A stretch of DNA of 64,000 nucleotides from Kineosporia babensis (lineage in GTDB: Bacteria; Actinomycetota; Actinomycetes; Actinomycetales; Kineosporiaceae), in the NCBI RefSeq assembly GCF_021129305.1, contig NZ_JAJOMB010000007.1, positions 186,001-250,000 on the forward strand, read 5' to 3'. Below, piece after piece: positions 1 to 64,000 of this stretch. The notes under the pieces are model-generated. The model did not search any database and was not told where the DNA came from. It saw only the letters and a list, made by a program, of their open reading frames with translations. The first letter of the stretch is position 1, and the number at the start of each line of letters is the position of its first letter. Both the position numbers and the translations under genes were made by a program.

Positions 1-2
1 AC

Positions 3-1433
3 GCCCGCTCGGCCGGGGCCGGCCACGCCGACCTTCGGGTGCAGCGGATGCGCACCGGCACGATGCAGCTGCGCGACGCCCGGCTCTCCTCCAGCTCCGA
101 CGTGGCGGCCGCCGGACTGGCCGTGCGGGTGCTGTTGGACGGGGTCTGGGGTTTCGCCGCCACCGACGAGCTCACCCCGGCCGCTGCGGTGGCCACCGCC
201 GAGCGGGCGCTGGAGGTGGCCCGGATCTCCCGGCCACTGGTGGCCGAGCGGGTCGAACTGGCGCCCGAGCCGGTGCACGCCGACGCCCGCTGGGTCTCCT
301 CCTACCGGCAGGACCCGTTCGCGGTGCCGGTGGCCGAGCGGGCCCGGCACCTGGCCGGCTGGGCAGGCACGCTGCTGGCCACCGACGGGGTGGACCACTG
401 CGACATCCGGCTGAACCTGGCCAAGGAGCAGAAGTTCTACGCCGACCTGGCCGGCACCGTCACCCGGCAGCAGCGGGTCCTGATCGAGCCGGAGATCACC
501 GTGGTGGCGATCGCCCCCGACGGCCCGGAGTCGATGCGCTCGCTGGCCCCGCCGACCGCGCGCGGCTGGGAGTACCTGACCGGCGAGGGCTGGGACTGGG
601 ACGCCGAGATCGCCGGCCTGCCGGAGCACCTGGCCGAGCGGGTGAAGGCGCCGGGGGTCGAGGCCGGTGACTACGACCTGGTGATCGACCCGTCCAACCT
701 GTGGCTGACCATCCACGAGTCGGTCGGGCACGCCACCGAGCTGGACCGTTCGCTGGGCTACGAGGCAGCCTACGCCGGGACGAGTTTCGCCCGGCTCGAG
801 GGCCTGGGCACGTTCGGCTACGGCAGCGACCTGATGAACGTCACCGCCGACCGCACCGTCGAGCACGGCGGCGCCACCATCGGTTTCGACGACGAGGGCG
901 TGGCCACCCGCTCCTGGGACCTGGTCCGGGACGGTGTGCTGACCGGCTTCCAGCTGGACCGGGCGATGGCTGCACGCTGCGGGTTCGAGGCCTCGAACGG
1001 CTGCGCCTACGCCGATTCGGCGCTGAACGTGCCGGTGCAGCGGATGGCCAATGTCAGCCTGCAGGCCGCCGCCGACTCCACCACGACGCAGGACCTGATC
1101 GGCGGGGTGCAGGACGGCCTGTACGTGGTCGGCGACAAGTCCTGGTCGATCGACATGCAGCGGTACAACTTCCAGTTCACCGCGCAGCGCTTCTACCGGA
1201 TCCGCAACGGCGAGCTGGCCGGGCAGGTGAAGGACGCCGCGTACCAGGGCTCCACGCCGAGCTTCTGGGGTTCGCTGAAGGGCCTGGGCGGCTCGGGCAC
1301 GTATTACCTCGGCGGCGCCTCGAACTGCGGCAAGGCCCAGCCCGGGCAGGCCGCCTGGGTCAGCCACGGCGCTCCGGCAACGCTTTTCGAGCAGGTCAAG
1401 GTGCTGAACACGCGCAGCGAGGGGGGACGATGA
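3..1433 (+). CDS. tldD: TldD-like metalloprotease subunit (5' end outside window)
   Basis: Subunit of the TldD/TldE (PmbA) zinc protease, a cytoplasmic heterodimer that in other bacteria degrades unfolded peptides and matures some modified peptides. The HExxxH zinc motif (HESVGH) lies about 226-231 residues after the internal GTG at position 39, followed by the usual ELDR context. The frame stays open to the window edge, and the residues before that GTG (HADLRVQRMRTG) match the family N-terminus, so the true start is upstream and the gene is truncated by the window. It overlaps tldE by 4 bases (ATGA), which indicates translational coupling. Confidence 0.9.
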   Translation, partial: ARSAGAGHADLRVQRMRTGTMQLRDARLSSSSDVAAAGLAVRVLLDGVWGFAATDELTPAAAVATAERALEVARISRPLVAERVELAPEPVHADARWVSSYRQDPFAVPVAERARHLAGWAGTLLATDGVDHCDIRLNLAKEQKFYADLAGTVTRQQRVLIEPEITVVAIAPDGPESMRSLAPPTARGWEYLTGEGWDWDAEIAGLPEHLAERVKAPGVEAGDYDLVIDPSNLWLTIHESVGHATELDRSLGYEAAYAGTSFARLEGLGTFGYGSDLMNVTADRTVEHGGATIGFDDEGVATRSWDLVRDGVLTGFQLDRAMAARCGFEASNGCAYADSALNVPVQRMANVSLQAAADSTTTQDLIGGVQDGLYVVGDKSWSIDMQRYNFQFTAQRFYRIRNGELAGQVKDAAYQGSTPSFWGSLKGLGGSGTYYLGGASNCGKAQPGQAAWVSHGAPATLFEQVKVLNTRSEGGR

Positions 1434-2818
1434 GCGCCGGCTTCGTCGAGATCGCGCTGGCCGAGGTCAAGGCCCTGGGCCCGGATCTCGGTGCCGCGGT
1501 GCTGGTCTCGCAGTCCTCCACGGTGAACCTGCGCTGGGCGCTGAGCGGGCTGACCACCAACGGCCTGACCTCCTCGCGAAGCGTCACCGTGATCGTCGGC
1601 GCCCCGGTCAGCGGTGGCACCGGCGCGGGGGTGCTCAGCCGGGAAGGGCTGGACGCCGAGGGTGTGCGGGCCCTGGTCCGCGACACCGTCGCCCTGGCCC
1701 GCGAGGCCGAACCCGCCGAGGATGCAGCACCTTTCGTCACCGGCGAGGAACTGCCCGGTTTCGCCGATCCGGCCGCCGAGACCGGGGCCTCCACCCTGGC
1801 CGGGGTCGCCGAGGCGCTGGGCGAGGTGTTCGGGCGCTCCCGCGCGCAGCAGCGCGAGTCGTTCGGTTTCGCCCTGCACGAGGTGGTCACCACCTGGCTG
1901 GGCACCAGCGGCGGCCTGCGCTACCGGCACGAGCAGCCGCGCGGCACCATCGAGCTGACCGGAAAGGCCGGGGCCCGCAGCCGTTCCGCCTACCTGGCCG
2001 GGGCCACCCGGGACTTCAGCGACGTGGACGTGCTGGCGATGGACGACGAGATCGCCACCCGGCTGCGCTGGCAGGAACGCCAGATCGAGGTCAAGCCGGG
2101 CCGTTACACCACCGTGCTGCCGCCGACCTCCACCGCCGACCTGATGATCTACTACCTGTGGTCGTCCGACGCGCGGACCGCGCACGAGGGCCGCAGCGTG
2201 TTCTCCCGGACCGGCGGCGGTACCCGGGTGGGCGAGCAGATCAGCAGCACCCCGCTCAGTCTGCTCAGCGACCCGCACCACTTCGGGCTGGGTTGCGCCG
2301 ACCGGGTTCTCAGCACCTCCTCCTCGCCGATGGCCTCGGTCTTCGACAACGGCCTGGACGCTCCTTCGGCGACCTGGCTGGAGCGGGGCACGATCAGCGC
2401 GCTGCCGACCACCCGGCACACCGCGGGCCTGACCGGGCTGCCGGTGAATCCCCCGGCCGACAACCTGATCCTGACCGGCGAGGGCGGTACCGGCAGCACG
2501 CTGGACCTGCTCGAGGGGGTCAGCAACGGACTGCTGCTGAGCTCGATGTGGTACATCCGCGAGGTGGATCCGCAGACCCTGCTGCTGACCGGGCTGACCC
2601 GGGACGGCGTCTACGTGGTGGAGAACGGCGAAGTGGTGGGCGCCACCTCGAACTTCCGCTACAACGAGAGCCCGGTCGACCTGCTCGGCCGGGTCGAGGC
2701 GTACGGCGCCAGCGAGATCTGCCTGAGCCGGGAATGGGGCGAGTGGTTCACCCGCACCGCCATGCCGGCCCTGCGGATCAGCGACTTCAACATGTCCACG
2801 GTCGCTGAAGGATCCTGA
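1430..2818 (+). CDS. tldE: TldE/PmbA-like partner protease subunit
   Basis: Partner of the upstream TldD. In the family TldE carries no HExxxH zinc site, and none is visible here. The 462-residue length is normal. The start is the ATG inside the ATGA overlap with the tldD stop; an in-frame opening continues upstream inside tldD but encodes only an arginine-rich shadow. The C-terminal half (for example GLLLSSMWYIREVDPQT and VENGEVVGATSNFRYNESP) is typical of the PmbA/TldD superfamily. A strong hairpin follows the stop, so this two-gene unit probably ends here. Confidence 0.9.
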   Translation: MSAGFVEIALAEVKALGPDLGAAVLVSQSSTVNLRWALSGLTTNGLTSSRSVTVIVGAPVSGGTGAGVLSREGLDAEGVRALVRDTVALAREAEPAEDAAPFVTGEELPGFADPAAETGASTLAGVAEALGEVFGRSRAQQRESFGFALHEVVTTWLGTSGGLRYRHEQPRGTIELTGKAGARSRSAYLAGATRDFSDVDVLAMDDEIATRLRWQERQIEVKPGRYTTVLPPTSTADLMIYYLWSSDARTAHEGRSVFSRTGGGTRVGEQISSTPLSLLSDPHHFGLGCADRVLSTSSSPMASVFDNGLDAPSATWLERGTISALPTTRHTAGLTGLPVNPPADNLILTGEGGTGSTLDLLEGVSNGLLLSSMWYIREVDPQTLLLTGLTRDGVYVVENGEVVGATSNFRYNESPVDLLGRVEAYGASEICLSREWGEWFTRTAMPALRISDFNMSTVAEGS

Positions 2819-2830
2819 AAGGCAACCACG

Positions 2831-2873
2831 TACGGACGTCCGCGAGCCTTCCCGAGGCCCGCGGACGTCCGTA
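2831..2873. terminator. Bidirectional terminator hairpin between tldE and the SDR gene
   Basis: A perfect 14-bp inverted repeat (2831-2844 with 2860-2873) encloses a loop that itself contains a short GCCT/AGGC stem. It lies between the convergent ends of tldE and the SDR gene, 12 bases after tldE, so it can serve both strands. There is no clear T-tract. Confidence 0.7.
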
Positions 2874-2886
2874 AGTTCCTGGGTTC

Positions 2887-3660
2887 TCAGTAGCCGTGCG
2901 AGAGCCCGCCGTCGACGGCCAGCATCGTGCCGGTGACGAAACTGGCTGCGGGAGAGAGCAGGAAGACCGCGGGCCGGGCGAACTCGAGCGGTTCGCCGTA
3001 GCGCCCCAACGGAATTCGCGCCTCCTGCTGCCGGCGGGCCTCCTCCGGACGCCCGGAGGCGGCGTCCAGCGAGCGCACCCGGTCGGTGTCGATCCGGCCC
3101 GGCAGGATGCCGTTGACCCGGACGTTGCGCTCCCCCAGCTCGTTGGCCAGCGACTTGGCCGCCATCGCGAGCCCGGGCCGCAGCCCGTTGGACAGCGCCA
3201 GGCCGGACACCGGTTCGCGGACGGAGGTGGACAGCACCATCACCACCGAACCGCCCTCGCGAGAGGCCAGTTTGCCGATGGTGCGGGCCAGCCGCAGCGG
3301 GCCCAGGAAGGTCTCCTCGAACGAGCTGCGCCAGGCGCCGTCCTCGAGGTCCATCACCGTGCCCGGCGGCGGCCCGCCCACGCTGATCAGCCCGCCGTCC
3401 AGCCGTCCGTAACGCGCTACGGCGGCGGCCACCAGGCAGGTCTCGATGCCAGGTTCGCTGATGTCACCGGGGACCGCGATCGCCCGCTCCGGGCCACCGA
3501 GCGCGGCCGCCGTGGCTTTGAGCTCCTCCTCGCTGCGCGAGCAGAGCACCATCCGGGCGCCTTCGGCGGCCAGCAGTTCTGCGCAGGCCCGGCCGAGCCC
3601 TCGAGAAGCCCCGGTGACCACGTACACCCGGTCAGACAGACCCAGATCCATCGAGTTCAT
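2887..3660 (-). CDS. Atypical short-chain dehydrogenase/reductase-like protein
   Basis: A Rossmann-fold SDR of 257 residues. The nucleotide motif TGASRGLG is at residues 16-23 and the C-terminal VTGTMLAVDGG is typical. The catalytic YxxxK is absent: the aligned stretch, about 12 residues after the STS serine at 144-146, reads SNGLR (157-161). This matches a known FabG-like subgroup without the canonical tetrad, so a conventional alcohol or ketone oxidoreductase role should not be assumed. The gene stands alone, and its 5' end faces pheA across 194 bases that contain a perfect 12-bp palindrome. The start could also be the ATG at 3651. Confidence 0.8.
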   Translation of the reverse strand: MNSMDLGLSDRVYVVTGASRGLGRACAELLAAEGARMVLCSRSEEELKATAAALGGPERAIAVPGDISEPGIETCLVAAAVARYGRLDGGLISVGGPPPGTVMDLEDGAWRSSFEETFLGPLRLARTIGKLASREGGSVVMVLSTSVREPVSGLALSNGLRPGLAMAAKSLANELGERNVRVNGILPGRIDTDRVRSLDAASGRPEEARRQQEARIPLGRYGEPLEFARPAVFLLSPAASFVTGTMLAVDGGLSHGY

Positions 3661-3747
3661 TCCGTTCTACCCGCACGCGCCGGGGCCCCCTGCACCGGTC
3701 GTCGCACCCACCCGCATCACCCCAACGACGCACGGTGACTGATCGAA

Positions 3748-3759
3748 CACTCTAGAGTG
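3748..3759. promoter_or_regulatory. Perfect 12-bp palindrome, candidate operator
   Basis: CACTCTAGAGTG in the intergenic space between the divergent SDR and pheA genes. It contains a TAGAGT hexamer (TAnnnT, -10-like) on both strands, so a dimeric repressor bound here would cover possible promoters in both directions. No regulator gene is adjacent, so the cognate factor is unknown. Confidence 0.4.
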
Positions 3760-3854
3760 ATTTGCCGGGACGGTCGCGCAGCGCGGGTCCTCCGATCGGA
3801 CGGCCTTGAACTGCGGTGCGACCCTCCCGGTGGATGCGGCATGATCTGAGCATC

Positions 3855-4718
3855 ATGAATACCCGCACCCGGCGGATCGCGTTCCAGGGAGAACTGGGCG
3901 CCAATTCGCACATCGCCTGCCGTGACGTCTATCCCGACTACGAGCCGCTGCCGTTCCGCACCTTTGAGGAGTGCTTCGGCGCGCTCGGCGACGGCACCGC
4001 CGATCTGGCGATGATCCCGGTGGAGAACTCCACCGCCGGCCGGGTGGCGGACATCCACTACCTGCTGCCCGAGTCCCAGGTGCACATCATTGGCGAGTAC
4101 TTCCTGCCGATCCGCCACCAGTTACTCGGCCTGCCGGGCACCCGGCTGGAGGCGATCAAGACCGCGCGCAGCCACCCTCAGGCGCTGGACCAGTGCCGCA
4201 ACGCCCTGCGCGAGCTGGGGATCAGCGCCGAGGTGGCGCTGGACACGGCCGGCAGCGCCCGCGAGCTGTCGGAGTCCCGGGACGAGACGGTCGCCTCGAT
4301 CGCGACCACCCTGGCGGCCGAGGTCTACGGCCTGGAGATCCTGCGCGCCGACATCGAGGACGAGGCGCACAACACCACCCGGTTCATCATCCTCTCCCCT
4401 GAGAACCTGCGCGCCGCGCCCGGAATCGGGCCGATCGTGACGACCTTCGTGTTCGGGGTGCGCAACATCCCGGCGGCGCTGTACAAGGCGCTGGGCGGGT
4501 TCGCCACCAACGGCGTGAACATGACCAAGCTGGAGAGCTACATGGTGAACGGGCAGTTCACCGCCACCCGCTTCCTCGCCGACATCGACGGGCACCCGGA
4601 CGAGCCGCACGTGGCCCGGGCGTTCGAGGAGCTCAGCTTCTTCGCCGAGGTGCGGATGCTCGGGGTGTACCGGGCCAGCCCGTTCCGCGAGCAGCAGCGC
4701 CTGCAGGTTCAGCGGTAG
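3855..4718 (+). CDS. pheA: Prephenate dehydratase
   Basis: Converts prephenate to phenylpyruvate in phenylalanine synthesis. The 287 residues comprise the periplasmic-binding-like dehydratase fold (start IAFQGELGANSH; catalytic TRF in NTTRF) and a C-terminal ACT domain for feedback control. The ACT effector loop reads LESYM, as in many alphaproteobacterial enzymes, instead of the ESRP found in most others. I chose the ATG at 3855 because conserved sequence begins directly after it; an opening 39 bases upstream adds unconserved residues. The 3' end overlaps the convergent SURF1 gene by 10 bases. Confidence 0.93.
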   Translation: MNTRTRRIAFQGELGANSHIACRDVYPDYEPLPFRTFEECFGALGDGTADLAMIPVENSTAGRVADIHYLLPESQVHIIGEYFLPIRHQLLGLPGTRLEAIKTARSHPQALDQCRNALRELGISAEVALDTAGSARELSESRDETVASIATTLAAEVYGLEILRADIEDEAHNTTRFIILSPENLRAAPGIGPIVTTFVFGVRNIPAALYKALGGFATNGVNMTKLESYMVNGQFTATRFLADIDGHPDEPHVARAFEELSFFAEVRMLGVYRASPFREQQRLQVQR

Positions 4719-5605
4719 GTGGCGCGGGTGAGAGTCGGGGGGCCTTCGTCCTCCGGCTCTTCCTCTTCCTCCGCCTCCTCGTCGCGGCGGCGCACCTCGC
4801 GGACCAGGGCCACCCCGAACAGGATGTAGGCGATGATCGCGAAGCTGTCCCACTGCACCGAGTAGGACAGGTTGATCCCGAGGCCGACCTCCGGCTCCTC
4901 CGCGGCGGCCGGCGTGTCGGCGGCCTGCGGGTCCTCGCTCACCAGAGCCCCGAACGCCCCGACCACCGGCCCTTCGACGCCGGTCTGCTCGGTCAGCGCG
5001 GGCACGTTGATCCGCACCGCCTGCCCCTCGGGGGCGCCGCGATCGCTCACCGGTTCGCTGGGCCGTAGCCGCGATACGACGGTGACCTCCCCGCTCGGCG
5101 GGGCCGGCACCGAGTCGGGCTTGGCGGCGTCGGCGACCCCGGCCGGGATCCAGCCGCGGTCGACGAACAGCACCGAGCCGTCCTCGGTCTGCAGCGGAAC
5201 CACCACCAGGTAGCCGTTCTGCTGGTTGCCGCCGCTCACCCCGACCTGCCCGGCCTGGCCCACCTGCTCGTGCGGGCGGTTGCGGATCAGCACGGTCTGC
5301 TCGGCCAGGTATTCGCCGGTCACGGTGACCTGGCGCCACTCCAGATCGGCGGGCAGCGTGCCGGTGGGGGTGCGCTGCCCGGCCGGGATCAGCTCGGCCA
5401 GCGGCACCGGATCGGCGTCGTAGTTGGCCTCGATCAGCTGGTTGCGCTCGGACCGGGCCTCGTGCCGGCCGAACTGCCAGCGGCCCAGGATCACGAAGAT
5501 CACCGAGATCACCACGATCCCGACCAGGGCCGCCAGCCAGCCGCGTTCGCGCAGCAGGGCGGCCGCGGCCTTGGTCATGCCCCAGAAGCCACGCTTGCGC
5601 GTCAT
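4709..5605 (-). CDS. SURF1-family cytochrome oxidase assembly protein
   Basis: Membrane protein for cytochrome c oxidase (haem a centre) assembly. It has the SURF1 layout: one N-terminal transmembrane helix (WLAALVGIVVISVIFVILG) running into GRWQFGRHEARSERN, an extracytoplasmic body with VTVTGEY, IRNRP and LFVDRGWIP, and a second helix near the C-terminus before an acidic tail. Length is 298 residues. The ATG overlaps the stop of the small upstream gene (ATGA), so the two are co-translated; the long upstream extension of this frame is a shadow of that gene. Confidence 0.9.
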   Translation of the reverse strand: MTRKRGFWGMTKAAAALLRERGWLAALVGIVVISVIFVILGRWQFGRHEARSERNQLIEANYDADPVPLAELIPAGQRTPTGTLPADLEWRQVTVTGEYLAEQTVLIRNRPHEQVGQAGQVGVSGGNQQNGYLVVVPLQTEDGSVLFVDRGWIPAGVADAAKPDSVPAPPSGEVTVVSRLRPSEPVSDRGAPEGQAVRINVPALTEQTGVEGPVVGAFGALVSEDPQAADTPAAAEEPEVGLGINLSYSVQWDSFAIIAYILFGVALVREVRRRDEEAEEEEEPEDEGPPTLTRATYR

Positions 5606-5808
5606 GTCAGTTCCTTGGTGCTCACGGTGTCCTTCAGGAAGCCGCGCAGGCTGAGGAACTCCTCCAGCGAGGCCCGGTGATCGTCGCAGGCGGTCCAGAT
5701 CTTGCGCCGCTCGGGCGTGTGCAGCTTGGGGTTGTTCCAGCGCAGCGCCCACTGCGCGGCCGCGCGGCAGCCTCGGGCACTGCACGTCGGATCCTGCCGT
5801 TCGGTCAC
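5602..5808 (-). CDS. Small Cys/His protein coupled to SURF1
   Basis: A 68-residue conserved-type actinobacterial protein of unknown function. C9, C14, C41 and H44 (Cx4C, CxxH) look able to bind a metal, and the central WNNPKLHTPERRKIW segment is distinctive. The GTG at 5808 is chosen because the upstream reading frame is compositionally random and crosses a terminator hairpin. The 4-base overlap with SURF1 suggests a shared role in oxidase assembly or metal delivery, which is inference from position only. Confidence 0.7.
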   Translation of the reverse strand: MTERQDPTCSARGCRAAAQWALRWNNPKLHTPERRKIWTACDDHRASLEEFLSLRGFLKDTVSTKELT

Positions 5809-5829
5809 GACGACAGTCTGCCAAAAGGC

Positions 5830-5867
5830 GAACGCCGGGCGGCCACGGGGGATGCCGCCCGGCGTTC
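5830..5867 (-). terminator. Intrinsic terminator or attenuator upstream of the SURF1 operon
   Basis: A perfect 14-bp inverted repeat (5830-5843 with 5854-5867) with a 10-base loop. On the minus strand it is followed by a short CTTTT run. It lies 100 bases after the DUF3099 stop and 21 bases before the small Cys/His gene, so it may end DUF3099 transcription or attenuate read-through into SURF1. Confidence 0.75.
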
Positions 5868-5967
5868 TGGTGCGCGGCCCGACGGGGGATGCAGGCCGCG
5901 CTCCAGAAGTATGACACGGATCGGTGTCAGACTGACCCACCAATCAGGAGGCCATTCGTGTGACTTC

Positions 5968-6438
5968 TCAGCCCGCCGGTTCGGACGAGGTGGGCGAATC
6001 CGCCGCGAAAACGGCATCCGGGCGCGCGTTGTCCTGGGCGAAAGATTGCGCGGACACTGACTTATCGCGCGAATCCGGCCGAATCGGGCGTTCGGGCTCG
6101 TGGATCGTCATCTTGATCTGCTCGTCCACCGGCGCGCCGGACGAGGGCAGACTGACGTGGATCTGCGGGGTGACCGGGGCCGGGCCCGCACCGCTGCGGC
6201 GCTTGTCCACGGCGTTGGCCATCACGACCGCGATGTAGGGCAGGATCACCGCGCCGATCGCGAACAGCCACCAGGACCAGTGGCGCCACTGGGCGTGCAC
6301 GACGATGGCCATCACCACGCAGACCACGCGCAGGCTCATCGAGATCAGGTAGCGGCGGATCCGCGCATCCAGGTCGTCCGAATGCGGTGAGGCGGCGCCG
6401 GTGATGCTGTGGACCGGTTCCTCTTCGCCTCTGTTCAC
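5968..6438 (-). CDS. DUF3099-family membrane protein
   Basis: A 156-residue protein with the DUF3099 signature: a short N-terminal tail, RIRRYLISMSLRVVCVV, a first membrane helix, a W-rich turn (WRHWSWW) and a second helix ending LPYIAVVMANAVDKRR. The C-terminal half is polar and probably cytoplasmic. The function of the family is unknown; it is confined to actinobacteria. It is a single gene with a terminator downstream at 5830-5867. Confidence 0.8.
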   Translation of the reverse strand: MNRGEEEPVHSITGAASPHSDDLDARIRRYLISMSLRVVCVVMAIVVHAQWRHWSWWLFAIGAVILPYIAVVMANAVDKRRSGAGPAPVTPQIHVSLPSSGAPVDEQIKMTIHEPERPIRPDSRDKSVSAQSFAQDNARPDAVFAADSPTSSEPAG

Positions 6439-6527
6439 CCGGTAACCGTACGCCTGCCCCGGCCGACTTCCAGTTGTGGGTGAGCCGGTGGTGCGGTGTC
6501 CGGTTCCTCACGAGGGAACTCCGGGCT

Positions 6528-6570
6528 GACGGCCCGGGAGCGCAGATGCTGCCACGCGCTCCCGGCCGTC
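6528..6570 (-). terminator. Hairpin downstream of the small HTH gene
   Basis: A stem of about 15 bp (6528-6543 with 6556-6570, one bulged C) with a 12-base loop, 42 bases after the HTH gene on its strand. It has no T-tract, so it is either a GC-rich actinobacterial terminator or a 3'-end stabilising hairpin. Confidence 0.5.
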
Positions 6571-6611
6571 AACACAGCTGGTTGCTGGTGGTGCTGTGGT
6601 TCGACGGGTCG

Positions 6612-6830
6612 TCAGTGCTGCTTGGCCTTGCCGCGGGTGGCTCCACCCCGGCCGCGCAGCTGGACCTCGTTCTCGGTGAGGATGCGATGGACGAACCCGT
6701 AGGACCGTCCTGTCTCCTCCGCCAGGGCGCGGATACTCGAGCCCGACGTGTACTTCTTCTTCAGTTCGCCCGCCAGCTTCGAACGATCGGTGCCCGTGAT
6801 CCGGGCTCCCTTCTTGACACTCTCGGCCAC
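6612..6830 (-). CDS. Small helix-turn-helix protein (HTH_58 type)
   Basis: A 72-residue basic protein with one helix-turn-helix (ASIRALAEETGRSYGFVHRIL-like, about residues 30-52) and a GRGGATRGK tail. Such small HTH proteins are widely conserved in actinobacteria. The GTG at 6830 is chosen because AGGAGG lies at ideal spacing before it; upstream residues are unconserved. It sits 147 bases downstream of the ABC-F gene on the same strand and has its own hairpin. Its targets cannot be inferred. Confidence 0.75.
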   Translation of the reverse strand: MAESVKKGARITGTDRSKLAGELKKKYTSGSSIRALAEETGRSYGFVHRILTENEVQLRGRGGATRGKAKQH

Positions 6831-6977
6831 GAATCCTCCTCGAACGTGTGTCGTTCTCGACCATGGTGATCGCGACTGACACATCCGGCCACTCGACGCG
6901 CCACGCAAAGTGACGCCTCGGGCATTCTTTTCAAGGCGGTTCAGGAGGGACGAAAGCGGAAAGCCCTGTGCTGCAGG

Positions 6978-8576
6978 TCAGGCGAGGGTGACCAGATCCA
7001 GGTAGCCCTTGTTCCAAAGATCCTCTTCGCCGTCGGGCAGCAGAACCACCCGTTCGGGGTTGAGTGCCTCCACCGCACCCTCGTCGTGGGTGACCAGAAT
7101 GATCGCGCCCTCGTAGCGGCGCAGGGCGTCCAGGACCTCTTCCCGGCTGGCCGGGTCGAGGTTGTTGGTGGGCTCGTCCAGCAGCAGCACGTTGGCCCCG
7201 GAGACCACCAGGGTGGCCAGCGCCAGCCGGGTCTTCTCACCGCCGGAGAGCACCCCGGCCGGCTTGTCCGCGTCGTCACCGCTGAACAGGAACGAGCCGA
7301 GCACGGTGCGCACCTGGGTGTCGGTCAGGTCGGGCGAGGCCGAGCGCATGTTCTCCAGCACGGTGCGGCTGGTGTCCAGGGTCTCGTGCTCCTGCGCGTA
7401 GTAGCCCAGGCGCAGCCCGTGACCGGCCACCACCTCGCCGGTGTCGGGCTTCTCGATCCCGCCCAGCATCCGCAGCAGCGTGGTCTTGCCGGCGCCGTTC
7501 AGGCCCAGCACGACCACCCGCGAGCCCCGGTCGATGGCCAGCGAGACGTCGGTGAAGACCTCCAGGCTGCCGTACGTCTTGCTGAGCCCTTCGGCGGTGA
7601 TCGGGGTGCGCCCGCACGGGGCCGGGGTGGGGAAACGCAGCTTGGCCACCTTGTCGGCCTTGCGGGACTCCTCCAGGCCGGACAGCAGCTTCTCGGCCCG
7701 CTTGGCCATGTTCTGCGCGGCGGTGGCCTTGGTGGCCTTGGCCCGCATCTTGTCGGCCTGGGCCATCAGCACCGAGGCCTTCTTCTCGGCGTTCTGCCGC
7801 TCCCGGCGCCGGCGCTTCTCGTCGGTCTCGCGGGCCTCCAGGTACTTCTTCCAGCCGACGTTGTACACGTCCAGCGCGGAGCGGTTGGCGTCCAGGTGGT
7901 AGACCTGGTTGACCACGGCCTCCAGCAGCTCGACGTCGTGGCTGATCACGATCAGGCCGCCGCTCCAGACCTTCAGGAAGTCGCGCAGCCAGGCGATCGA
8001 GTCGGCGTCCAGGTGGTTGGTGGGCTCGTCCAGCAGCAGCGTGTCGGAGCCGGAGAACAGGATCCGGGCCAGTTCGACCCGGCGGCGCTGACCACCCGAG
8101 AGGGTGCCCAGCGGCTGCTCCAGCACCCGGTCGGGCAGGGCCAGGCTGGCGCAGATGGTGGCCGCCTCGCTCTCGGCCGCGTACCCGCCACCGGCCACGA
8201 ACTCCGCCTCGAGCCGGGAGTAGCGCTCCATCGCCGCGTCCCGAGTCTCGTCGATCACGCTGGCCATCTCGCCCTCGGTCTCGCGCATCCGGCGGATGAT
8301 GTCGTCCAGGCCGCGGGCGCTGAGCACCCGGTCGCGGGCCAGGATGGACAGGTCGGCGGTGCGCGGGTCCTGCGGCAGATAACCCACCTGGCCCCCGCGC
8401 GAGACCGTGCCGGCGGCGGGCTGGCCCTCCCCCGCGAGCACCTTGGTCAGCGTGGTCTTCCCGGCCCCGTTGCGGCCGACCAGCCCGACCCGCTGGCCCG
8501 GGCCGACCCGGAAGTTGGCGTTCTCGACCAGAAGGCGGGAGCCGGCGCGCAGCTCTACACCGGTGGCGGTGATCAT
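6978..8576 (-). CDS. ABC-F family ATPase (ribosome-associated translation factor)
   Basis: A soluble twin-ATPase protein of 532 residues with no membrane segments. Walker A motifs are GRNGAGKTT (N-terminal) and GLNGAGKTT (C-terminal), signatures are LSGGQ and LSGGE, and both Walker B motifs read LLLDEPTN. The inter-domain linker (around ARETDEKRRRRERQNAEKK) is basic and helical, as in ABC-F proteins that act at the ribosomal E site. It could be a housekeeping factor or an antibiotic-protection type; the sequence does not decide. The start is ATG with AGGAG 10 bases upstream. Confidence 0.88.
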   Translation of the reverse strand: MITATGVELRAGSRLLVENANFRVGPGQRVGLVGRNGAGKTTLTKVLAGEGQPAAGTVSRGGQVGYLPQDPRTADLSILARDRVLSARGLDDIIRRMRETEGEMASVIDETRDAAMERYSRLEAEFVAGGGYAAESEAATICASLALPDRVLEQPLGTLSGGQRRRVELARILFSGSDTLLLDEPTNHLDADSIAWLRDFLKVWSGGLIVISHDVELLEAVVNQVYHLDANRSALDVYNVGWKKYLEARETDEKRRRRERQNAEKKASVLMAQADKMRAKATKATAAQNMAKRAEKLLSGLEESRKADKVAKLRFPTPAPCGRTPITAEGLSKTYGSLEVFTDVSLAIDRGSRVVVLGLNGAGKTTLLRMLGGIEKPDTGEVVAGHGLRLGYYAQEHETLDTSRTVLENMRSASPDLTDTQVRTVLGSFLFSGDDADKPAGVLSGGEKTRLALATLVVSGANVLLLDEPTNNLDPASREEVLDALRRYEGAIILVTHDEGAVEALNPERVVLLPDGEEDLWNKGYLDLVTLA

Positions 8577-8712
8577 CGTGGGACTACTCCTGCGGAAAAG
8601 TTCTGGGACATTCGCCCGGTGTGCAGCAGCAGTCGAACCGGACCAAACCTGGTGGCAGCATTCTACGCGGGCGCTCTTGTCCGGACGCCAACGCTTAAGT
8701 CAGGGGTACGCG

Positions 8713-9633
8713 GTGGGTATCGAGTTCGATGACGATCGGGTGGACGTCGGCGGGGTCGACGACCGGCGCGGCGGTGGCGGCATCGGGCTGGGCCGCGGCG
8801 GAGTGGCCATCGGCGGCGGGGCCGGGGTGGTCGGCCTGGTCATCTATCTGTTGGTGGCGGTGCTCGGGGGCAACTCCGGCGACGGTAGCGGGCTGCCCCA
8901 GCTGGGCGCCGGCAGCGCGAACAGCACCGGCAAGCAGGAGTCGCGCCAGGAGCTGTCCGACCGGTGCAACACCGAAGGGGCCCTGGACGAGTACACCGAC
9001 TGCCGGCTGATCAAGGTCTACGACATCGCCGACGAGACCTGGGACGACGAGTTCGGCAAGCGCGGCCTGGAGTACCGCCCGGCCACCCTGGTGTTCTTCA
9101 ACGACGCGGTGAGCACCGGCTGCGGACAGGCCTCCGCCCAGGTCGGGCCGTTCTACTGCCCGGCCGGTGAGGAGATCTACCTCGACCTGGACTTCCTGGA
9201 CCAGCTGCAGCGCGAGTACGGCGCCGAGGGCGAGTTCGCGCAGGCCTACATCGTGGCCCACGAGTACGGCCACCACCTGCAGACCGTGCTGGGCACCGAG
9301 CAGCAGGTGCGCAAGGCCCAGCAGGCCGACCCCGAGCAGGAGAACGAGTACTCGGTGGCGATGGAGCTGCAGGCCGACTGCTACGCCGGGGTCTGGTCCA
9401 CCCTGGCCGACCAGCGCAGCAGCGGGATCGACCTGACCAAGGACAACGTCGCCGAGGCGCAGCGGGCGGCCGAGGCGGTCGGCGACGACCGGATCCAGAA
9501 GAAGGCGACCGGCCGGGTGGACCAGGACTCCTGGACCCACGGCTCGGCCGAGCAGCGCCGGCAGTGGTTCACCACCGGCTACTCCAGCGGCGACATCGAC
9601 CAGTGCGACCCGTTCCGAACGATGGGCCTGTAA
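8713..9633 (+). CDS. Membrane-anchored neutral zinc metallopeptidase (YpfJ family)
   Basis: 306 residues: an acidic, glycine-rich N-terminus, one transmembrane helix (about residues 32-54), then a peptidase domain with the zinc motif HEYGHH (H183) and the downstream family segment MELQADCYAGVW, whose Glu/Asp supply the third ligand and support. This is the YpfJ-type neutral zinc peptidase family; substrates are unknown. The GTG at 8713 begins the conserved IEFDDDRVD stretch. The divergent ABC-F gene lies upstream, and the 3' end nearly touches the convergent cyclase gene (3-base gap). Confidence 0.85.
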   Translation: MGIEFDDDRVDVGGVDDRRGGGGIGLGRGGVAIGGGAGVVGLVIYLLVAVLGGNSGDGSGLPQLGAGSANSTGKQESRQELSDRCNTEGALDEYTDCRLIKVYDIADETWDDEFGKRGLEYRPATLVFFNDAVSTGCGQASAQVGPFYCPAGEEIYLDLDFLDQLQREYGAEGEFAQAYIVAHEYGHHLQTVLGTEQQVRKAQQADPEQENEYSVAMELQADCYAGVWSTLADQRSSGIDLTKDNVAEAQRAAEAVGDDRIQKKATGRVDQDSWTHGSAEQRRQWFTTGYSSGDIDQCDPFRTMGL

Positions 9634-9636
9634 GAA

Positions 9637-10863
9637 CTAGGTCGTGTCCAGCATGGCCGGCTGGAACAGCACCGAGCGGTTGCGGCCGAGCTGTTTGGCC
9701 CGGTAGAGCGCGACGTCGGCGTACTCGACCAGCTGCTCGGCCGTGCAGTGCCCGTCGTCCAGGGCCAGACCCAGGCTGGAGGAGATCCGGACCGGGCCGG
9801 CGGCCAGGTCGAACGGGGCCTCCAGCACCTGCCGCACCCGTTCGGCGACCCGGGCGAACTCCTCGGTGCCCGAGCGGGTGGCCAGCAGGATGACCAGTTC
9901 GTCGCCGCCGAGCCGGGCCAGCACGTCGGAACTGCGCAGCACCCCGGTCACCCGCCCGGCGACGTGCCGCAGCAGGTCGTCCCCGGCGCCGTGGCCGAGC
10001 TTGTCGTTGACCTGCTTGAAGTGGTCCAGGTCGAAGAAGACCACGCCCACCGCCCGGCCGCTCTCCCGGCTGCGGCGCAGGGCGCTGGTCAGGTGGTCGA
10101 AGAACAGCGAGCGGTTGGGCAGGCCGGTCAGCGGATCCCGGGTGGCCCGGTGCTGCAGCTCCACGTTCAGCTCGGACAGCCGCAGGTTGACCCGCTCGGC
10201 CGATTCGCGTTCCTGCCGCAGTTCCTCGGCCAGCAGCGCGTTCTGCCGGGCCAGCAGCCGGGCGCCGGCCACCTGCTGGTAGCCGTAGCGGGCCAGCGGC
10301 GGGGCGCCCAGGGCCCCGAAGACGACGAACGCGGTCAGGGCCCAGTTGCCCTGGCTGAGCAGGCCCACCGCCCCGGTCGCGCAGATCGAGGCGTGAAAGG
10401 CCCGGTAGGTGTTGGGGGTGGCGCTGCAGAACAGCAGGTTGGCCGCATTGGCGAGCATCAGCACGGCCACCGGCACCGCGACCAGCGAGGCGTGCTCGGC
10501 GTCCGGGCGCACCCACAGGCAGCCGCTGCCCCAGGTGGCTCCGGCGACGATCTGCGCGGCGGTGAACCGGTGGGCCAGACGCTGCGGCGGCGGGCCGGAG
10601 GGGTCTCGGGCCGGGCCGGTGATCCAGGCCGGAGCGGCCAGGTGGAAGAACACCGTCCAGGCCACCCGCAGCACCGCCCAGCCGATCAGGCCGCCGATCG
10701 GGGCCCCACCGAGGGCCAGGACGGTCACCGCGGTGGTGATCAGCCCGAAGCCGAGCAGGTTGCTGACCCGGGCCGCCTCGGCCGACTGGATCAGCAGCTG
10801 CCGGCGGACCACGTCGTCCAACTCCGGGTCCGGGGCCCGGAGCATGAGCAAGATGTCCCGCAC
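9637..10863 (-). CDS. Membrane diguanylate cyclase (GGDEF), copy 1
   Basis: Predicted to make cyclic-di-GMP from two GTP. The first ~200 residues form an integral membrane sensor with about six hydrophobic segments, followed by a coiled coil (about 200-240) and a GGDEF domain. The active site is GGDEL (319-323), a functional variant in other cyclases, and the RxxD inhibitory site RSSD (310-313) lies five residues before it, so product inhibition is likely. It begins with a GTG 2 bases after the paralogue at 10866-12107 on the same strand, so both are in one transcript. Confidence 0.88.
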   Translation of the reverse strand: MRDILLMLRAPDPELDDVVRRQLLIQSAEAARVSNLLGFGLITTAVTVLALGGAPIGGLIGWAVLRVAWTVFFHLAAPAWITGPARDPSGPPPQRLAHRFTAAQIVAGATWGSGCLWVRPDAEHASLVAVPVAVLMLANAANLLFCSATPNTYRAFHASICATGAVGLLSQGNWALTAFVVFGALGAPPLARYGYQQVAGARLLARQNALLAEELRQERESAERVNLRLSELNVELQHRATRDPLTGLPNRSLFFDHLTSALRRSRESGRAVGVVFFDLDHFKQVNDKLGHGAGDDLLRHVAGRVTGVLRSSDVLARLGGDELVILLATRSGTEEFARVAERVRQVLEAPFDLAAGPVRISSSLGLALDDGHCTAEQLVEYADVALYRAKQLGRNRSVLFQPAMLDTT

Positions 10864-10865
10864 GG

Positions 10866-12107
10866 CTACGAGTCGATTCCCTGCCGCAGCCGGTTCAGCG
10901 CGTCGTCGAACACGCTGACCTGGTTGCGGCCCTGCTGCTTGGCCCGGTACAGCGCCAGGTCGGCGCGTTCCACCAGGTCCTCGGCGGACAGGCCGGACTC
11001 GTCGATGGCCAGGCCCAGGCTGCCGGAGATCACCACCGGGGCACCGGACAGGTCGAACGGCACGTCCAGCACCTGCCGGATCCGCTCGGCCACGGCCACC
11101 GGCGTGTCCTGGTCGGCGTTGTCCTCGAAGTCGTGGGTGAGCACCACGAACTCGTCGCCGCCGAGCCGGGCCAGCACGTCCGGGCTACGCAGCACCGCCG
11201 TCACCCGCTGGGCCACCTGGCACAGCAGATCGTCGCCGGCGCCGTGGCCGAGGGTGTCGTTGACCGCCTTGAACTTGTCCAGGTCGAAGTAGATCACCGC
11301 CACCGGCGTGCCGTTGTGCCGGCCGTGGCGCATCGAGCGCACCAGGTGGTCGAAGAACAGGGTGCGGTTGGGCAGCTGGGTCAGCGGATCCCGGGTGGCC
11401 TGGTGGCGCAGCTCGGTGTTGGCCTCGGACAGCTGCAGGTTGATCCGCTCCACCGCCTCGCGTTCGGTGCGCAGCTCGGCGGCCAGCAGCTCGTTCTGCC
11501 GGGCCACCAGCCGGGCCCCGGCTACCTGCTGGTACATGTACCGGGCGAGCGGGAAGGCGGCCAGCACGGTCAGCGCGTTCAGCCCGGCCACCGGGCCCTG
11601 ACCGTGCACGATCAGCCCGGCCGAGCCGACCAGCAGGCAGCACAGGTGGAAGGCCAGCCAGGGCAGCGGGGTGGCCGAGGCGAACACCACGTTGGCGGCC
11701 ACCGCCAGGGTGATCACGGCGCAGGAGATGGCCACGACCGAGGTCTCCCCCGGCACCGGGGTGACGATCACCGGCAGCGAGCCCCAGGCGGTACCGCCCA
11801 GGGCCTGGAAGACGACCGCTATGCGTAGCCGCTCACGGTAGGAGCGCGTGCTCGCGGGGCGGGTGACGAAACGGCCCACGCCCAGCACGTAGACGAACAT
11901 CACCACCAGGACCAGCCCGGCCCAGGCCAGGATCTCGGTGCGGTCCGCCCCACTGACGGCCATCACGGTGTACACGACGGCCGACAGCGGCAGCCCGAGC
12001 AGGCTGCTGAGCCGGGAGGCCTGGGACGACTGGATCAGCAGTTCCTGGCGGACGACGTCGTCGAGCACCGGGTTCGGTGCCACGACGAGCCGCCACATGT
12101 CCTGCAC
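10866..12107 (-). CDS. Membrane diguanylate cyclase (GGDEF), copy 2
   Basis: Paralogue of the next gene with the same layout: a short tail (PVLDDVVRQELLIQS, matching PELDDVVRRQLLIQS in copy 1), a hydrophobic N-terminal sensor, a coiled coil after YQQVAGARL, and a GGDEF domain. The active site GGDEF is at 316-320 with the I-site RSPD at 307-310. The membrane segments differ more between copies than the catalytic domains, which suggests duplication followed by divergence of the sensed input. Starts at GTG 12107 or ATG 12098 are both possible. Confidence 0.88.
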   Translation of the reverse strand: MQDMWRLVVAPNPVLDDVVRQELLIQSSQASRLSSLLGLPLSAVVYTVMAVSGADRTEILAWAGLVLVVMFVYVLGVGRFVTRPASTRSYRERLRIAVVFQALGGTAWGSLPVIVTPVPGETSVVAISCAVITLAVAANVVFASATPLPWLAFHLCCLLVGSAGLIVHGQGPVAGLNALTVLAAFPLARYMYQQVAGARLVARQNELLAAELRTEREAVERINLQLSEANTELRHQATRDPLTQLPNRTLFFDHLVRSMRHGRHNGTPVAVIYFDLDKFKAVNDTLGHGAGDDLLCQVAQRVTAVLRSPDVLARLGGDEFVVLTHDFEDNADQDTPVAVAERIRQVLDVPFDLSGAPVVISGSLGLAIDESGLSAEDLVERADLALYRAKQQGRNQVSVFDDALNRLRQGIDS

Positions 12108-12155
12108 CCAGCAGGTTTCGTCCAGAAAGCCGCCGGGATTGAGCCGAGCGTGGTA

Positions 12156-12506
12156 CTAGAGGTTGAACCCCAGGGCACGCAGCTGCTCGCGGCCGTCGTC
12201 GGTGATCTTGTCCGGGCCCCACGGCGGCATCCACACCCAGTTGATCGCCATGCCCTTGACCAGCGGGTCGAGCGCGGTCTGGGCCTGGTCCTCGATCACG
12301 TCGGTGAGCGGGCAGGCCGCCGAGGTCAGGGTCATGTCGATGGTGGCGTGGTTGTGCTGGTCGATGGTGATCCCGTAGACCAGCCCGAGGTCGACCACGT
12401 TGATGCCGAGCTCGGGGTCGACGACGTCGCGCAGCGCCTCCTCGACGTCCGCGACATCCGCCGGCACGTCCGCCGGGTTGGTGTCCACTGCCTGCTCGCT
12501 CATCAT
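12156..12506 (-). CDS. sufT: SufT-like metal-sulfur cluster assembly factor (DUF59/MIP18)
   Basis: A 116-residue protein of the MIP18/DUF59 family, an auxiliary factor in Fe-S cluster maturation and the last gene of the suf operon. Family features are DVVDPELGINVVDLGLVYG and the cysteine in the TSAACPLTD loop. It starts at the ATG of an ATGA overlap with sufU, preceded by GGAAG; earlier in-frame residues are a shadow of sufU. Confidence 0.9.
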   Translation of the reverse strand: MMSEQAVDTNPADVPADVADVEEALRDVVDPELGINVVDLGLVYGITIDQHNHATIDMTLTSAACPLTDVIEDQAQTALDPLVKGMAINWVWMPPWGPDKITDDGREQLRALGFNL

Positions 12507-12985
12507 GCTTCCTTTGCAGTAGGTCGTGCGGCCTCGATCCGCAGCAACGCGTCCTCGAAGGCGGTCCATCCCAGGATCGCGCACTTCACCCGGTTCGCGT
12601 GCCGGGAGACCCCGGCGAAGGCCACGGCGTCACCGAGCACCTCCTCGTCGGGGGTGCCCGCGCCGCGGCTGCGCAGCATGGTGCGGTAGTCGGCCAGGAT
12701 GCTGCGGGCCTCCTCGACCGGCTTGCCGACCACCAGGTCGTGCAGCACCGAGGTGGCGGCCTGGCTGATCGAGCAGCCCTCACCCGTCCAGGCGATCTCC
12801 CGGACGTCCTGCTCCCCCAGCGTCACCTGGAGGGTCACCTCGTCGCCGCACAGCGGGTTGTACTGCCGGCTGCGCGCGGTGCTGGCCGGGTCGAACATCT
12901 CGTCGTCCGCGAGGTCTGTGCGCCCGTGCTTCTCCTTGGAGTGATCCAGGATCACCTGCTGGTAGAGCGCTTCCAGAGAGGACAC
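12503..12985 (-). CDS. sufU: SufU Fe-S assembly / sulfur relay protein
   Basis: Zinc-dependent sulfur-transfer partner of SufS in Gram-positive SUF systems; 160 residues. The conserved cysteines are C46 (NPLCGD, with D48), C71 (GEGCSISQA) and C135 (RVKCAILGW). It lies 2 bases after sufS and overlaps sufT by 4, so the three are translated as a unit. Confidence 0.93.
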   Translation of the reverse strand: MSSLEALYQQVILDHSKEKHGRTDLADDEMFDPASTARSRQYNPLCGDEVTLQVTLGEQDVREIAWTGEGCSISQAATSVLHDLVVGKPVEEARSILADYRTMLRSRGAGTPDEEVLGDAVAFAGVSRHANRVKCAILGWTAFEDALLRIEAARPTAKEA

Positions 12986-12987
12986 GT

Positions 12988-14268
12988 TCAGCTCCTGCCG
13001 AAGAATCCGCGGACGGTGCCGAGCGCCTGCACGAAGCGCTCCACCTCCGCGTCGGTGGTGTAGAGGTAGGCGCTGGCCCGGGTGGAGGCGTTGACCCCGA
13101 AACGGCGGTGCACCGGCTGCGCGCAGTGGTGGCCGACCCGGACCGCGATCCCGGCCGCGTCCAGCACCTGCCCCACGTCGTGCGGGTGCACGCCCTCGAC
13201 CGCGAAGGCCACGGTGGCGGTGCGGTTCTCGGCGGTGTGCGGGCCGATCACCCGGACACCCTCGACTCCGGCCAGGCCGTCGAGCATGAGCTGGGCCAGC
13301 TGGTGCTCACGAGCGGCGATCCGGTCCATCCCGACACCGCTCAGGTAGTTCACCGCGGCGTGCAGGGCAACGGCCTGAGCCACCGGCGGGGTGCCGGCCT
13401 CGAACCGCTGCGGCGCCTCGCGGAACGTCGCCGTCTCCATCGTGACCAGCTCGACCATCGAGCCGCCGGTGAGCACCGGGGGCAGCGCGTCGAGCAGTTC
13501 CGGACGGGCGGCCAGGCAGCCGATCCCGGTGGGCCCGAGCATCTTGTGGCCGGAGAACACCGCCGCGTCCACCCCGAGCTCGGTGAGGTTCACCGGCAGG
13601 TGCGGCACCGACTGGCAGGCGTCGAGGACCGTAAGCGCGCCGACCGCCTTGGCTTTGGCGACCAGTTCGGCCACCGGCAGGACGGTGCCGAGAACGTTCG
13701 AGGCGTGCGCGAAGGCGACCACCTTCGTCCGCCGGTTGATCAGCTCGTCGATGTTCGCCAGATCGAGCCGGCCGTCGTCGGTGAGCGGGATCCAGCGCAG
13801 CTTGGCGCCGGTGCGGGCGGCGGCCTGCTGCCAGGGCACCAGGTTGGCGTGGTGCTCCAGCTCGGTGATCAGGATCTCGTCGCCGGGCTGCAGTGCGTAC
13901 CGGCCGGCCTGCGGGTCGCTCAGCGCGGCGGCCAGCACGTTCAGGCCCTCGGTGGCGTTGCGCAGCCAGATCAGGCCCTGGGCAGGCACTCCGACGAACC
14001 GGGCGACGGCCTCGCGGGCGTCCTCGAACGCGTCGGTGGCCTCACCGGCCAGGGTGTGCGCGCCGCGGTGCACGGCGGCGTAAGACGTTGTGGCGAAGTC
14101 GTACTCGGCCTGCAGGACCTGCTTCGGGCGCTGCGAGCTGGCACCCGAGTCGAGGTAGGCGAGCTGCGCCCCGTCCCCCACCGTGCGGTGCAGGATCGGG
14201 AAGTCCGCGCGGATCGTCTCGACCTCAGCCGCGGCCAGGGGCTGGGCCCCGGTGTACGTGAGGGTCAC
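12988..14268 (-). CDS. sufS: SufS cysteine desulfurase
   Basis: PLP enzyme that takes sulfur from cysteine for Fe-S assembly; 426 residues. The PLP lysine is K242 (FSGHKMLGPTG) and the persulfide cysteine is C382 (VGHHCAQP), both in group II (SufS) context. It is separated from sufC upstream by 78 bases holding a 33-nt hairpin (14300-14332), the widest gap inside the operon, so its level may be set separately from sufBDC. Confidence 0.95.
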   Translation of the reverse strand: MTLTYTGAQPLAAAEVETIRADFPILHRTVGDGAQLAYLDSGASSQRPKQVLQAEYDFATTSYAAVHRGAHTLAGEATDAFEDAREAVARFVGVPAQGLIWLRNATEGLNVLAAALSDPQAGRYALQPGDEILITELEHHANLVPWQQAAARTGAKLRWIPLTDDGRLDLANIDELINRRTKVVAFAHASNVLGTVLPVAELVAKAKAVGALTVLDACQSVPHLPVNLTELGVDAAVFSGHKMLGPTGIGCLAARPELLDALPPVLTGGSMVELVTMETATFREAPQRFEAGTPPVAQAVALHAAVNYLSGVGMDRIAAREHQLAQLMLDGLAGVEGVRVIGPHTAENRTATVAFAVEGVHPHDVGQVLDAAGIAVRVGHHCAQPVHRRFGVNASTRASAYLYTTDAEVERFVQALGTVRGFFGRS

Positions 14269-14299
14269 GTCGGATCCTTAGTGTTCTAGAGAGAATTGG

Positions 14300-14332
14300 G
14301 GACGTACGTGCGCAAGTCGCGCACGCACGTCC
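14300..14332. repeat. 33-nt hairpin element, copy 1 (between sufC and sufS)
   Basis: Arms 14300-14313 and 14319-14332 pair at 13 of 14 positions around the loop AAGTC. The copies at 58490-58522 and 63209-63241 have the same 14-5-14 size and the same GGACG and GTGCGC stem blocks, with different but still complementary middle bases. The flanking CCATTGG is also shared (inverted) with copy 2. Confidence 0.7.
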
Positions 14333-14346
14333 ACCATTGGTCTTGC

Positions 14347-15105
<759 letters not shown>

Positions 15106-15111
15106 GACGGT

Positions 15112-15456
15112 TCAGTTCTCCTTGGCAGATGCAGCGTTCACAACAATGTCGGTGTCCACGTAGACGTCGTCGCCCTCGATCGAGACGGCGTACACGTCTA
15201 CCGGGGTGACGGCCGGCAGGGCCGTCGGCTTTCCGGTGCGCAGGTCGAAGGCCGAGCCGTGGAGCCAGCACTCGATGGTGCAGTCCTCGACCAGGCCCTC
15301 GGAGAGCGAGACCGCGGCGTGGGTGCACAGGTCGGCGACCGCGTGCACGTCCCCGTTGGTCTCCCGGGCGAGCGCGACGAACTCGCCGCCGACCCGGACC
15401 TGGACGGCCTCGCCCGGGGTCAGGTCGGTCAGCGAGGCGACGCGTTCGCGGCTCAC
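15112..15456 (-). CDS. Rieske-type [2Fe-2S] ferredoxin in the suf operon
   Basis: A 114-residue single-domain Rieske protein. Cluster ligands are C44-x-H46 (LCTHAAVSL) and C63-x2-H66 (CWLHGSAFD), the arrangement of bacterial non-haem Rieske ferredoxins. It overlaps sufD by 4 bases and precedes sufC. A Rieske gene at this position is usual in actinobacterial suf operons; an electron-donor role during cluster assembly is likely but not shown. Confidence 0.92.
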   Translation of the reverse strand: MSRERVASLTDLTPGEAVQVRVGGEFVALARETNGDVHAVADLCTHAAVSLSEGLVEDCTIECWLHGSAFDLRTGKPTALPAVTPVDVYAVSIEGDDVYVDTDIVVNAASAKEN

Positions 15457-16610
15457 TGGTTCACCGCTCCGATCGCGGCTTCCGGCTCGCCACCCAGCTC
15501 GGCCTCGATCGCCGTGAGCAGGCGCTCCTGCAGGTCGGGGATGCCGATCCGGTGGATCAGCTCGGCGAAGAAGCCGCGCACCACCAGGCGCCGCGCCTCC
15601 TCCTCGGGGATCCCGCGGGCCTGCAGGTAGAACAGCTGCTCGTCGTCGAACCGGCCGGTGGTGCTGGCGTGGCCGGCGCCGAGGATCTCGCCGGTCTCGA
15701 TCTCCAGGTTCGGCACCGAGTCGGCCCGGGTGCCGTCGGTGAGCACCAGGTTGCGGTTCATCTCGTAGGTGTCGGTGCCCTCGGCGGTGGCGCGGATCAT
15801 CACGTCACCCACCCAGACCGTGTGCGCACCCTCGCCCTGCAGGGCACCCTTGTAGACCACGTTGCTGCGGCACTTGGGCGCGCTGTGGTCGACGAAGAGC
15901 CGGTGCTCCTGGTGCTGGCCGGCGTCGGCGATGTACAGGCCGGCCATCTCGGCGTCGCCGCCGGTGCCGGTGTACTCCACGTTCTCGACGAAGCGGACCA
16001 GGTCGCCGCCCAGGGTGACCTGGGTGGAGGCGATCGTGGCGTCCTTGCCGAGGCGGACGTTGACGTGCTGGGCGTGCACCGCGTCGCGGTCCCAGCCCTG
16101 CACGCCGACCAGGGTCAGCTTCGCGCCGTCGGCGACGAGCACCGACAGCACCCCGGCGTAACGGGTGGTGCCGCTGTGCTCGATCACGATCTGCGCGCGG
16201 GAGTTGGCGCCCACGTCCAGCACGATGTGGCCCCAGACCACGTCCGCGCCGGAGCCGTGCAGCTTCAGCACCACGGGCCGATCCAGCTCGGCGTTCGCGG
16301 CGACCTTCACCACCACCGCACCGGTGGAGTTCTGCAGGGCCAGCGCGCCGACCCGGTCGAACACCTTGGGCACGGTGCGCAGCAGCGCGTCCTCGGCGCC
16401 GACGCTGGTCAGCGTGACGCCCTCGGGCAGGTCGGTGGTCCAGCTCAGTTCGGCGCCCGAGGGCTGGTCCTCGAGCAGGCCGCGCAGCCGGTCCAGCGGG
16501 GTGAACCGCCAGTCCTCCTCGCGGCCGGTGGGCAGCGGGAAGTCGGCTACGTCGAAGCTCGAGCGGTGCAGCTCGACCGGTCCGCCTTCGATCGTGTAAG
16601 TCTCAGTCAT
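15453..16610 (-). CDS. sufD: SufD scaffold subunit
   Basis: SufBCD complex subunit, 385 residues, beta-helix core. Conserved C-terminal features are ILGAGHASTTGRFDDEQLFYLQARG and the GIPEEEARRLVVRGFFAEL helix shared with SufB. It lies 45 bases after sufB. Confidence 0.93.
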   Translation of the reverse strand: MTETYTIEGGPVELHRSSFDVADFPLPTGREEDWRFTPLDRLRGLLEDQPSGAELSWTTDLPEGVTLTSVGAEDALLRTVPKVFDRVGALALQNSTGAVVVKVAANAELDRPVVLKLHGSGADVVWGHIVLDVGANSRAQIVIEHSGTTRYAGVLSVLVADGAKLTLVGVQGWDRDAVHAQHVNVRLGKDATIASTQVTLGGDLVRFVENVEYTGTGGDAEMAGLYIADAGQHQEHRLFVDHSAPKCRSNVVYKGALQGEGAHTVWVGDVMIRATAEGTDTYEMNRNLVLTDGTRADSVPNLEIETGEILGAGHASTTGRFDDEQLFYLQARGIPEEEARRLVVRGFFAELIHRIGIPDLQERLLTAIEAELGGEPEAAIGAVNQ

Positions 16611-16655
16611 GGCTCTCTGTCTATGGTTTCGACGGGACGGTAAAGGCGGTACGGA

Positions 16656-18045
<1,390 letters not shown>

Positions 18046-18068
<23 letters not shown>

Positions 18069-18897
18069 CGGCTGCGTTCTCCTCGTCTGACATGACGTCC
18101 GGCGCGACGTGTGCTGGCGGCCGGCTGGTCGTGGTGCTGGCGGTGTTCTCTGGAGCTTCGGGGTTCTCGGAAGCTTCGGTGCTCTCGGTTCGCTTGCTGA
18201 GCGAGGAGGTGACCGCGCCCAGCGGGATGTGCGTGGTGCAGACGTGCTCGCCGTGCGCCAGCGTGGCCAGACGCTGCACGTGAACCCCCAGCAAGCTGGA
18301 GAACGCGTCCGTCTCGGCCTCGCACAGCTGCGGGAACTGCGCTGCGACCTGCTGCACCGGGCAGTGCCCCTGGCACAGCTGCTTACCGGTGCCGGGGGCG
18401 ACCTCGGCGGCGCCGCGCTCGGTCAGCGAGCGCACGCTGGCCGCGTAGCCGTCGGTGCTCAGCGCCTGGGCCAGGGCCCCGGCGCGGTGGTGCGGATCCT
18501 CGCCGGCCGCCTCGACGGCGGGCCGGTAGCGCTGGGCCAGCCGTTCGGCCCGGACCGCCGCGAAGTCCCGCACCGCCTCCGGGCCGGCCGTGTCCGCCAG
18601 GAACTCCAGCAGGTGCACGGCCAGGTCGTCGTAGGCGGTGGACATCGCCGAGTGGCCCATGTCGGTCAACACGAACAGGCGGGCCGGTCTTCCCCGGCGC
18701 CGCGGCGCACCCTCCGGTGGATCCCAGGTGCAGACCAGGCCCTGTTCGGTCAGAGTGTCCAGGTGCCGGCGGACCGCCGCGGGGGTCAGCCCGAGCGTGG
18801 CAGCCAGGTCACTCGCGGTGACAGGACCGTGGTGGAGGATCTCGCGGGAGACCCGGTCGCGGGTACCCCGATCCTCCAGGCGATCGGCCTCGGTCAT
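18046..18897 (-). CDS. sufR: SufR-like Fe-S-sensing transcriptional repressor
   Basis: Winged-helix regulator at the head of the suf operon. The HTH is at about residues 20-60 ([24 protein letters not shown]) with a basic wing ([10 protein letters not shown]). Cluster-type cysteines occur in QLCQGHC, QLCEAE and HVCTTH, as in SufR proteins that hold a [4Fe-4S] cluster and derepress when it is lost. I use the ATG at 18897 (GGTGG just upstream); a GTG at 18906 is also possible. A 12-base palindrome covers the predicted transcription start. Confidence 0.9.
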
Positions 18898-18903
18898 TTC
18901 CAC

Positions 18904-18915
18904 CACACCAGTGTG
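18904..18915. promoter_or_regulatory. Candidate SufR operator at the sufR start
   Basis: CACAC-CA-GTGTG, a palindrome with perfect 5-base arms, lies directly downstream of a TAACGT hexamer (-10-like, 18916-18921, minus strand). A bound repressor would cover the transcription start, which fits autoregulation of the suf operon. The match to ACAC/TGTG-type SufR sites is by eye. Confidence 0.5.
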
Positions 18916-18985
18916 ACGTTATTCAGCGCCGGGCTCAACCCGGGCCCGCGCGCCCGGGGCCCCCGAGTTCTGTCTGGTGCGTCAC

Positions 18986-19005
18986 GGAAGGTAAACCTAA
19001 CTTCC
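18986..19005. promoter_or_regulatory. Imperfect palindrome with iron-box core between sufR and the ABC genes
   Basis: A 20-base imperfect palindrome (7 of 10 pairs) whose core AGGTAAACCTA (18989-18999) is identical to the core of the stronger iron box at 29012-29022. It matches the DtxR/IdeR consensus less well (about 11 of 19). It could control the ABC genes, sufR or both. Confidence 0.35.
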
Positions 19006-19093
19006 ACCTGACGGAAACCCTGGCGCACCAAGGAAACCACGAATCGCCGGAGCCCTCGCGCGGGGTCCTGCCACCGCGCCCAGCCCACTTGCC

Positions 19094-19099
19094 TATGGT
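19094..19099 (+). promoter_or_regulatory. -10 element of a probably leaderless ABC transcript
   Basis: TATGGT lies 6 bases before the GTG at 19106 and no Shine-Dalgarno sequence is convincing, so transcription probably starts at or next to the start codon. Confidence 0.35.
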
Positions 19100-19105
19100 G
19101 GTCCT

Positions 19106-20080
19106 GTGCCAGGTTCTTCAGCGTCCGCCGCCGTCGAGGTGAGCGGGCTGGTCAAGCGTTACGGAGCGAAGCCGGCCGTCGACGGTGCCTCGTTCAGCGC
19201 CGCCGCGGGCGCGGTCACCGCCGTGCTCGGGCTCAACGGCGCGGGCAAGACCAGCACGATCGAATGCTGCGAAGGCCTGCGCCGGCCGGACGGGGGCACC
19301 GTGCGGGTGCTCGGCCGCGACCCGATCGCCGACGGCGCCTGGCTGCGCCCCCGGGTCGGCGTGATGTTGCAGGACGGTGGCATGCCGCAGGCCGCCCGGG
19401 CCGGCGACGTGCTGGACCTGGCCGCCGCCATGTACGCCCGCCCGCTGGAGCGCAAGGAACTGGTGGCCACGCTCGACCTGGGCTCGCGGCTGCGCACCCC
19501 GGTCCGGCGGCTGTCCGGCGGCGAGCGCCAGCGCCTGGCCCTGGCGGTGGCCCTGGTCGGCCGCCCCGACGTGGCGTTCCTGGACGAGCCCACCGCCGGG
19601 CTGGACCCGCAGGCCCGGCTGGTGGTCTGGGAGCTGATCGCGCAACTACGCCGTTCGGGTGTCGCCGTGGTCCTGACCACGCACCTGCTGGACGAGGCCG
19701 AGCGGCTGGCCGACCACGTGGTGCTGATGGCCGCGGGCCGGGTGGTCGCGGCCGGGACGCCGGGCGAGCTGACCGGCGGCAGCGACCGCACCCTGAGTTT
19801 CGACGGCCCGGCCGGGCTCGACCTGGCCCCGCTGGCGCCCCTGCTCTCGGCCGGGATCGCCGCCACCGAGGTGCGCCCGGGCCACTACGTGATCGCCAAT
19901 CGCACCCCTGAGGCCCACCTGCTGCCGGGCGACGTGGCTGCTACCACTGCGTGGTGCGCCCGTCTCGGCATCATGCCGGAGGGGCTGGTTCTCGGCCGGA
20001 GGAGTCTGGAAGACGTGTTCCTGGAGATCGCAGCCCGCCAGAGCGGCGCAACTCAGGTCATCGGGGTGGTCGGGGCGTGA
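19106..20080 (+). CDS. ABC transporter ATP-binding protein (CcmA/DrrA type)
   Basis: ATPase subunit of an ABC-2 type exporter, 324 residues. It has a Walker A in LGLNGAGKTSTIE, the signature RLSGGERQRLALA, a Walker B in VAFLDEPTAGLD and the C-terminal extension of the CcmA/DrrA group. It overlaps the permease by 4 bases (GTGA). It is transcribed away from sufR, an arrangement common near suf clusters in actinobacteria. The substrate is unknown. Confidence 0.88.
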   Translation: MPGSSASAAVEVSGLVKRYGAKPAVDGASFSAAAGAVTAVLGLNGAGKTSTIECCEGLRRPDGGTVRVLGRDPIADGAWLRPRVGVMLQDGGMPQAARAGDVLDLAAAMYARPLERKELVATLDLGSRLRTPVRRLSGGERQRLALAVALVGRPDVAFLDEPTAGLDPQARLVVWELIAQLRRSGVAVVLTTHLLDEAERLADHVVLMAAGRVVAAGTPGELTGGSDRTLSFDGPAGLDLAPLAPLLSAGIAATEVRPGHYVIANRTPEAHLLPGDVAATTAWCARLGIMPEGLVLGRRSLEDVFLEIAARQSGATQVIGVVGA

Positions 20081-20871
20081 GTGCGCTGGAGTTGACCGTG
20101 CCGGCGACGACGCGGGCCGAGGGCGAGCAGGAGCGGGCGGCCGCACCGGTGCGCCGGATCCTGGCCCAGACCCGGTTCGACGCGATGGCGATGCTGCGCA
20201 ACGGCGAGCAGCTGCTGCTCACCGTGATCCTGCCGCTGTTCGTGCTGGCCGGCCTGGCCCGCAGCGGGGTGGTCGACCTCGGCGAGGGGCGCCGGATCGA
20301 CCTGGCCACGCCCGGGGTACTGGCCCTGGCGCTGATCTCCACCGCGTTCACCGGGCAGGCGATCAGCACCGGCTTCGACCGCCGGGCCGGGCTGCTGCGG
20401 CTGCTGGGCACCACTCCCCTGGGCCGCTCCGGCCTGATCGCCGGCCGGCTCGGCGCGGTCGCCGTGGTCTCGGCGATCCAGGTGGTCCTGCTCGGCGCGG
20501 TCGGCCTGGCCCTGGGCTGGCAGCCGCAGCTGGCCGGGCTGCTGCCGGCGGTACTGGTCGGGGTGCTGGGTTCGGCCGCGTTCGTCAGCCTGGGCCTGCT
20601 GCTGGCCGGGACGCTGCGCGCCGAGGCGGTGCTGGCCGCCGCCAACGTGATCTGGGTGCTGCTGCTGGCCGGGGGCGGCGTGGTGCTGGCCGCCGACCAG
20701 CTCGGCCCGTTCGGCGACTTCGTGCGCTGGCTGCCCTCGGGGGCGCTCGGCGACGGCCTGCGGGTGGCCCTGACCGGCGGCTCCTGGCCGTGGCTGGACC
20801 TGCTGGTCCTGGCCGCCTGGACGGCCGCGGGCACGCTGGCCACGATGCGCTGGTTCCGCTGGGACAGCTGA
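20077..20871 (+). CDS. ABC-2 type transporter permease
   Basis: 264-residue membrane protein with about six hydrophobic helices, starting at the GTG overlapping the ATPase stop. The upstream part of this open frame is a shadow of the ATPase gene. Together with the preceding gene it forms a minimal exporter. The substrate cannot be inferred; the stop is one base before the flavoprotein start, so the next gene is probably in the same operon. Confidence 0.85.
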   Translation: MSALELTVPATTRAEGEQERAAAPVRRILAQTRFDAMAMLRNGEQLLLTVILPLFVLAGLARSGVVDLGEGRRIDLATPGVLALALISTAFTGQAISTGFDRRAGLLRLLGTTPLGRSGLIAGRLGAVAVVSAIQVVLLGAVGLALGWQPQLAGLLPAVLVGVLGSAAFVSLGLLLAGTLRAEAVLAAANVIWVLLLAGGGVVLAADQLGPFGDFVRWLPSGALGDGLRVALTGGSWPWLDLLVLAAWTAAGTLATMRWFRWDS

Positions 20872-20872
20872 G

Positions 20873-21406
20873 TTGCCGGTCCTGAGTCTGATCGCCTGCG
20901 CGGCGGGCGGGATTCACGGGCTGCGCCCGAGTCTGGTCGAACCCCTGGTCCGGGACGGCTGGCAGGTGGCGATCACGCTCACGCCGACGGCCGGCACCTG
21001 GCTCTCCGGCAACGGTGAGGCCGCGGCGCTGGCCGAGCTGACCGGCCTTGCGGTGCGCTGGAACTCGCGGCTGCCCGGCGAGCCCCGCCCGCATCCCGAG
21101 CCGGACCTGTGCGCGGTGGTCCCGGCCACCGCCAACGCCGTGGCCAAGCTGGCCCTGGGGATCAGCGACAACCAGGCGATGACCGCGGCCAACGAGATGA
21201 TCGGCCGCCCCGATGTGCCCGTTCTGGCCTTTCCCTGCATCAATCTGGCGCACACCCGGCACCCGGCCTGGGCCGGGCATCTCGCCGCGTTGCGTGCGGC
21301 CGACGTGAATCTGCTGGTCGGCGAGGACATCTGGCCGCTCACCACGCCCCGCAAGGAGCCCGGCCTGCCCTGGGCCCGGATCCTGCAGGAAATCCGGGCC
21401 TACTAG
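20873..21406 (+). CDS. Flavoprotein of the HFCD / PPC-decarboxylase-like family
   Basis: 177-residue Rossmann-like flavoprotein. The N-terminal phosphate loop reads ACAAGGIHG, and a PATANAVAKLALGISDN segment matches the PASANT-type FMN-binding region of phosphopantothenoylcysteine decarboxylase relatives. The TTG at 20873 follows the permease stop by 1 base; no better start is visible. FMN-dependent (de)carboxylation or reduction is possible, but the substrate is unknown. Confidence 0.75.
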   Translation: MPVLSLIACAAGGIHGLRPSLVEPLVRDGWQVAITLTPTAGTWLSGNGEAAALAELTGLAVRWNSRLPGEPRPHPEPDLCAVVPATANAVAKLALGISDNQAMTAANEMIGRPDVPVLAFPCINLAHTRHPAWAGHLAALRAADVNLLVGEDIWPLTTPRKEPGLPWARILQEIRAY

Positions 21407-21439
21407 GGTCTGCTGCCTGATTCCTACGGATGGGGCGGC

Positions 21440-22423
21440 GTGAGCGATCTGGTGTTGGTGACCGGCGGGACCGGTTTCATCGGGGCGCACTGCGTCGCGC
21501 ACCTGCTGAAGAACGGCTATCAGGTTCGGACGACGGTCCGGTCGCCGCAGCGCGAGGCGGATGTCCGGGCCATGGTCGGCGAGGAAGGCCCCAGCCTGTC
21601 GTTCGCCGTCGCCGATCTCACCGCTGATCCGGGTTGGGACGAGGCGATGACCGGCTGCAAGTACGTGCTGCACATCGCCTCCCCGGTTCCGCAGTCCCAG
21701 CCACGCCATCCGGACGAGGTCGTCGTACCGGCCCGGGAAGGTGCGCTGCGGGTGTTGCGGGCGGCGCACCGCGCCGGTGTCCGGCGGACGGTCCTGACCT
21801 CGTCGTTCGCCGCGGTCAAGTACGGCCACGGCGACCAGCGGGTGTTCACCGAGGCCGACTGGAGCGATCCGGAGCGCGAGCAGATGGCGGCCTACCCCAC
21901 CTCGAAACTGGTTACCGAGCGGGCGGCCTGGGACTTCGTCCGGGACATCGACATGGAACTGGCGGTGGTTGCCCCGGGTGCGGTCTTCGGCCCCGCGCTG
22001 GGCCCGGACCGCTCGCTGTACGCCGGCCTGGTCGAGATGCTGCTGCGCGGAGCCTTGCCCGCGCTGCCGCGGATGTCGATGGCCGTGGTGGACGTGCGGG
22101 ACGTGGCCGACCTGCACCTGCGCGCCCTGATCGACCCGGCCGCCGCCGGGCAGCGTTTCCTGGCCGGCTCGGAGAAACTGACCCTGGCCCAGGTTGCCGC
22201 CCTGCTGCGGGAACACCTGGGTGAGGACGCGGCGAAGGTCCCGACCCGAACCCTGCCGGACTGGGTGTTCCGGCTCGCCGCGCGCTTCAACCCGAAGGCT
22301 GCCCTGGTGGTCTCCGAACTCGGTGTGGTCCGGGAGATCTCCAGTGCGAAGGCGCGCGACGAGCTCGGCTGGACGCCCCGGCCGGCCCCGGAATCCGTGC
22401 TCGACCTGGCCCGAAAGCTCTAG
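21440..22423 (+). CDS. Extended SDR, NAD(P)-dependent epimerase/reductase (DFR-like)
   Basis: 327 residues with TGGTGFIGAH at the N-terminus and an intact catalytic YPTSK and SSFAAV serine region, typical of dihydroflavonol reductase-like aldehyde reductases. It follows the flavoprotein by 33 bases on the same strand and its end overlaps the convergent dipeptidase gene by 4 bases. Likely substrates are small aldehydes or ketones; the specific one is unknown. Confidence 0.82.
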   Translation: MSDLVLVTGGTGFIGAHCVAHLLKNGYQVRTTVRSPQREADVRAMVGEEGPSLSFAVADLTADPGWDEAMTGCKYVLHIASPVPQSQPRHPDEVVVPAREGALRVLRAAHRAGVRRTVLTSSFAAVKYGHGDQRVFTEADWSDPEREQMAAYPTSKLVTERAAWDFVRDIDMELAVVAPGAVFGPALGPDRSLYAGLVEMLLRGALPALPRMSMAVVDVRDVADLHLRALIDPAAAGQRFLAGSEKLTLAQVAALLREHLGEDAAKVPTRTLPDWVFRLAARFNPKAALVVSELGVVREISSAKARDELGWTPRPAPESVLDLARKL

Positions 22424-23481
22424 CGGAAGGTGCCGCCGGAGGCCGTGGTGAACGCCTCGTCGGTCTCCCGCAGCACCCGAAGGATGTTGCGCCCGGCCAG
22501 ATCCGCCAGCTCGTTCGCGCTCCAGCCCCGAAGCGCAAGTTCCTCCAGCAGCCTCGGGTAACCGGACACGTCCTCCATTCCGATCGGGAACGGGCTGGCG
22601 CCGTCGTAGTCACCGCCCAGACCCACGTGCGCCGGCCCGGCCACCGACCGCACGTGCTCGACGTGATCGGCCGCCTGCTGGATGGTCGGCGCCGGCTCCG
22701 GGTCGAACCGGTCGCCCTCACCCCACTCGACCGCGGCCTGTGAGATGAACCCGGCGTAGAACGAGACCATCTGCACGCCACCGTTCTCCGGCAGCCGGGC
22801 GATCACGTCGTCCGGCACGTTCCGCACGCTGGAGGTGATCGCGGTGCAGGAGGAGTGCGAGAAGATCACCGGCGCGCTCGAGACGTCCAGGGCCTGGCGC
22901 ATGGTCTCGTGCGAGACGTGGGAGAGATCGACCAGCATGCCCAGCCGGTTCATCTCACGGATGTACTGCACCCCGCGTTCGCTCAGGCCACCGTGCACCC
23001 GGTTGTCGGTGCAGGAGTCGGCCCAGCTGGTGTTGATGAAGTGGGTCAGCGTCAGGTACCGCACCCCGAGCCGGGCGAACATCCGCAGCACCCCGGGCGA
23101 ATCGTTGATCGAGTGCCCGCCCTCGGCCCCGATCAGCGAGGCGATCTTGCCTGCGGCCCGCGCTTTCTCCACGTCGGCGGCGGTCCGGGCCAGCACGAAG
23201 TGCTCGGGATGCTCCCCGGCCAGCCGGTGCACGAAGTCGATCTGCTCGAGGGTGGCCTGGACCGCGCTCGGGCCCTCCAGCATGGCGCTGACGTAGACCG
23301 ACCAGAACTGGCCGGAAACCCCACCGGCCCTCAAACGAGGGACGTCGGTGTGCAGTTCGGGTACTCCGGTGTCCAGGCCGTCGGTGCGGTACCCCCGCCG
23401 CTCGAGGCAGGCGTCCGCCAGATCGTTGTGCCCGTCGATCACACCGCACAGCGCAAGTGCTTCTTCCACCACCTGATTCAT
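22420..23481 (-). CDS. Membrane dipeptidase family protein (peptidase M19)
   Basis: 353-residue zinc dipeptidase. Metal-site motifs are DGHND (N-terminal), IGAEGGHS (bridging Glu), VDLSHVS and IFSHSS, and the C-terminal GLGGDYDGA, in family order. M19 enzymes hydrolyse dipeptides, including those with a C-terminal D-residue. No signal peptide is visible, so it is probably cytoplasmic. It is the last gene of the siderophore-uptake operon, overlapping the GntR gene by 4 bases. Confidence 0.9.
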   Translation of the reverse strand: MNQVVEEALALCGVIDGHNDLADACLERRGYRTDGLDTGVPELHTDVPRLRAGGVSGQFWSVYVSAMLEGPSAVQATLEQIDFVHRLAGEHPEHFVLARTAADVEKARAAGKIASLIGAEGGHSINDSPGVLRMFARLGVRYLTLTHFINTSWADSCTDNRVHGGLSERGVQYIREMNRLGMLVDLSHVSHETMRQALDVSSAPVIFSHSSCTAITSSVRNVPDDVIARLPENGGVQMVSFYAGFISQAAVEWGEGDRFDPEPAPTIQQAADHVEHVRSVAGPAHVGLGGDYDGASPFPIGMEDVSGYPRLLEELALRGWSANELADLAGRNILRVLRETDEAFTTASGGTFR

Positions 23482-24221
23482 TGGCTCAGGCTAGCCAGCC
23501 AGGCCTGCGACTGCGCCGTGGTGGGCGGATGGTCCTGCGCGTAGGTCAGCACGAAGCTCAGCGACGCCGGGTCCGACAGCTCGGCGAGAACGGCCTCCAC
23601 ATCTGCGGATTCCACCCGCTCGAACATCCGGCGGTGCCGCGCGGCCCGGTCGGTCAGCGATTCGTGCCCGGCCCGGGCGTTGCGGTTCAGCTGCATGCAC
23701 ATCCGCAGTTGCAGACCGATCGCCCGGTAGGCCTCTTCCAGCCGGGAGTGCCCGGCCAGGCCGACCAGCGCCAGGTGGAAGCGGGCGGAGTCCTCGGTGG
23801 AGAGGTCTTCCCGGCCCGCCGCGGCGTTGGCCTCCCAGATCTCCAGGGCCTCCCGCAACCGGGCCAGCCGGGCCGGATCGGTGCCCGGTACCGCGAGCCG
23901 CACCGCCATCGTCTCCAATGTGGTGCGCAGCGTGACGATCTCGTACACGTCGTGCAGGGAGAGCACCCGCACCACCGCCCCGCGCCGGGGCAGCTGCTCG
24001 ATCAGGCCCTCCTGCTGCAGGATCCGCAGCGCCTCGCGCAGCGGCGGGCGGCTGACCCCGAGCGTGCCGGTCAGCTGGTTCTCCACCACCCGCTCGCCCT
24101 GGGCCAGTTCACCGCGCAGGATCATCCCGCGCAGCGCCTCGGCGGCCAGATCGGTCATGCTCGGCGGATCGCCGATCATCACGTTGGCGCGACGTCCCCG
24201 GGCATTCACCGGGGCATTCAC
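23478..24221 (-). CDS. GntR-family (FCD) transcriptional regulator
   Basis: 247 residues: an N-terminal winged helix (LTGTLGVSRPPLREALRILQQEGL) and a C-terminal FCD ligand-binding domain with conserved His and Asp residues (FHLALVGLAGHSRL). It overlaps both neighbours by 4 bases, so it is made with the transporter and the dipeptidase. FCD regulators usually bind small carboxylates or peptides; the dipeptidase product is a possible effector. A palindrome with a GntR-like core is at 29024-29046. Confidence 0.88.
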   Translation of the reverse strand: MNAPVNARGRRANVMIGDPPSMTDLAAEALRGMILRGELAQGERVVENQLTGTLGVSRPPLREALRILQQEGLIEQLPRRGAVVRVLSLHDVYEIVTLRTTLETMAVRLAVPGTDPARLARLREALEIWEANAAAGREDLSTEDSARFHLALVGLAGHSRLEEAYRAIGLQLRMCMQLNRNARAGHESLTDRAARHRRMFERVESADVEAVLAELSDPASLSFVLTYAQDHPPTTAQSQAWLASLSQ

Positions 24222-25006
24222 CGGGCGCGCCCGTGCGGCAGGACCACCGGCCGGCCGGTGCGCGGGTCGGTGATCACGTCGCAGTCCAGATCGAACACTC
24301 GGGCCAGCACCTCGGAGACCATCACCTCGGCGAAACCGCCGTCGGCGATCACCTTACCGGCCCGCATCGCCACCAGCCGGTCCGCGTACCGGGCGGCCAT
24401 GGTCAGGTCGTGCAGCACCATCACGATCGTGGTGCCGGCCTCGGCGTGCAGCGAGCGCAGCAGGTCCAGCACCTCGATCTGGTGCACCACGTCGAGGTAG
24501 GTGGTGGGCTCGTCGAGCAGCAGCAGGCGGGGCTGCTGGGCCAGGGCCATCGCGATCCAGGCCCGCTGCCGCTGCCCGCCGGAGAGCGAGTCCAGGTCGC
24601 GAGCGGCGAAGTCCAGCAGCCCGCAGCGTTCCAGGGCGGCCAGGCTGATCTCCTCGTCCTGCGCCGACCACTGGTCGTACCAGCGGCGGTGCGGGTCGCG
24701 GCCGCGGGCCACCAGGTCCAGCACGCTGAGCGAGTCCGGGGCGGTGGGTGACTGCGGCAGCACGCCCATCCGCTGCGCCACCTGCCGCGAGGGCATCCGG
24801 TTGATGTCGGTGCCGTCCAGCGTGACCACCCCGGCCTCGGGCTTCAGCAGCCGGGCGAGAGTGCGCAGCAGGGTGGACTTCCCGCAGCCGTTGGGGCCGA
24901 TCACCGCGGTCACGGTGCCGGGTTCGACCTTGAGGCTGACCTCGTGCAGGGCTGGGTCGCCGTCGTAGACCACCCGCAGCCCTTCACCGGTTACCGAGGA
25001 ACTCAT
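24218..25006 (-). CDS. Fe-siderophore ABC transporter ATPase (FecE/FepC type)
   Basis: 262-residue ATPase with Walker A GPNGCGKSTLL, the signature LSGGQRQRAWIAMALAQ and Walker B LLLDEPTTYLD, all in the form typical of FepC/FhuC/BtuD iron-chelate ATPases. It overlaps the permease gene (ATGA) and the GntR gene (ATGA). Confidence 0.93.
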   Translation of the reverse strand: MSSSVTGEGLRVVYDGDPALHEVSLKVEPGTVTAVIGPNGCGKSTLLRTLARLLKPEAGVVTLDGTDINRMPSRQVAQRMGVLPQSPTAPDSLSVLDLVARGRDPHRRWYDQWSAQDEEISLAALERCGLLDFAARDLDSLSGGQRQRAWIAMALAQQPRLLLLDEPTTYLDVVHQIEVLDLLRSLHAEAGTTIVMVLHDLTMAARYADRLVAMRAGKVIADGGFAEVMVSEVLARVFDLDCDVITDPRTGRPVVLPHGRAR

Positions 25007-26058
25007 GTCAGGACTCCACGACGGTTGCGGATGAGCAGCCAGATCAGGAACGGGGCGCCGACGAACGCGGTGACGGCGCCGGTCGGGATCTGGATCGGGG
25101 CGAAGGCGGTGCGGGCCACCAGATCGGCGGCGACCAGGAGCAGCGCCCCCAGGACGGCCGAGGCGGCGAGGGGTGGGCCGGCGGAGCCGGTGGCCAGGCG
25201 GGCCAGGTGCGGCACGACCAGGGCCACGAAGCCGATCGGCCCGGCCACGGCGGTGGTCGCGGCGGCCAGCACCACCGCGGCCAGCAGCAACATCGCCTGG
25301 GTACGGCCGGTGTTCAGGCCCAGACCACGGGCCACGTCGATGCCCAGCCGCAGGGTGAGCAGCCGCGGGGCCAGGACCACCAGAGGCAGCGCGATCACCG
25401 TCAGCGCTGCGCCCGCGGCCCAGAGTTCCGCCCAGGAGCGGCCGTTCAGGGTTCCGGTGAGCCAGACGTTGGCCCGGGCCGCATCGTTGATCGTGGCCAC
25501 CACCATCAGCCAGCTGACGATGCCGGACAGGAACGCCGAAACCCCGACCCCGACCAGCAGCGGACGAAGCCCGTCGGCTCCCGTGGTCCGCAGCAGGAGC
25601 AGCACCAGCCCGGCCGCGATCGTGCCGCCGATCAGGGCTGCGACCGGAATGCCGACCGTGCGCAGGATTCCGGATCCGGCCGCGTCCCGGCCACCGATCA
25701 CGATCACCAGCACCGCGCCGACACTCGCCCCGGCCGTGACGCCGAGCAGATCAGGACTGGCCAGGGCGTTGCGGGCGGTGGCCTGGGTGATCGCCCCCGA
25801 GACGCCGAGCGCAGCGCCGACCACCAGCGCCAGCAGCACTCGCGGCAGCCGGATCGTGGTGACCACCAGCTCTTCCATCGGATCGCCGTTACCCAGCAGC
25901 GCAGCGACCACCCGGCCCGGCGGCACGGCGTAGTCGCCGACCCCGGCCGAGACGACGGACAGCGCCAGGGCCGCCAGGGCACCGGTCACCAGCACCACCA
26001 GGTAGCGCGGCCGGAGCCGGGCACTGACGCCGAGAACTCTTACTGCGGGAACCGTCAT
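25003..26058 (-). CDS. FecCD-family siderophore permease 2
   Basis: 351 residues, about ten transmembrane helices, with the FecCD hallmarks RLPRVLLALVVGAALGVSGAITQ near the N-terminus and GPIGFVALVVPHLAR near the C-terminus. The ATG at 26058 overlaps the previous stop and is preceded by GGAGGGG; the longer upstream frame is a shadow of the first permease. Confidence 0.93.
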   Translation of the reverse strand: MTVPAVRVLGVSARLRPRYLVVLVTGALAALALSVVSAGVGDYAVPPGRVVAALLGNGDPMEELVVTTIRLPRVLLALVVGAALGVSGAITQATARNALASPDLLGVTAGASVGAVLVIVIGGRDAAGSGILRTVGIPVAALIGGTIAAGLVLLLLRTTGADGLRPLLVGVGVSAFLSGIVSWLMVVATINDAARANVWLTGTLNGRSWAELWAAGAALTVIALPLVVLAPRLLTLRLGIDVARGLGLNTGRTQAMLLLAAVVLAAATTAVAGPIGFVALVVPHLARLATGSAGPPLAASAVLGALLLVAADLVARTAFAPIQIPTGAVTAFVGAPFLIWLLIRNRRGVLT

Positions 26059-27116
26059 CGTCCCCTCCGGGATCTTCTGAAGCGCAGCACGATCAGCACG
26101 AAGGCGGGCCCTCCGAAGATGCCCAGCACCACCCCGACCGGCAGTTCGTCCGGATGCACGACCAGCCGGCCCACGACGTCCGCAAGCAGTACGAAAACCG
26201 CGCCGACGAGGGCACACTGCGGCAGCAGCCACCGGTGCACCGGCCCGGTGAGGCGCCGCACGACGTGCGGCGCGACCAGCCCGACGAACCCGAGCGAGCC
26301 GGCACACGCCACCGCTCCCCCGACCAGCAGCGTCACCGCGGCCAGCCCGGTCAGCCGGGTGCGCAACGGGTTACGCCCCAGAGCCTTGGCCGCATCATCG
26401 CCCAGCGCCAGCGAGTCCAGCGCCGGGGCGTGCGCGATCGCGATCACCAGCCCGGCCAGCACCAACGGCCCGGCCACGGCCAGTACTTGAGCATCCGGAC
26501 CACCGGCCAGCGAGCCCACCGTCCAGAACCGGTACACGTCCAGGGAAGCCGAGTCCAGCAGGAGCATCACCCCGGTCACCGCCCCCAGCAAGGCGTTTAC
26601 GGCCGCTCCGGCCAGCACCAGGGAGGCCGGTGACGCATCTCGCCGCTTGGCCCCGGCCAGGCCCACTGCGGTCACCAGCACCGTGCCCAGCAGCGCGCCG
26701 AGCAGGCAGAACCACAAGTATCCGGCGGGATCGGTGATGCCCAGCAGGAAGATCGCCAGCACCACGGCCACCGCCGCACCCGACGTCACGCCGAGCAGCC
26801 CGGGATCGGCCAGCGGGTTGCGGGTGTGCCCCTGAATCACCGCTCCGGCCACCGCGAGCCCTGCCCCGGCGATCACCGCGGCGATGGTCCGGCTCAACCG
26901 CAGCTCGAGCACGATCGCCCGGGCCTCAGCCGTGCCGGAACCTCGCACGACGTCGAACAGTTCACCCGGGATCAGGCCCCGGGAGCCGACCGCCAGGCTG
27001 AGCAGCACCGCCAGCAGCAGCGCGCTGGCCGTCATCGCGAGCCAGCCGGCCTGCGCCGAAACGGTTCTCGAGCGCAGCGCCGGGGCCCGGGTGAGCACCA
27101 ATCCGGACAGACTCAT
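26055..27116 (-). CDS. FecCD-family siderophore permease 1
   Basis: 353 residues with the same FecCD motifs (RLSRTIAAVIAGAGLAVAGA; GSLGFVGLVAPHVVRRL). It pairs with the next permease to form the heterodimeric channel. Its ATG lies 1 base after the stop of the second binding protein. Confidence 0.93.
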   Translation of the reverse strand: MSLSGLVLTRAPALRSRTVSAQAGWLAMTASALLLAVLLSLAVGSRGLIPGELFDVVRGSGTAEARAIVLELRLSRTIAAVIAGAGLAVAGAVIQGHTRNPLADPGLLGVTSGAAVAVVLAIFLLGITDPAGYLWFCLLGALLGTVLVTAVGLAGAKRRDASPASLVLAGAAVNALLGAVTGVMLLLDSASLDVYRFWTVGSLAGGPDAQVLAVAGPLVLAGLVIAIAHAPALDSLALGDDAAKALGRNPLRTRLTGLAAVTLLVGGAVACAGSLGFVGLVAPHVVRRLTGPVHRWLLPQCALVGAVFVLLADVVGRLVVHPDELPVGVVLGIFGGPAFVLIVLRFRRSRRGR

Positions 27117-27117
27117 C

Positions 27118-28053
27118 TCAGCCGCCGTACAACTGCTCGACCAGGCCGAGCGTGTGCATCGCGGTGATCGGGCCACCCTCGAAGGTCAGCCGGTCGGTCC
27201 GGACCACCCGCTCGGCCCGCACCGCGGGAAGCTGCCCGAACAGCGGGTCCTCGGTGGCCGAGCGCCACTCCTCGGCCGAGGTGGCGGAGACCAGCAGGGC
27301 ATCGGCGTCCTGGTGTGCCTCCAGGGTCTGCTCCGGGCTGAACCGGACGCTGTCGTCGGGAGTCTCCAGTGCCTTGGCGAACCCGTCAGCCGGCTGCGCA
27401 CCGACGTCCAAAAGCACCCTGGAATGCAGTCGCGCCCCGCGCACACCGGTGCCCTCGCCGACACTCCAGGAGATCGGGCTGACCTTGGTGGCGGCGATCT
27501 CGTCGGCGTAGTTCTCCTTGACCTCGGCCACCCGGGCGTCGTAGTCGGCGATCAGTTGCTCGGCCTTGGCCGAGGTACCGGTGGCCGCGCCGACCATCAG
27601 CAGGTCGTCCTGCCAGGTCTGTTCGGGCGAAGCGGCCACCACCAGCACCGGGGCGATGGCCTGCAGCTGCTCGCGGATCTCGCCGAGATCGTCCTCGTGG
27701 CAGACGATCAGATCGGGTGCGGCGGCGGCCAGCGCCTCCAGGTTGACCTCGTTCTCCAGGAACAGTTCTTCGGGGGCGGCGGCCTGGCGGGCCTCGGCCA
27801 TCGGGCTCGGGAGCTCGTACCCGGCGGCCGGATCCTGCTGCGGCCCTCCGGTGAGCGGCAGGCCCAGCGAGAGCACGATGTCCTGATCGCGGCGGCCGTC
27901 GAGAATCACCACGGAGTCGATCTTCTCGGGCACCTTGACCTCGCCCAGGAAGGTGTCCACGGCGCGGGTGGCGCCCTCTTGCTGGGTGCTTGCGGACGAG
28001 CAGCCCGAGACCAGCAGCACGGTCACCGCCGCCCCGATGATGGGCCGGAACAT
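27118..28053 (-). CDS. Siderophore-binding lipoprotein, paralogue B
   Basis: 311-residue class III substrate-binding protein. The signal peptide ends in the lipobox VSGC (about residues 15-18), so it should be tethered to the outer face of the membrane. Helical backbone segments such as AEQLIADYDARVAEVKENYADE, in part identical to paralogue A, show a tandem duplication. The ligand-facing regions differ (for example VCHEDDLGEIREQL against VTRASDVEGIQAEL in A), consistent with a different chelate. It starts 2 bases after paralogue A. Confidence 0.9.
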   Translation of the reverse strand: MFRPIIGAAVTVLLVSGCSSASTQQEGATRAVDTFLGEVKVPEKIDSVVILDGRRDQDIVLSLGLPLTGGPQQDPAAGYELPSPMAEARQAAAPEELFLENEVNLEALAAAAPDLIVCHEDDLGEIREQLQAIAPVLVVAASPEQTWQDDLLMVGAATGTSAKAEQLIADYDARVAEVKENYADEIAATKVSPISWSVGEGTGVRGARLHSRVLLDVGAQPADGFAKALETPDDSVRFSPEQTLEAHQDADALLVSATSAEEWRSATEDPLFGQLPAVRAERVVRTDRLTFEGGPITAMHTLGLVEQLYGG

Positions 28054-28055
28054 AC

Positions 28056-29006
28056 TCACTTCCCCGAGTACAGCTGCTCGACCACGTCCAGCGTGTGCAT
28101 CGCGGTGGTCGGGCCGCCCTCGAAGGTGAACTTGTCGGTGCGCACGATCCGGTCCTTCTTCACCGCCGGAAGCTCCTGGAACAGCGAGTCCTTCTGCGCC
28201 GCTTCCCATTCCGGGGCGGTGTTGACCGCGACCAGCATGGCGTCGGCGTCCTGGTAGGCCTTCAGCGTCTGCTCCGGGCTGAACTCGACCTCGGTGTCGG
28301 CATCGGCCATGGCGTCGGCGAAGGCCTGCGCGGGGGTGGCGCCGATGTCCCGCAGCACCTGCGACTGCATGCGCTGGGCGCGGATGCCGGTGCCCTCGAC
28401 GTTGTAGACGATCGGGGCGACCTTGGTGGCGGCGATCTCGTCGGCGTACGTCTCCTTGATCTCGGCCACCCGCGCGTCGTAGTCGGCGATCAGCTGCTCG
28501 GCCTTCGCCTCGGTGCCGGTGGCGGCGCCGAGCATGGTCAGGTCGTCCTGCCAGGTCGAGGTGGTCTGCTCGCCCACGGCCACGACCGGGGCGATCGCCT
28601 CCAGCTCGGCCTGGATGCCCTCGACGTCGCTGGCCCGGGTGACGATCAGGTCGGGGTCGGTGGCCGCGATCGCCTCGAGGTTGATCTCGCCCTCGAGGAA
28701 CAGTTCCTTGGCGCCGGAGGCGTCGGTGGCCTCGGCCAGCGGGTTCTGCAGCTCGTACCCGGCCTCCGGGTCGATCTGCGGCATCCCGGTCAGCGGCAGG
28801 CCGAGCGAGAGCACCAGGTCCTGGTCGCGGCGGCCTTCCAGAACCACCACCGAGTCGACGTTCTCGGGCACCTCGACCGGGCCGAGCTCGGTCTGGACCG
28901 TACGGACGGCCCCCTCCTGGGCGGGCTCGGCCTCGGCCGAGGAGGAGCAGGCGGTGAGCAGCAGGGCGAGGGCCGCGGTCAGGCCCAGCGAAGATCGTGC
29001 AGACAT
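28056..29006 (-). CDS. Siderophore-binding lipoprotein, paralogue A
   Basis: 316-residue class III binding protein, first gene of the operon. The ATG at 29006 is chosen because the following residues form a lipoprotein signal peptide with lipobox LTAC, whereas the upstream in-frame ATG at 29027 would place the iron box inside the coding region. It ends in EQLYSGK, matching EQLYGG in paralogue B. The iron box directly abuts the start codon, so the transcript may be leaderless or the operator may overlap the 5' end. Confidence 0.9.
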   Translation of the reverse strand: MSARSSLGLTAALALLLTACSSSAEAEPAQEGAVRTVQTELGPVEVPENVDSVVVLEGRRDQDLVLSLGLPLTGMPQIDPEAGYELQNPLAEATDASGAKELFLEGEINLEAIAATDPDLIVTRASDVEGIQAELEAIAPVVAVGEQTTSTWQDDLTMLGAATGTEAKAEQLIADYDARVAEIKETYADEIAATKVAPIVYNVEGTGIRAQRMQSQVLRDIGATPAQAFADAMADADTEVEFSPEQTLKAYQDADAMLVAVNTAPEWEAAQKDSLFQELPAVKKDRIVRTDKFTFEGGPTTAMHTLDVVEQLYSGK

Positions 29007-29024
29007 GAGGATAGGTTTACCTAA
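29006..29024. promoter_or_regulatory. DtxR/IdeR-type iron box of the siderophore operon
   Basis: About 15 of 19 bases match the consensus TTAGGTTAGGCTAACCTAA (plus strand). The site abuts the start of binding-protein gene A, so an iron-loaded DtxR/IdeR protein would block the promoter, the expected control for siderophore uptake. Confidence 0.7.
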
Positions 29025-29046
29025 CATTGTCTACAGAAGGCAATGT
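29024..29046. promoter_or_regulatory. 23-base palindrome next to the iron box, candidate second operator
   Basis: Ten of 11 base pairs form (one as G-T) around a central A. The centre ATTGTCTACAGA (29026-29037) resembles FCD/GntR operators of the ATTGTATACAAT type, and a GntR/FCD regulator is encoded in the adjacent operon. It lies between the siderophore operon and the divergent isomerase and could control both. Confidence 0.45.
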
Positions 29047-29085
29047 GGTGTTGGCTGAGGCCCCCTACGACCTGAGAGGTCACCC

Positions 29086-29931
29086 TTGAGCTTGCGGATC
29101 GCCTTGGCCACCGGACCGGCACCACTGGAAGACGCTTTCGCCTGGGCTCGCGAACAAGGGCTCAGAGAGCTGGAATTCAGTTGCCAGCATCCGCTCAACC
29201 GGCCTCCCGCCTTCGACCGGGCCCGGATCGACGGCCTGCGCGAACGGGCCGGACGCGATGGCTTCAGGGCCGTTCTGCACACCGACTCGGCGGTGAACGT
29301 CGCCGAGATCACACCCGGCATCCGGGCGGCGGTGGTGACCCATCTGAACGGATATGTCGATCTTGCCGCCGGTCTGGGCTGCCCGGTGGTGATCGTGCAC
29401 GGCGGCTACTGGTTCGGCGACGACCACGCGGCCCGGGTGGAGCAGGCCGCGCACACCCTGGCGCTGGTCGCGGACCACGCCGCCGATCTGGGGATCACTC
29501 TGGCCCTGGAGAACATGAACGTGCTGCCGGCCGAGGCGGAGATCCGCTACCTGGGCTGCACCGCCGAGGAAGTGCTGCAGATCCTGCAGGGTCACCCGGC
29601 CCTGACCGCCTGCGTCGACCTGGGTCATGCGCACCTCCTGCCCGGCGGTGCGCATGACTTCGTCCAGGCGATGGCGGGCCGGATCGGGCACGTCCAGCTC
29701 ACCGACAACGACGGGGTGATCGATCGGCATCTGGCCCTGGGGGCGGGCACGCTGGACGTCGGGGCTGCCCTGAACCAGCTCGAGGCCCTCGGCTACCAGG
29801 GCCAGGTGGCGATCGAACTGGACTCCCGGCAGGACCAGCTCACCAGCCTGAAGTACCTAGCGGCGGCCGGCCAGTTCACTGCGCTCGCGCTGGAAGACCA
29901 GGCGCACCAGGCGTTCGGAGTCGATCGGTGA
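29086..29931 (+). CDS. Xylose isomerase-like TIM-barrel protein
   Basis: 281 residues of the AP-endonuclease-2/sugar-phosphate isomerase fold. Metal-site residues are visible in ALENMNV, ACVDLGHAHL and HVQLTDNDG. The substrate is unknown. The TTG at 29086 is supported by GAGAGGT at correct spacing. It is divergent from the siderophore operon, sharing its control region. The 3' end overlaps the convergent PilZ-like gene by 75 bases, unusually long for two real genes. Confidence 0.8.
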   Translation: MSLRIALATGPAPLEDAFAWAREQGLRELEFSCQHPLNRPPAFDRARIDGLRERAGRDGFRAVLHTDSAVNVAEITPGIRAAVVTHLNGYVDLAAGLGCPVVIVHGGYWFGDDHAARVEQAAHTLALVADHAADLGITLALENMNVLPAEAEIRYLGCTAEEVLQILQGHPALTACVDLGHAHLLPGGAHDFVQAMAGRIGHVQLTDNDGVIDRHLALGAGTLDVGAALNQLEALGYQGQVAIELDSRQDQLTSLKYLAAAGQFTALALEDQAHQAFGVDR

Positions 29932-30561
29932 GATGTCGGTGAACTCGGCCCGGAAGCCTTTCGGGGTCTGCTCGCGCACCACCATCAGGGCGGGCACCAG
30001 ATCACCGTTGGGCAGCGTCATCTCGCCGTAGAGCGGCATGTTCTCGGCCAGCGGCACCGTGTACTCCAGGTCCACGCACACGCCGCCGGCCGAGACCGAC
30101 GTGGTGGCGCCGACCAGGTCCGCCTGAGCGCCCTCGCCCGGTCCCATCGCGGCCAGGTAGCCGGGGCCGTGCCGACGCCGGCCGCGCGGGGTGGCCGCCC
30201 GGGCGTCCAGCACGGCGCCCCGGAACTCCAGCCGTACCGGGCCTCGGACGTTCTCCCGCCGCTGCCCGCTCAGCGCGGCGGGGTGGATCGCCTGGGACGG
30301 GCGGACCTGAGGCGCCCGCAGCATGAAATCGCCCGAGGTCGCGACGATCTCGACCTCCAGCTGCACCGGACCGGCCTCGGTGCTGACGTCGACGGCCACG
30401 GTCCGGCCGGAGAGCCCCGATGCCTGCAGGGCGGCCAGATCGGCGATCACCGGGATCGCCCAGCCGGTTCCGCTGAGCTCCACCGTGCGCAGCGAGCGCA
30501 TCGTCACGGTGACCTCGCCGGAGCCGGCCACCAGCCGGCTGCCGCGGGCGATCGACCTCAT
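29857..30561 (-). CDS. PilZ-like protein, possible c-di-GMP receptor
   Basis: About 234 residues. An N-terminal YcgR-N-like beta domain is followed by RRENVR (RxxxR motif), a short basic insert (ATPRGRRRHG) and SVSAGG, which matches the PilZ (D/N)xSxxG motif except that Ser replaces the first Asp/Asn. Three cyclases occur in this window, so a c-di-GMP receptor role is plausible, but weak binding or loss of it is also possible. ATG 30561 is used; GTG 30573 is an alternative. Confidence 0.6.
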   Translation of the reverse strand: MRSIARGSRLVAGSGEVTVTMRSLRTVELSGTGWAIPVIADLAALQASGLSGRTVAVDVSTEAGPVQLEVEIVATSGDFMLRAPQVRPSQAIHPAALSGQRRENVRGPVRLEFRGAVLDARAATPRGRRRHGPGYLAAMGPGEGAQADLVGATTSVSAGGVCVDLEYTVPLAENMPLYGEMTLPNGDLVPALMVVREQTPKGFRAEFTDISPIDSERLVRLVFQRERSELAGRR

Positions 30562-30702
30562 CCTTACCCCCACCCTTGACCTGCTTTTCCTGGTTCCAGT
30601 GTGCGCAGGTCACGGCCCGTCGACGGAATGCCGGGCGGGCAACCACCCGAACGCAGCAGCCGGTGACGCCGGGTACTGCTGCCGTGGATCCGGGCCTACG
30701 GA

Positions 30703-31341
30703 CTACGCGTCGGCCGGGTCGAGGACCTTGTCGATCAGGTAGACCGTGGCGTTGGCGGTCTTGATCCCCCCGCAGATCACGTGGGCGTTGTTCACCTTGA
30801 TCTCGTTGCCCTTGCCGGTGATGTCGAGCTTCGGGCCGGCCACGCTGTCCCGCCGGCCGAGCACCTTGGCCGGCGCCAGCTCACCGGTCACCACGTGGTA
30901 GTTCAGGGTCGCGGTCAGCGCCTTGGCGTCCTTCTTCAGCTTGTTCAGCCGTTTTCCGGGCACCTGGGCGAAAGCGGTGTCGACCGGGGCGAAAACCGTG
31001 TAACCCTTGCCCTCCAGCGTGCTGACCAGGTTCACCTGCGGGTTCAGCCCGCCGGAGAGCGCCTCGGTCAGCTTCTTCAGCATCGGATTGTTCTGTGCCG
31101 CGGTCGTCACCGGGTCCTTGGCCATCTCCTCCACCGAGCCCTTGCCGGTGGGCACCTGAGCGGCGTAGGCGGCGCAGCCCGGGCCGACCAGGGCGGCCTT
31201 CTCCGCCGAGATCGGGGCGGCCAGGCTGGGGCTGGTGCTGGGCTCGGCCTCGGAGGCGTCGTCGCCGCTGCACGAGGCCAGGGTGAGCGTCATCGTGACA
31301 GCGGCCCCGACGGCGAGCAGGCGGCGGATCGACGTGATCAT
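30703..31341 (-). CDS. Fasciclin (FAS1) domain lipoprotein
   Basis: 212-residue surface lipoprotein. The signal peptide ends at lipobox LASC, then comes an acidic linker and one FAS1 domain ([12 protein letters not shown] and [10 protein letters not shown] are the two conserved FAS1 boxes). In Mycobacterium the SigK/RskA pair controls the fasciclin lipoproteins MPT70/MPT83; the same genes are adjacent here, so this is the probable SigK target. The start has AGAAGG 8 bases upstream. Confidence 0.9.
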
Positions 31342-31445
31342 GGAGCTGGCCTTCTTTCCTGGCAGACACGGATTTTCCGGCTCCAGCCTGCTGCGCCCCG
31401 CCCCGCCCCGGCTCGAGCGAAACGCCCCCTCGCCCGCTCCCCCGA

Positions 31446-32138
31446 TCAGCCGAGCTGCACCAGCGGCTCGGTGGTGGGCTGGTCCGACCCGCCCTCCGGC
31501 TCGATCGTCAGGGCCAGGCTGACGTCCGGCGAAACTCCGGTCATGAACGCCGAACCATCACCGTCGGCCAGCTTCAGCATGCCGCCCGACTGCATGCTCC
31601 CGTCGGCCGCGATCACCCACATCTGATAGCCGTGCCCGTGCGGCGCCGCCGGGATCCCGGCCGCCGAGAGCACCGCGTCGCCCTCCGCCATCACCATCGT
31701 CGCGGTCCCACCGCCGGCCACCGTGTGCCGGGCCTCCACCCGCTCCGGTGAAGTCAGCACCCGCGCCATGCCGTCGGCCAGCTCCTGGGCCTGTTCCGCC
31801 GCCTGATGCTGCTGCCAGGCCACCGTGCCCAGCGCCGCCCCGGCCGTCACCAGCAGCACCGCCGCAGCTCCGGTCAGGGCCCGGCGCCAGGAAGGCCCGC
31901 GCACCGAGCGAGCCGGCCGGGACGGGACCTGCCGGGTGCGGGCCACATCGGCCATCACCCGCTCGCGCAGCGCTCCCGGCGCGGGCTCGGCCACCCGCTC
32001 GGCCAGCGAGGCCGCGGCCTCGGCGAATTCCCGCACCTCGACCGTGCAGGCCGGGCAGTCGTCCAGATGCCGCTCGAACCGGCGGCGTTCCACCTCGTCC
32101 AGGGCGTTCAGCGCATAGGCCGCCGAGAGATCATGCAT
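31446..32138 (-). CDS. rskA: RskA-type anti-sigma factor
   Basis: 230-residue membrane anti-sigma factor. The cytoplasmic zinc-binding anti-sigma domain has H24-x3-C28-x2-C31 (HLDDCPAC), a transmembrane helix spans about residues 87-107, and the outer domain is RskA-type ([12 protein letters not shown]). It should hold SigK until regulated proteolysis. It overlaps sigK by 8 bases. Confidence 0.9.
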
Positions 32139-32727
32139 CGGAGCCCACCCCCAGGCAGTCGCGCAGCCGGATCAGCCCGTCGCGCATTCTCGTCTTCACC
32201 GTTCCCAACGGCAGTTTCAGCACGTCGGCAACGTCCGTGTAGCTGCGCCCGCCGTAGTAGGCCAGGGTCACGGTGTCGCGCTGGCGCGGGGTGAGCCCGT
32301 CCAGGCAGTGCCGCACCCGCTCGGCCTCCAGCCGGCGCTCCACCTTCTCGACCACCTCGTCGTACTCCCGCTCGTTGCTGCGCGAGGCCACCGCGTTGTC
32401 GCGGTTGCGCGCGGCCTGGGAGCTGCGCACCCGGTCCACCGCGCGGCGATGGGTCAGGGTGGCGATCCAGGCCCGGGCACTGCCCCGGGCCTCGTCGAAA
32501 CGGGCGGCGCTGCGCCAGACCTCCAGCAGCACCTCCTGGGCCACTTCCTCGGCCTGGTGGGGGTCGCGCAGCACCGACCGGGCCAGGCCGAACACCACGT
32601 CCGCGACCCGGGCGTAGACCAACTCGAACGCCGCCTCGTCACCCCGGCCGACCCGGCCCAGCAGGGCCTCGGTCGTCTCCGCCGGATCGGGCACCACCAC
32701 CGGTGCCGCCTCTCGCCGTCCCACCAT
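32131..32727 (-). CDS. sigK: ECF RNA polymerase sigma factor SigK-type
   Basis: 198-residue ECF sigma factor. Region 2 contains DPHQAEEVAQEVLLEVWRSA and region 4 contains LTPRQRDTVTLAYYGGRSYTDVADVLKLPLGTVKTRM. Pairing with RskA and a fasciclin lipoprotein supports the SigK subgroup. A possible SigK-dependent promoter is at 32757-32783, which would make the operon self-activating. Confidence 0.9.
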   Translation of the reverse strand: MVGRREAAPVVVPDPAETTEALLGRVGRGDEAAFELVYARVADVVFGLARSVLRDPHQAEEVAQEVLLEVWRSAARFDEARGSARAWIATLTHRRAVDRVRSSQAARNRDNAVASRSNEREYDEVVEKVERRLEAERVRHCLDGLTPRQRDTVTLAYYGGRSYTDVADVLKLPLGTVKTRMRDGLIRLRDCLGVGSDA

Positions 32728-32756
32728 GATTCGCCTTCCGTCAGGGTCAGACGCTG

Positions 32757-32783
32757 GTTCGGGGCCGAGCGGTCCGCGGATTG
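32757..32783 (-). promoter_or_regulatory. Possible SigK-type promoter upstream of sigK
   Basis: On the minus strand CAATCC (32778-32783) and CCGAAC (32757-32762) are 15 bases apart, close to the mycobacterial SigK consensus CCATCC / CCGAAT (spacer 16-17). The -10 ends 30 bases before the sigK ATG. By-eye match only. Confidence 0.3.
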
Positions 32784-32787
32784 GTCC

Positions 32788-33822
32788 TCAGAGCCAGTCG
32801 TTGCGCTTGAACAACGCCCACAGTCCCACACTGATCGACGCGATCAGCGCCAGGGCGTAGAGGTAGCCGTACTTCCAGCCCAGTTCCGGCATGTGCTCGA
32901 AGTTCATCCCGTACACCCCGGCGATCGCGGTCGGGGCCAGGCCGATCGCCGCCCAGGCCGAGATCTTGCGCATGTCCTCGTTCTGCCGCATCGCCACGTC
33001 GTTCTGGGTCACCGAGAGCCGGGCCACGTTGGCCTGCAGCACGTCCGAGAGCAGGCTGTCCTGGCGCTCGATCTCGTCGGTCACCCGCATGATGTGGTCG
33101 TGCACGTCGCGGAAGTACTTGCGCGCACCCTTGTCGATCCCGGCCAGCGCCCCGGCCCCGGACATCAGCTTCAGCACCGGCTCGCCCAGCGGCAGCACCG
33201 CCCGGCGGAACTCCAGCACCTCGCGCTTGAGCTTGTAGATCCGCTCGGTGTGGTCGGCCTCGCGCTCGCCGAAGACCTGCTGCTCGATCTCCGCGATGTC
33301 GTCCTCGATCGCGGCCGCCACCAGGGCGTACTCGTCCACGATCAGGTCGGCCACCCGGTGCAGCACGGCGATCGGCCCGCGTTGGCTGGCCTCGAGCTTT
33401 CCGGCGTCCAGCTCCCGGCGCACCCGGGTCAGCACGTCGTTGTCGCCGTGGCGGACCGAGACCAGGAAGTGCTCGCCGACGAACAGCGCGATCTCCTCGA
33501 CCTCGACGATCTCCTCGCGATCGACGTAGCGCACCGGCCGCAGCACCATGAACCAGACGTGCTCGTCCTCGTAGATCTCCAACTTGGGACGCTGTCGGGC
33601 CTTGATCGCGTCCTCCACCGCCAGCGGTGGTAACCGGAACTCCTGGGCCACCTTCAGCACGTCCTCGGCGGTGGGGTTCTGCAGTCCGATCCAGACGAAC
33701 CCGTCGGTGCGCCGCGCCGCCTGGGCGGCCTGCTGCATCGGCAGCCGGGTACTGCTGCGCAGCCCGGTCTCGTACACCGCGCAGTCCCCGATCACAGCCT
33801 CGACATCACGCTCCTGCTCCAC
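32788..33822 (-). CDS. corA: CorA-family magnesium/cobalt transporter
   Basis: 344 residues: a long cytoplasmic alpha/beta and helical domain, then two C-terminal transmembrane helices. The YGMN selectivity motif is in GVYGMNFEHMPEL between them. The GTG at 33822 is chosen because conserved sequence (VIGDCAVYETG) follows and it lies 10 bases after the upstream gene's stop; a longer frame runs through that gene and is a shadow. Confidence 0.9.
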   Translation of the reverse strand: MEQERDVEAVIGDCAVYETGLRSSTRLPMQQAAQAARRTDGFVWIGLQNPTAEDVLKVAQEFRLPPLAVEDAIKARQRPKLEIYEDEHVWFMVLRPVRYVDREEIVEVEEIALFVGEHFLVSVRHGDNDVLTRVRRELDAGKLEASQRGPIAVLHRVADLIVDEYALVAAAIEDDIAEIEQQVFGEREADHTERIYKLKREVLEFRRAVLPLGEPVLKLMSGAGALAGIDKGARKYFRDVHDHIMRVTDEIERQDSLLSDVLQANVARLSVTQNDVAMRQNEDMRKISAWAAIGLAPTAIAGVYGMNFEHMPELGWKYGYLYALALIASISVGLWALFKRNDWL

Positions 33823-33832
33823 CGCCCGAACG

Positions 33833-35329
33833 CTACGGCAGTGCCCAGGTGTGCACCGGCTGATTGGCGTGCATCCCTTGGCAGTACTGCTCCACCATCC
33901 GGCGCAGCGCCTCGGCCCGCTCCATCCCCGAGCGCCCGGCCGTGCCCTGCTCCAGCCGCTCCACCGCCGCAACCTGCCAGGCCGCGCCGTTCAGGCCGGT
34001 CTTCACCCGGTGCTCGACGATGCCCAGGTACTTGTCCACGTCCGCCCCCGGCACCCCGGCCGAGGCCAACCCCTCGGCGGCCATCGGCAGCAGCCGGCGC
34101 AGCACCAGTTCGTCCGCCCCGGTCTGGCCCAGCTGCGGCGAGTACACCGTGGCGTCCAGCCCGTCCCGGGCGCAGGCCAGGAAGTTCTCCTCGGCCGCCG
34201 CGAACGACAGCTTCGACCAGGCCGGGCGGGCATCGTCCATCAGCGAGCGCAGCGCGCCGTGGAAGAACGCCGCGTTGGCCACGGTGTCGACCACGGTGGG
34301 CCCGGCCGGCAGCACCCGGTTCTCCACCCGCAGGTGCGGTTCCCCGTCGGCCACCGCGTAGATCGGCCGGTTCCAGCGGTAGACCGTGCCGTTGTGCAGC
34401 CGCAACTCCTGCAGCGTCGGGGCCCGGCCGGAGTCCAGCACCGCCACCGGGTCCTCGTCGCTGAGCTCCGGCAGCAGGGAGGGGAAGTACCAGCCGTTCT
34501 CGGCGAACAGGTCGAAGATCGAGGAGATCCACTTCTCGCCGAACCAGACCCGGGGCCGCACGCCCTGGTTCTGCAGCTCCTGCGGGCGGGTGTCGGTGGC
34601 CTGCTTGAACAGCTCGATCCGGGTCTCCGCCCAGAGCCGGCGGCCGAAGAAGAACGGTGAGTTGGCACCGACCGCCAGCTGCGGCCCGGCCAGGACCTGC
34701 GCGGCGTTCCAGGCCCGGGCGAAGTCGTCCGGCTGGACCTGCACGTGCAGTTGCACGCTGGTGCAGGCCGACTCGGGGGCCAGCGAGGAGGCGAAGGTGG
34801 ACAGCCGCTCGCCGTGGATGTTGCCGTGGATGTCCAGGTGCAGGTTCTCGCCGCGGGCGGCCAGGATCGAGTCGTTCAGGGCCTTGTACCGGGGCGAGGG
34901 AGTCATCCACTCGGGCTGGTTCAAATGCTCGGGCATCGTGGTCGGCAGGATCCCGACCATCACGATGTGCGCGTCGTGGCGGTTGGCCGCCTGCTCGGCG
35001 TGGTTGAGCACCTCGCGCAGCCGCTGCTCGGTCCCGGCCAGCTCGCTCAGCGGGGAGGGCTCGACGTTCAGCTCGATGTTGTAGGCGCCGAGCTCGGTCT
35101 GGAAGTTCGGGTCGCCGATCCCCTCCAGCACCGCGGCGTTGCGCAGCGTCGGGCGGTGGTCCGGGCCGACGAGGTTCAGCTCCATCTCCAGCCCGGTCAT
35201 CGCCCGCTCGTCGTCGAACGTCCAGGTGGCCAGCAGCCGCTCGAAGACGTTCAGGCACAGGTCGACCTTCTCGCGGTAGCGCTGGCGCTCCTCGGCCGAG
35301 TACCGGCTCGCCGAGATCTCGTCACCCAT
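33833..35329 (-). CDS. GCS2-family glutamate-cysteine ligase-like enzyme
   Basis: 498-residue ATP-dependent carboxylate-amine ligase-like protein of the GCS2 fold. MTGLEMELNLV holds the acidic metal/ATP residues, with FQTELGAYNIELNV and LPAGPTVVDTVANAAFF further on. The actinobacterial members are usually annotated glutamate-cysteine ligase, although these bacteria use mycothiol, so the physiological product is uncertain. The ATG at 35329 begins the conserved MGDEISASRYS N-terminus; upstream residues are unconserved. Confidence 0.8.
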   Translation of the reverse strand: MGDEISASRYSAEERQRYREKVDLCLNVFERLLATWTFDDERAMTGLEMELNLVGPDHRPTLRNAAVLEGIGDPNFQTELGAYNIELNVEPSPLSELAGTEQRLREVLNHAEQAANRHDAHIVMVGILPTTMPEHLNQPEWMTPSPRYKALNDSILAARGENLHLDIHGNIHGERLSTFASSLAPESACTSVQLHVQVQPDDFARAWNAAQVLAGPQLAVGANSPFFFGRRLWAETRIELFKQATDTRPQELQNQGVRPRVWFGEKWISSIFDLFAENGWYFPSLLPELSDEDPVAVLDSGRAPTLQELRLHNGTVYRWNRPIYAVADGEPHLRVENRVLPAGPTVVDTVANAAFFHGALRSLMDDARPAWSKLSFAAAEENFLACARDGLDATVYSPQLGQTGADELVLRRLLPMAAEGLASAGVPGADVDKYLGIVEHRVKTGLNGAAWQVAAVERLEQGTAGRSGMERAEALRRMVEQYCQGMHANQPVHTWALP

Positions 35330-35454
35330 GTCCACGACCAAACCACACCTTCGCGGTGCTGGCGAGAGGAGATGATCTAGGTGTGCGGCGGGCGGAAGAT
35401 CCAGTTTTGCCCCAATTGCGGCGAGCCAATAGTGGTTTTGTCGGTGCAGGTCCC

Positions 35455-35460
35455 TACCGT
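35455..35460 (+). promoter_or_regulatory. -10 element of a probably leaderless sbcD transcript
   Basis: TACCGT lies 8 bases before the sbcD GTG and no ribosome-binding site is visible. Confidence 0.3.
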
Positions 35461-35468
35461 GGTCCCTC

Positions 35469-36740
35469 GTGCGCATCCTTCACAGCTCCGACTGGCACCT
35501 GGGCCGGTCGTTCCACCGGGTGGATCTGCTGTCCGCACAGGCCGCGCACATCGACCATCTGGCCGAGGTGGTGCGGGCCGAGAAGGTCGACGTGGTCCTG
35601 GTCGCCGGGGACATCTACGACCGGGCGCTGCCCGGGGTGGACGCGGTCACCCTGCTGGACGAAGGCCTGCACCGTTTGGTGTCAGCCGGTGCGCAGGTGA
35701 TCGTCTCGAGCGGTAATCACGACTCGGCCCGGCGGCTGGGTTTCAGCTCGCGGCTGCTCGAGGCGGCCGGGCTGCACATCCGCACCGATCCGGCCCGGGT
35801 GGGTGAACCGGTCCTGCTGGAGGACGAGCACGGCCCGGTCGCCTTCTACCCTTTGCCCTACCTCGAACCCGCGCTGGCGGCCGGGGTGCTGGGCGCCGAG
35901 CGCAGTCATGCCGCGGTGCTGCAGGCGGCCATGCAGCAGGTGCGGGCCTCGCTGAAGGGGCTGAAGGGCGCGCGCTCGGTGGTTTCGGCGCATGCTTTCG
36001 TCATGGGCGGCACGGTTTCCGACAGCGAGCGTGAGCTGGCCGTGGGCGGGCTCGGGCAGGTGCCGCTGAGCCTGTTCGAGGGCATCGACTACCTGGCGCT
36101 CGGGCATCTGCACGGGCGCCAGCAGCTCGCCGAGCACGCCCGGTACAGCGGTTCCCCGCTGGCGTTCTCGTTCTCCGAGGCCGATCACCACAAGGGCAGC
36201 TGGCTGGTGTCTTTGACTGAGGACGGGGTGGCCGGTGTGGAGCCAGTAGCGGCGCCGGTCCCGCGGCGGCTGGCTCGCCTGCGGGGGCACCTCTCGGAGT
36301 TGCTCACCGAGCCGCGCTTCGCGCCGCACGAAAGCGCCTGGGCCCAGATCACGCTGACCGATCCGCAGCGCCCGGCCGAGCCGATGGAGCAGCTGCGCAG
36401 GCGTTTTCCGCACCTGCTGGAGCTGCGGCTGGAGCCCGAGCGCACCGGATCCACCGAAGCCGCCGGCTACACCGAGAAGATCGCCGGGCGGCCGGATCTG
36501 GACGTGTGCTGCGGCTTCCTGGAGCACGTGCGTGGCCGCAGCGCCACCCCCGCCGAGACACTGCTGCTGCAGCAGGCTCTGGAGGCGGCGCTGATCGAGG
36601 GCATGGAGGGGGTGGCCTACGACGAGCTGACCGCCCTGACCGCCGAGGCCGAGGTCACCGACGCCGAGCTGCAGAAGCTGCTGTCCGGCCGGAGCCCTCG
36701 TCGGGGCTCTCAGCGGGACTCGCGCGGCCGGAGTGCCTGA
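35469..36740 (+). CDS. sbcD: SbcD exonuclease subunit (Mre11 family)
   Basis: Nuclease subunit of the SbcCD complex, which cleaves hairpins and blocked DNA ends. The 423 residues contain the calcineurin-like phosphoesterase motifs DWHLGR, GDIYDR, SSGNHDSARR and LGHLHGRQ in order, with metal-binding Asp, His and Asn residues intact. The GTG at 35469 gives MRILHSSDWHLG, the family N-terminus. It overlaps sbcC by one base (TGATG). Confidence 0.95.
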   Translation: MRILHSSDWHLGRSFHRVDLLSAQAAHIDHLAEVVRAEKVDVVLVAGDIYDRALPGVDAVTLLDEGLHRLVSAGAQVIVSSGNHDSARRLGFSSRLLEAAGLHIRTDPARVGEPVLLEDEHGPVAFYPLPYLEPALAAGVLGAERSHAAVLQAAMQQVRASLKGLKGARSVVSAHAFVMGGTVSDSERELAVGGLGQVPLSLFEGIDYLALGHLHGRQQLAEHARYSGSPLAFSFSEADHHKGSWLVSLTEDGVAGVEPVAAPVPRRLARLRGHLSELLTEPRFAPHESAWAQITLTDPQRPAEPMEQLRRRFPHLLELRLEPERTGSTEAAGYTEKIAGRPDLDVCCGFLEHVRGRSATPAETLLLQQALEAALIEGMEGVAYDELTALTAEAEVTDAELQKLLSGRSPRRGSQRDSRGRSA

Positions 36741-39700
36741 TGCGCCTGCACCGCCTGGGAATCACCGCTTTCGGCCCGTTCGCCGAGCCCCAGCACATCG
36801 ACTTCGACGAGCTCAGCAGCGCCGGGCTGTTCCTGTTGCACGGCCCCACCGGCGCAGGCAAGACCAGCGTGCTCGATGCCTTGTGTTTCGCGGTGTACGG
36901 CCGGGTTCCGGGTCATCGGGGCACCGCGGGGCGCTACCGCAGCGATCATGCCGATCCGGCGGTGCGCTCCGAGGTGGTCTGCGAATTCACCGTCTCCGGG
37001 CGGCGGCTGGAGGTCACCCGCTCGCCGGAGTGGCATCGGCCGAAGAAGCGCGGCAAGGGCTTCACCCGCGAGCAGGCGCACGTCGTGGTGCGCGAGTGGG
37101 TGGCCGACGGGTGGGTGAGCCGGACCAACCGGATGGACGAGGCCGGAGACCTGATCGGGCAGCTGATCGGGCTCGGCCCGGAACAGTTCACCAAGCTGAT
37201 CCTGCTCCCCCAGGGCGAGTTCGCGGCGTTCCTGCAGGCCTCGGCCGAGGAACGGCGGCCGCTGCTGCAGAAGCTGTTCGGCACCGACCGGTTCGCCGCG
37301 GTGGAGAGCTGGCTGGGCGATCGGCGCCGGGAGAGCGCCGGTTCGGTGACGGCCGCGCGCAACGAAACGGCGCGGCTGTTCGCGAGGGCCGAAGAAGCCC
37401 GGCTGGAGCCGGCCCCTGCCCAGGCGGACCACTCAGGAGGCCAGCCACCCGCGTCCCCAGGCCACCCAACGCACGCGCAGGCCACCGACTCCCCCGGTGA
37501 ACCACTCACGTCCATTGCTGGTTCACCGGACCCACAGGCCACCCCCGCGCCCAGCCAGCCAGCCACAGCCCCGGGGCGCCCAACCCCCGCGCAGGCCATC
37601 GACTCTGGTAGTGAGCCACCCACGTCCGTTGCTGGTTCGCCCAACGCACAGGCCGCCCCCACACCCGGCCAGCCACCCACGTCCCCCATTGATGCTCCTG
37701 ATCTGGCCGACACCGAGGCCGTGGCCACCACGGTGCGCCGCTGGGCCACCGAGGCCCAGGCCGAGCGGCACACCGCCCACGCCACCGTCACCCGCGCCGA
37801 GGCCGCTCACGAGAAGGCCCGCGGCGAGTACGAGTCCGTGGCCGAGACGGTGCGGCTGCGGGACCGGCGTCGTGAACTGAGCGCTGAGCATGATCTACTG
37901 GTCTCGCAGGCGCTGGAGCAGGCTTCCCGTAAGGCGCGTCTGCAGGCCGCCGGGCATGCCCCGGTGCTGCTCCCGTTGCTGGACGAACTCGGCGCGGCGT
38001 CGACGGAGGTCGAGACCGCCGAACTTCGCGCCGGGTCCGCCCAGCAACGGTTCGGCGACCGGCCCCGTCCCGATCTTGGGCAACTGCGGCAGGAACAGGC
38101 CACTCTCGGTTCGCTGCTGCCCGCCGAGGTCGAACTGCACCGGCTGGACCAGCAGTCCGTCCTCCAGCGCGAGCAGGTGCAGCAGGCCGAGGCCCAGCGG
38201 TTGCAGGCCGAGAAGGCCGGCGCCCGGCTGAACGAGCAGGCCGAGAAGCTGCTGGCGGCCCGCGCCGAGAGCGAGGTGCTGGCCTCCTCGGTGGCCGATC
38301 GCGACCACGATCTGGAGCGCGCCAAGAAGGTGGCCGAGGCGGTGTTGCGCGCGCAGCGGCTGGCCGAGGGGCAGACCGGGCTGGAAGACACGCTGCGGGC
38401 CGTCACCGATGTGCACCAGGCGGCGGTTGCCGCCAGCCAGGAACTGCAGGCCCGGCGGCTGGCCGGGATGGCCTCCGAACTGGCCGCTCAGCTGGGGCGT
38501 AACGAGGAGTGCCCGGTCTGCGGTTCGCTCGATCATCCCCGGCGGGCCAAGCACCGCGGCCGGCCGGTGACCGAGGAAGAGCAGGAGCGGGCCGCCCAGC
38601 AGGAGGCTCAGACCGAGGCGCGGCGGGAGCAGGCGCGGCAGTTCGTCGAGGCGGGCCGTCAGGAGCTGGCCGCCCTCACCGCGATCACCGGCGGCGCCGA
38701 TGCCGAGACGGCTCTGACCGAACTGGGCGCCGCGCAGGACCGGCTCACGGAGGCTAATCGGGCGGCCGCCGCAGTGGCCGAGCTCAACGCCGAAGTGTCT
38801 GCCCTGACGCCCAAGCTGGAAACGGCCCGGGCCCGGCTGGAGTCCACCACCGAAGCGGCTGCGGCCGGGCGAGAAGAGCTGGCCGCGCTGGAAAGTCGCC
38901 GCGCCGACCTGATCAGCCGGCTGCAGCAGGCCCGGGGCGAGAGCGAGGACGTGCAGTCCCGGCATGCTCAGGTGACGGCCGCGGTGGAGGCGGTGACCGA
39001 GCACGAGGAGGCGGACCGGCAGCTGAAAAGCGCGCGGGAACGGCTGAAGCGGGCCCGGAAGGCCGCCGACGATGCTGCTGCGGCAGCCGGTTTCGCCGAT
39101 CGGAAGTCTGCGGCCGCGGCAGCGCTGCCGGACCGCGAGCGCACGGCATTGGCCGAGACGATCGCGGATCACGATGCCCGGCTGGCCCGGGTGAAGGCGC
39201 TGCTGGAAGAACTGGGTCAGCAGGAGCACAGCACCGAGGCCGCCCAGCGGGTCTCTGCGCCACCGGCCCCCACTCTGCCGACGGCCGCCACGCTGCCGAC
39301 AGCCAAGAAGCCGCGGAAGAAGCGGGCTCGTAAGGCAGACGCCGGGCAGCCCATGCTGGACCTCTGGGCCGGCACCGAACCAGCCGACCCCGCCCCGACC
39401 AGCCCCGACCCGACCGGCACAGACCCGACCGGCGCAGACCCGACCGGTGCAGACACAACCGGTACAGGCACGACCCGCGCCGAGCCCGAGGCCGGCCGGG
39501 AGCACCTCGACCTCGACCAGCTGGCCGAGGCGCTGCGCAAGCTCTACGAAACCGCCCGTGCGGAACACCAGTTCGCCCAGCAGCGCCATACCCTGACCAC
39601 CCGCGCCGCCCAGGCCCTCACCAAGCTCGCCGCCGAACTGGAACGCCACGCCGAAGCCACCGCCGGACTCCGCACCTCGTTCGCCACCCTGGACTCGATG

Positions 39701-40240
39701 TCCCGCTGCATCGAGGGCACCGGCGGCGACAATCAGATGCGGATGCGCCTGAGCTCCTACGTCCTGGCCGCCCGGCTGGAACAGGTGGCCCAGGCCGCCA
39801 GCGTCCGGCTCGCTGCAATGTCCGGCGGCCGGTACTCGCTGGTGCACACCGACGGCCCGGCCAAGGGTGGCGCCCGCACCGGCCTGGGCCTGGCCGTGGT
39901 CGACGGCTGGACCGGCGTGCAGCGTGATCCCAGCACCCTGTCCGGCGGCGAGACGTTCTGCACCTCGCTGGCCCTGGCCCTCGGCCTGGCCGACGTGGTG
40001 CAGGCCGAAGCCGGCGGCGCCGCGATCGAGACCCTGCTGGTGGACGAGGGTTTCGGCAGCCTCGACCAGGACACCCTGGACGAGGTGATGGACGTGCTGG
40101 ACGGCCTGCGCAGCGGGGGCCGGGCGGTCGGCCTGGTCAGCCACGTGGCCGACCTGCGCGACCGGATCCCGGCCCAGCTCGAGGTGGTCAAGGGCCGCAA
40201 CGGCTCGCACCTGCGGCTGGGCGCGCTGCGGCCGTCCTAA
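36740..40240 (+). CDS. sbcC: SbcC ATPase subunit (Rad50 family) with repetitive insertions
   Basis: 1166-residue SMC-like ATPase partner of SbcD. Walker A GPTGAGKT is at residues 35-42, the zinc hook CPVC at 591-594 lies mid coiled coil, and the signature LSGGETF (from about 1067) with Walker B LLVDEGFG is C-terminal. Two proline/alanine-rich low-complexity segments interrupt the arms: a tandem 38-residue repeat (240-315) and five pentads near 890-914. The protein is longer than usual for the family (about 1000-1050) by about the size of these insertions. The start is the ATG overlapping the sbcD stop. Confidence 0.95.
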   Translation: MRLHRLGITAFGPFAEPQHIDFDELSSAGLFLLHGPTGAGKTSVLDALCFAVYGRVPGHRGTAGRYRSDHADPAVRSEVVCEFTVSGRRLEVTRSPEWHRPKKRGKGFTREQAHVVVREWVADGWVSRTNRMDEAGDLIGQLIGLGPEQFTKLILLPQGEFAAFLQASAEERRPLLQKLFGTDRFAAVESWLGDRRRESAGSVTAARNETARLFARAEEARLEPAPAQADHSGGQPPASPGHPTHAQATDSPGEPLTSIAGSPDPQATPAPSQPATAPGRPTPAQAIDSGSEPPTSVAGSPNAQAAPTPGQPPTSPIDAPDLADTEAVATTVRRWATEAQAERHTAHATVTRAEAAHEKARGEYESVAETVRLRDRRRELSAEHDLLVSQALEQASRKARLQAAGHAPVLLPLLDELGAASTEVETAELRAGSAQQRFGDRPRPDLGQLRQEQATLGSLLPAEVELHRLDQQSVLQREQVQQAEAQRLQAEKAGARLNEQAEKLLAARAESEVLASSVADRDHDLERAKKVAEAVLRAQRLAEGQTGLEDTLRAVTDVHQAAVAASQELQARRLAGMASELAAQLGRNEECPVCGSLDHPRRAKHRGRPVTEEEQERAAQQEAQTEARREQARQFVEAGRQELAALTAITGGADAETALTELGAAQDRLTEANRAAAAVAELNAEVSALTPKLETARARLESTTEAAAAGREELAALESRRADLISRLQQARGESEDVQSRHAQVTAAVEAVTEHEEADRQLKSARERLKRARKAADDAAAAAGFADRKSAAAAALPDRERTALAETIADHDARLARVKALLEELGQQEHSTEAAQRVSAPPAPTLPTAATLPTAKKPRKKRARKADAGQPMLDLWAGTEPADPAPTSPDPTGTDPTGADPTGADTTGTGTTRAEPEAGREHLDLDQLAEALRKLYETARAEHQFAQQRHTLTTRAAQALTKLAAELERHAEATAGLRTSFATLDSMSRCIEGTGGDNQMRMRLSSYVLAARLEQVAQAASVRLAAMSGGRYSLVHTDGPAKGGARTGLGLAVVDGWTGVQRDPSTLSGGETFCTSLALALGLADVVQAEAGGAAIETLLVDEGFGSLDQDTLDEVMDVLDGLRSGGRAVGLVSHVADLRDRIPAQLEVVKGRNGSHLRLGALRPS
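37457..37684 (+). repeat. Two tandem 114-bp repeats inside sbcC
   Basis: Units 37457-37570 and 37571-37684 encode two 38-residue repeats that begin PGHPTHAQA and PGRPTPAQA and share AGSP and QPxT motifs. In-frame length keeps the gene open. They insert a disordered Pro/Ala/Ser/Thr segment near the base of the N-terminal coiled coil. Confidence 0.85.
39407..39481 (+). repeat. Five 15-bp tandem repeats inside sbcC
   Basis: Units encode DPTGT, DPTGA, DPTGA, DTTGT and GTTRA, decaying toward the 3' end. They sit in a low-complexity linker in the C-terminal half of the coiled-coil region. Confidence 0.85.
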
Positions 40241-40244
40241 GAGA

Positions 40245-40278
40245 AAGCCCGGTCCCGCACCGAAGCGGAACCGGGCTT
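40245..40278. terminator. Bidirectional terminator between sbcC and gcvP
   Basis: AAGCCCGGT (40245-40253) pairs with ACCGGGCTT (40270-40278), extended by a CCGC/GCGG inner stem. It lies between the convergent sbcC and gcvP stops, with A/T-rich flanks on both sides. Confidence 0.85.
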
Positions 40279-40291
40279 CTCAGAACCGTTC

Positions 40292-43201
<2,910 letters not shown>

Positions 43202-43298
43202 CGGAGGCTCCCACGCGTCAGGCGTAGCGACCACTGAGTCGGGTCGCACGGATACCTCCCCATCCGTCGGGCCACACCGCCCTTCGGAGCTGCCTCGC

Positions 43299-43378
43299 CC
43301 TGGCGGTCCCTGGCGCCTGAGAGGTTCCGGGGAGAGTTGCCCCTTCGGCGCCCCGTTGGACGGGGTCTCTCCCGCCGG
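43299..43378 (-). promoter_or_regulatory. Glycine riboswitch (gcvT-type aptamer) upstream of gcvP
   Basis: On the minus strand the leader reads GGGAGAGA, a CCCCG/CGGGG stem, GCGCCGAAGGGGCAA, CTCTCCCC, then CCTCTCAGGCGCCAGGGACC. These are the conserved joints of the glycine aptamer. One aptamer is clear; a second CCGAAGG-like stretch follows (43280s) but lacks the CTCTCAGGC partner. It lies about 100 bases before the gcvP start, so glycine should switch expression of the cleavage enzyme. Confidence 0.88.
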
Positions 43379-43379
43379 G

Positions 43380-43585
43380 GTCTTCAGCTGCCGGCACGCG
43401 ACCGACGGGTACGAGGTTACCGGGTCCGGCGTACGGCAGGCGAACGGAGGGTTGCACGCGAGCCCGGCTAGGCGATGCAATTGGCCTACCGGCCCGGCCG
43501 CCGATGACCCGCGGTGCGTCCTGACTCACCCCTGGTTCACCCGGTTGGCCACCCCCGGATCGCCTGTCGGAACTTGATAACGAGG
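43380..43585. other. Intergenic remainder between riboswitch and parA
   Basis: Part of the only gap over 300 bases (43202-43599). Beyond the riboswitch and the -10 element of parA I see no ORF with coding character, no hairpin of note and no repeat. The gcvP promoter must lie in 43380-43480 on the minus strand but I cannot place it. Confidence 0.5.
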
Positions 43586-43591
43586 TAGCGT
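43586..43591 (+). promoter_or_regulatory. -10 element of a probably leaderless parA transcript
   Basis: TAGCGT lies 8 bases before the GTG at 43600; there is no ribosome-binding site. Confidence 0.3.
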
Positions 43592-43599
43592 CAACCACC

Positions 43600-44406
43600 G
43601 TGATCGTCGTCAGCGTGTGCAGTTTGAAGGGTGGCGTCGGGAAGACGTCAGTGGTCCTGGGACTGGCTTCGGCCGCGCTGGCCCGCGGCGTGCCCACGCT
43701 CATCGTCGACATCGACCCGCAGGCCGACGCCACCCTGGGTCTGGACATCACCGCCGAGATCACCACCAACGTGGCCACCGTGATGGGTGCCTCGCGGCGT
43801 AATGCCCAGAAGGTGAACCTGGTGCCCAGCGGCTGGGCGGCCAACGGCGGCACCCTGGACGTGCTGCCCGGCTCGCACGACATGGCCGCGCTGGACCGCC
43901 CCACCGGCAGTGAGCGCACCCTGGCCCGGCTCTCGCACGCGATCCACCAGCTCGAGGGCTACCAGCTGGTGCTGATCGACTGCCCGCCCTCGCTGGGCAC
44001 GATCACCCGCTCCGGCCTGGCCGCCAGCCAGCGCGCCATCGTGGTCTCCGAGCCGGCCCTGTTCTCGGTCACCGCCGCCGACCGGGCCCTGCACGCGATC
44101 GAGGACGTCCGCCGCAACATCGCGCCCTCCCTGCAGCCGCTGGGCGTGGTGATCAACCGCTACCGCGAGCGCTCCCCCGAGCACCGGTACCGCGTGCAGG
44201 AGCTCTCGGACATGTTCGGTCCACTGGTCCTGGGCCCCTCGATCCGCGAGCGCAGCGCCCTGCAGCAGGCCCAGGGCGCCAGCCAGCCCATCCACCGCTG
44301 GCCCGGCGCCCCTGCCCAGGAACTGGCCGGTGCCTTCGACGCCCACCTGGCCCGCGTCCTGCGAGCCAACACCCGAGGCCGCCGTCCCACCGCCAGCGCC
44401 AGCTGA
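43600..44406 (+). CDS. Orphan ParA-family ATPase
   Basis: 268-residue deviant-Walker ATPase: SLKGGVGKTS (with the ParA signature lysine), the switch VDIDPQADAT and Walker B VLIDCPPSLG. No parB or centromere-like repeats are nearby, so it is not a standard partition pair. Orphan ParA proteins often position protein complexes or regulate other proteins; the target here is unknown. It is transcribed opposite to the surrounding gcv/garA genes. Confidence 0.85.
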   Translation: MIVVSVCSLKGGVGKTSVVLGLASAALARGVPTLIVDIDPQADATLGLDITAEITTNVATVMGASRRNAQKVNLVPSGWAANGGTLDVLPGSHDMAALDRPTGSERTLARLSHAIHQLEGYQLVLIDCPPSLGTITRSGLAASQRAIVVSEPALFSVTAADRALHAIEDVRRNIAPSLQPLGVVINRYRERSPEHRYRVQELSDMFGPLVLGPSIRERSALQQAQGASQPIHRWPGAPAQELAGAFDAHLARVLRANTRGRRPTASAS

Positions 44407-44431
44407 GGCTCGCCGGCGCCACACCCCACTC

Positions 44432-44472
44432 GCAGAAAAGCCCCGGGGTACCGGAGCCCGGGGCCTTTCTGC
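44432..44472. terminator. Bidirectional terminator between parA and the MerR gene
   Basis: A 16-base arm (44432-44447) pairs with 44457-44472 with one mismatch; the outer stem is GCAGAAA/TTTCTGC, giving T runs on both strands. It separates convergent genes. Confidence 0.9.
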
Positions 44473-44511
44473 AGATCTGTGGTTGTGGCGCAGCCTGATT
44501 CGTCGCGGAGG

Positions 44512-45090
44512 CTAGCTGATCGCGCGGGCCCGGCGACGGGCCGAGAGCTCGTCATCGGCGGCCAGGGTCTCGTCCCCGGCGCGCTCCGCCGGAAGCTCGG
44601 CCAGGGTGCCCTCGACCTCGCGCCAGACCCGGCCGACGGCGATGCCGAACACGCCCTGCCCGCCCTGGACGAGATCTATCACCTCGTCCGCCGAGGTGCA
44701 CTCGTAGACGCTGGCGCCGTCGCTCATCAGGGTGATCTGGGCCAGGTCCTCGACGCCGTGGTCGCGCAGGTGGTTCACCGCGATCCGGATCTGCTGCAGC
44801 GAGACGCCGGTGTCGAGCAGCCGCTTGACCACCTTCAGGACCAGCACGTCACGGAAGCTGTACAGCCGCTGGGTGCCCGAGCCGGTGGCGTTGCGCACGG
44901 TGGGCTGGACCAGGCCGGTGCGGGCCCAATAGTCGAGCTGGCGGTAGGTGATGCCCGCCGCCCGGCAGGCGATCGGGCCGCGGTAACCGGCCTCCTCGTC
45001 GAGCTCGGGCAGGTCGTCGGTGAAGAGCATTCCCTGCGCCTGCGCGACGACGTGACCGGGCACAGCATCTCGCTCGCTACGCTCGCTCAC
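44512..45090 (-). CDS. MerR-family regulator (Rv1830 orthologue by position)
   Basis: 192 residues with a MerR winged helix (YRGPIACRAAGITYRQLDYWARTGLVQPTVRNA) followed by a helical segment and an acidic tail, without the cysteine metal site of sensors such as SoxR. The GTG at 45090 has GGAG at good spacing; a GTG at 45123 is possible but has no such signal. Position next to the bifunctional nuclease matches Rv1830 in M. tuberculosis. Its ligand is unknown. Confidence 0.85.
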   Translation of the reverse strand: MSERSERDAVPGHVVAQAQGMLFTDDLPELDEEAGYRGPIACRAAGITYRQLDYWARTGLVQPTVRNATGSGTQRLYSFRDVLVLKVVKRLLDTGVSLQQIRIAVNHLRDHGVEDLAQITLMSDGASVYECTSADEVIDLVQGGQGVFGIAVGRVWREVEGTLAELPAERAGDETLAADDELSARRRARAIS

Positions 45091-45307
45091 GGCGGCTCCA
45101 TTCAAACGTTCCGAGTCCGGCACGCTGGTCCGAGGGACGGATCGCAGCGGGAGAACTACACCGGGGTCGTTTCATTTGAACCGTAGGCTGCCCACCGGGC
45201 CTCGTCAACGAACCGGCTGCCGAGGCGGGCGGCGTGTCGGCAGATCACCCCTCATTCGGACCAATCGGAACGCATCGCCACCGGCCGGTGCGGGCCGCGA
45301 AGGCCTT

Positions 45308-45796
45308 TCAGGAATTCCCCGGGCCCTTGCCGGTCTCGCCGAAGTCCTCCGGGGAGATGTTGTCGAGGAACTCGCGGAACTTCTCCACCTCGTCCTCGTC
45401 CTCGTCCGGGACCGAGACCCCGCCGGCCTCCAGCACCTCCTCGGCCCCCACGATCGGGCAGCCGACCCGCAGCGCCAGGGCGATCGCGTCGGAGGACCGG
45501 GAACTGACCGCCAGGCCGCCGTCGAAGACCAGCTCGGCGTGGAAGACGTTCTCCTTCAGGGCGACGATGCGCACCTGGGACAGCCGCCGCCCGAGCGCCT
45601 CGATCACGTCCTTCATCAGGTCGTGGGTGAGGGGGCGCGGCGGCACCAGACCCTGCTGGGCGTTCGCGATCGCGTTCGCCTCGGGCGCTCCCACCCAGAT
45701 CGGCAGGTAGCGATCCCCGTCGCGCTCCTTCAGCAGCACGATCGGGTTGTTCGAGGGAACCTCGACCCTGACACCAACCACATCAAGCTCCCGCAC
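45308..45796 (-). CDS. Bifunctional nuclease family protein (DUF151)
   Basis: 162-residue DUF151 protein; plant and bacterial members show nuclease activity in vitro. Conserved parts are the N-terminal VGVRVEVPSNNPIVLLKE, LPIWVGAPEANAIA and the acidic C-terminus. It corresponds to Rv1829. It lies between two MerR genes on the same strand. Confidence 0.9.
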   Translation of the reverse strand: MRELDVVGVRVEVPSNNPIVLLKERDGDRYLPIWVGAPEANAIANAQQGLVPPRPLTHDLMKDVIEALGRRLSQVRIVALKENVFHAELVFDGGLAVSSRSSDAIALALRVGCPIVGAEEVLEAGGVSVPDEDEDEVEKFREFLDNISPEDFGETGKGPGNS

Positions 45797-45838
45797 CCCG
45801 CAAACGTACCCCGGGGCCGCGCAGTACGGCGAGCAGAG

Positions 45839-46594
45839 TCAGAACTGCCCGCGCTCCAGTGCGGTTTTCAGCAACGCCGAGTGCAGCTGCACGCACAGCG
45901 CCATCAGTTCTTCGGCCATTTCCTGGGCGCTCTCGCCGGAGGCCTGCCCCTGGCCGCGGGTGACCTGCTCGATCAGCCCGGCCTCACGGTCGGCGGCGGT
46001 CCGGAAGGCCCGCAGATGACGCGGCTCGAGGCCGAAGGCGGCCAGTTCACCGGCGGTGTGGGCGACGGCCAGGGCCTCGGCGTCGAAGGTCCCGGCGGGC
46101 CGGGCCGCGACCAGGCCGTGCGACTCCAGCTCGGTCAGCACCGCCTCGCTGATCTCGGCGGCGGCCAGCAGCTGGGCCCGGCTGAACCGGCCCTGCAGCG
46201 GCGGCCCGAGCACTTCGGGGTCCTCGGCGTCCAGGGCCTCGGCGTCCAGGGCCTCGGGAAGGGGCTCGACCAGCCGCGGGAACCGGCTGACCGGGGCCTG
46301 CAGACCGGCGTCGATCGCGTCCAGGTGCTCGCGGATGACCCGCAGCGGCATGTAGTGGTCACGCTGTACCCCGAGCACGTACCGCAGCCGGTCGACGTGC
46401 TCGGGGGTGAACTTGCGGTACCCCGCGGCGGTGCGCAGCGGCTCGACCAGTCCCTGGTCCTCCAGGTACCTGATCTTCGAGATCGAGATGTCCGGGAAGT
46501 CCTGCCGCAGCAGCTCCAGGACCGCCCCGATGCTCATCGCACCGCTGGGGTCACCCGCGCTGTTGGCGTGGGGCCCCGCCGCCGCGCCCCTCAT
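45839..46594 (-). CDS. ftsR: MerR-family regulator, FtsR/Rv1828 type
   Basis: 251 residues. The MerR helix-turn-helix (MSIGAVLELLRQDFPDISISKIRYLEDQGLVEP, start of the conserved part) is followed by a second helical domain, as in Rv1828 and corynebacterial FtsR, which controls cell-division genes. The acidic linker contains a repeated DAEAL coded by two perfect 15-bp repeats. The true start may be the internal ATG at 46537. It follows garA by 5 bases. Confidence 0.85.
   Translation of the reverse strand: MRGAAAGPHANSAGDPSGAMSIGAVLELLRQDFPDISISKIRYLEDQGLVEPLRTAAGYRKFTPEHVDRLRYVLGVQRDHYMPLRVIREHLDAIDAGLQAPVSRFPRLVEPLPEALDAEALDAEDPEVLGPPLQGRFSRAQLLAAAEISEAVLTELESHGLVAARPAGTFDAEALAVAHTAGELAAFGLEPRHLRAFRTAADREAGLIEQVTRGQGQASGESAQEMAEELMALCVQLHSALLKTALERGQF
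46226..46255 (-). repeat. Two perfect 15-bp tandem repeats inside the ftsR-like gene
   Basis: GGCGTCCAGGGCCTC occurs twice (46226-46240, 46241-46255). In frame, so unit gain or loss changes only the linker length. Confidence 0.85.
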
Positions 46595-46599
46595 CGGCC

Positions 46600-47076
46600 T
46601 CAGGAGGTACGGCGGCTGGGGTGGAAGACCAGCCGGTACTTGCCGATCTGGACCTCGTCCCCGTCCTTCAGCAGGGCTTCGTCGATCCGGTCGCCGGCCA
46701 GGTAGGTGCCGTTCAGGCTGCCCGCGTCGCGCACGAAGAACTGCCCACCGCGGCGCAGGAACTCGGCGTGCTTGCGCGAGACCGTGACATCGTCCAGGAA
46801 GATGTCGCTGTCCGGCTTGCGCCCGGCCGTGGTGCGCTCGTCGTTCAGCAGGAACCGGGCGCCGGCGTTCGGCCCCCGCTGCACCACCAGCAGCGCCGAC
46901 TGACCGGGCAGGGCGTCCACCGCGGCCTGCTCGGGGCCGGACAGACCGGTGGGGCGTTGTTCCTCGTCGATCCCCGGTATGGCACCGAAGGAGATCGTCG
47001 TCTCGACCATCGGCGCGTCGTACTCACGCCTGGCACCCTCCGGCCCCTGACCGCTCAGGAACCTCGGTTCCGACAT
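46600..47076 (-). CDS. garA: FHA-domain protein, GarA/OdhI type
   Basis: 158-residue regulator that, in relatives, switches 2-oxoglutarate metabolism. The N-terminal ETT motif (T26/T27 in VETTISF) is the PknB/PknG phosphorylation site, and the C-terminal FHA domain has GRKPDSDIFLDDVTVSRKHAEF and GSLNGTYL. The unphosphorylated form inhibits oxoglutarate dehydrogenase and stimulates glutamate dehydrogenase. AGGAG precedes the ATG by 7 bases. It heads the ftsR-like operon. Confidence 0.92.
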   Translation of the reverse strand: MSEPRFLSGQGPEGARREYDAPMVETTISFGAIPGIDEEQRPTGLSGPEQAAVDALPGQSALLVVQRGPNAGARFLLNDERTTAGRKPDSDIFLDDVTVSRKHAEFLRRGGQFFVRDAGSLNGTYLAGDRIDEALLKDGDEVQIGKYRLVFHPSRRTS

Positions 47077-47113
47077 GTCGATCTCCTGTCTCGTGAAGTC
47101 TGACTAGCGTAAC

Positions 47114-47132
47114 CCTCACCTAGTGGTTGAGG
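47114..47132. promoter_or_regulatory. MerR-type operator candidate upstream of garA
   Basis: CCTCA...TGAGG, a 19-base imperfect palindrome (7 of 9 pairs), 37 bases before the garA start and next to a TACGCT -10-like hexamer. Its arms resemble SoxR-type MerR operators (CCTCAAG...CTTGAGG). A MerR regulator is encoded downstream in the same operon. Confidence 0.5.
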
Positions 47133-47215
47133 CATGTACCGGTTGCCCCCCGTTCACCCGGGCATCAACCGACTCGCCGGACCGTTCCGGCCCCTGGCCG
47201 GGGGCGATCCGGTCC

Positions 47216-47602
47216 TCAGTCCAGCTGAGTCTGGTACTCGGCCGCGCTGAGCAGGCCCTCGAACGCCTCCGGCCCCGCCACCGTGACCTCGAACATCCAG
47301 CCGTCGCCGTACGGGTCGGAGTTGACCAGTTCGGGTGTGGCGTCCAACGCCGGGTTACGAGTGGTCACCGTACCGCTCACCGGGGCGTAGACGTCACTCA
47401 CGCTCTTCGTCGACTCCACCTCGCCGCAGGTGGTACCGGCCTGCACGGCCGTGCCGTCCTCGGGCAGCGTGACGTAGACGATGTCGCCGAGCGCGTCCTG
47501 GGCGAACGCGGTGATGCCCACCCGGGCGACGTCGCCCTCGATCCGCACCCACTCGTGATCGGTGGTGTACTGCAGCTCGTCCGGGTACTCGAAGTCGCTC
47601 AC
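47216..47602 (-). CDS. gcvH: Glycine cleavage system H protein
   Basis: 128-residue lipoyl carrier of the glycine cleavage system. The lipoyl-lysine is K66 in VESTKSVSDVYAP. The GTG at 47602 has GAGGG upstream. It precedes garA on the same strand, as in M. tuberculosis (Rv1826-Rv1827). Confidence 0.95.
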   Translation of the reverse strand: MSDFEYPDELQYTTDHEWVRIEGDVARVGITAFAQDALGDIVYVTLPEDGTAVQAGTTCGEVESTKSVSDVYAPVSGTVTTRNPALDATPELVNSDPYGDGWMFEVTVAGPEAFEGLLSAAEYQTQLD

Positions 47603-47620
47603 TGCGCCCTCGTCTTCCTC

Positions 47621-48799
47621 TCAGTCCTGGGGCTCGTCGGTGCGGGGCACGGCGTAGGTCGGTCCGACCGCCTCCCGCACCACCGGCACCTCGAGATCTT
47701 GCCTGCGCTGAACCGTACCGCTCGCACCCACCTGGTGCAGCGTCTCCAGCACGCCGCCGGGGATGTTGAGCGCCGATTCCATCGTCGCCGGGTCACCGAT
47801 CGCCAGCAGCCGGTAGGGCGGGGACTGCTCGAGGCCGTCGGCGACCACCGCGCCACCGGTCGGCGGATCGGTGAACGAGGTGCTGGCCACCACCCGGACC
47901 TGGCCGAACTGGATCGCCTCGGCGCCCGCGTCCCGCAGCTCCTGGACGGCGTCGAGCACGGTGGAGGCGTCGAGCAGGGCCTGCGGGTCCTCGATCCGGA
48001 TCACCACGCCCGGGCCCTGGGCGGGTTCGGTGCCGGCCAGGATGCCGAGTACGTCAAGCCGTTCCCGAGTGGCCTTTTCCGCAGCCGCGGCCCGGTCGGT
48101 CCCGGACTGCAACTCGTTCTGGGTCTCCTCCAGAGTGCGGGCCTCAGCATCGAGCCGTTCGCTCTGCCGGCTGACGTCGTCCAGAACTCGCACCAGCTCG
48201 CTCTGGCTGAGCGAACTCAGATCGTTGGACGTGGTCTGCCGGGCCTGCACGACCAGGCCGAACCCGAGGGCGCCGAGCAGGACGGCGGCCAGAATCTGAA
48301 ACCTGGTCACCCGAAATCGAGGACGGGGGACGCGCGCCGGCTGGGCACCGTCACCGGCGGCGGGGGCCGGGTCTTCAGGAGCAACGGACGGGGTGCTCGC
48401 CGTGGTCTCGCCGGTGCCGGTGGTTGCGGTAGCTGCGGATTCAGGACCAGTAGCGGCAGCGCCCGTGGCCCGCGTGGCTTCGGCTTCCGGGCGGGCGGGT
48501 TCCTGAGGCGGGATCGGCAAGGTGTCGTCGTCCGAGGCAGATCCTGGCTCAGTGTCCCGGCCACCTACCCCCGGCGACCCGGCCGACGTCCCCGCGCCAC
48601 CCGTCCGTTGCTGTTGCTCTTGCTCCCCCGAACTCTCACCGAGCACTGGCGGCACTGCCCCCGAAGGCAACGGCCGACGTCCCCCTGCGGGCCGGATCAC
48701 CCGCGTACGGCCGGGATTGGCCGGCCGCGAGATCGGCATCGGCGCCGTGTCGGCGCTCTGCTCGTCCTCCGGCTGCTCGCCGGGCTTCTGCTCAGCCAT
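47621..48799 (-). CDS. DUF881-family membrane protein, long form
   Basis: 392 residues: a disordered Pro/Ala/Thr/Glu-rich N-terminus of about 165 residues, one transmembrane helix (FQILAAVLLGALGFGLVV), a coiled coil, and the DUF881 domain (GPGVVIRIEDP...). Matches Rv1825 by position. Function unknown; it lies in a conserved membrane-protein cluster with a second DUF881 protein and a small basic protein. Confidence 0.88.
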   Translation of the reverse strand: MAEQKPGEQPEDEQSADTAPMPISRPANPGRTRVIRPAGGRRPLPSGAVPPVLGESSGEQEQQQRTGGAGTSAGSPGVGGRDTEPGSASDDDTLPIPPQEPARPEAEATRATGAAATGPESAATATTGTGETTASTPSVAPEDPAPAAGDGAQPARVPRPRFRVTRFQILAAVLLGALGFGLVVQARQTTSNDLSSLSQSELVRVLDDVSRQSERLDAEARTLEETQNELQSGTDRAAAAEKATRERLDVLGILAGTEPAQGPGVVIRIEDPQALLDASTVLDAVQELRDAGAEAIQFGQVRVVASTSFTDPPTGGAVVADGLEQSPPYRLLAIGDPATMESALNIPGGVLETLHQVGASGTVQRRQDLEVPVVREAVGPTYAVPRTDEPQD

Positions 48800-48802
48800 G
48801 CA

Positions 48803-49135
48803 TCACGCCTTGAAGATGTGCCGGCGGATCGCCGCCGCGTTGGAGAAGATCCGGATGCCCAGCACGACCACCACCCCGGTCGAGAGCTGCGCCCCCACTC
48901 CCAGATGGTCCCCCAGGAACACGATCAGCGCCGCCACCACCACGTTGGACAGGAAGGAGACGATGAACACCCGGTCGTCGAAGATCCCGTCCAGCATCGC
49001 CCGTACCCCGCCGAACACCGCGTCCAGCGCCGCCACCACGGCGATCGGCAGGTAGGGCTGCAGCCAGAGCGGGACGGTCGGCTGCAGCACCAGGCCGGCC
49101 ACCACCCCGACCAGCAGTCCGATCGCCGCGATCAC
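48803..49135 (-). CDS. sbp: Small basic protein (DUF1290)
   Basis: 110-residue membrane protein with three hydrophobic segments and the DUF1290 core ALDAVFGGVRAMLDG. Matches Rv1824 by position. Homologues are conserved next to division or envelope genes. It starts with a GTG overlapping the previous stop (GTGA). Confidence 0.88.
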   Translation of the reverse strand: MIAAIGLLVGVVAGLVLQPTVPLWLQPYLPIAVVAALDAVFGGVRAMLDGIFDDRVFIVSFLSNVVVAALIVFLGDHLGVGAQLSTGVVVVLGIRIFSNAAAIRRHIFKA

Positions 49136-49977
49136 GTACGTCCTCCAGAAATAGGTTCGGCCTCTCTGAGCACGAACTGCCCGGCCCCCGGGAGCGTGAG
49201 CTCCGGCGCCGCGGCGATGTCCACGCGAATACCGTTGTTGTCCCGCAACGACTGCACGTACGGCCCGGCCTGCCCCTCGGCGAACTCCGACTGCAGGGAG
49301 CCCGGCTCACCCACCACCGAGATCACGTAGGGCGGCACCAGCGGCCGGAAGTCGACCAGGATCGCCTGCCCGGCCGAGCGGATCGCCGAGATCGCGGTCA
49401 GCCGCTCGCCGTTGATCGAGATCGCCTCGGCCCCGGCCGCCCACAGCCCGTTCACCACCACCTGCAGGTCCGCGTCGAGCACCACGCCCTCGTCGTAACC
49501 GGTGGCCGCCCGCGGATCGCTGCCGACCGCGTCCCGCCCGGGGGCGTCGTCCAGCGTGACCTGGATGCCCTTGCCGTGGACGGCGAGTTCACCGGTGAGG
49601 GCGCCGAGTTCCTGCACCTGACGGCTGAGCGCGGCGCCGCGGGTCCCGAGCAGGGTCTGCTGGGCGGCGGCATTGGCGGCGGCGATCTCGGCGTTGTGCT
49701 GCTTCTGCTCGGCCACCGCCTCGGAACGGTGCTCGATCTCCTCGCGCAGTTCCCGGCTGACCGCGTCGGACTCGCGCTGCGGCACCCGGATCGAGACGAC
49801 CGACACGGCGAACCCGGCCCCGGCGACGATCGCCAGCACCAGGGTGAGCGCGATCCGCAGCGGGGTGCGCGGTTTCGGGTCGGCCGCGGCCGCTGCGTAG
49901 CCGGGGTCGAGCGGGCGTTCCATCACCTCGCGCAGCAGGGTCATCGAGGCGTCGAGCGGGCGGGGACGCTCGCTCAT
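49132..49977 (-). CDS. DUF881-family membrane protein, short form
   Basis: 281 residues: a short cytoplasmic tail, one transmembrane helix, a coiled coil (about 75-130) and the DUF881 domain, with an ISINGERLTAISAIRSAG segment typical of the family. Matches Rv1823 by position. The ATG at 49977 overlaps the pgsA stop; the long upstream frame is a shadow of pgsA. Confidence 0.88.
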   Translation of the reverse strand: MSERPRPLDASMTLLREVMERPLDPGYAAAAADPKPRTPLRIALTLVLAIVAGAGFAVSVVSIRVPQRESDAVSRELREEIEHRSEAVAEQKQHNAEIAAANAAAQQTLLGTRGAALSRQVQELGALTGELAVHGKGIQVTLDDAPGRDAVGSDPRAATGYDEGVVLDADLQVVVNGLWAAGAEAISINGERLTAISAIRSAGQAILVDFRPLVPPYVISVVGEPGSLQSEFAEGQAGPYVQSLRDNNGIRVDIAAAPELTLPGAGQFVLREAEPISGGRT

Positions 49978-50612
49978 CCGGCCGCCTCGCCCTGCGCCCC
50001 GGGCGGTGCGGAGCTGATCGGGGGTTTCTTGGTCAGGTGCTCGCGCAGCGCCAGCACGGCCGCGGCCTGGCGCAGGTAGATCAGCGCCGACCACCAGTAC
50101 AGCGCGGTGCCCCACCAGGCGAAGGCCCAGCCGACCGGCATCGCGATGTCGCCGAACCGGCCCTCGATGTCGCCGAGCAGCAGCAGCGGGAAGGCGTAGA
50201 GCAGGTTGGCGGTGGCGGCCTTGCCCAGGAAGCTGACCTCCAGCGGGCGGCGCTCGTCGTTGGTCATCAGCAGCAGCGAGCCGACCAGCACCGCGTCCCG
50301 GGCGATCAGCAGCAGCACCAGCCACCACGGGATCACCTCGCGGTAGGCCAGGCCGAGCAGCGTGGTCAGGATGTACAGCCGGTCGGCCACCGGGTCGAGC
50401 ATCTGCCCCAGGCGGGTGGTCTGCCCCCAGCGCCGGGCCAGGGTGCCGTCCAGGTAGTCGGTGAATCCGCTCACCATCAGCACGACCACCGCCCAGCCGA
50501 CGTGGTCGAGCAGGATCAGCGCGGCGAAGACCGGCACCAGCAGCAACCGGCCGAAACTGAGCAGGTTGGGAATGTTGAGCACCCGAGTGCCGCTCACCGG
50601 GTTCTCTCCCAC
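49974..50612 (-). CDS. pgsA: CDP-alcohol phosphatidyltransferase (PgsA type)
   Basis: 212-residue membrane enzyme with the CDP-alcohol motif DGTLARRWGQTTRLGQMLDPVADR (DG-x2-AR-x8-G-x3-D-x3-D complete). It makes a phospholipid headgroup, probably phosphatidylglycerophosphate, but cardiolipin or inositol types cannot be excluded. I use the GTG at 50612, 9 bases after AGGAGG; the GTG at 50618 is too close to that site. Confidence 0.85.
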   Translation of the reverse strand: MGENPVSGTRVLNIPNLLSFGRLLLVPVFAALILLDHVGWAVVVLMVSGFTDYLDGTLARRWGQTTRLGQMLDPVADRLYILTTLLGLAYREVIPWWLVLLLIARDAVLVGSLLLMTNDERRPLEVSFLGKAATANLLYAFPLLLLGDIEGRFGDIAMPVGWAFAWWGTALYWWSALIYLRQAAAVLALREHLTKKPPISSAPPGAQGEAAG

Positions 50613-50839
50613 CGGCACGTTCCTCCTTCTTCCGTTCTCCCCGAATGCCCACCGCGGCGAACCGGGCCTGAGCCGCCAGGACAGCCTACGGGGCGCCGGG
50701 TACTGCGACCGGGCACCCGGCTTCAGGTATAAATCTGCAGTCCCGGCGAGGCGGGCGATTGGCGGCATTAACTCCTTATGCTGTGTCGGGGACCGTACGC
50801 GGGGTAACCGGTTCGTGAGTGGCGGGTTGGGGAGGTGGC

Positions 50840-53167
50840 GTGGGGCGCAGGCCGGGTACCACCATGGCCGACTCCGTCACCACGGCCGGCGCCGTCTACG
50901 TCCTGGACGCGCTGGCGGTGGCCGGATCGGCGTTCGTGCTGGTCTGGAGCACCGTGCCGGGCAGCCGCGACTCGGCCCTGGGGGTACTGGTCATCGCGCT
51001 GACCGCGCTGCTGCTGGTCGGCCTGACCGTCGCCCTGGCCCGGCTCGGCTCACGGCCCTTGCCCGCCATCCCCGCGCCGCTGCTGTGGCTGCCCCTGCTC
51101 GGCGCCGCCCTGGTCACCTCCTGGCACCTGCTGGCCGGCCGCGAGCTGGGCCCCGCCGAGACCGCGGTCGCCCTGGGCCTGGCCCTGCTGGTGATGCTGC
51201 GCCAGTCGTTCACCGGCCTGGACAACGTCCGGCTGGTCCGGGAGCTGCAGGAGAGCCAGGACCGGCTGCGGGCCCAGGCGTACCACGACTCGCTCACCGG
51301 CCTGGCCAACCGGGCGCTGTTCGACCAGCGGCTGCGCCGGGCGATCCGGGGCGGGCGCCCGCTCGGCCTGATCTTCTGCGACCTGGACGACTTCAAGGCG
51401 GTGAACGACCGGCTGGGTCACAACGCGGGCGACGAGGTGCTGCGCGCGGTGGCCGGCCGGCTGCGGGCCTGCGTGCGGCCGATGGACACGGTGGCCCGGC
51501 TCGGCGGGGACGAGTTCGCGATCCTGATGGAGGACGCGGCGGAGTCGCCGGACGTGATCGGCAACCGGATCCTGGGGGCGGTCGGCAAGCCGTTCCAGCT
51601 GGAGCACCGGGGGCGGGCGACCCGGGTCCTGGTCGGCGCCAGCGTGGGGGTCGCGGTGCTGGACAAGGTGGATCAGGACGCCTCGCCGGAGAGTTTGCTG
51701 GCCCGGGTGGACCAGGCGATGTACGCGGCCAAGCGGCGCGGCAAGAATCAGCTGGTCACCTTCCGGCACGGCACCCCGGACAGCCCCGACCCGCGCTACC
51801 TGCCTCTGCCCGACCCCGAGGCGCCCCCTCCGAACTCTGTCCCGGCCCTGGCGCCGAACCCGGTTCTTGCCCCGGCCACCGGCCCGATCCCCCGAAACGG
51901 CACCTCTTCCACCATGCATCCGGTCACCCCCGCCGCCCAGTACCGCGCCTCCGGCCAGGCCCGTCCCGAGCCGCCGCGCCCGCCCGCCACCGAAGAAGAG
52001 CTCAAGGCCCAGGAACGGGCCCGGCTCACCGCGGCCGCCCAGCGGTCGGTGGAACGCAGCCTGGCCGAGTACCAGGCGCTGGAGAAGGAGTCCGAGCGGC
52101 GGGAGGCCGAACGGGCCGCCGCCGAGCGCCGCGCCGCCGAGGCCCTGCAGATCGAGGCCGAGGTCCGGGCCGGCACCCGTCCCGAGGCCGAGGTGATCCC
52201 GCTCAGCCGGGCCGTCGACCTCCGCGCGCAGAAACAGGCTGCCGAGGCCGAAGCCGCCGCCGAGACCCTGCAGATCGAGGCTGCTGAGGCCGAGGCGGTC
52301 GAGGCAGAAGCGGTCGAGGCCACCCGCCGGGCCAAGAACGCGGCCGAGTCCCAGGCGGCTGCCGCCCCGAGCACTCAGCCCCGCAACGCCGGGCCGGTCA
52401 GCGAGGCCGAGACCCTGCAACGGGCCGAGCAACTGGCGGCCCTCTCCTCCGACCACATCTCCGTCCTTTACCGCCCGGTGCTCAGCCTGCGCACCGGGCA
52501 GCTGACCGCGCTCGCCGCCGCCGTGCGCTGGCAGCACCCGGTGCACGGCCCGATGCCGGTCGACGCGCTGATGTCCGCCGCCGAGCAGGCCGGGCTGCGC
52601 CGGCCGCTGGAAGAACGCCTGCTGGACTCGATCTGCTCCGCCCTGGCCCTGCTGCGCAAGGCGCCGGACTGGGACGAACTCACCGCGCACGTGCCGCTGC
52701 CCACCCTGTACCTGGCCGACGACCGCCTGGTCACCGTGCTCGAACGCACCCTGCGCCGCCACGACCTGCCCGGCAGCGCCCTGGTGCTGCAGATCACCGA
52801 GGACGGCCCCTCCCCCGACCTGAACGCCGCCGCGCGGGTGCTCGGCCGGGTCCGGGCTCTGGGCGTGAGCCTTGGCCTGGAGGCTTTCGGCGCCGGCCCG
52901 GGCGACCTTGGCTTCCTGACCCGCCTGCCGATCGACAACCTCACGCTGCACCGCTCGCTCGCCGCCGCCGAACCCGGCAGCCGTTCCGAGGCCGTGCTGG
53001 CCGGCACCATCGCGATGACGCCGGGACTGAAACTCACGCTGATCGCCGACGGGGTCAGCCACCAGGTGCAGGCCGACCGGCTGCACACGCTCGGGGTGGA
53101 CCTGGCGCAGGGGCCGCTCTACGGCGAACCGGTTCCGCTGCCGGAACTCGATCTGCTGCATCTGTGA
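50840..53167 (+). CDS. GGDEF diguanylate cyclase with degenerate EAL domain
   Basis: About 775 residues. N-terminal membrane segments (about four) and a short coiled coil lead to a GGDEF domain with intact GGDEF (about 222-226) and RxxD site RPMD (213-216). A long Pro-rich and then Glu/Ala-rich helical linker follows, then an EAL-type domain. The EAL glutamate is lost (AAAVRW instead of EALVRW), DDFG reads EAFG and KID reads TLH, so phosphodiesterase activity is unlikely. The GTG at 50840 (GGGGAGG upstream) is my start; GTG 50819 or ATG 50864 are alternatives. Confidence 0.85.
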   Translation: MGRRPGTTMADSVTTAGAVYVLDALAVAGSAFVLVWSTVPGSRDSALGVLVIALTALLLVGLTVALARLGSRPLPAIPAPLLWLPLLGAALVTSWHLLAGRELGPAETAVALGLALLVMLRQSFTGLDNVRLVRELQESQDRLRAQAYHDSLTGLANRALFDQRLRRAIRGGRPLGLIFCDLDDFKAVNDRLGHNAGDEVLRAVAGRLRACVRPMDTVARLGGDEFAILMEDAAESPDVIGNRILGAVGKPFQLEHRGRATRVLVGASVGVAVLDKVDQDASPESLLARVDQAMYAAKRRGKNQLVTFRHGTPDSPDPRYLPLPDPEAPPPNSVPALAPNPVLAPATGPIPRNGTSSTMHPVTPAAQYRASGQARPEPPRPPATEEELKAQERARLTAAAQRSVERSLAEYQALEKESERREAERAAAERRAAEALQIEAEVRAGTRPEAEVIPLSRAVDLRAQKQAAEAEAAAETLQIEAAEAEAVEAEAVEATRRAKNAAESQAAAAPSTQPRNAGPVSEAETLQRAEQLAALSSDHISVLYRPVLSLRTGQLTALAAAVRWQHPVHGPMPVDALMSAAEQAGLRRPLEERLLDSICSALALLRKAPDWDELTAHVPLPTLYLADDRLVTVLERTLRRHDLPGSALVLQITEDGPSPDLNAAARVLGRVRALGVSLGLEAFGAGPGDLGFLTRLPIDNLTLHRSLAAAEPGSRSEAVLAGTIAMTPGLKLTLIADGVSHQVQADRLHTLGVDLAQGPLYGEPVPLPELDLLHL

Positions 53168-53182
53168 GCGGCCCCCACGCCC

Positions 53183-54739
53183 TCACTGCAGATTGCTGCG
53201 CGGGCCGTGGAACCAGTGCTTGACCGAGATGTGCCACCCGGCGTACAGCGCACCCAGCAGCAGCGCCAGCACGATCGGTGCGTAGTTCACCGCGGTCCAG
53301 CTGAAGTCGTCGTTCAGCGGCCAGCCCGCGGGTGAGAACGGCAGCACGAAATACACCGAGGTGACGGCGATCTCGGCAACCGCGAGCAGACACAGCCAGC
53401 GATACCGCGAACCCAGCGTCCAAGGCCCGGGCTGCCAGTCGTCCCCGATTCGCCACCGCAGGTAGATCGGGATGGCGAAGGCCAGGTACAGACCGATCAC
53501 GCCGATCGAGACCACTGCGTAGAACGCGGTCGGCGCACCCGAAGGACTTTCGTACAGCGCCGGCAAGGTCAGAACCAAAGCCGCTGCCCCGGCTGCGAAC
53601 ACCGCGTTGCGCGGCACCCCCTTGGCATCGACCGTGGCCCACCAGCCCGAACCCGGCACCGCCCGGTCCCGGCTGAAAGCGAACAACATCCGCGAGGTGG
53701 ACGTCATACAGGCGGTCGAGCAATAGATCTGGCCGCTCATGCTGATGAACACCACCAGCTTGAACAACGCCGGAGACAGCGCACTCGAGAGCACGGCCAG
53801 CACGCTACCGCCGCCGTAGGGGTTCACCGCCGGGTCGAAGGAATTGATGAAGTCCGTCTCGGTGGCGGCGAAAAGGAAGGCCAGCAGCAGGATCCAGCCG
53901 CCGATCGCCGAATAGAGAATGGACTGCCAGATCCCCTTGGCCGCCGCGTTCGCCGCTCCCTGGGTCTCCTCGGAAAGGTGGGCCGAGGCGTCGTAACCGG
54001 TGATGGTGTACTGCGTGAGCAGAAACCCCAGCGGCAGCACGTAGAACCAGAACGTGCTGTCCCCGTCGCCACCGATCCCGGCGTTGTTGATCCGCTCGGT
54101 GAACACGAACGACAGGCTCTGGTGCGAGTCCGGCCCGAACACCAGGACCAGCACCACGATCAGTGCCCCGAACACGTGCCACCAGACGCTCACGTTGTTG
54201 ATCACCGCGAGCAGGTGCGAGCTGAAGATGTTCACCGCGGTGATCAGCGCCAGCAGCGCGACGAACCAGAAGAACTGCTGGTACAGGTAGTTCCCGCCGA
54301 GGAAGCCGGTGGCGTACCCGTCCGAGAACAGGTCGATGAAGGTGTTCAGGTAGATCGCGGCGCCGTAGGCCACCGAGGCCAGGATCGCCACCAGCCCGAC
54401 CAGGTTCAGCCAGCCGGTGTAGTACCCGGCCTTGGCCCCGCCGAGTTTCGCCGCCCACCAGTAGATCCCGCCCGAGGTGGGGTAGGCCGAGACCAGCTCG
54501 GCCAGGCAGAAGCCGATGATCAGGATGAACGCCGAGATCACCGGCCAGCCGATCGAGATCGCGATCGGGCCGCCGTTGTTCCAGGCCTGGCCGAAGGTGG
54601 TGAAGCAGCCGGCCAGGATCGAGATGATCGAGAACGAGATGGCGAAGTTCGAGAAGCCGGACCAGGAGCGGTGCAGTTCCTGCTTGTAGCCGAGCCGGGC
54701 CAGGACCGACTCGTCGTCGTTCACCGTGCTGTCTGACAT
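53183..54739 (-). CDS. APC-family amino acid permease
   Basis: 518 residues, about 12 transmembrane helices. Motifs include FSNFAISFSIISILAGCFTTFG in helix 1 and AELVSAYPTSGGIYWWAAKLGG, characteristic of the amino-acid/GABA-permease branch. The ATG at 54739 has GAGGAGA 6 bases upstream. The substrate is probably an amino acid or polyamine; unknown. It lies downstream of the NACHT gene on the same strand with a gap of 102 bases. Confidence 0.88.
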   Translation of the reverse strand: MSDSTVNDDESVLARLGYKQELHRSWSGFSNFAISFSIISILAGCFTTFGQAWNNGGPIAISIGWPVISAFILIIGFCLAELVSAYPTSGGIYWWAAKLGGAKAGYYTGWLNLVGLVAILASVAYGAAIYLNTFIDLFSDGYATGFLGGNYLYQQFFWFVALLALITAVNIFSSHLLAVINNVSVWWHVFGALIVVLVLVFGPDSHQSLSFVFTERINNAGIGGDGDSTFWFYVLPLGFLLTQYTITGYDASAHLSEETQGAANAAAKGIWQSILYSAIGGWILLLAFLFAATETDFINSFDPAVNPYGGGSVLAVLSSALSPALFKLVVFISMSGQIYCSTACMTSTSRMLFAFSRDRAVPGSGWWATVDAKGVPRNAVFAAGAAALVLTLPALYESPSGAPTAFYAVVSIGVIGLYLAFAIPIYLRWRIGDDWQPGPWTLGSRYRWLCLLAVAEIAVTSVYFVLPFSPAGWPLNDDFSWTAVNYAPIVLALLLGALYAGWHISVKHWFHGPRSNLQ

Positions 54740-54841
54740 GGGTCTCCTCAGGGGGTTGAAGAGCAGCAGGCGCAAACCATCACTCTGAGGCGTTTCGGGC
54801 ACCGGCATCGCGGGTCACATCCGGATGAAGCGCTGAGCGGC

Positions 54842-57800
54842 TCAGACCTCGTCGGCGAGCAGCCGGCGCAGGGCGTCGTAGGCGTAGTCCCGGGCCGGCC
54901 GCCCGTGAGGTCTGCCGATCTCACCGAACCGGGTGTCATCAAGGGCGGCGAGCAGCAGCTCACACACCTGCACGTGGTGCACCGGCGAGGCCCCGACCTT
55001 CACCAGCTCATCCACCACTGCGCCACGTGCACCCAAGTGCGGGGTCAGCATCAGGTTCACCAACGGCACGAAATCGACCACGGGCTGCCGCAGCCGCAAG
55101 TAGAACAGCAGCTGCACAGCCGGGCGGGCACGAACGCCTAGAATTCGCTCACTGGACTGCAGACAGCAACTCAGACTGCCGATGAGACAATCGGTTCGGC
55201 CGGGATCGAGATCACCGATCAGCCTCGACGCCAGATCCCAGCCAGCCAGTTGGATCCATGCCACGAGCGCAGGCCGGCGAAGCGCCAGTTCTGTTTCCGG
55301 GTCGGAGCCGACCTTCAGCAGCCACTCAGCCAAGCCCGGAGTACGCCGGTCAGCCCAGCCGAGAGCAGTGAGCACCGCTGCCCGCAGAGCGGAACCCTGC
55401 TGAGTGTCACAGGCCAGTGGCAGCAGCACTTGCGTGACTTCGTCGGTCAGTGGCCGTTCACCCAACGCTGCCACGGCCGAGCTACGCACCACCGCCGGCT
55501 GAGCCTCGTCGGCGGCCCAGGCCAGCAAGCGATCGTTCACCTGTTGCCGGCCATCGGCCCGATTCAGAGCCTTGACCGCCCGAGACCTCAGCAACGGCTC
55601 CAGCTCCGGGGCCGAGATCAGTTCCAGCAGATACTCGGTCGTTTCGGGGCTGCTCGAAGCTCGTCCCAGCGCCCCGATCGCCGCATCACGCAGTGAGAGA
55701 TCCTGCGTCTCGTCCCGGCTCAGCACCAGCAGGCGATCGCCCACCCGCGGATCGCCCGCCTCCTGCGCAAGGGATGTCAGAACCATTAGTTCCTCAGCAC
55801 TGGTGAGCTTCGGGTCCTTGCCCAGTTCCAGCAACTGCCCGACCGTCTCAGCCGTGACCTCCAGCCCCAGAAGGACCTGAGCGCGACCAAGGGGGTCGAG
55901 ACCGGGATCGAGGCTGAACTGGACAAGGCGTTCCTCCACCTGCAGCCCGGGCATCCCTGCCTCGGCCCAGGCGGCGACCAATCGGGCCCGCACCCCCAGA
56001 TCCACACTCTCGTCCCGGCTCAGGTCAAGGATCCTCGACTCGATCTCGGGCACCCAGGTAGCCAACGCGCCGGCCGCGTGGAACTGCACCTGCCGGTCTG
56101 CACCGACGCTGAACTCCAGAAGCTGCTCCAGCATCCGTGGTTCAGCGGCGACTACAGCCGCCGCTCCGATCCACCGGCAGCGCTGTTCGCTGCCCCCGGG
56201 CACCGCCTGAAGAAACCGCCCAGCCAAAACCTCTCGATAGGAGGCGCTCTGCATCGAACTCAGCACGGCGAGCACACTCGCCCGGTAGCCGGAGTACTGC
56301 GCTCGGCCCTGGCAATGCATCAGTTCCTCGGCGGCCTGACCGAGCAGCTTCTCCGCCAGTGGCCGGTCCACCGGGATCTCGTCCGCCAGGCAGCGCAGGG
56401 CGAACAAGAAGTCCCGGCCCAGCAGTTCCTCGTGCGGGGTGGGCGCTGGCTCCTCGTCCTCGTCGCCCAGCGCCAGCACTGCCGCCGCCACCAGGTCGTT
56501 CGAGGCCTCGGCCGAGCTCAGGCCGGTGAAGCCCAGCGCCAGCAGAATCGGCTCCTGCCAGCGCGGGTCGTGGAGCTGGGCCCGGATCAGGCCGATCCGG
56601 CGCCTCGGCAGTGCCACCAGGTAGCGCGCGGCGTAGTACTCCTGAAAGGTCAGGTGCAGGAAGCCGTATCGCCCGGGCGCCCGCTCCACGAAGAGACCGG
56701 TGTGCACCCGCACCGTGGCCAGGAACTTCTCCACCTCGCTGAGCACCGTGGGCGACGGGTCCTCCTCGTCCCACGGCTGTCCGTTGATCTTGGCCCAGCG
56801 CGGCCCCAGCACCTGCAGGATCTCGTCGTGCCGGGCCATGCCGTCCGGCCGGTTCGAGTGGATCCAGTAGGCCAGATCGCCCAGCAGCCGGGTCACGTGG
56901 CGCTCCTCGGCCAGGGCGGAGGCGGGCACGCCCTGCGCGGTGCGCCAGGTCCGGGCCAGGGTGTCGGCGGCCAGCCGGTACAACTCGATCCGCTTCTGCG
57001 GCAGCTGCGCCCCGGTGCTGTGAATCAGAGCGAGGATCCGCAGCATGAGCGGGTTCACGGCCAGCCGGGCCACGCCGGGGGCGTGGTCCACGGCGGCCAG
57101 GATCGCGCTGACCTCGGCGCCGGCCGCCCCACGATGCAACTCGGCCGAGGCGTGCGGTGCCTGGGCCTGCTCGACGGCCAGGCACCAGCGCCGCAGGAAG
57201 CCCTCGATCTGCTCCCGGTCCATGTCCCTGGCCCGGAAGTGCACGAAGTCGCCGGTCAGCGGGACCTCGCGGTAGCCGGCCACCCGGCTGGTGATCACGA
57301 ACCGGTTGCCCGCCCCGGCGTGCCGGCGGACGAACTCTTCCACCCGTTTGACCACGCCGGTGCGGTCGGTCACGGTGGTGATCTCGTCCAGGCCGTCGAG
57401 CAGGATCAGCACATCGCCGTTGGCCAGGCGCTGGGTGAACAAGTCCCCCAGCGCGTCGGCCGGGCAGTCCGCCAGGTCGTGGAACTTCTCCAGGAAGTCG
57501 GTGAGCGAACTACGGCGCCAGGTCTCGTCCTGGGCGTAGTCGCCGATCCGGATCAGCACCGGCAGGCGGACCCGGCCTTCGGGCAGATCCTCGCGAGGAG
57601 CATCCGGATCGGCCAGCGCCCGGGCGTTGGCCAGGGCCAGATGCCGCAGCAGAGTGGTCTTTCCAGCGCCTGGATCGCCCAGGACCACCACCTGCGGATG
57701 CGCACCGAGCACCGTCTTCCACCCGAGCACCACCCGGCTGCCGCTGCTCTCCGAAGCCGACGGCTCGTCGTGCTCCGTGTCCGGCCCGTTCAGTTCGTTC

Positions 57801-58426
57801 AGTACCGCAGCGTCCAGGCTGACGAAGATCTCCTCGAGCCTGAGCTTGACCTGACGCTGGGTCTGGAACGTGCCGCGGGGATCCAGATGGAGGTTCCGGT
57901 CGATCGCCCAGTCCAGGTAGTCCCAGGTGGTGGCCTCGGTCGCCGCTCCCGCGCCGAGCGCCGCACGCACGGCCGCCAGATCGGTTCTCAGCTCATCGAT
58001 CGCCCTGGCGTCAAGGACGGGACCGGCGGCCGACTCGGAAGTGATCGCCGCGGTGAATGCTTCCAGGAAGGTCGTTGCGGCGGGCTCGACCTCCCGGACC
58101 AGGGGCAGGCGCTCGCCGGACGAACTGAGCGACCGGACGTAGCTGCGGGCCAGATCGGCCGGTACGACCTGCTGGCCCCGGGTGATCACCCGGGCGATCA
58201 GCGGTGCCGCCTCGTGCTCCAGGAAGGAGGCGTCGAACAGCGAGCCGGTCCAGCCCGGGTGCCGCTCCTGCAGCACTTCCAGGGCCTTGGCCAGCGAGTT
58301 CTTCACCGCCAACTGCAGCGGTTCGCGGCCCACCGCGCGCAACGCCGTGTTCTTGACCGGCGCGCTCTTCAACGCGGCGCCGACCACGCCACCGGCGATC
58401 CGCCACACCACCGCATCCGTAAGCAT
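54842..58426 (-). CDS. Large NACHT NTPase with HEAT-like repeats (bacterial NLR-like)
   Basis: 1194 residues. The N-terminal ~230 residues are helical with no recognised enzymatic motif and resemble NACHT N-terminal helical domains (GSLFDASFLEHEAAPLIAR). The NACHT core has Walker A GDPGAGKTT (250-258), Walker B VLILLDGLDEI (339-349), a sensor ITSRVAGY (378-385), and the winged-helix mark GFLHLTFQEYYAARYL (588-603). Residues about 700-1160 are tandem HEAT-type helical repeats, likely the ligand-sensing part. Bacterial NACHT proteins include anti-phage defence NTPases; here the effector is unclear. ATG 58426 is used; 18 unconserved residues precede it. Confidence 0.88.
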   Translation of the reverse strand: MLTDAVVWRIAGGVVGAALKSAPVKNTALRAVGREPLQLAVKNSLAKALEVLQERHPGWTGSLFDASFLEHEAAPLIARVITRGQQVVPADLARSYVRSLSSSGERLPLVREVEPAATTFLEAFTAAITSESAAGPVLDARAIDELRTDLAAVRAALGAGAATEATTWDYLDWAIDRNLHLDPRGTFQTQRQVKLRLEEIFVSLDAAVLNELNGPDTEHDEPSASESSGSRVVLGWKTVLGAHPQVVVLGDPGAGKTTLLRHLALANARALADPDAPREDLPEGRVRLPVLIRIGDYAQDETWRRSSLTDFLEKFHDLADCPADALGDLFTQRLANGDVLILLDGLDEITTVTDRTGVVKRVEEFVRRHAGAGNRFVITSRVAGYREVPLTGDFVHFRARDMDREQIEGFLRRWCLAVEQAQAPHASAELHRGAAGAEVSAILAAVDHAPGVARLAVNPLMLRILALIHSTGAQLPQKRIELYRLAADTLARTWRTAQGVPASALAEERHVTRLLGDLAYWIHSNRPDGMARHDEILQVLGPRWAKINGQPWDEEDPSPTVLSEVEKFLATVRVHTGLFVERAPGRYGFLHLTFQEYYAARYLVALPRRRIGLIRAQLHDPRWQEPILLALGFTGLSSAEASNDLVAAAVLALGDEDEEPAPTPHEELLGRDFLFALRCLADEIPVDRPLAEKLLGQAAEELMHCQGRAQYSGYRASVLAVLSSMQSASYREVLAGRFLQAVPGGSEQRCRWIGAAAVVAAEPRMLEQLLEFSVGADRQVQFHAAGALATWVPEIESRILDLSRDESVDLGVRARLVAAWAEAGMPGLQVEERLVQFSLDPGLDPLGRAQVLLGLEVTAETVGQLLELGKDPKLTSAEELMVLTSLAQEAGDPRVGDRLLVLSRDETQDLSLRDAAIGALGRASSSPETTEYLLELISAPELEPLLRSRAVKALNRADGRQQVNDRLLAWAADEAQPAVVRSSAVAALGERPLTDEVTQVLLPLACDTQQGSALRAAVLTALGWADRRTPGLAEWLLKVGSDPETELALRRPALVAWIQLAGWDLASRLIGDLDPGRTDCLIGSLSCCLQSSERILGVRARPAVQLLFYLRLRQPVVDFVPLVNLMLTPHLGARGAVVDELVKVGASPVHHVQVCELLLAALDDTRFGEIGRPHGRPARDYAYDALRRLLADEV

Positions 58427-58489
58427 TACCGCAAAACGTACCGGCGCCGGGCCCGTCGAGGTGCCCGAAACCACCAGCAAACCAATGGA

Positions 58490-58522
58490 GGACGCTGGTG
58501 CGCGAGTTGCGCACCAGCGTCC
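58490..58522. repeat. 33-nt hairpin element, copy 2 (upstream of NACHT gene)
   Basis: A perfect 14-bp inverted repeat (58490-58503 with 58509-58522) around GAGTT, with a CCAATGG-like flank. It lies 64 bases upstream of the NACHT start and 36 bases after the PHP stop, so it could terminate the PHP transcript or act in the NACHT leader. Confidence 0.85.
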
Positions 58523-58557
58523 CCAGGTTTGCTCTGTGGTGTTCTACCGGACCGAAC

Positions 58558-59382
58558 TCAGCGCCGCCAGAAATCGAAACGGTCGCGCCCGGGCCGGAAA
58601 CCGGCCGCCTCGACCACGTCCACCGCCAGGTCGAACTGCGCCCCCACCCGGTACGGCACGTGCGCGTCGCTGCCGAAAGACACCGCCTCGCCGCCCTCCT
58701 CGTACCACCAGCGCATCAGCTCGGCCGACCAGAGCGGGCTGCGGGTGTTGATCTCCAGCGCCCGGCCCGAGGTGGCGAGCGCCCGGAAGACGCTGCGGTA
58801 CTCCTCCTCGAACAGCTTCTCGTCGTACGCGTTCGCGCTCTGCGGCCAGTAGCGGCGCGGGAAGTCGCAGTGCGCCAGCACCTGGAACACGTCCGAGCCC
58901 TTGATCAGCTCGACCAGGCCCTCGAAGTAGCGGCGCATCAGGTCCTCGGTGGGCATCACGTTCAGCCCGAAGACCCGCTCCGGCGAGATCATCCGGCCCT
59001 CGTGGACCACCGAGTGCAGCGAGCCCAGGACCCGCTCGAACGCGCCCGAGTTCAGCACCGCGGCCACGCTGCCCGGGAACAGGTGCGGCTCGCCGGTCTC
59101 GATGCCGGACAGGATGCGCAGTTCGGGGTACTTGTCCCGGCAGCGTTCCAGTTCGGCCTGGTACGCCTCCACGTCCAGGGGCAGGACCCGGTCCCGGAAG
59201 ACGATCGAGGTCTCCCCGGGCGGCAGGTCGTCGTGGGCCCAGGCGGTGAAGTCGACATGCTCGGTGAAGGCGATCGCGGGCAGGCCGATCTCGACGGCCT
59301 TCGCGCAGGTCAGATCCATCGAGCCGTTGCTGCGGGTGTCCCAGCTGAACTGGGAGTGCACGTGGTTGTCGGGGGGAAGCAT
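58558..59382 (-). CDS. PHP-domain phosphoesterase (histidinol-phosphatase-like)
   Basis: 274 residues with PHP metal motifs DNHVHSQFSWD, AFTEHVDFT, GSLHSVV, VLAHCDF and SFGSDAH. The family includes histidinol-phosphatases, but some are DNA- or sugar-phosphate-specific. The ATG at 59382 is used, with a GTG at 59388 also possible; the start faces the sirtuin gene 35 bases away, so promoters are shared or overlapping. Confidence 0.85.
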   Translation of the reverse strand: MLPPDNHVHSQFSWDTRSNGSMDLTCAKAVEIGLPAIAFTEHVDFTAWAHDDLPPGETSIVFRDRVLPLDVEAYQAELERCRDKYPELRILSGIETGEPHLFPGSVAAVLNSGAFERVLGSLHSVVHEGRMISPERVFGLNVMPTEDLMRRYFEGLVELIKGSDVFQVLAHCDFPRRYWPQSANAYDEKLFEEEYRSVFRALATSGRALEINTRSPLWSAELMRWWYEEGGEAVSFGSDAHVPYRVGAQFDLAVDVVEAAGFRPGRDRFDFWRR

Positions 59383-59416
59383 CGCCACGATTCTCTCATC
59401 GGCGCACAATGAGCAG

Positions 59417-60271
59417 GTGAACACCCCGGCAACCCCAGCGTTCGAAAAGCTCGTCGACCTCCTCGCCGAGGGCGGAGCAGTGGTTCTCAGCGGGGCCGGT
59501 ATCTCCACCGACTCGGGCATTCCGGACTACCGCGGGCCGTCCGGGGCGCTGCGCCGGCACACCCCGATGACGTACCAGACCTTCATGGGCGATCCGGCGG
59601 CCCGGCACCGTTACTGGGCCCGCAGTTTCCTGGGCTGGCGGCAGATCGCGCTGGCCCGGCCCAACGCGGCCCACGAGGCGGTCGCCGGGCTGCAGCGCCA
59701 GGGTCTGCTCGAGGGTGTGATCACCCAGAACGTGGACGGGCTGCACCAGGCCGCCGGGGCCCAGGACGTGATCGAGCTGCACGGTGGGCTCGACCGGGTG
59801 ATCTGCCTGGAGTGCGGCGGCGAGACCGGCCGCGCCGACCTGGACCAGGCGCTCACCGCGGCCAACCCGGACTTCACGACGCGGGCCGAGCAGATCAACC
59901 CCGACGGCGATGTGGACCTGCCGGAGGACGAGCTGGACGCCTTTGTGATGGTCGGCTGCAGGCACTGCGGTGGTGGGCCGCTGCGGCCGGACGTGGTGTT
60001 CTTCGGCGAGACGGTGCCCCGGCCGCGGGTGGACAAATGCTTCGCCGCAGTGGACCGCGCGAAGGCCCTGCTGGTCCTGGGTTCCTCACTCAAAGTGATG
60101 TCGGGCTTCAGGTTCGTGCTACACGCGAGCAAACAGGGCATTCCTGTGGCAATCGTCAACCAAGGTGAAACTCGGGGCGATACGTACAGCGACATCCGGC
60201 TCGATGCCCCGCTCGGCGTAGTGGTACCCGCCCTGCATCACGCACTGAGCGCAAAGTGCATGATCAACTAG
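59417..60271 (+). CDS. Sirtuin-family NAD-dependent protein deacylase
   Basis: 284 residues. NAD and catalytic motifs: GAGISTDSGIPDYRG, QNVDGLHQAAG and the catalytic His in ELHGG; zinc cysteines CLEC and CRHC; then PDVVFFGE and GSSLKV. It removes acyl groups from lysines. The GTG at 59417 is chosen because conserved sequence starts soon after; a -10-like CACAAT 7 bases upstream suggests a leaderless message. A hairpin spans the stop codon. Confidence 0.9.
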   Translation: MNTPATPAFEKLVDLLAEGGAVVLSGAGISTDSGIPDYRGPSGALRRHTPMTYQTFMGDPAARHRYWARSFLGWRQIALARPNAAHEAVAGLQRQGLLEGVITQNVDGLHQAAGAQDVIELHGGLDRVICLECGGETGRADLDQALTAANPDFTTRAEQINPDGDVDLPEDELDAFVMVGCRHCGGGPLRPDVVFFGETVPRPRVDKCFAAVDRAKALLVLGSSLKVMSGFRFVLHASKQGIPVAIVNQGETRGDTYSDIRLDAPLGVVVPALHHALSAKCMIN

Positions 60272-60293
60272 CCTGAACGGGCACTTTGTGCTC
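60247..60293 (+). terminator. Hairpin spanning the sirtuin stop codon
   Basis: GAGCGCAAAGTGC (60247-60259) pairs with GCACTTTGTGCTC (60281-60293) with one G-T, and the TAG (60269-60271) lies in the 21-base loop. No T-tract. It may terminate transcription or protect the 3' end. Confidence 0.55.
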
Positions 60294-60429
60294 CACCGCT
60301 CGGGTAGGTTGACGTCGGCCGACCGGTTGACAGTCGGTGCACAGATCTCATCAGCCGTAGTCGCAGAACGACGGGCTCGCCGCACCAGCTGGAATCCGTC
60401 GCCGTCGCCCCAGAGAGCGAGAGCCGCAG

Positions 60430-63193
<2,764 letters not shown>

Positions 63194-63208
63194 GTTCTCA
63201 CCGATGGG

Positions 63209-63241
63209 GGACGTGGGTGCGCACCTGGTGCGCCCACGTCC
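63209..63241. repeat. 33-nt hairpin element, copy 3 (between argG and convergent gene)
   Basis: Arms 63209-63222 and 63228-63241 with loop ACCTG; 12 Watson-Crick pairs plus two mismatches that are G-U in RNA. An extended ATGGGG/CCCCAT flank lengthens the stem. It lies between convergent stops, where it would work as a bidirectional terminator. Confidence 0.8.
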
Positions 63242-63257
63242 CCCATTGTTTTCTGGT

Positions 63258-63941
63258 TCAGTTCACGTTCCGCAGGATGATCTCGGCCAGTTCCTTGGAC
63301 GCGGCGATCTCCTCCTCGCTGGAGGGGAGCTTGTCGTCGTAGTCGTTGTTGTCGAGGGTCAGCTCGTACTGCACACCGTCGGCGATGAAGGCCAGCTCGT
63401 GGCGCGGCCGGTCGATCGCGGCGATCTCGGCCAGGCCGGGGACCGCCACCCTCTCGGTCGAGGTGATGTCGTCGCGCAGCGACTGCGTGCGGTAGTCGAT
63501 CAGGTCGGGGTCGATCGGATCCTGGCGCACCCGGATCGTCACGTGGTAGTCGAGGTCGGTGTCCATCACCAGGTACTCGCAGACGTCAGTGTCGTAGAGA
63601 CGGTCCTTGTAGGTGGCAGTCCCGCCGAGCACGTCCGAGACCTCCTGCTCGGAGAGCGACTGGCACATCTCGCTCTCTTCCGGAGTGATCTGCTGGTAGC
63701 CGGAGGAACTTCCGCCGGTCGAGCTGATGAAGCTGACACAGCCGACGGCGGCCAACGCGAGCACGACGCCGCCACCTAGCAAGACAGCCGTGCGGTTCCG
63801 GTTGGGCTTGCCCGGCGACCCGAGGTTCCCCCCGCCGGGCGATTGGTACGGGGCCGGATAGGCGGGCGGGGCGCCGGGCTCCGGTTTCGACGAGGAAGTG
63901 GGCTCACCGGGCGTACCCCACAGCGGCTTGTCTCCGGGCAC
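63258..63941 (-). CDS. Membrane-anchored extracytoplasmic protein of unknown function
   Basis: 227 residues: a Pro/Gly-rich cytoplasmic tail, a hydrophobic anchor (AVLLGGGVVLALAAVGCVSF, possibly a lipoprotein-type cysteine), and an outer domain with MCQSLSEQEVSDVLG and a paired cysteine in DTDVCEYL. This loosely resembles DUF3558-type actinobacterial lipoproteins; I do not assign a family. The GTG at 63941 has AAGGTCAGG upstream; a TTG at 63977 would add 12 residues without a good site. Confidence 0.6.
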   Translation of the reverse strand: MPGDKPLWGTPGEPTSSSKPEPGAPPAYPAPYQSPGGGNLGSPGKPNRNRTAVLLGGGVVLALAAVGCVSFISSTGGSSSGYQQITPEESEMCQSLSEQEVSDVLGGTATYKDRLYDTDVCEYLVMDTDLDYHVTIRVRQDPIDPDLIDYRTQSLRDDITSTERVAVPGLAEIAAIDRPRHELAFIADGVQYELTLDNNDYDDKLPSSEEEIAASKELAEIILRNVN

Positions 63942-64000
63942 GTACCTGACCTTCCGTGGCAGTTGCTGGAAGACCAAACCTAAAGTACCTAAAGCACAGG

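Follow-up and report, generated by a model that had tools for sequence, protein, structure and literature searches.

Does a long gene of Kineosporia babensis encode a single-gene immune receptor, and with which of its parts would such a receptor sense and act? From sequence comparison and structure prediction, we give a probability of about 0.7 to the reading that it encodes a bacterial NLR-related (bNACHT) receptor which stands alone and was acquired horizontally. The name bNACHT reportedly stands for bacterial NLR-related NACHT proteins in the usage of Kibby et al. 2023. The gene belongs to this type, which is already known in other bacteria. A role in defence is probable by analogy with the class, and an anti-phage role would be the most likely one, judging from relatives. 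Two additions to the earlier reading of this DNA are suggested by the comparisons below, namely that the gene is an accessory insertion, and that front domain and sensor are exchanged among its relatives.

The NACHT switch and the predicted fold

Within the window, i.e. the whole stretch of 64,000 nt analysed here, the gene occupies 54842..58426 on the reverse strand, as do all parts of it given below. It starts with an ATG at 58426, in agreement with the start positions picked for relatives (an alternative in-frame start is the TTG at 58480), and its frame of 1194 codons is intact and free of internal stops up to the stop at 54842. The earlier note had claimed a complete NACHT core, and this was borne out. 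The nucleotide-binding domain (aa 244-420, 57167..57697) matches Pfam PF05729 over aa 246-414 with an E-value of 1.5e-10 and 41.6 bits, above the cut-off of 26.7; it carries the Walker A motif GDPGAGKTT (aa 250-258, 57653..57679) and the Walker B motif VLILLDGLDEI (aa 339-348, 57383..57412). In a 27-row alignment, G250, G253, G255, K256 and T258 of Walker A, D344 and G345 of Walker B, and R381, P459 and E596 are invariant, and D347 is kept in at least 90% of the rows. The third motif of the core, the winged-helix motif HLTFQEYY (aa 588-603, 56618..56665), has H591, L592, T593, F594 and E596 invariant in all seven family members. It lies in a part (aa 421-720, 56267..57166) that aligns on NLRP3, NLRC4 and NOD2 and is 38-49% identical to six family members; by analogy with these NLR matches we name it helical domain 1, winged-helix domain and helical domain 2. 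In front of the NACHT domain is a linker (aa 166-243, 57698..57931) with a YL..ID...L...G motif. Y170 and L204 of the linker are present in at least 90% of 66 N-terminal regions of related NACHT proteins, and the alignment begins at residue 169 or 170 in 18 of 70 relatives' frames; the common part of many relatives thus starts where the linker starts.

Structure prediction, which had been proposed as a check, gave a model (mean pLDDT 83.9) with an NLR-like fold, a helical bundle in front and a solenoid behind. From about residue 160 to about residue 760 it matches NLRP3, NLRC4 and NOD2, and the protein thereby looks like a bacterial counterpart of the intracellular immune receptors of humans. 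A HEAT-type solenoid follows, and the order of N-terminal helical domain, NACHT and putative C-terminal sensor is present in the model. The layout of N-terminal effector region, NACHT switch and C-terminal sensor in one gene is that of bNACHT25 (PMC12169576), and the available text of that paper reports that related bNACHT proteins of this layout defend E. coli; the present protein differs in its N-domain, its HEAT-type sensor and its actinobacterial host, and its function is putative.

Named defence systems are more distant. Two stretches match the NCBIfam model of EruA, a NACHT anti-phage protein (NF058535), and the stronger match (E 7.3e-15) covers the P-loop at aa 239-266; its 54.2 bits are far under the equivalog cut-off of 1000 bits, and HyoA (NF058534) gives 14.2 bits against a cut-off of 1200. 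In PADLOC (2023), five models matched the protein, each over 22-35 residues of the P-loop with a best E-value of 0.0024, and nothing matched beyond the P-loop. Avs proteins have an effector of their own type and sense phage terminase or portal. The protein shares with Avs3 (PDB 8dgc) a STAND-type NTPase and a large helical sensor; this remote Foldseek match (E 4.1e-6) is, however, much weaker than those to NLRs, and no Avs model is among the PADLOC matches.

In the mechanism that we propose, the protein would rest as an ADP-bound closed monomer until its solenoid meets its ligand, either a product of the phage or a host factor that has been disturbed. Exchange of ADP for ATP would then open the winged-helix domain, and protomers would assemble into a ring, in which the clustered N-domains might act directly, with membranes or some component of the cell as possible targets, or might recruit another effector; the infected cell would then stop or die.

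The N-terminal domain and its exchange among relatives

The earlier note had described a helical N-terminus, and the model agrees with this, having a bundle over aa 1-178 followed by a linker of low confidence at 188-190 and 212-230 (pLDDT below 50 in the latter loop). The domain proper (aa 1-165, 57932..58426) has predicted helices at 4-21, 27-32, 34-55, 66-83, 89-100, 106-130 and 140-156, and a second prediction was nearly identical. In the proposed search against N-terminal families, the K. babensis copy itself scored nothing: Pfam found no family in the N-region, the 27-bit gathering score of NNH2 (PF22734) being missed by this copy and by seven of its eight siblings, and PADLOC gave no match on the domain. 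The eighth sibling, L085 of Micromonospora gifhornensis, reaches 49 bits with NNH2 over profile positions 26-178 of 181, and a profile built from the eight siblings, L085 included and the K. babensis copy excluded, recovers the K. babensis domain with an i-E of 8.5e-9 (Z set to 2000). NNH2 is NACHT N-terminal Helical domain 2. By homology to L085, we therefore class aa 1-165 as a divergent relative of NNH2, which it also resembles in its N-terminal position and helical make-up. A wholly new domain, as silence in Pfam and PADLOC might have implied, was rejected because the siblings tie the domain to NNH2. The earlier statement that the N-terminal part shows no recognised motif thus stands as regards Pfam enzyme domains, but the part can be assigned to a family, as a divergent NNH2-type domain. 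Our literature search found no paper on the mechanism of NNH2.

Relatives with this domain are rare. Among 394 sampled genomes of the class, at least three matched (the window genome, G147 and G084), and the match in G084 was discarded as spurious, running antisense to a gene that we take to be Pup-ligase-like. A wider spread was rejected: at least two true cases are counted in the class, and at least six of 200 sampled genomes in the family of G147, G147 included, in searches where the candidates scored in each genome are limited to a fixed maximum. A search with the NNH2 family itself gave zero in 296 genomes, and this zero is no sign of absence because the 14 controls also gave zero. In a scan of genome contigs (59 loci), siblings were found in M. 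gifhornensis, M. wenchangensis, M. antibiotica, M. zingiberis and Actinoplanes utahensis; together with those found otherwise, and after duplicates were merged, the distinct siblings number eight. In the family of K. babensis, three of 13 genomes match; besides the window genome, the two others do so via the NACHT part only, at 30-31%. By this distribution the gene is an accessory one, apparently acquired horizontally. Phage records contained no match to it, and plasmid records none covering 80% of it.

The front domains of more distant relatives were examined in 66 N-terminal regions, i.e. those of 65 of the 70 relatives' frames (siblings included) and that of K. babensis. Pfam found CHAT in four, caspase in three, NNH2 in three (siblings at least in part), TIR_2 and DUF4062 in two each, and EAD10, metallophosphatase, trypsin-like and SIR2 domains in one each. 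The best-scoring frame outside Actinobacteria, the Anaerolineae protein L089, is 37% identical over aa 169-921, i.e. in linker, NACHT and HEAT part, but its front domain is DUF4062, described as an anti-phage NADase in the available part of PMC13174449; in the K. babensis protein, Pfam gave no match to DUF4062, the NADase of Swarozyc. At the other end, a C-terminal FGE-sulfatase domain replaces the HEAT repeats in L104 and L106. Front and back domains are thus, as far as the sequences indicate, exchanged around a linker-NACHT core. Such exchange has been described for STAND conflict proteins in the accessible text of PMC8195603 and PMC7159879.

The Chloroflexi contigs L105, L108, L111, L093, L095, L096, L099, L106 and L115 have two to four NACHT-type frames each, and a second NACHT gene of K. 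babensis (G000:C34:321512-322075, L002) combines NNH6, NACHT, pentapeptide repeats and a series of WD40 repeats that are nearly identical to one another.

It is possible, without being probable, that the NNH2-like bundle is an adaptor which, once oligomerised, uses helical contacts to recruit an executioner from another gene. Pfam recognises no enzyme domain in the bundle and its fold has no clear match, and the available text of PMC8195603 proposes that effector-associated domains serve as coupling modules. The orthologue of A. utahensis moreover has a caspase-domain gene second downstream (L060:7764-9614, reverse strand). Against this, caspase was found at one of seven relatives' loci (Pfam on 20 neighbour frames), and the neighbour survey that the earlier note had asked for revealed no called gene common to the window and seven relatives' loci, a comparison in which neighbour genes of lower GC3 are missed because the caller filtered on GC3 (ORFs in 13 gap stretches were listed separately). 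When all called neighbours of the eight loci were compared with one another by BLAST, the links found were confined to loci from closely related species, and a common partner gene was rejected. When 26 neighbour frames were scanned with PADLOC, seven models matched at E<=1e-5: mad2 and HTH_VI with two members each, and caspase (4.3e-28), subtilase (1.1e-17), capH and two RmrA models with one each. Domains of effector type, as assigned from sequence, are therefore present near some relatives, and none is at a common position. RCC1-repeat proteins lie near two orthologues (L057:14728-16227 and L058:12801-14336), and an IS110-type transposase (L085:14718-15254) and a subtilase (L085:7820-9091) near that of M. 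gifhornensis.

Turnover of the putative HEAT-type sensor

The C-terminal part (aa 721-1194, 54845..56266), which the earlier note had taken for HEAT-like repeats, is a HEAT-like alpha-solenoid in the model and a putative sensor, and the claim held with some reserve as to this copy. The model is all-helical from about 610 to 1194, and HEAT_2 was matched in five of seven family members; on the K. babensis copy, Pfam HEAT models gave no match at E<=0.1, and the best self-similarity period of its 474 aa, 34 aa, is marginal (-0.45 vs -0.48 in the best of 100 shuffles).

This part changes faster than the rest. Between K. babensis and six relatives, identity is 45-49% in NACHT, 30-33% in the N-domain and 18-30% in the sensor region where aligned. 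In five close family pairs, three of which are drawn from three species, DNA identity over N-domain and NACHT is 93.9, 94.5, 94.0, 91.9 and 82.3%, and over the C-terminal part, in the same order, 66.8, 80.4, 68.0, 69.0 and 59.6%, with 219, 879, 666, 936 and 461 gap columns; part of these columns are artefactual because two pairs include M. wenchangensis, whose copy is cut by a contig end. Arrays of a 102-bp unit were found in four of eight family members (9.4, 7.2, 3.9 (cut) and 12.9 copies) and a 105-bp array of 3.2 copies in one; three members have no array at the threshold, and in the K. babensis sensor, whose repeats are degenerate, no tandem array was found. In this family, N-domain and NACHT are conserved and the HEAT sensor diverges fast; some members do so by gaining and losing units of 102 bp.

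As far as the accessible text of PMC12222747 goes, many WD40 proteins of bacteria have repeats with high internal conservation, and in fungi such repeats are also known of the HEAT type. The turnover seen here resembles, by analogy, that of the fungal HET-D/E NLRs treated there, in that several family members have tandem sensor repeats of varying copy number; the fungal repeats are WD40, whereas ours are HEAT and the K. babensis copy has no such array. Within the available content of open-licence papers, we found no description of such turnover in bacterial NACHT-HEAT proteins. The likeness also bears on a rather unlikely reading, that the protein is a guard not against lytic phage but against prophages, against plasmids or against gene-transfer elements, or that it serves self/non-self recognition: according to the same portion of PMC12222747, allorecognition in fungi involves NLRs whose sensor repeats are near-identical, and half of the eight family members have 102-bp arrays, but the copy under study lacks one.

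Returning to the reading as a bNACHT receptor, we propose a more specific form of it tentatively, regarding it as somewhat improbable: this rare actinobacterial NLR-like lineage may be a module set, in which a near-constant NNH2-like effector plus NACHT is combined with a HEAT sensor that gains and loses 34-aa units and is in this way reshaped from one close species to the next, changing recognition, and in which the bundle acts directly, resistosome-like, on oligomerisation. If so, repeat shuffling would change what a single-gene bacterial immune receptor recognises. Close orthologues that differ in their sensors, while front and switch are nearly the same, would form a natural set for learning which targets bacterial HEAT sensors recognise and how the turnover of repeats alters this. 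If the K. babensis protein is a working receptor, it would be an NLR-shaped single-gene immune candidate outside any recognised defence island, with a front domain in the named helical class NNH2.

The insertion and its neighbourhood

The gene is absent in all five sampled congeners. DNA homology with the nearest congener ends at 54840 and resumes at 58557, marking a lineage-specific insertion (54841..58556) in the gap between an amino-acid permease and a PHP gene, which we read as the acquisition of one gene; no repeats marking the event were seen at the locus. In five congeners the permease is adjoined by a divergent gene that is presumably rtcB-like, the order in the nearest congener being permease, rtcB, PHP; in K. 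babensis, some 11.6 kb separate rtcB from the permease, and its orientation is the opposite one. The block from 58557 to 67633 (past the window end) is inverted relative to G004, with the NACHT gene at one breakpoint. The GC3 of the gene is 0.85 vs 0.91-0.96 in four other window genes; that of a DUF881 gene at 47.6 kb is likewise low (0.82). Before the NACHT start, a strong hairpin (58488..58524, reverse strand) is the likely terminator of the upstream PHP gene; the fold z-score of 58470-58557 is -8.1, and one terminator-like match was found vs 1.2 expected in shuffles.

No recognisable defence island had been seen around the gene, and PADLOC concurs: on ten window genes (45839 to 63193) it found no recognised defence genes nearby, the two matches at E<=0.001 being mad1 (7.3e-9) on a MerR-type HTH protein and PDC-S06 (7.2e-4) on the DUF881 protein. 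Because of the predicted fold, patchy presence, clean insertion, neighbours unshared among the loci compared and N-terminal domain exchange, the NLR-like single-gene sensor of the earlier note is well supported as a prediction; the anti-phage part of that proposal is drawn from relatives.

It is quite unlikely that the protein is a STAND regulator of signalling or development that has nothing to do with phage defence. The gene is surrounded by metabolic genes, and two of four NACHT-model matches in the genome look like regulators, which we assume from their sequences to be of AfsR type and LuxR type; however, no DNA-binding domain is among the Pfam matches of the 1194-aa protein, all five congeners lack the gene, and the fast sensor change and front domain exchange speak against such a role. 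A decaying or silent acquired gene, to which degenerate sensor repeats and the position at a rearrangement breakpoint might point, is very improbable with a full-length frame and kept nucleotide-binding and winged-helix motifs.

The permease, rtcB-like and PHP-to-argininosuccinate-synthase block is rearranged among congeners (window 54840, 58557, and 63707 up to 67633). A second gap, missing from the nearest congener, contains a Ser/Thr kinase with a ricin-type lectin domain, and a Matrixin-type metalloprotease with a bacterial Ig domain is encoded at 60430-61695.
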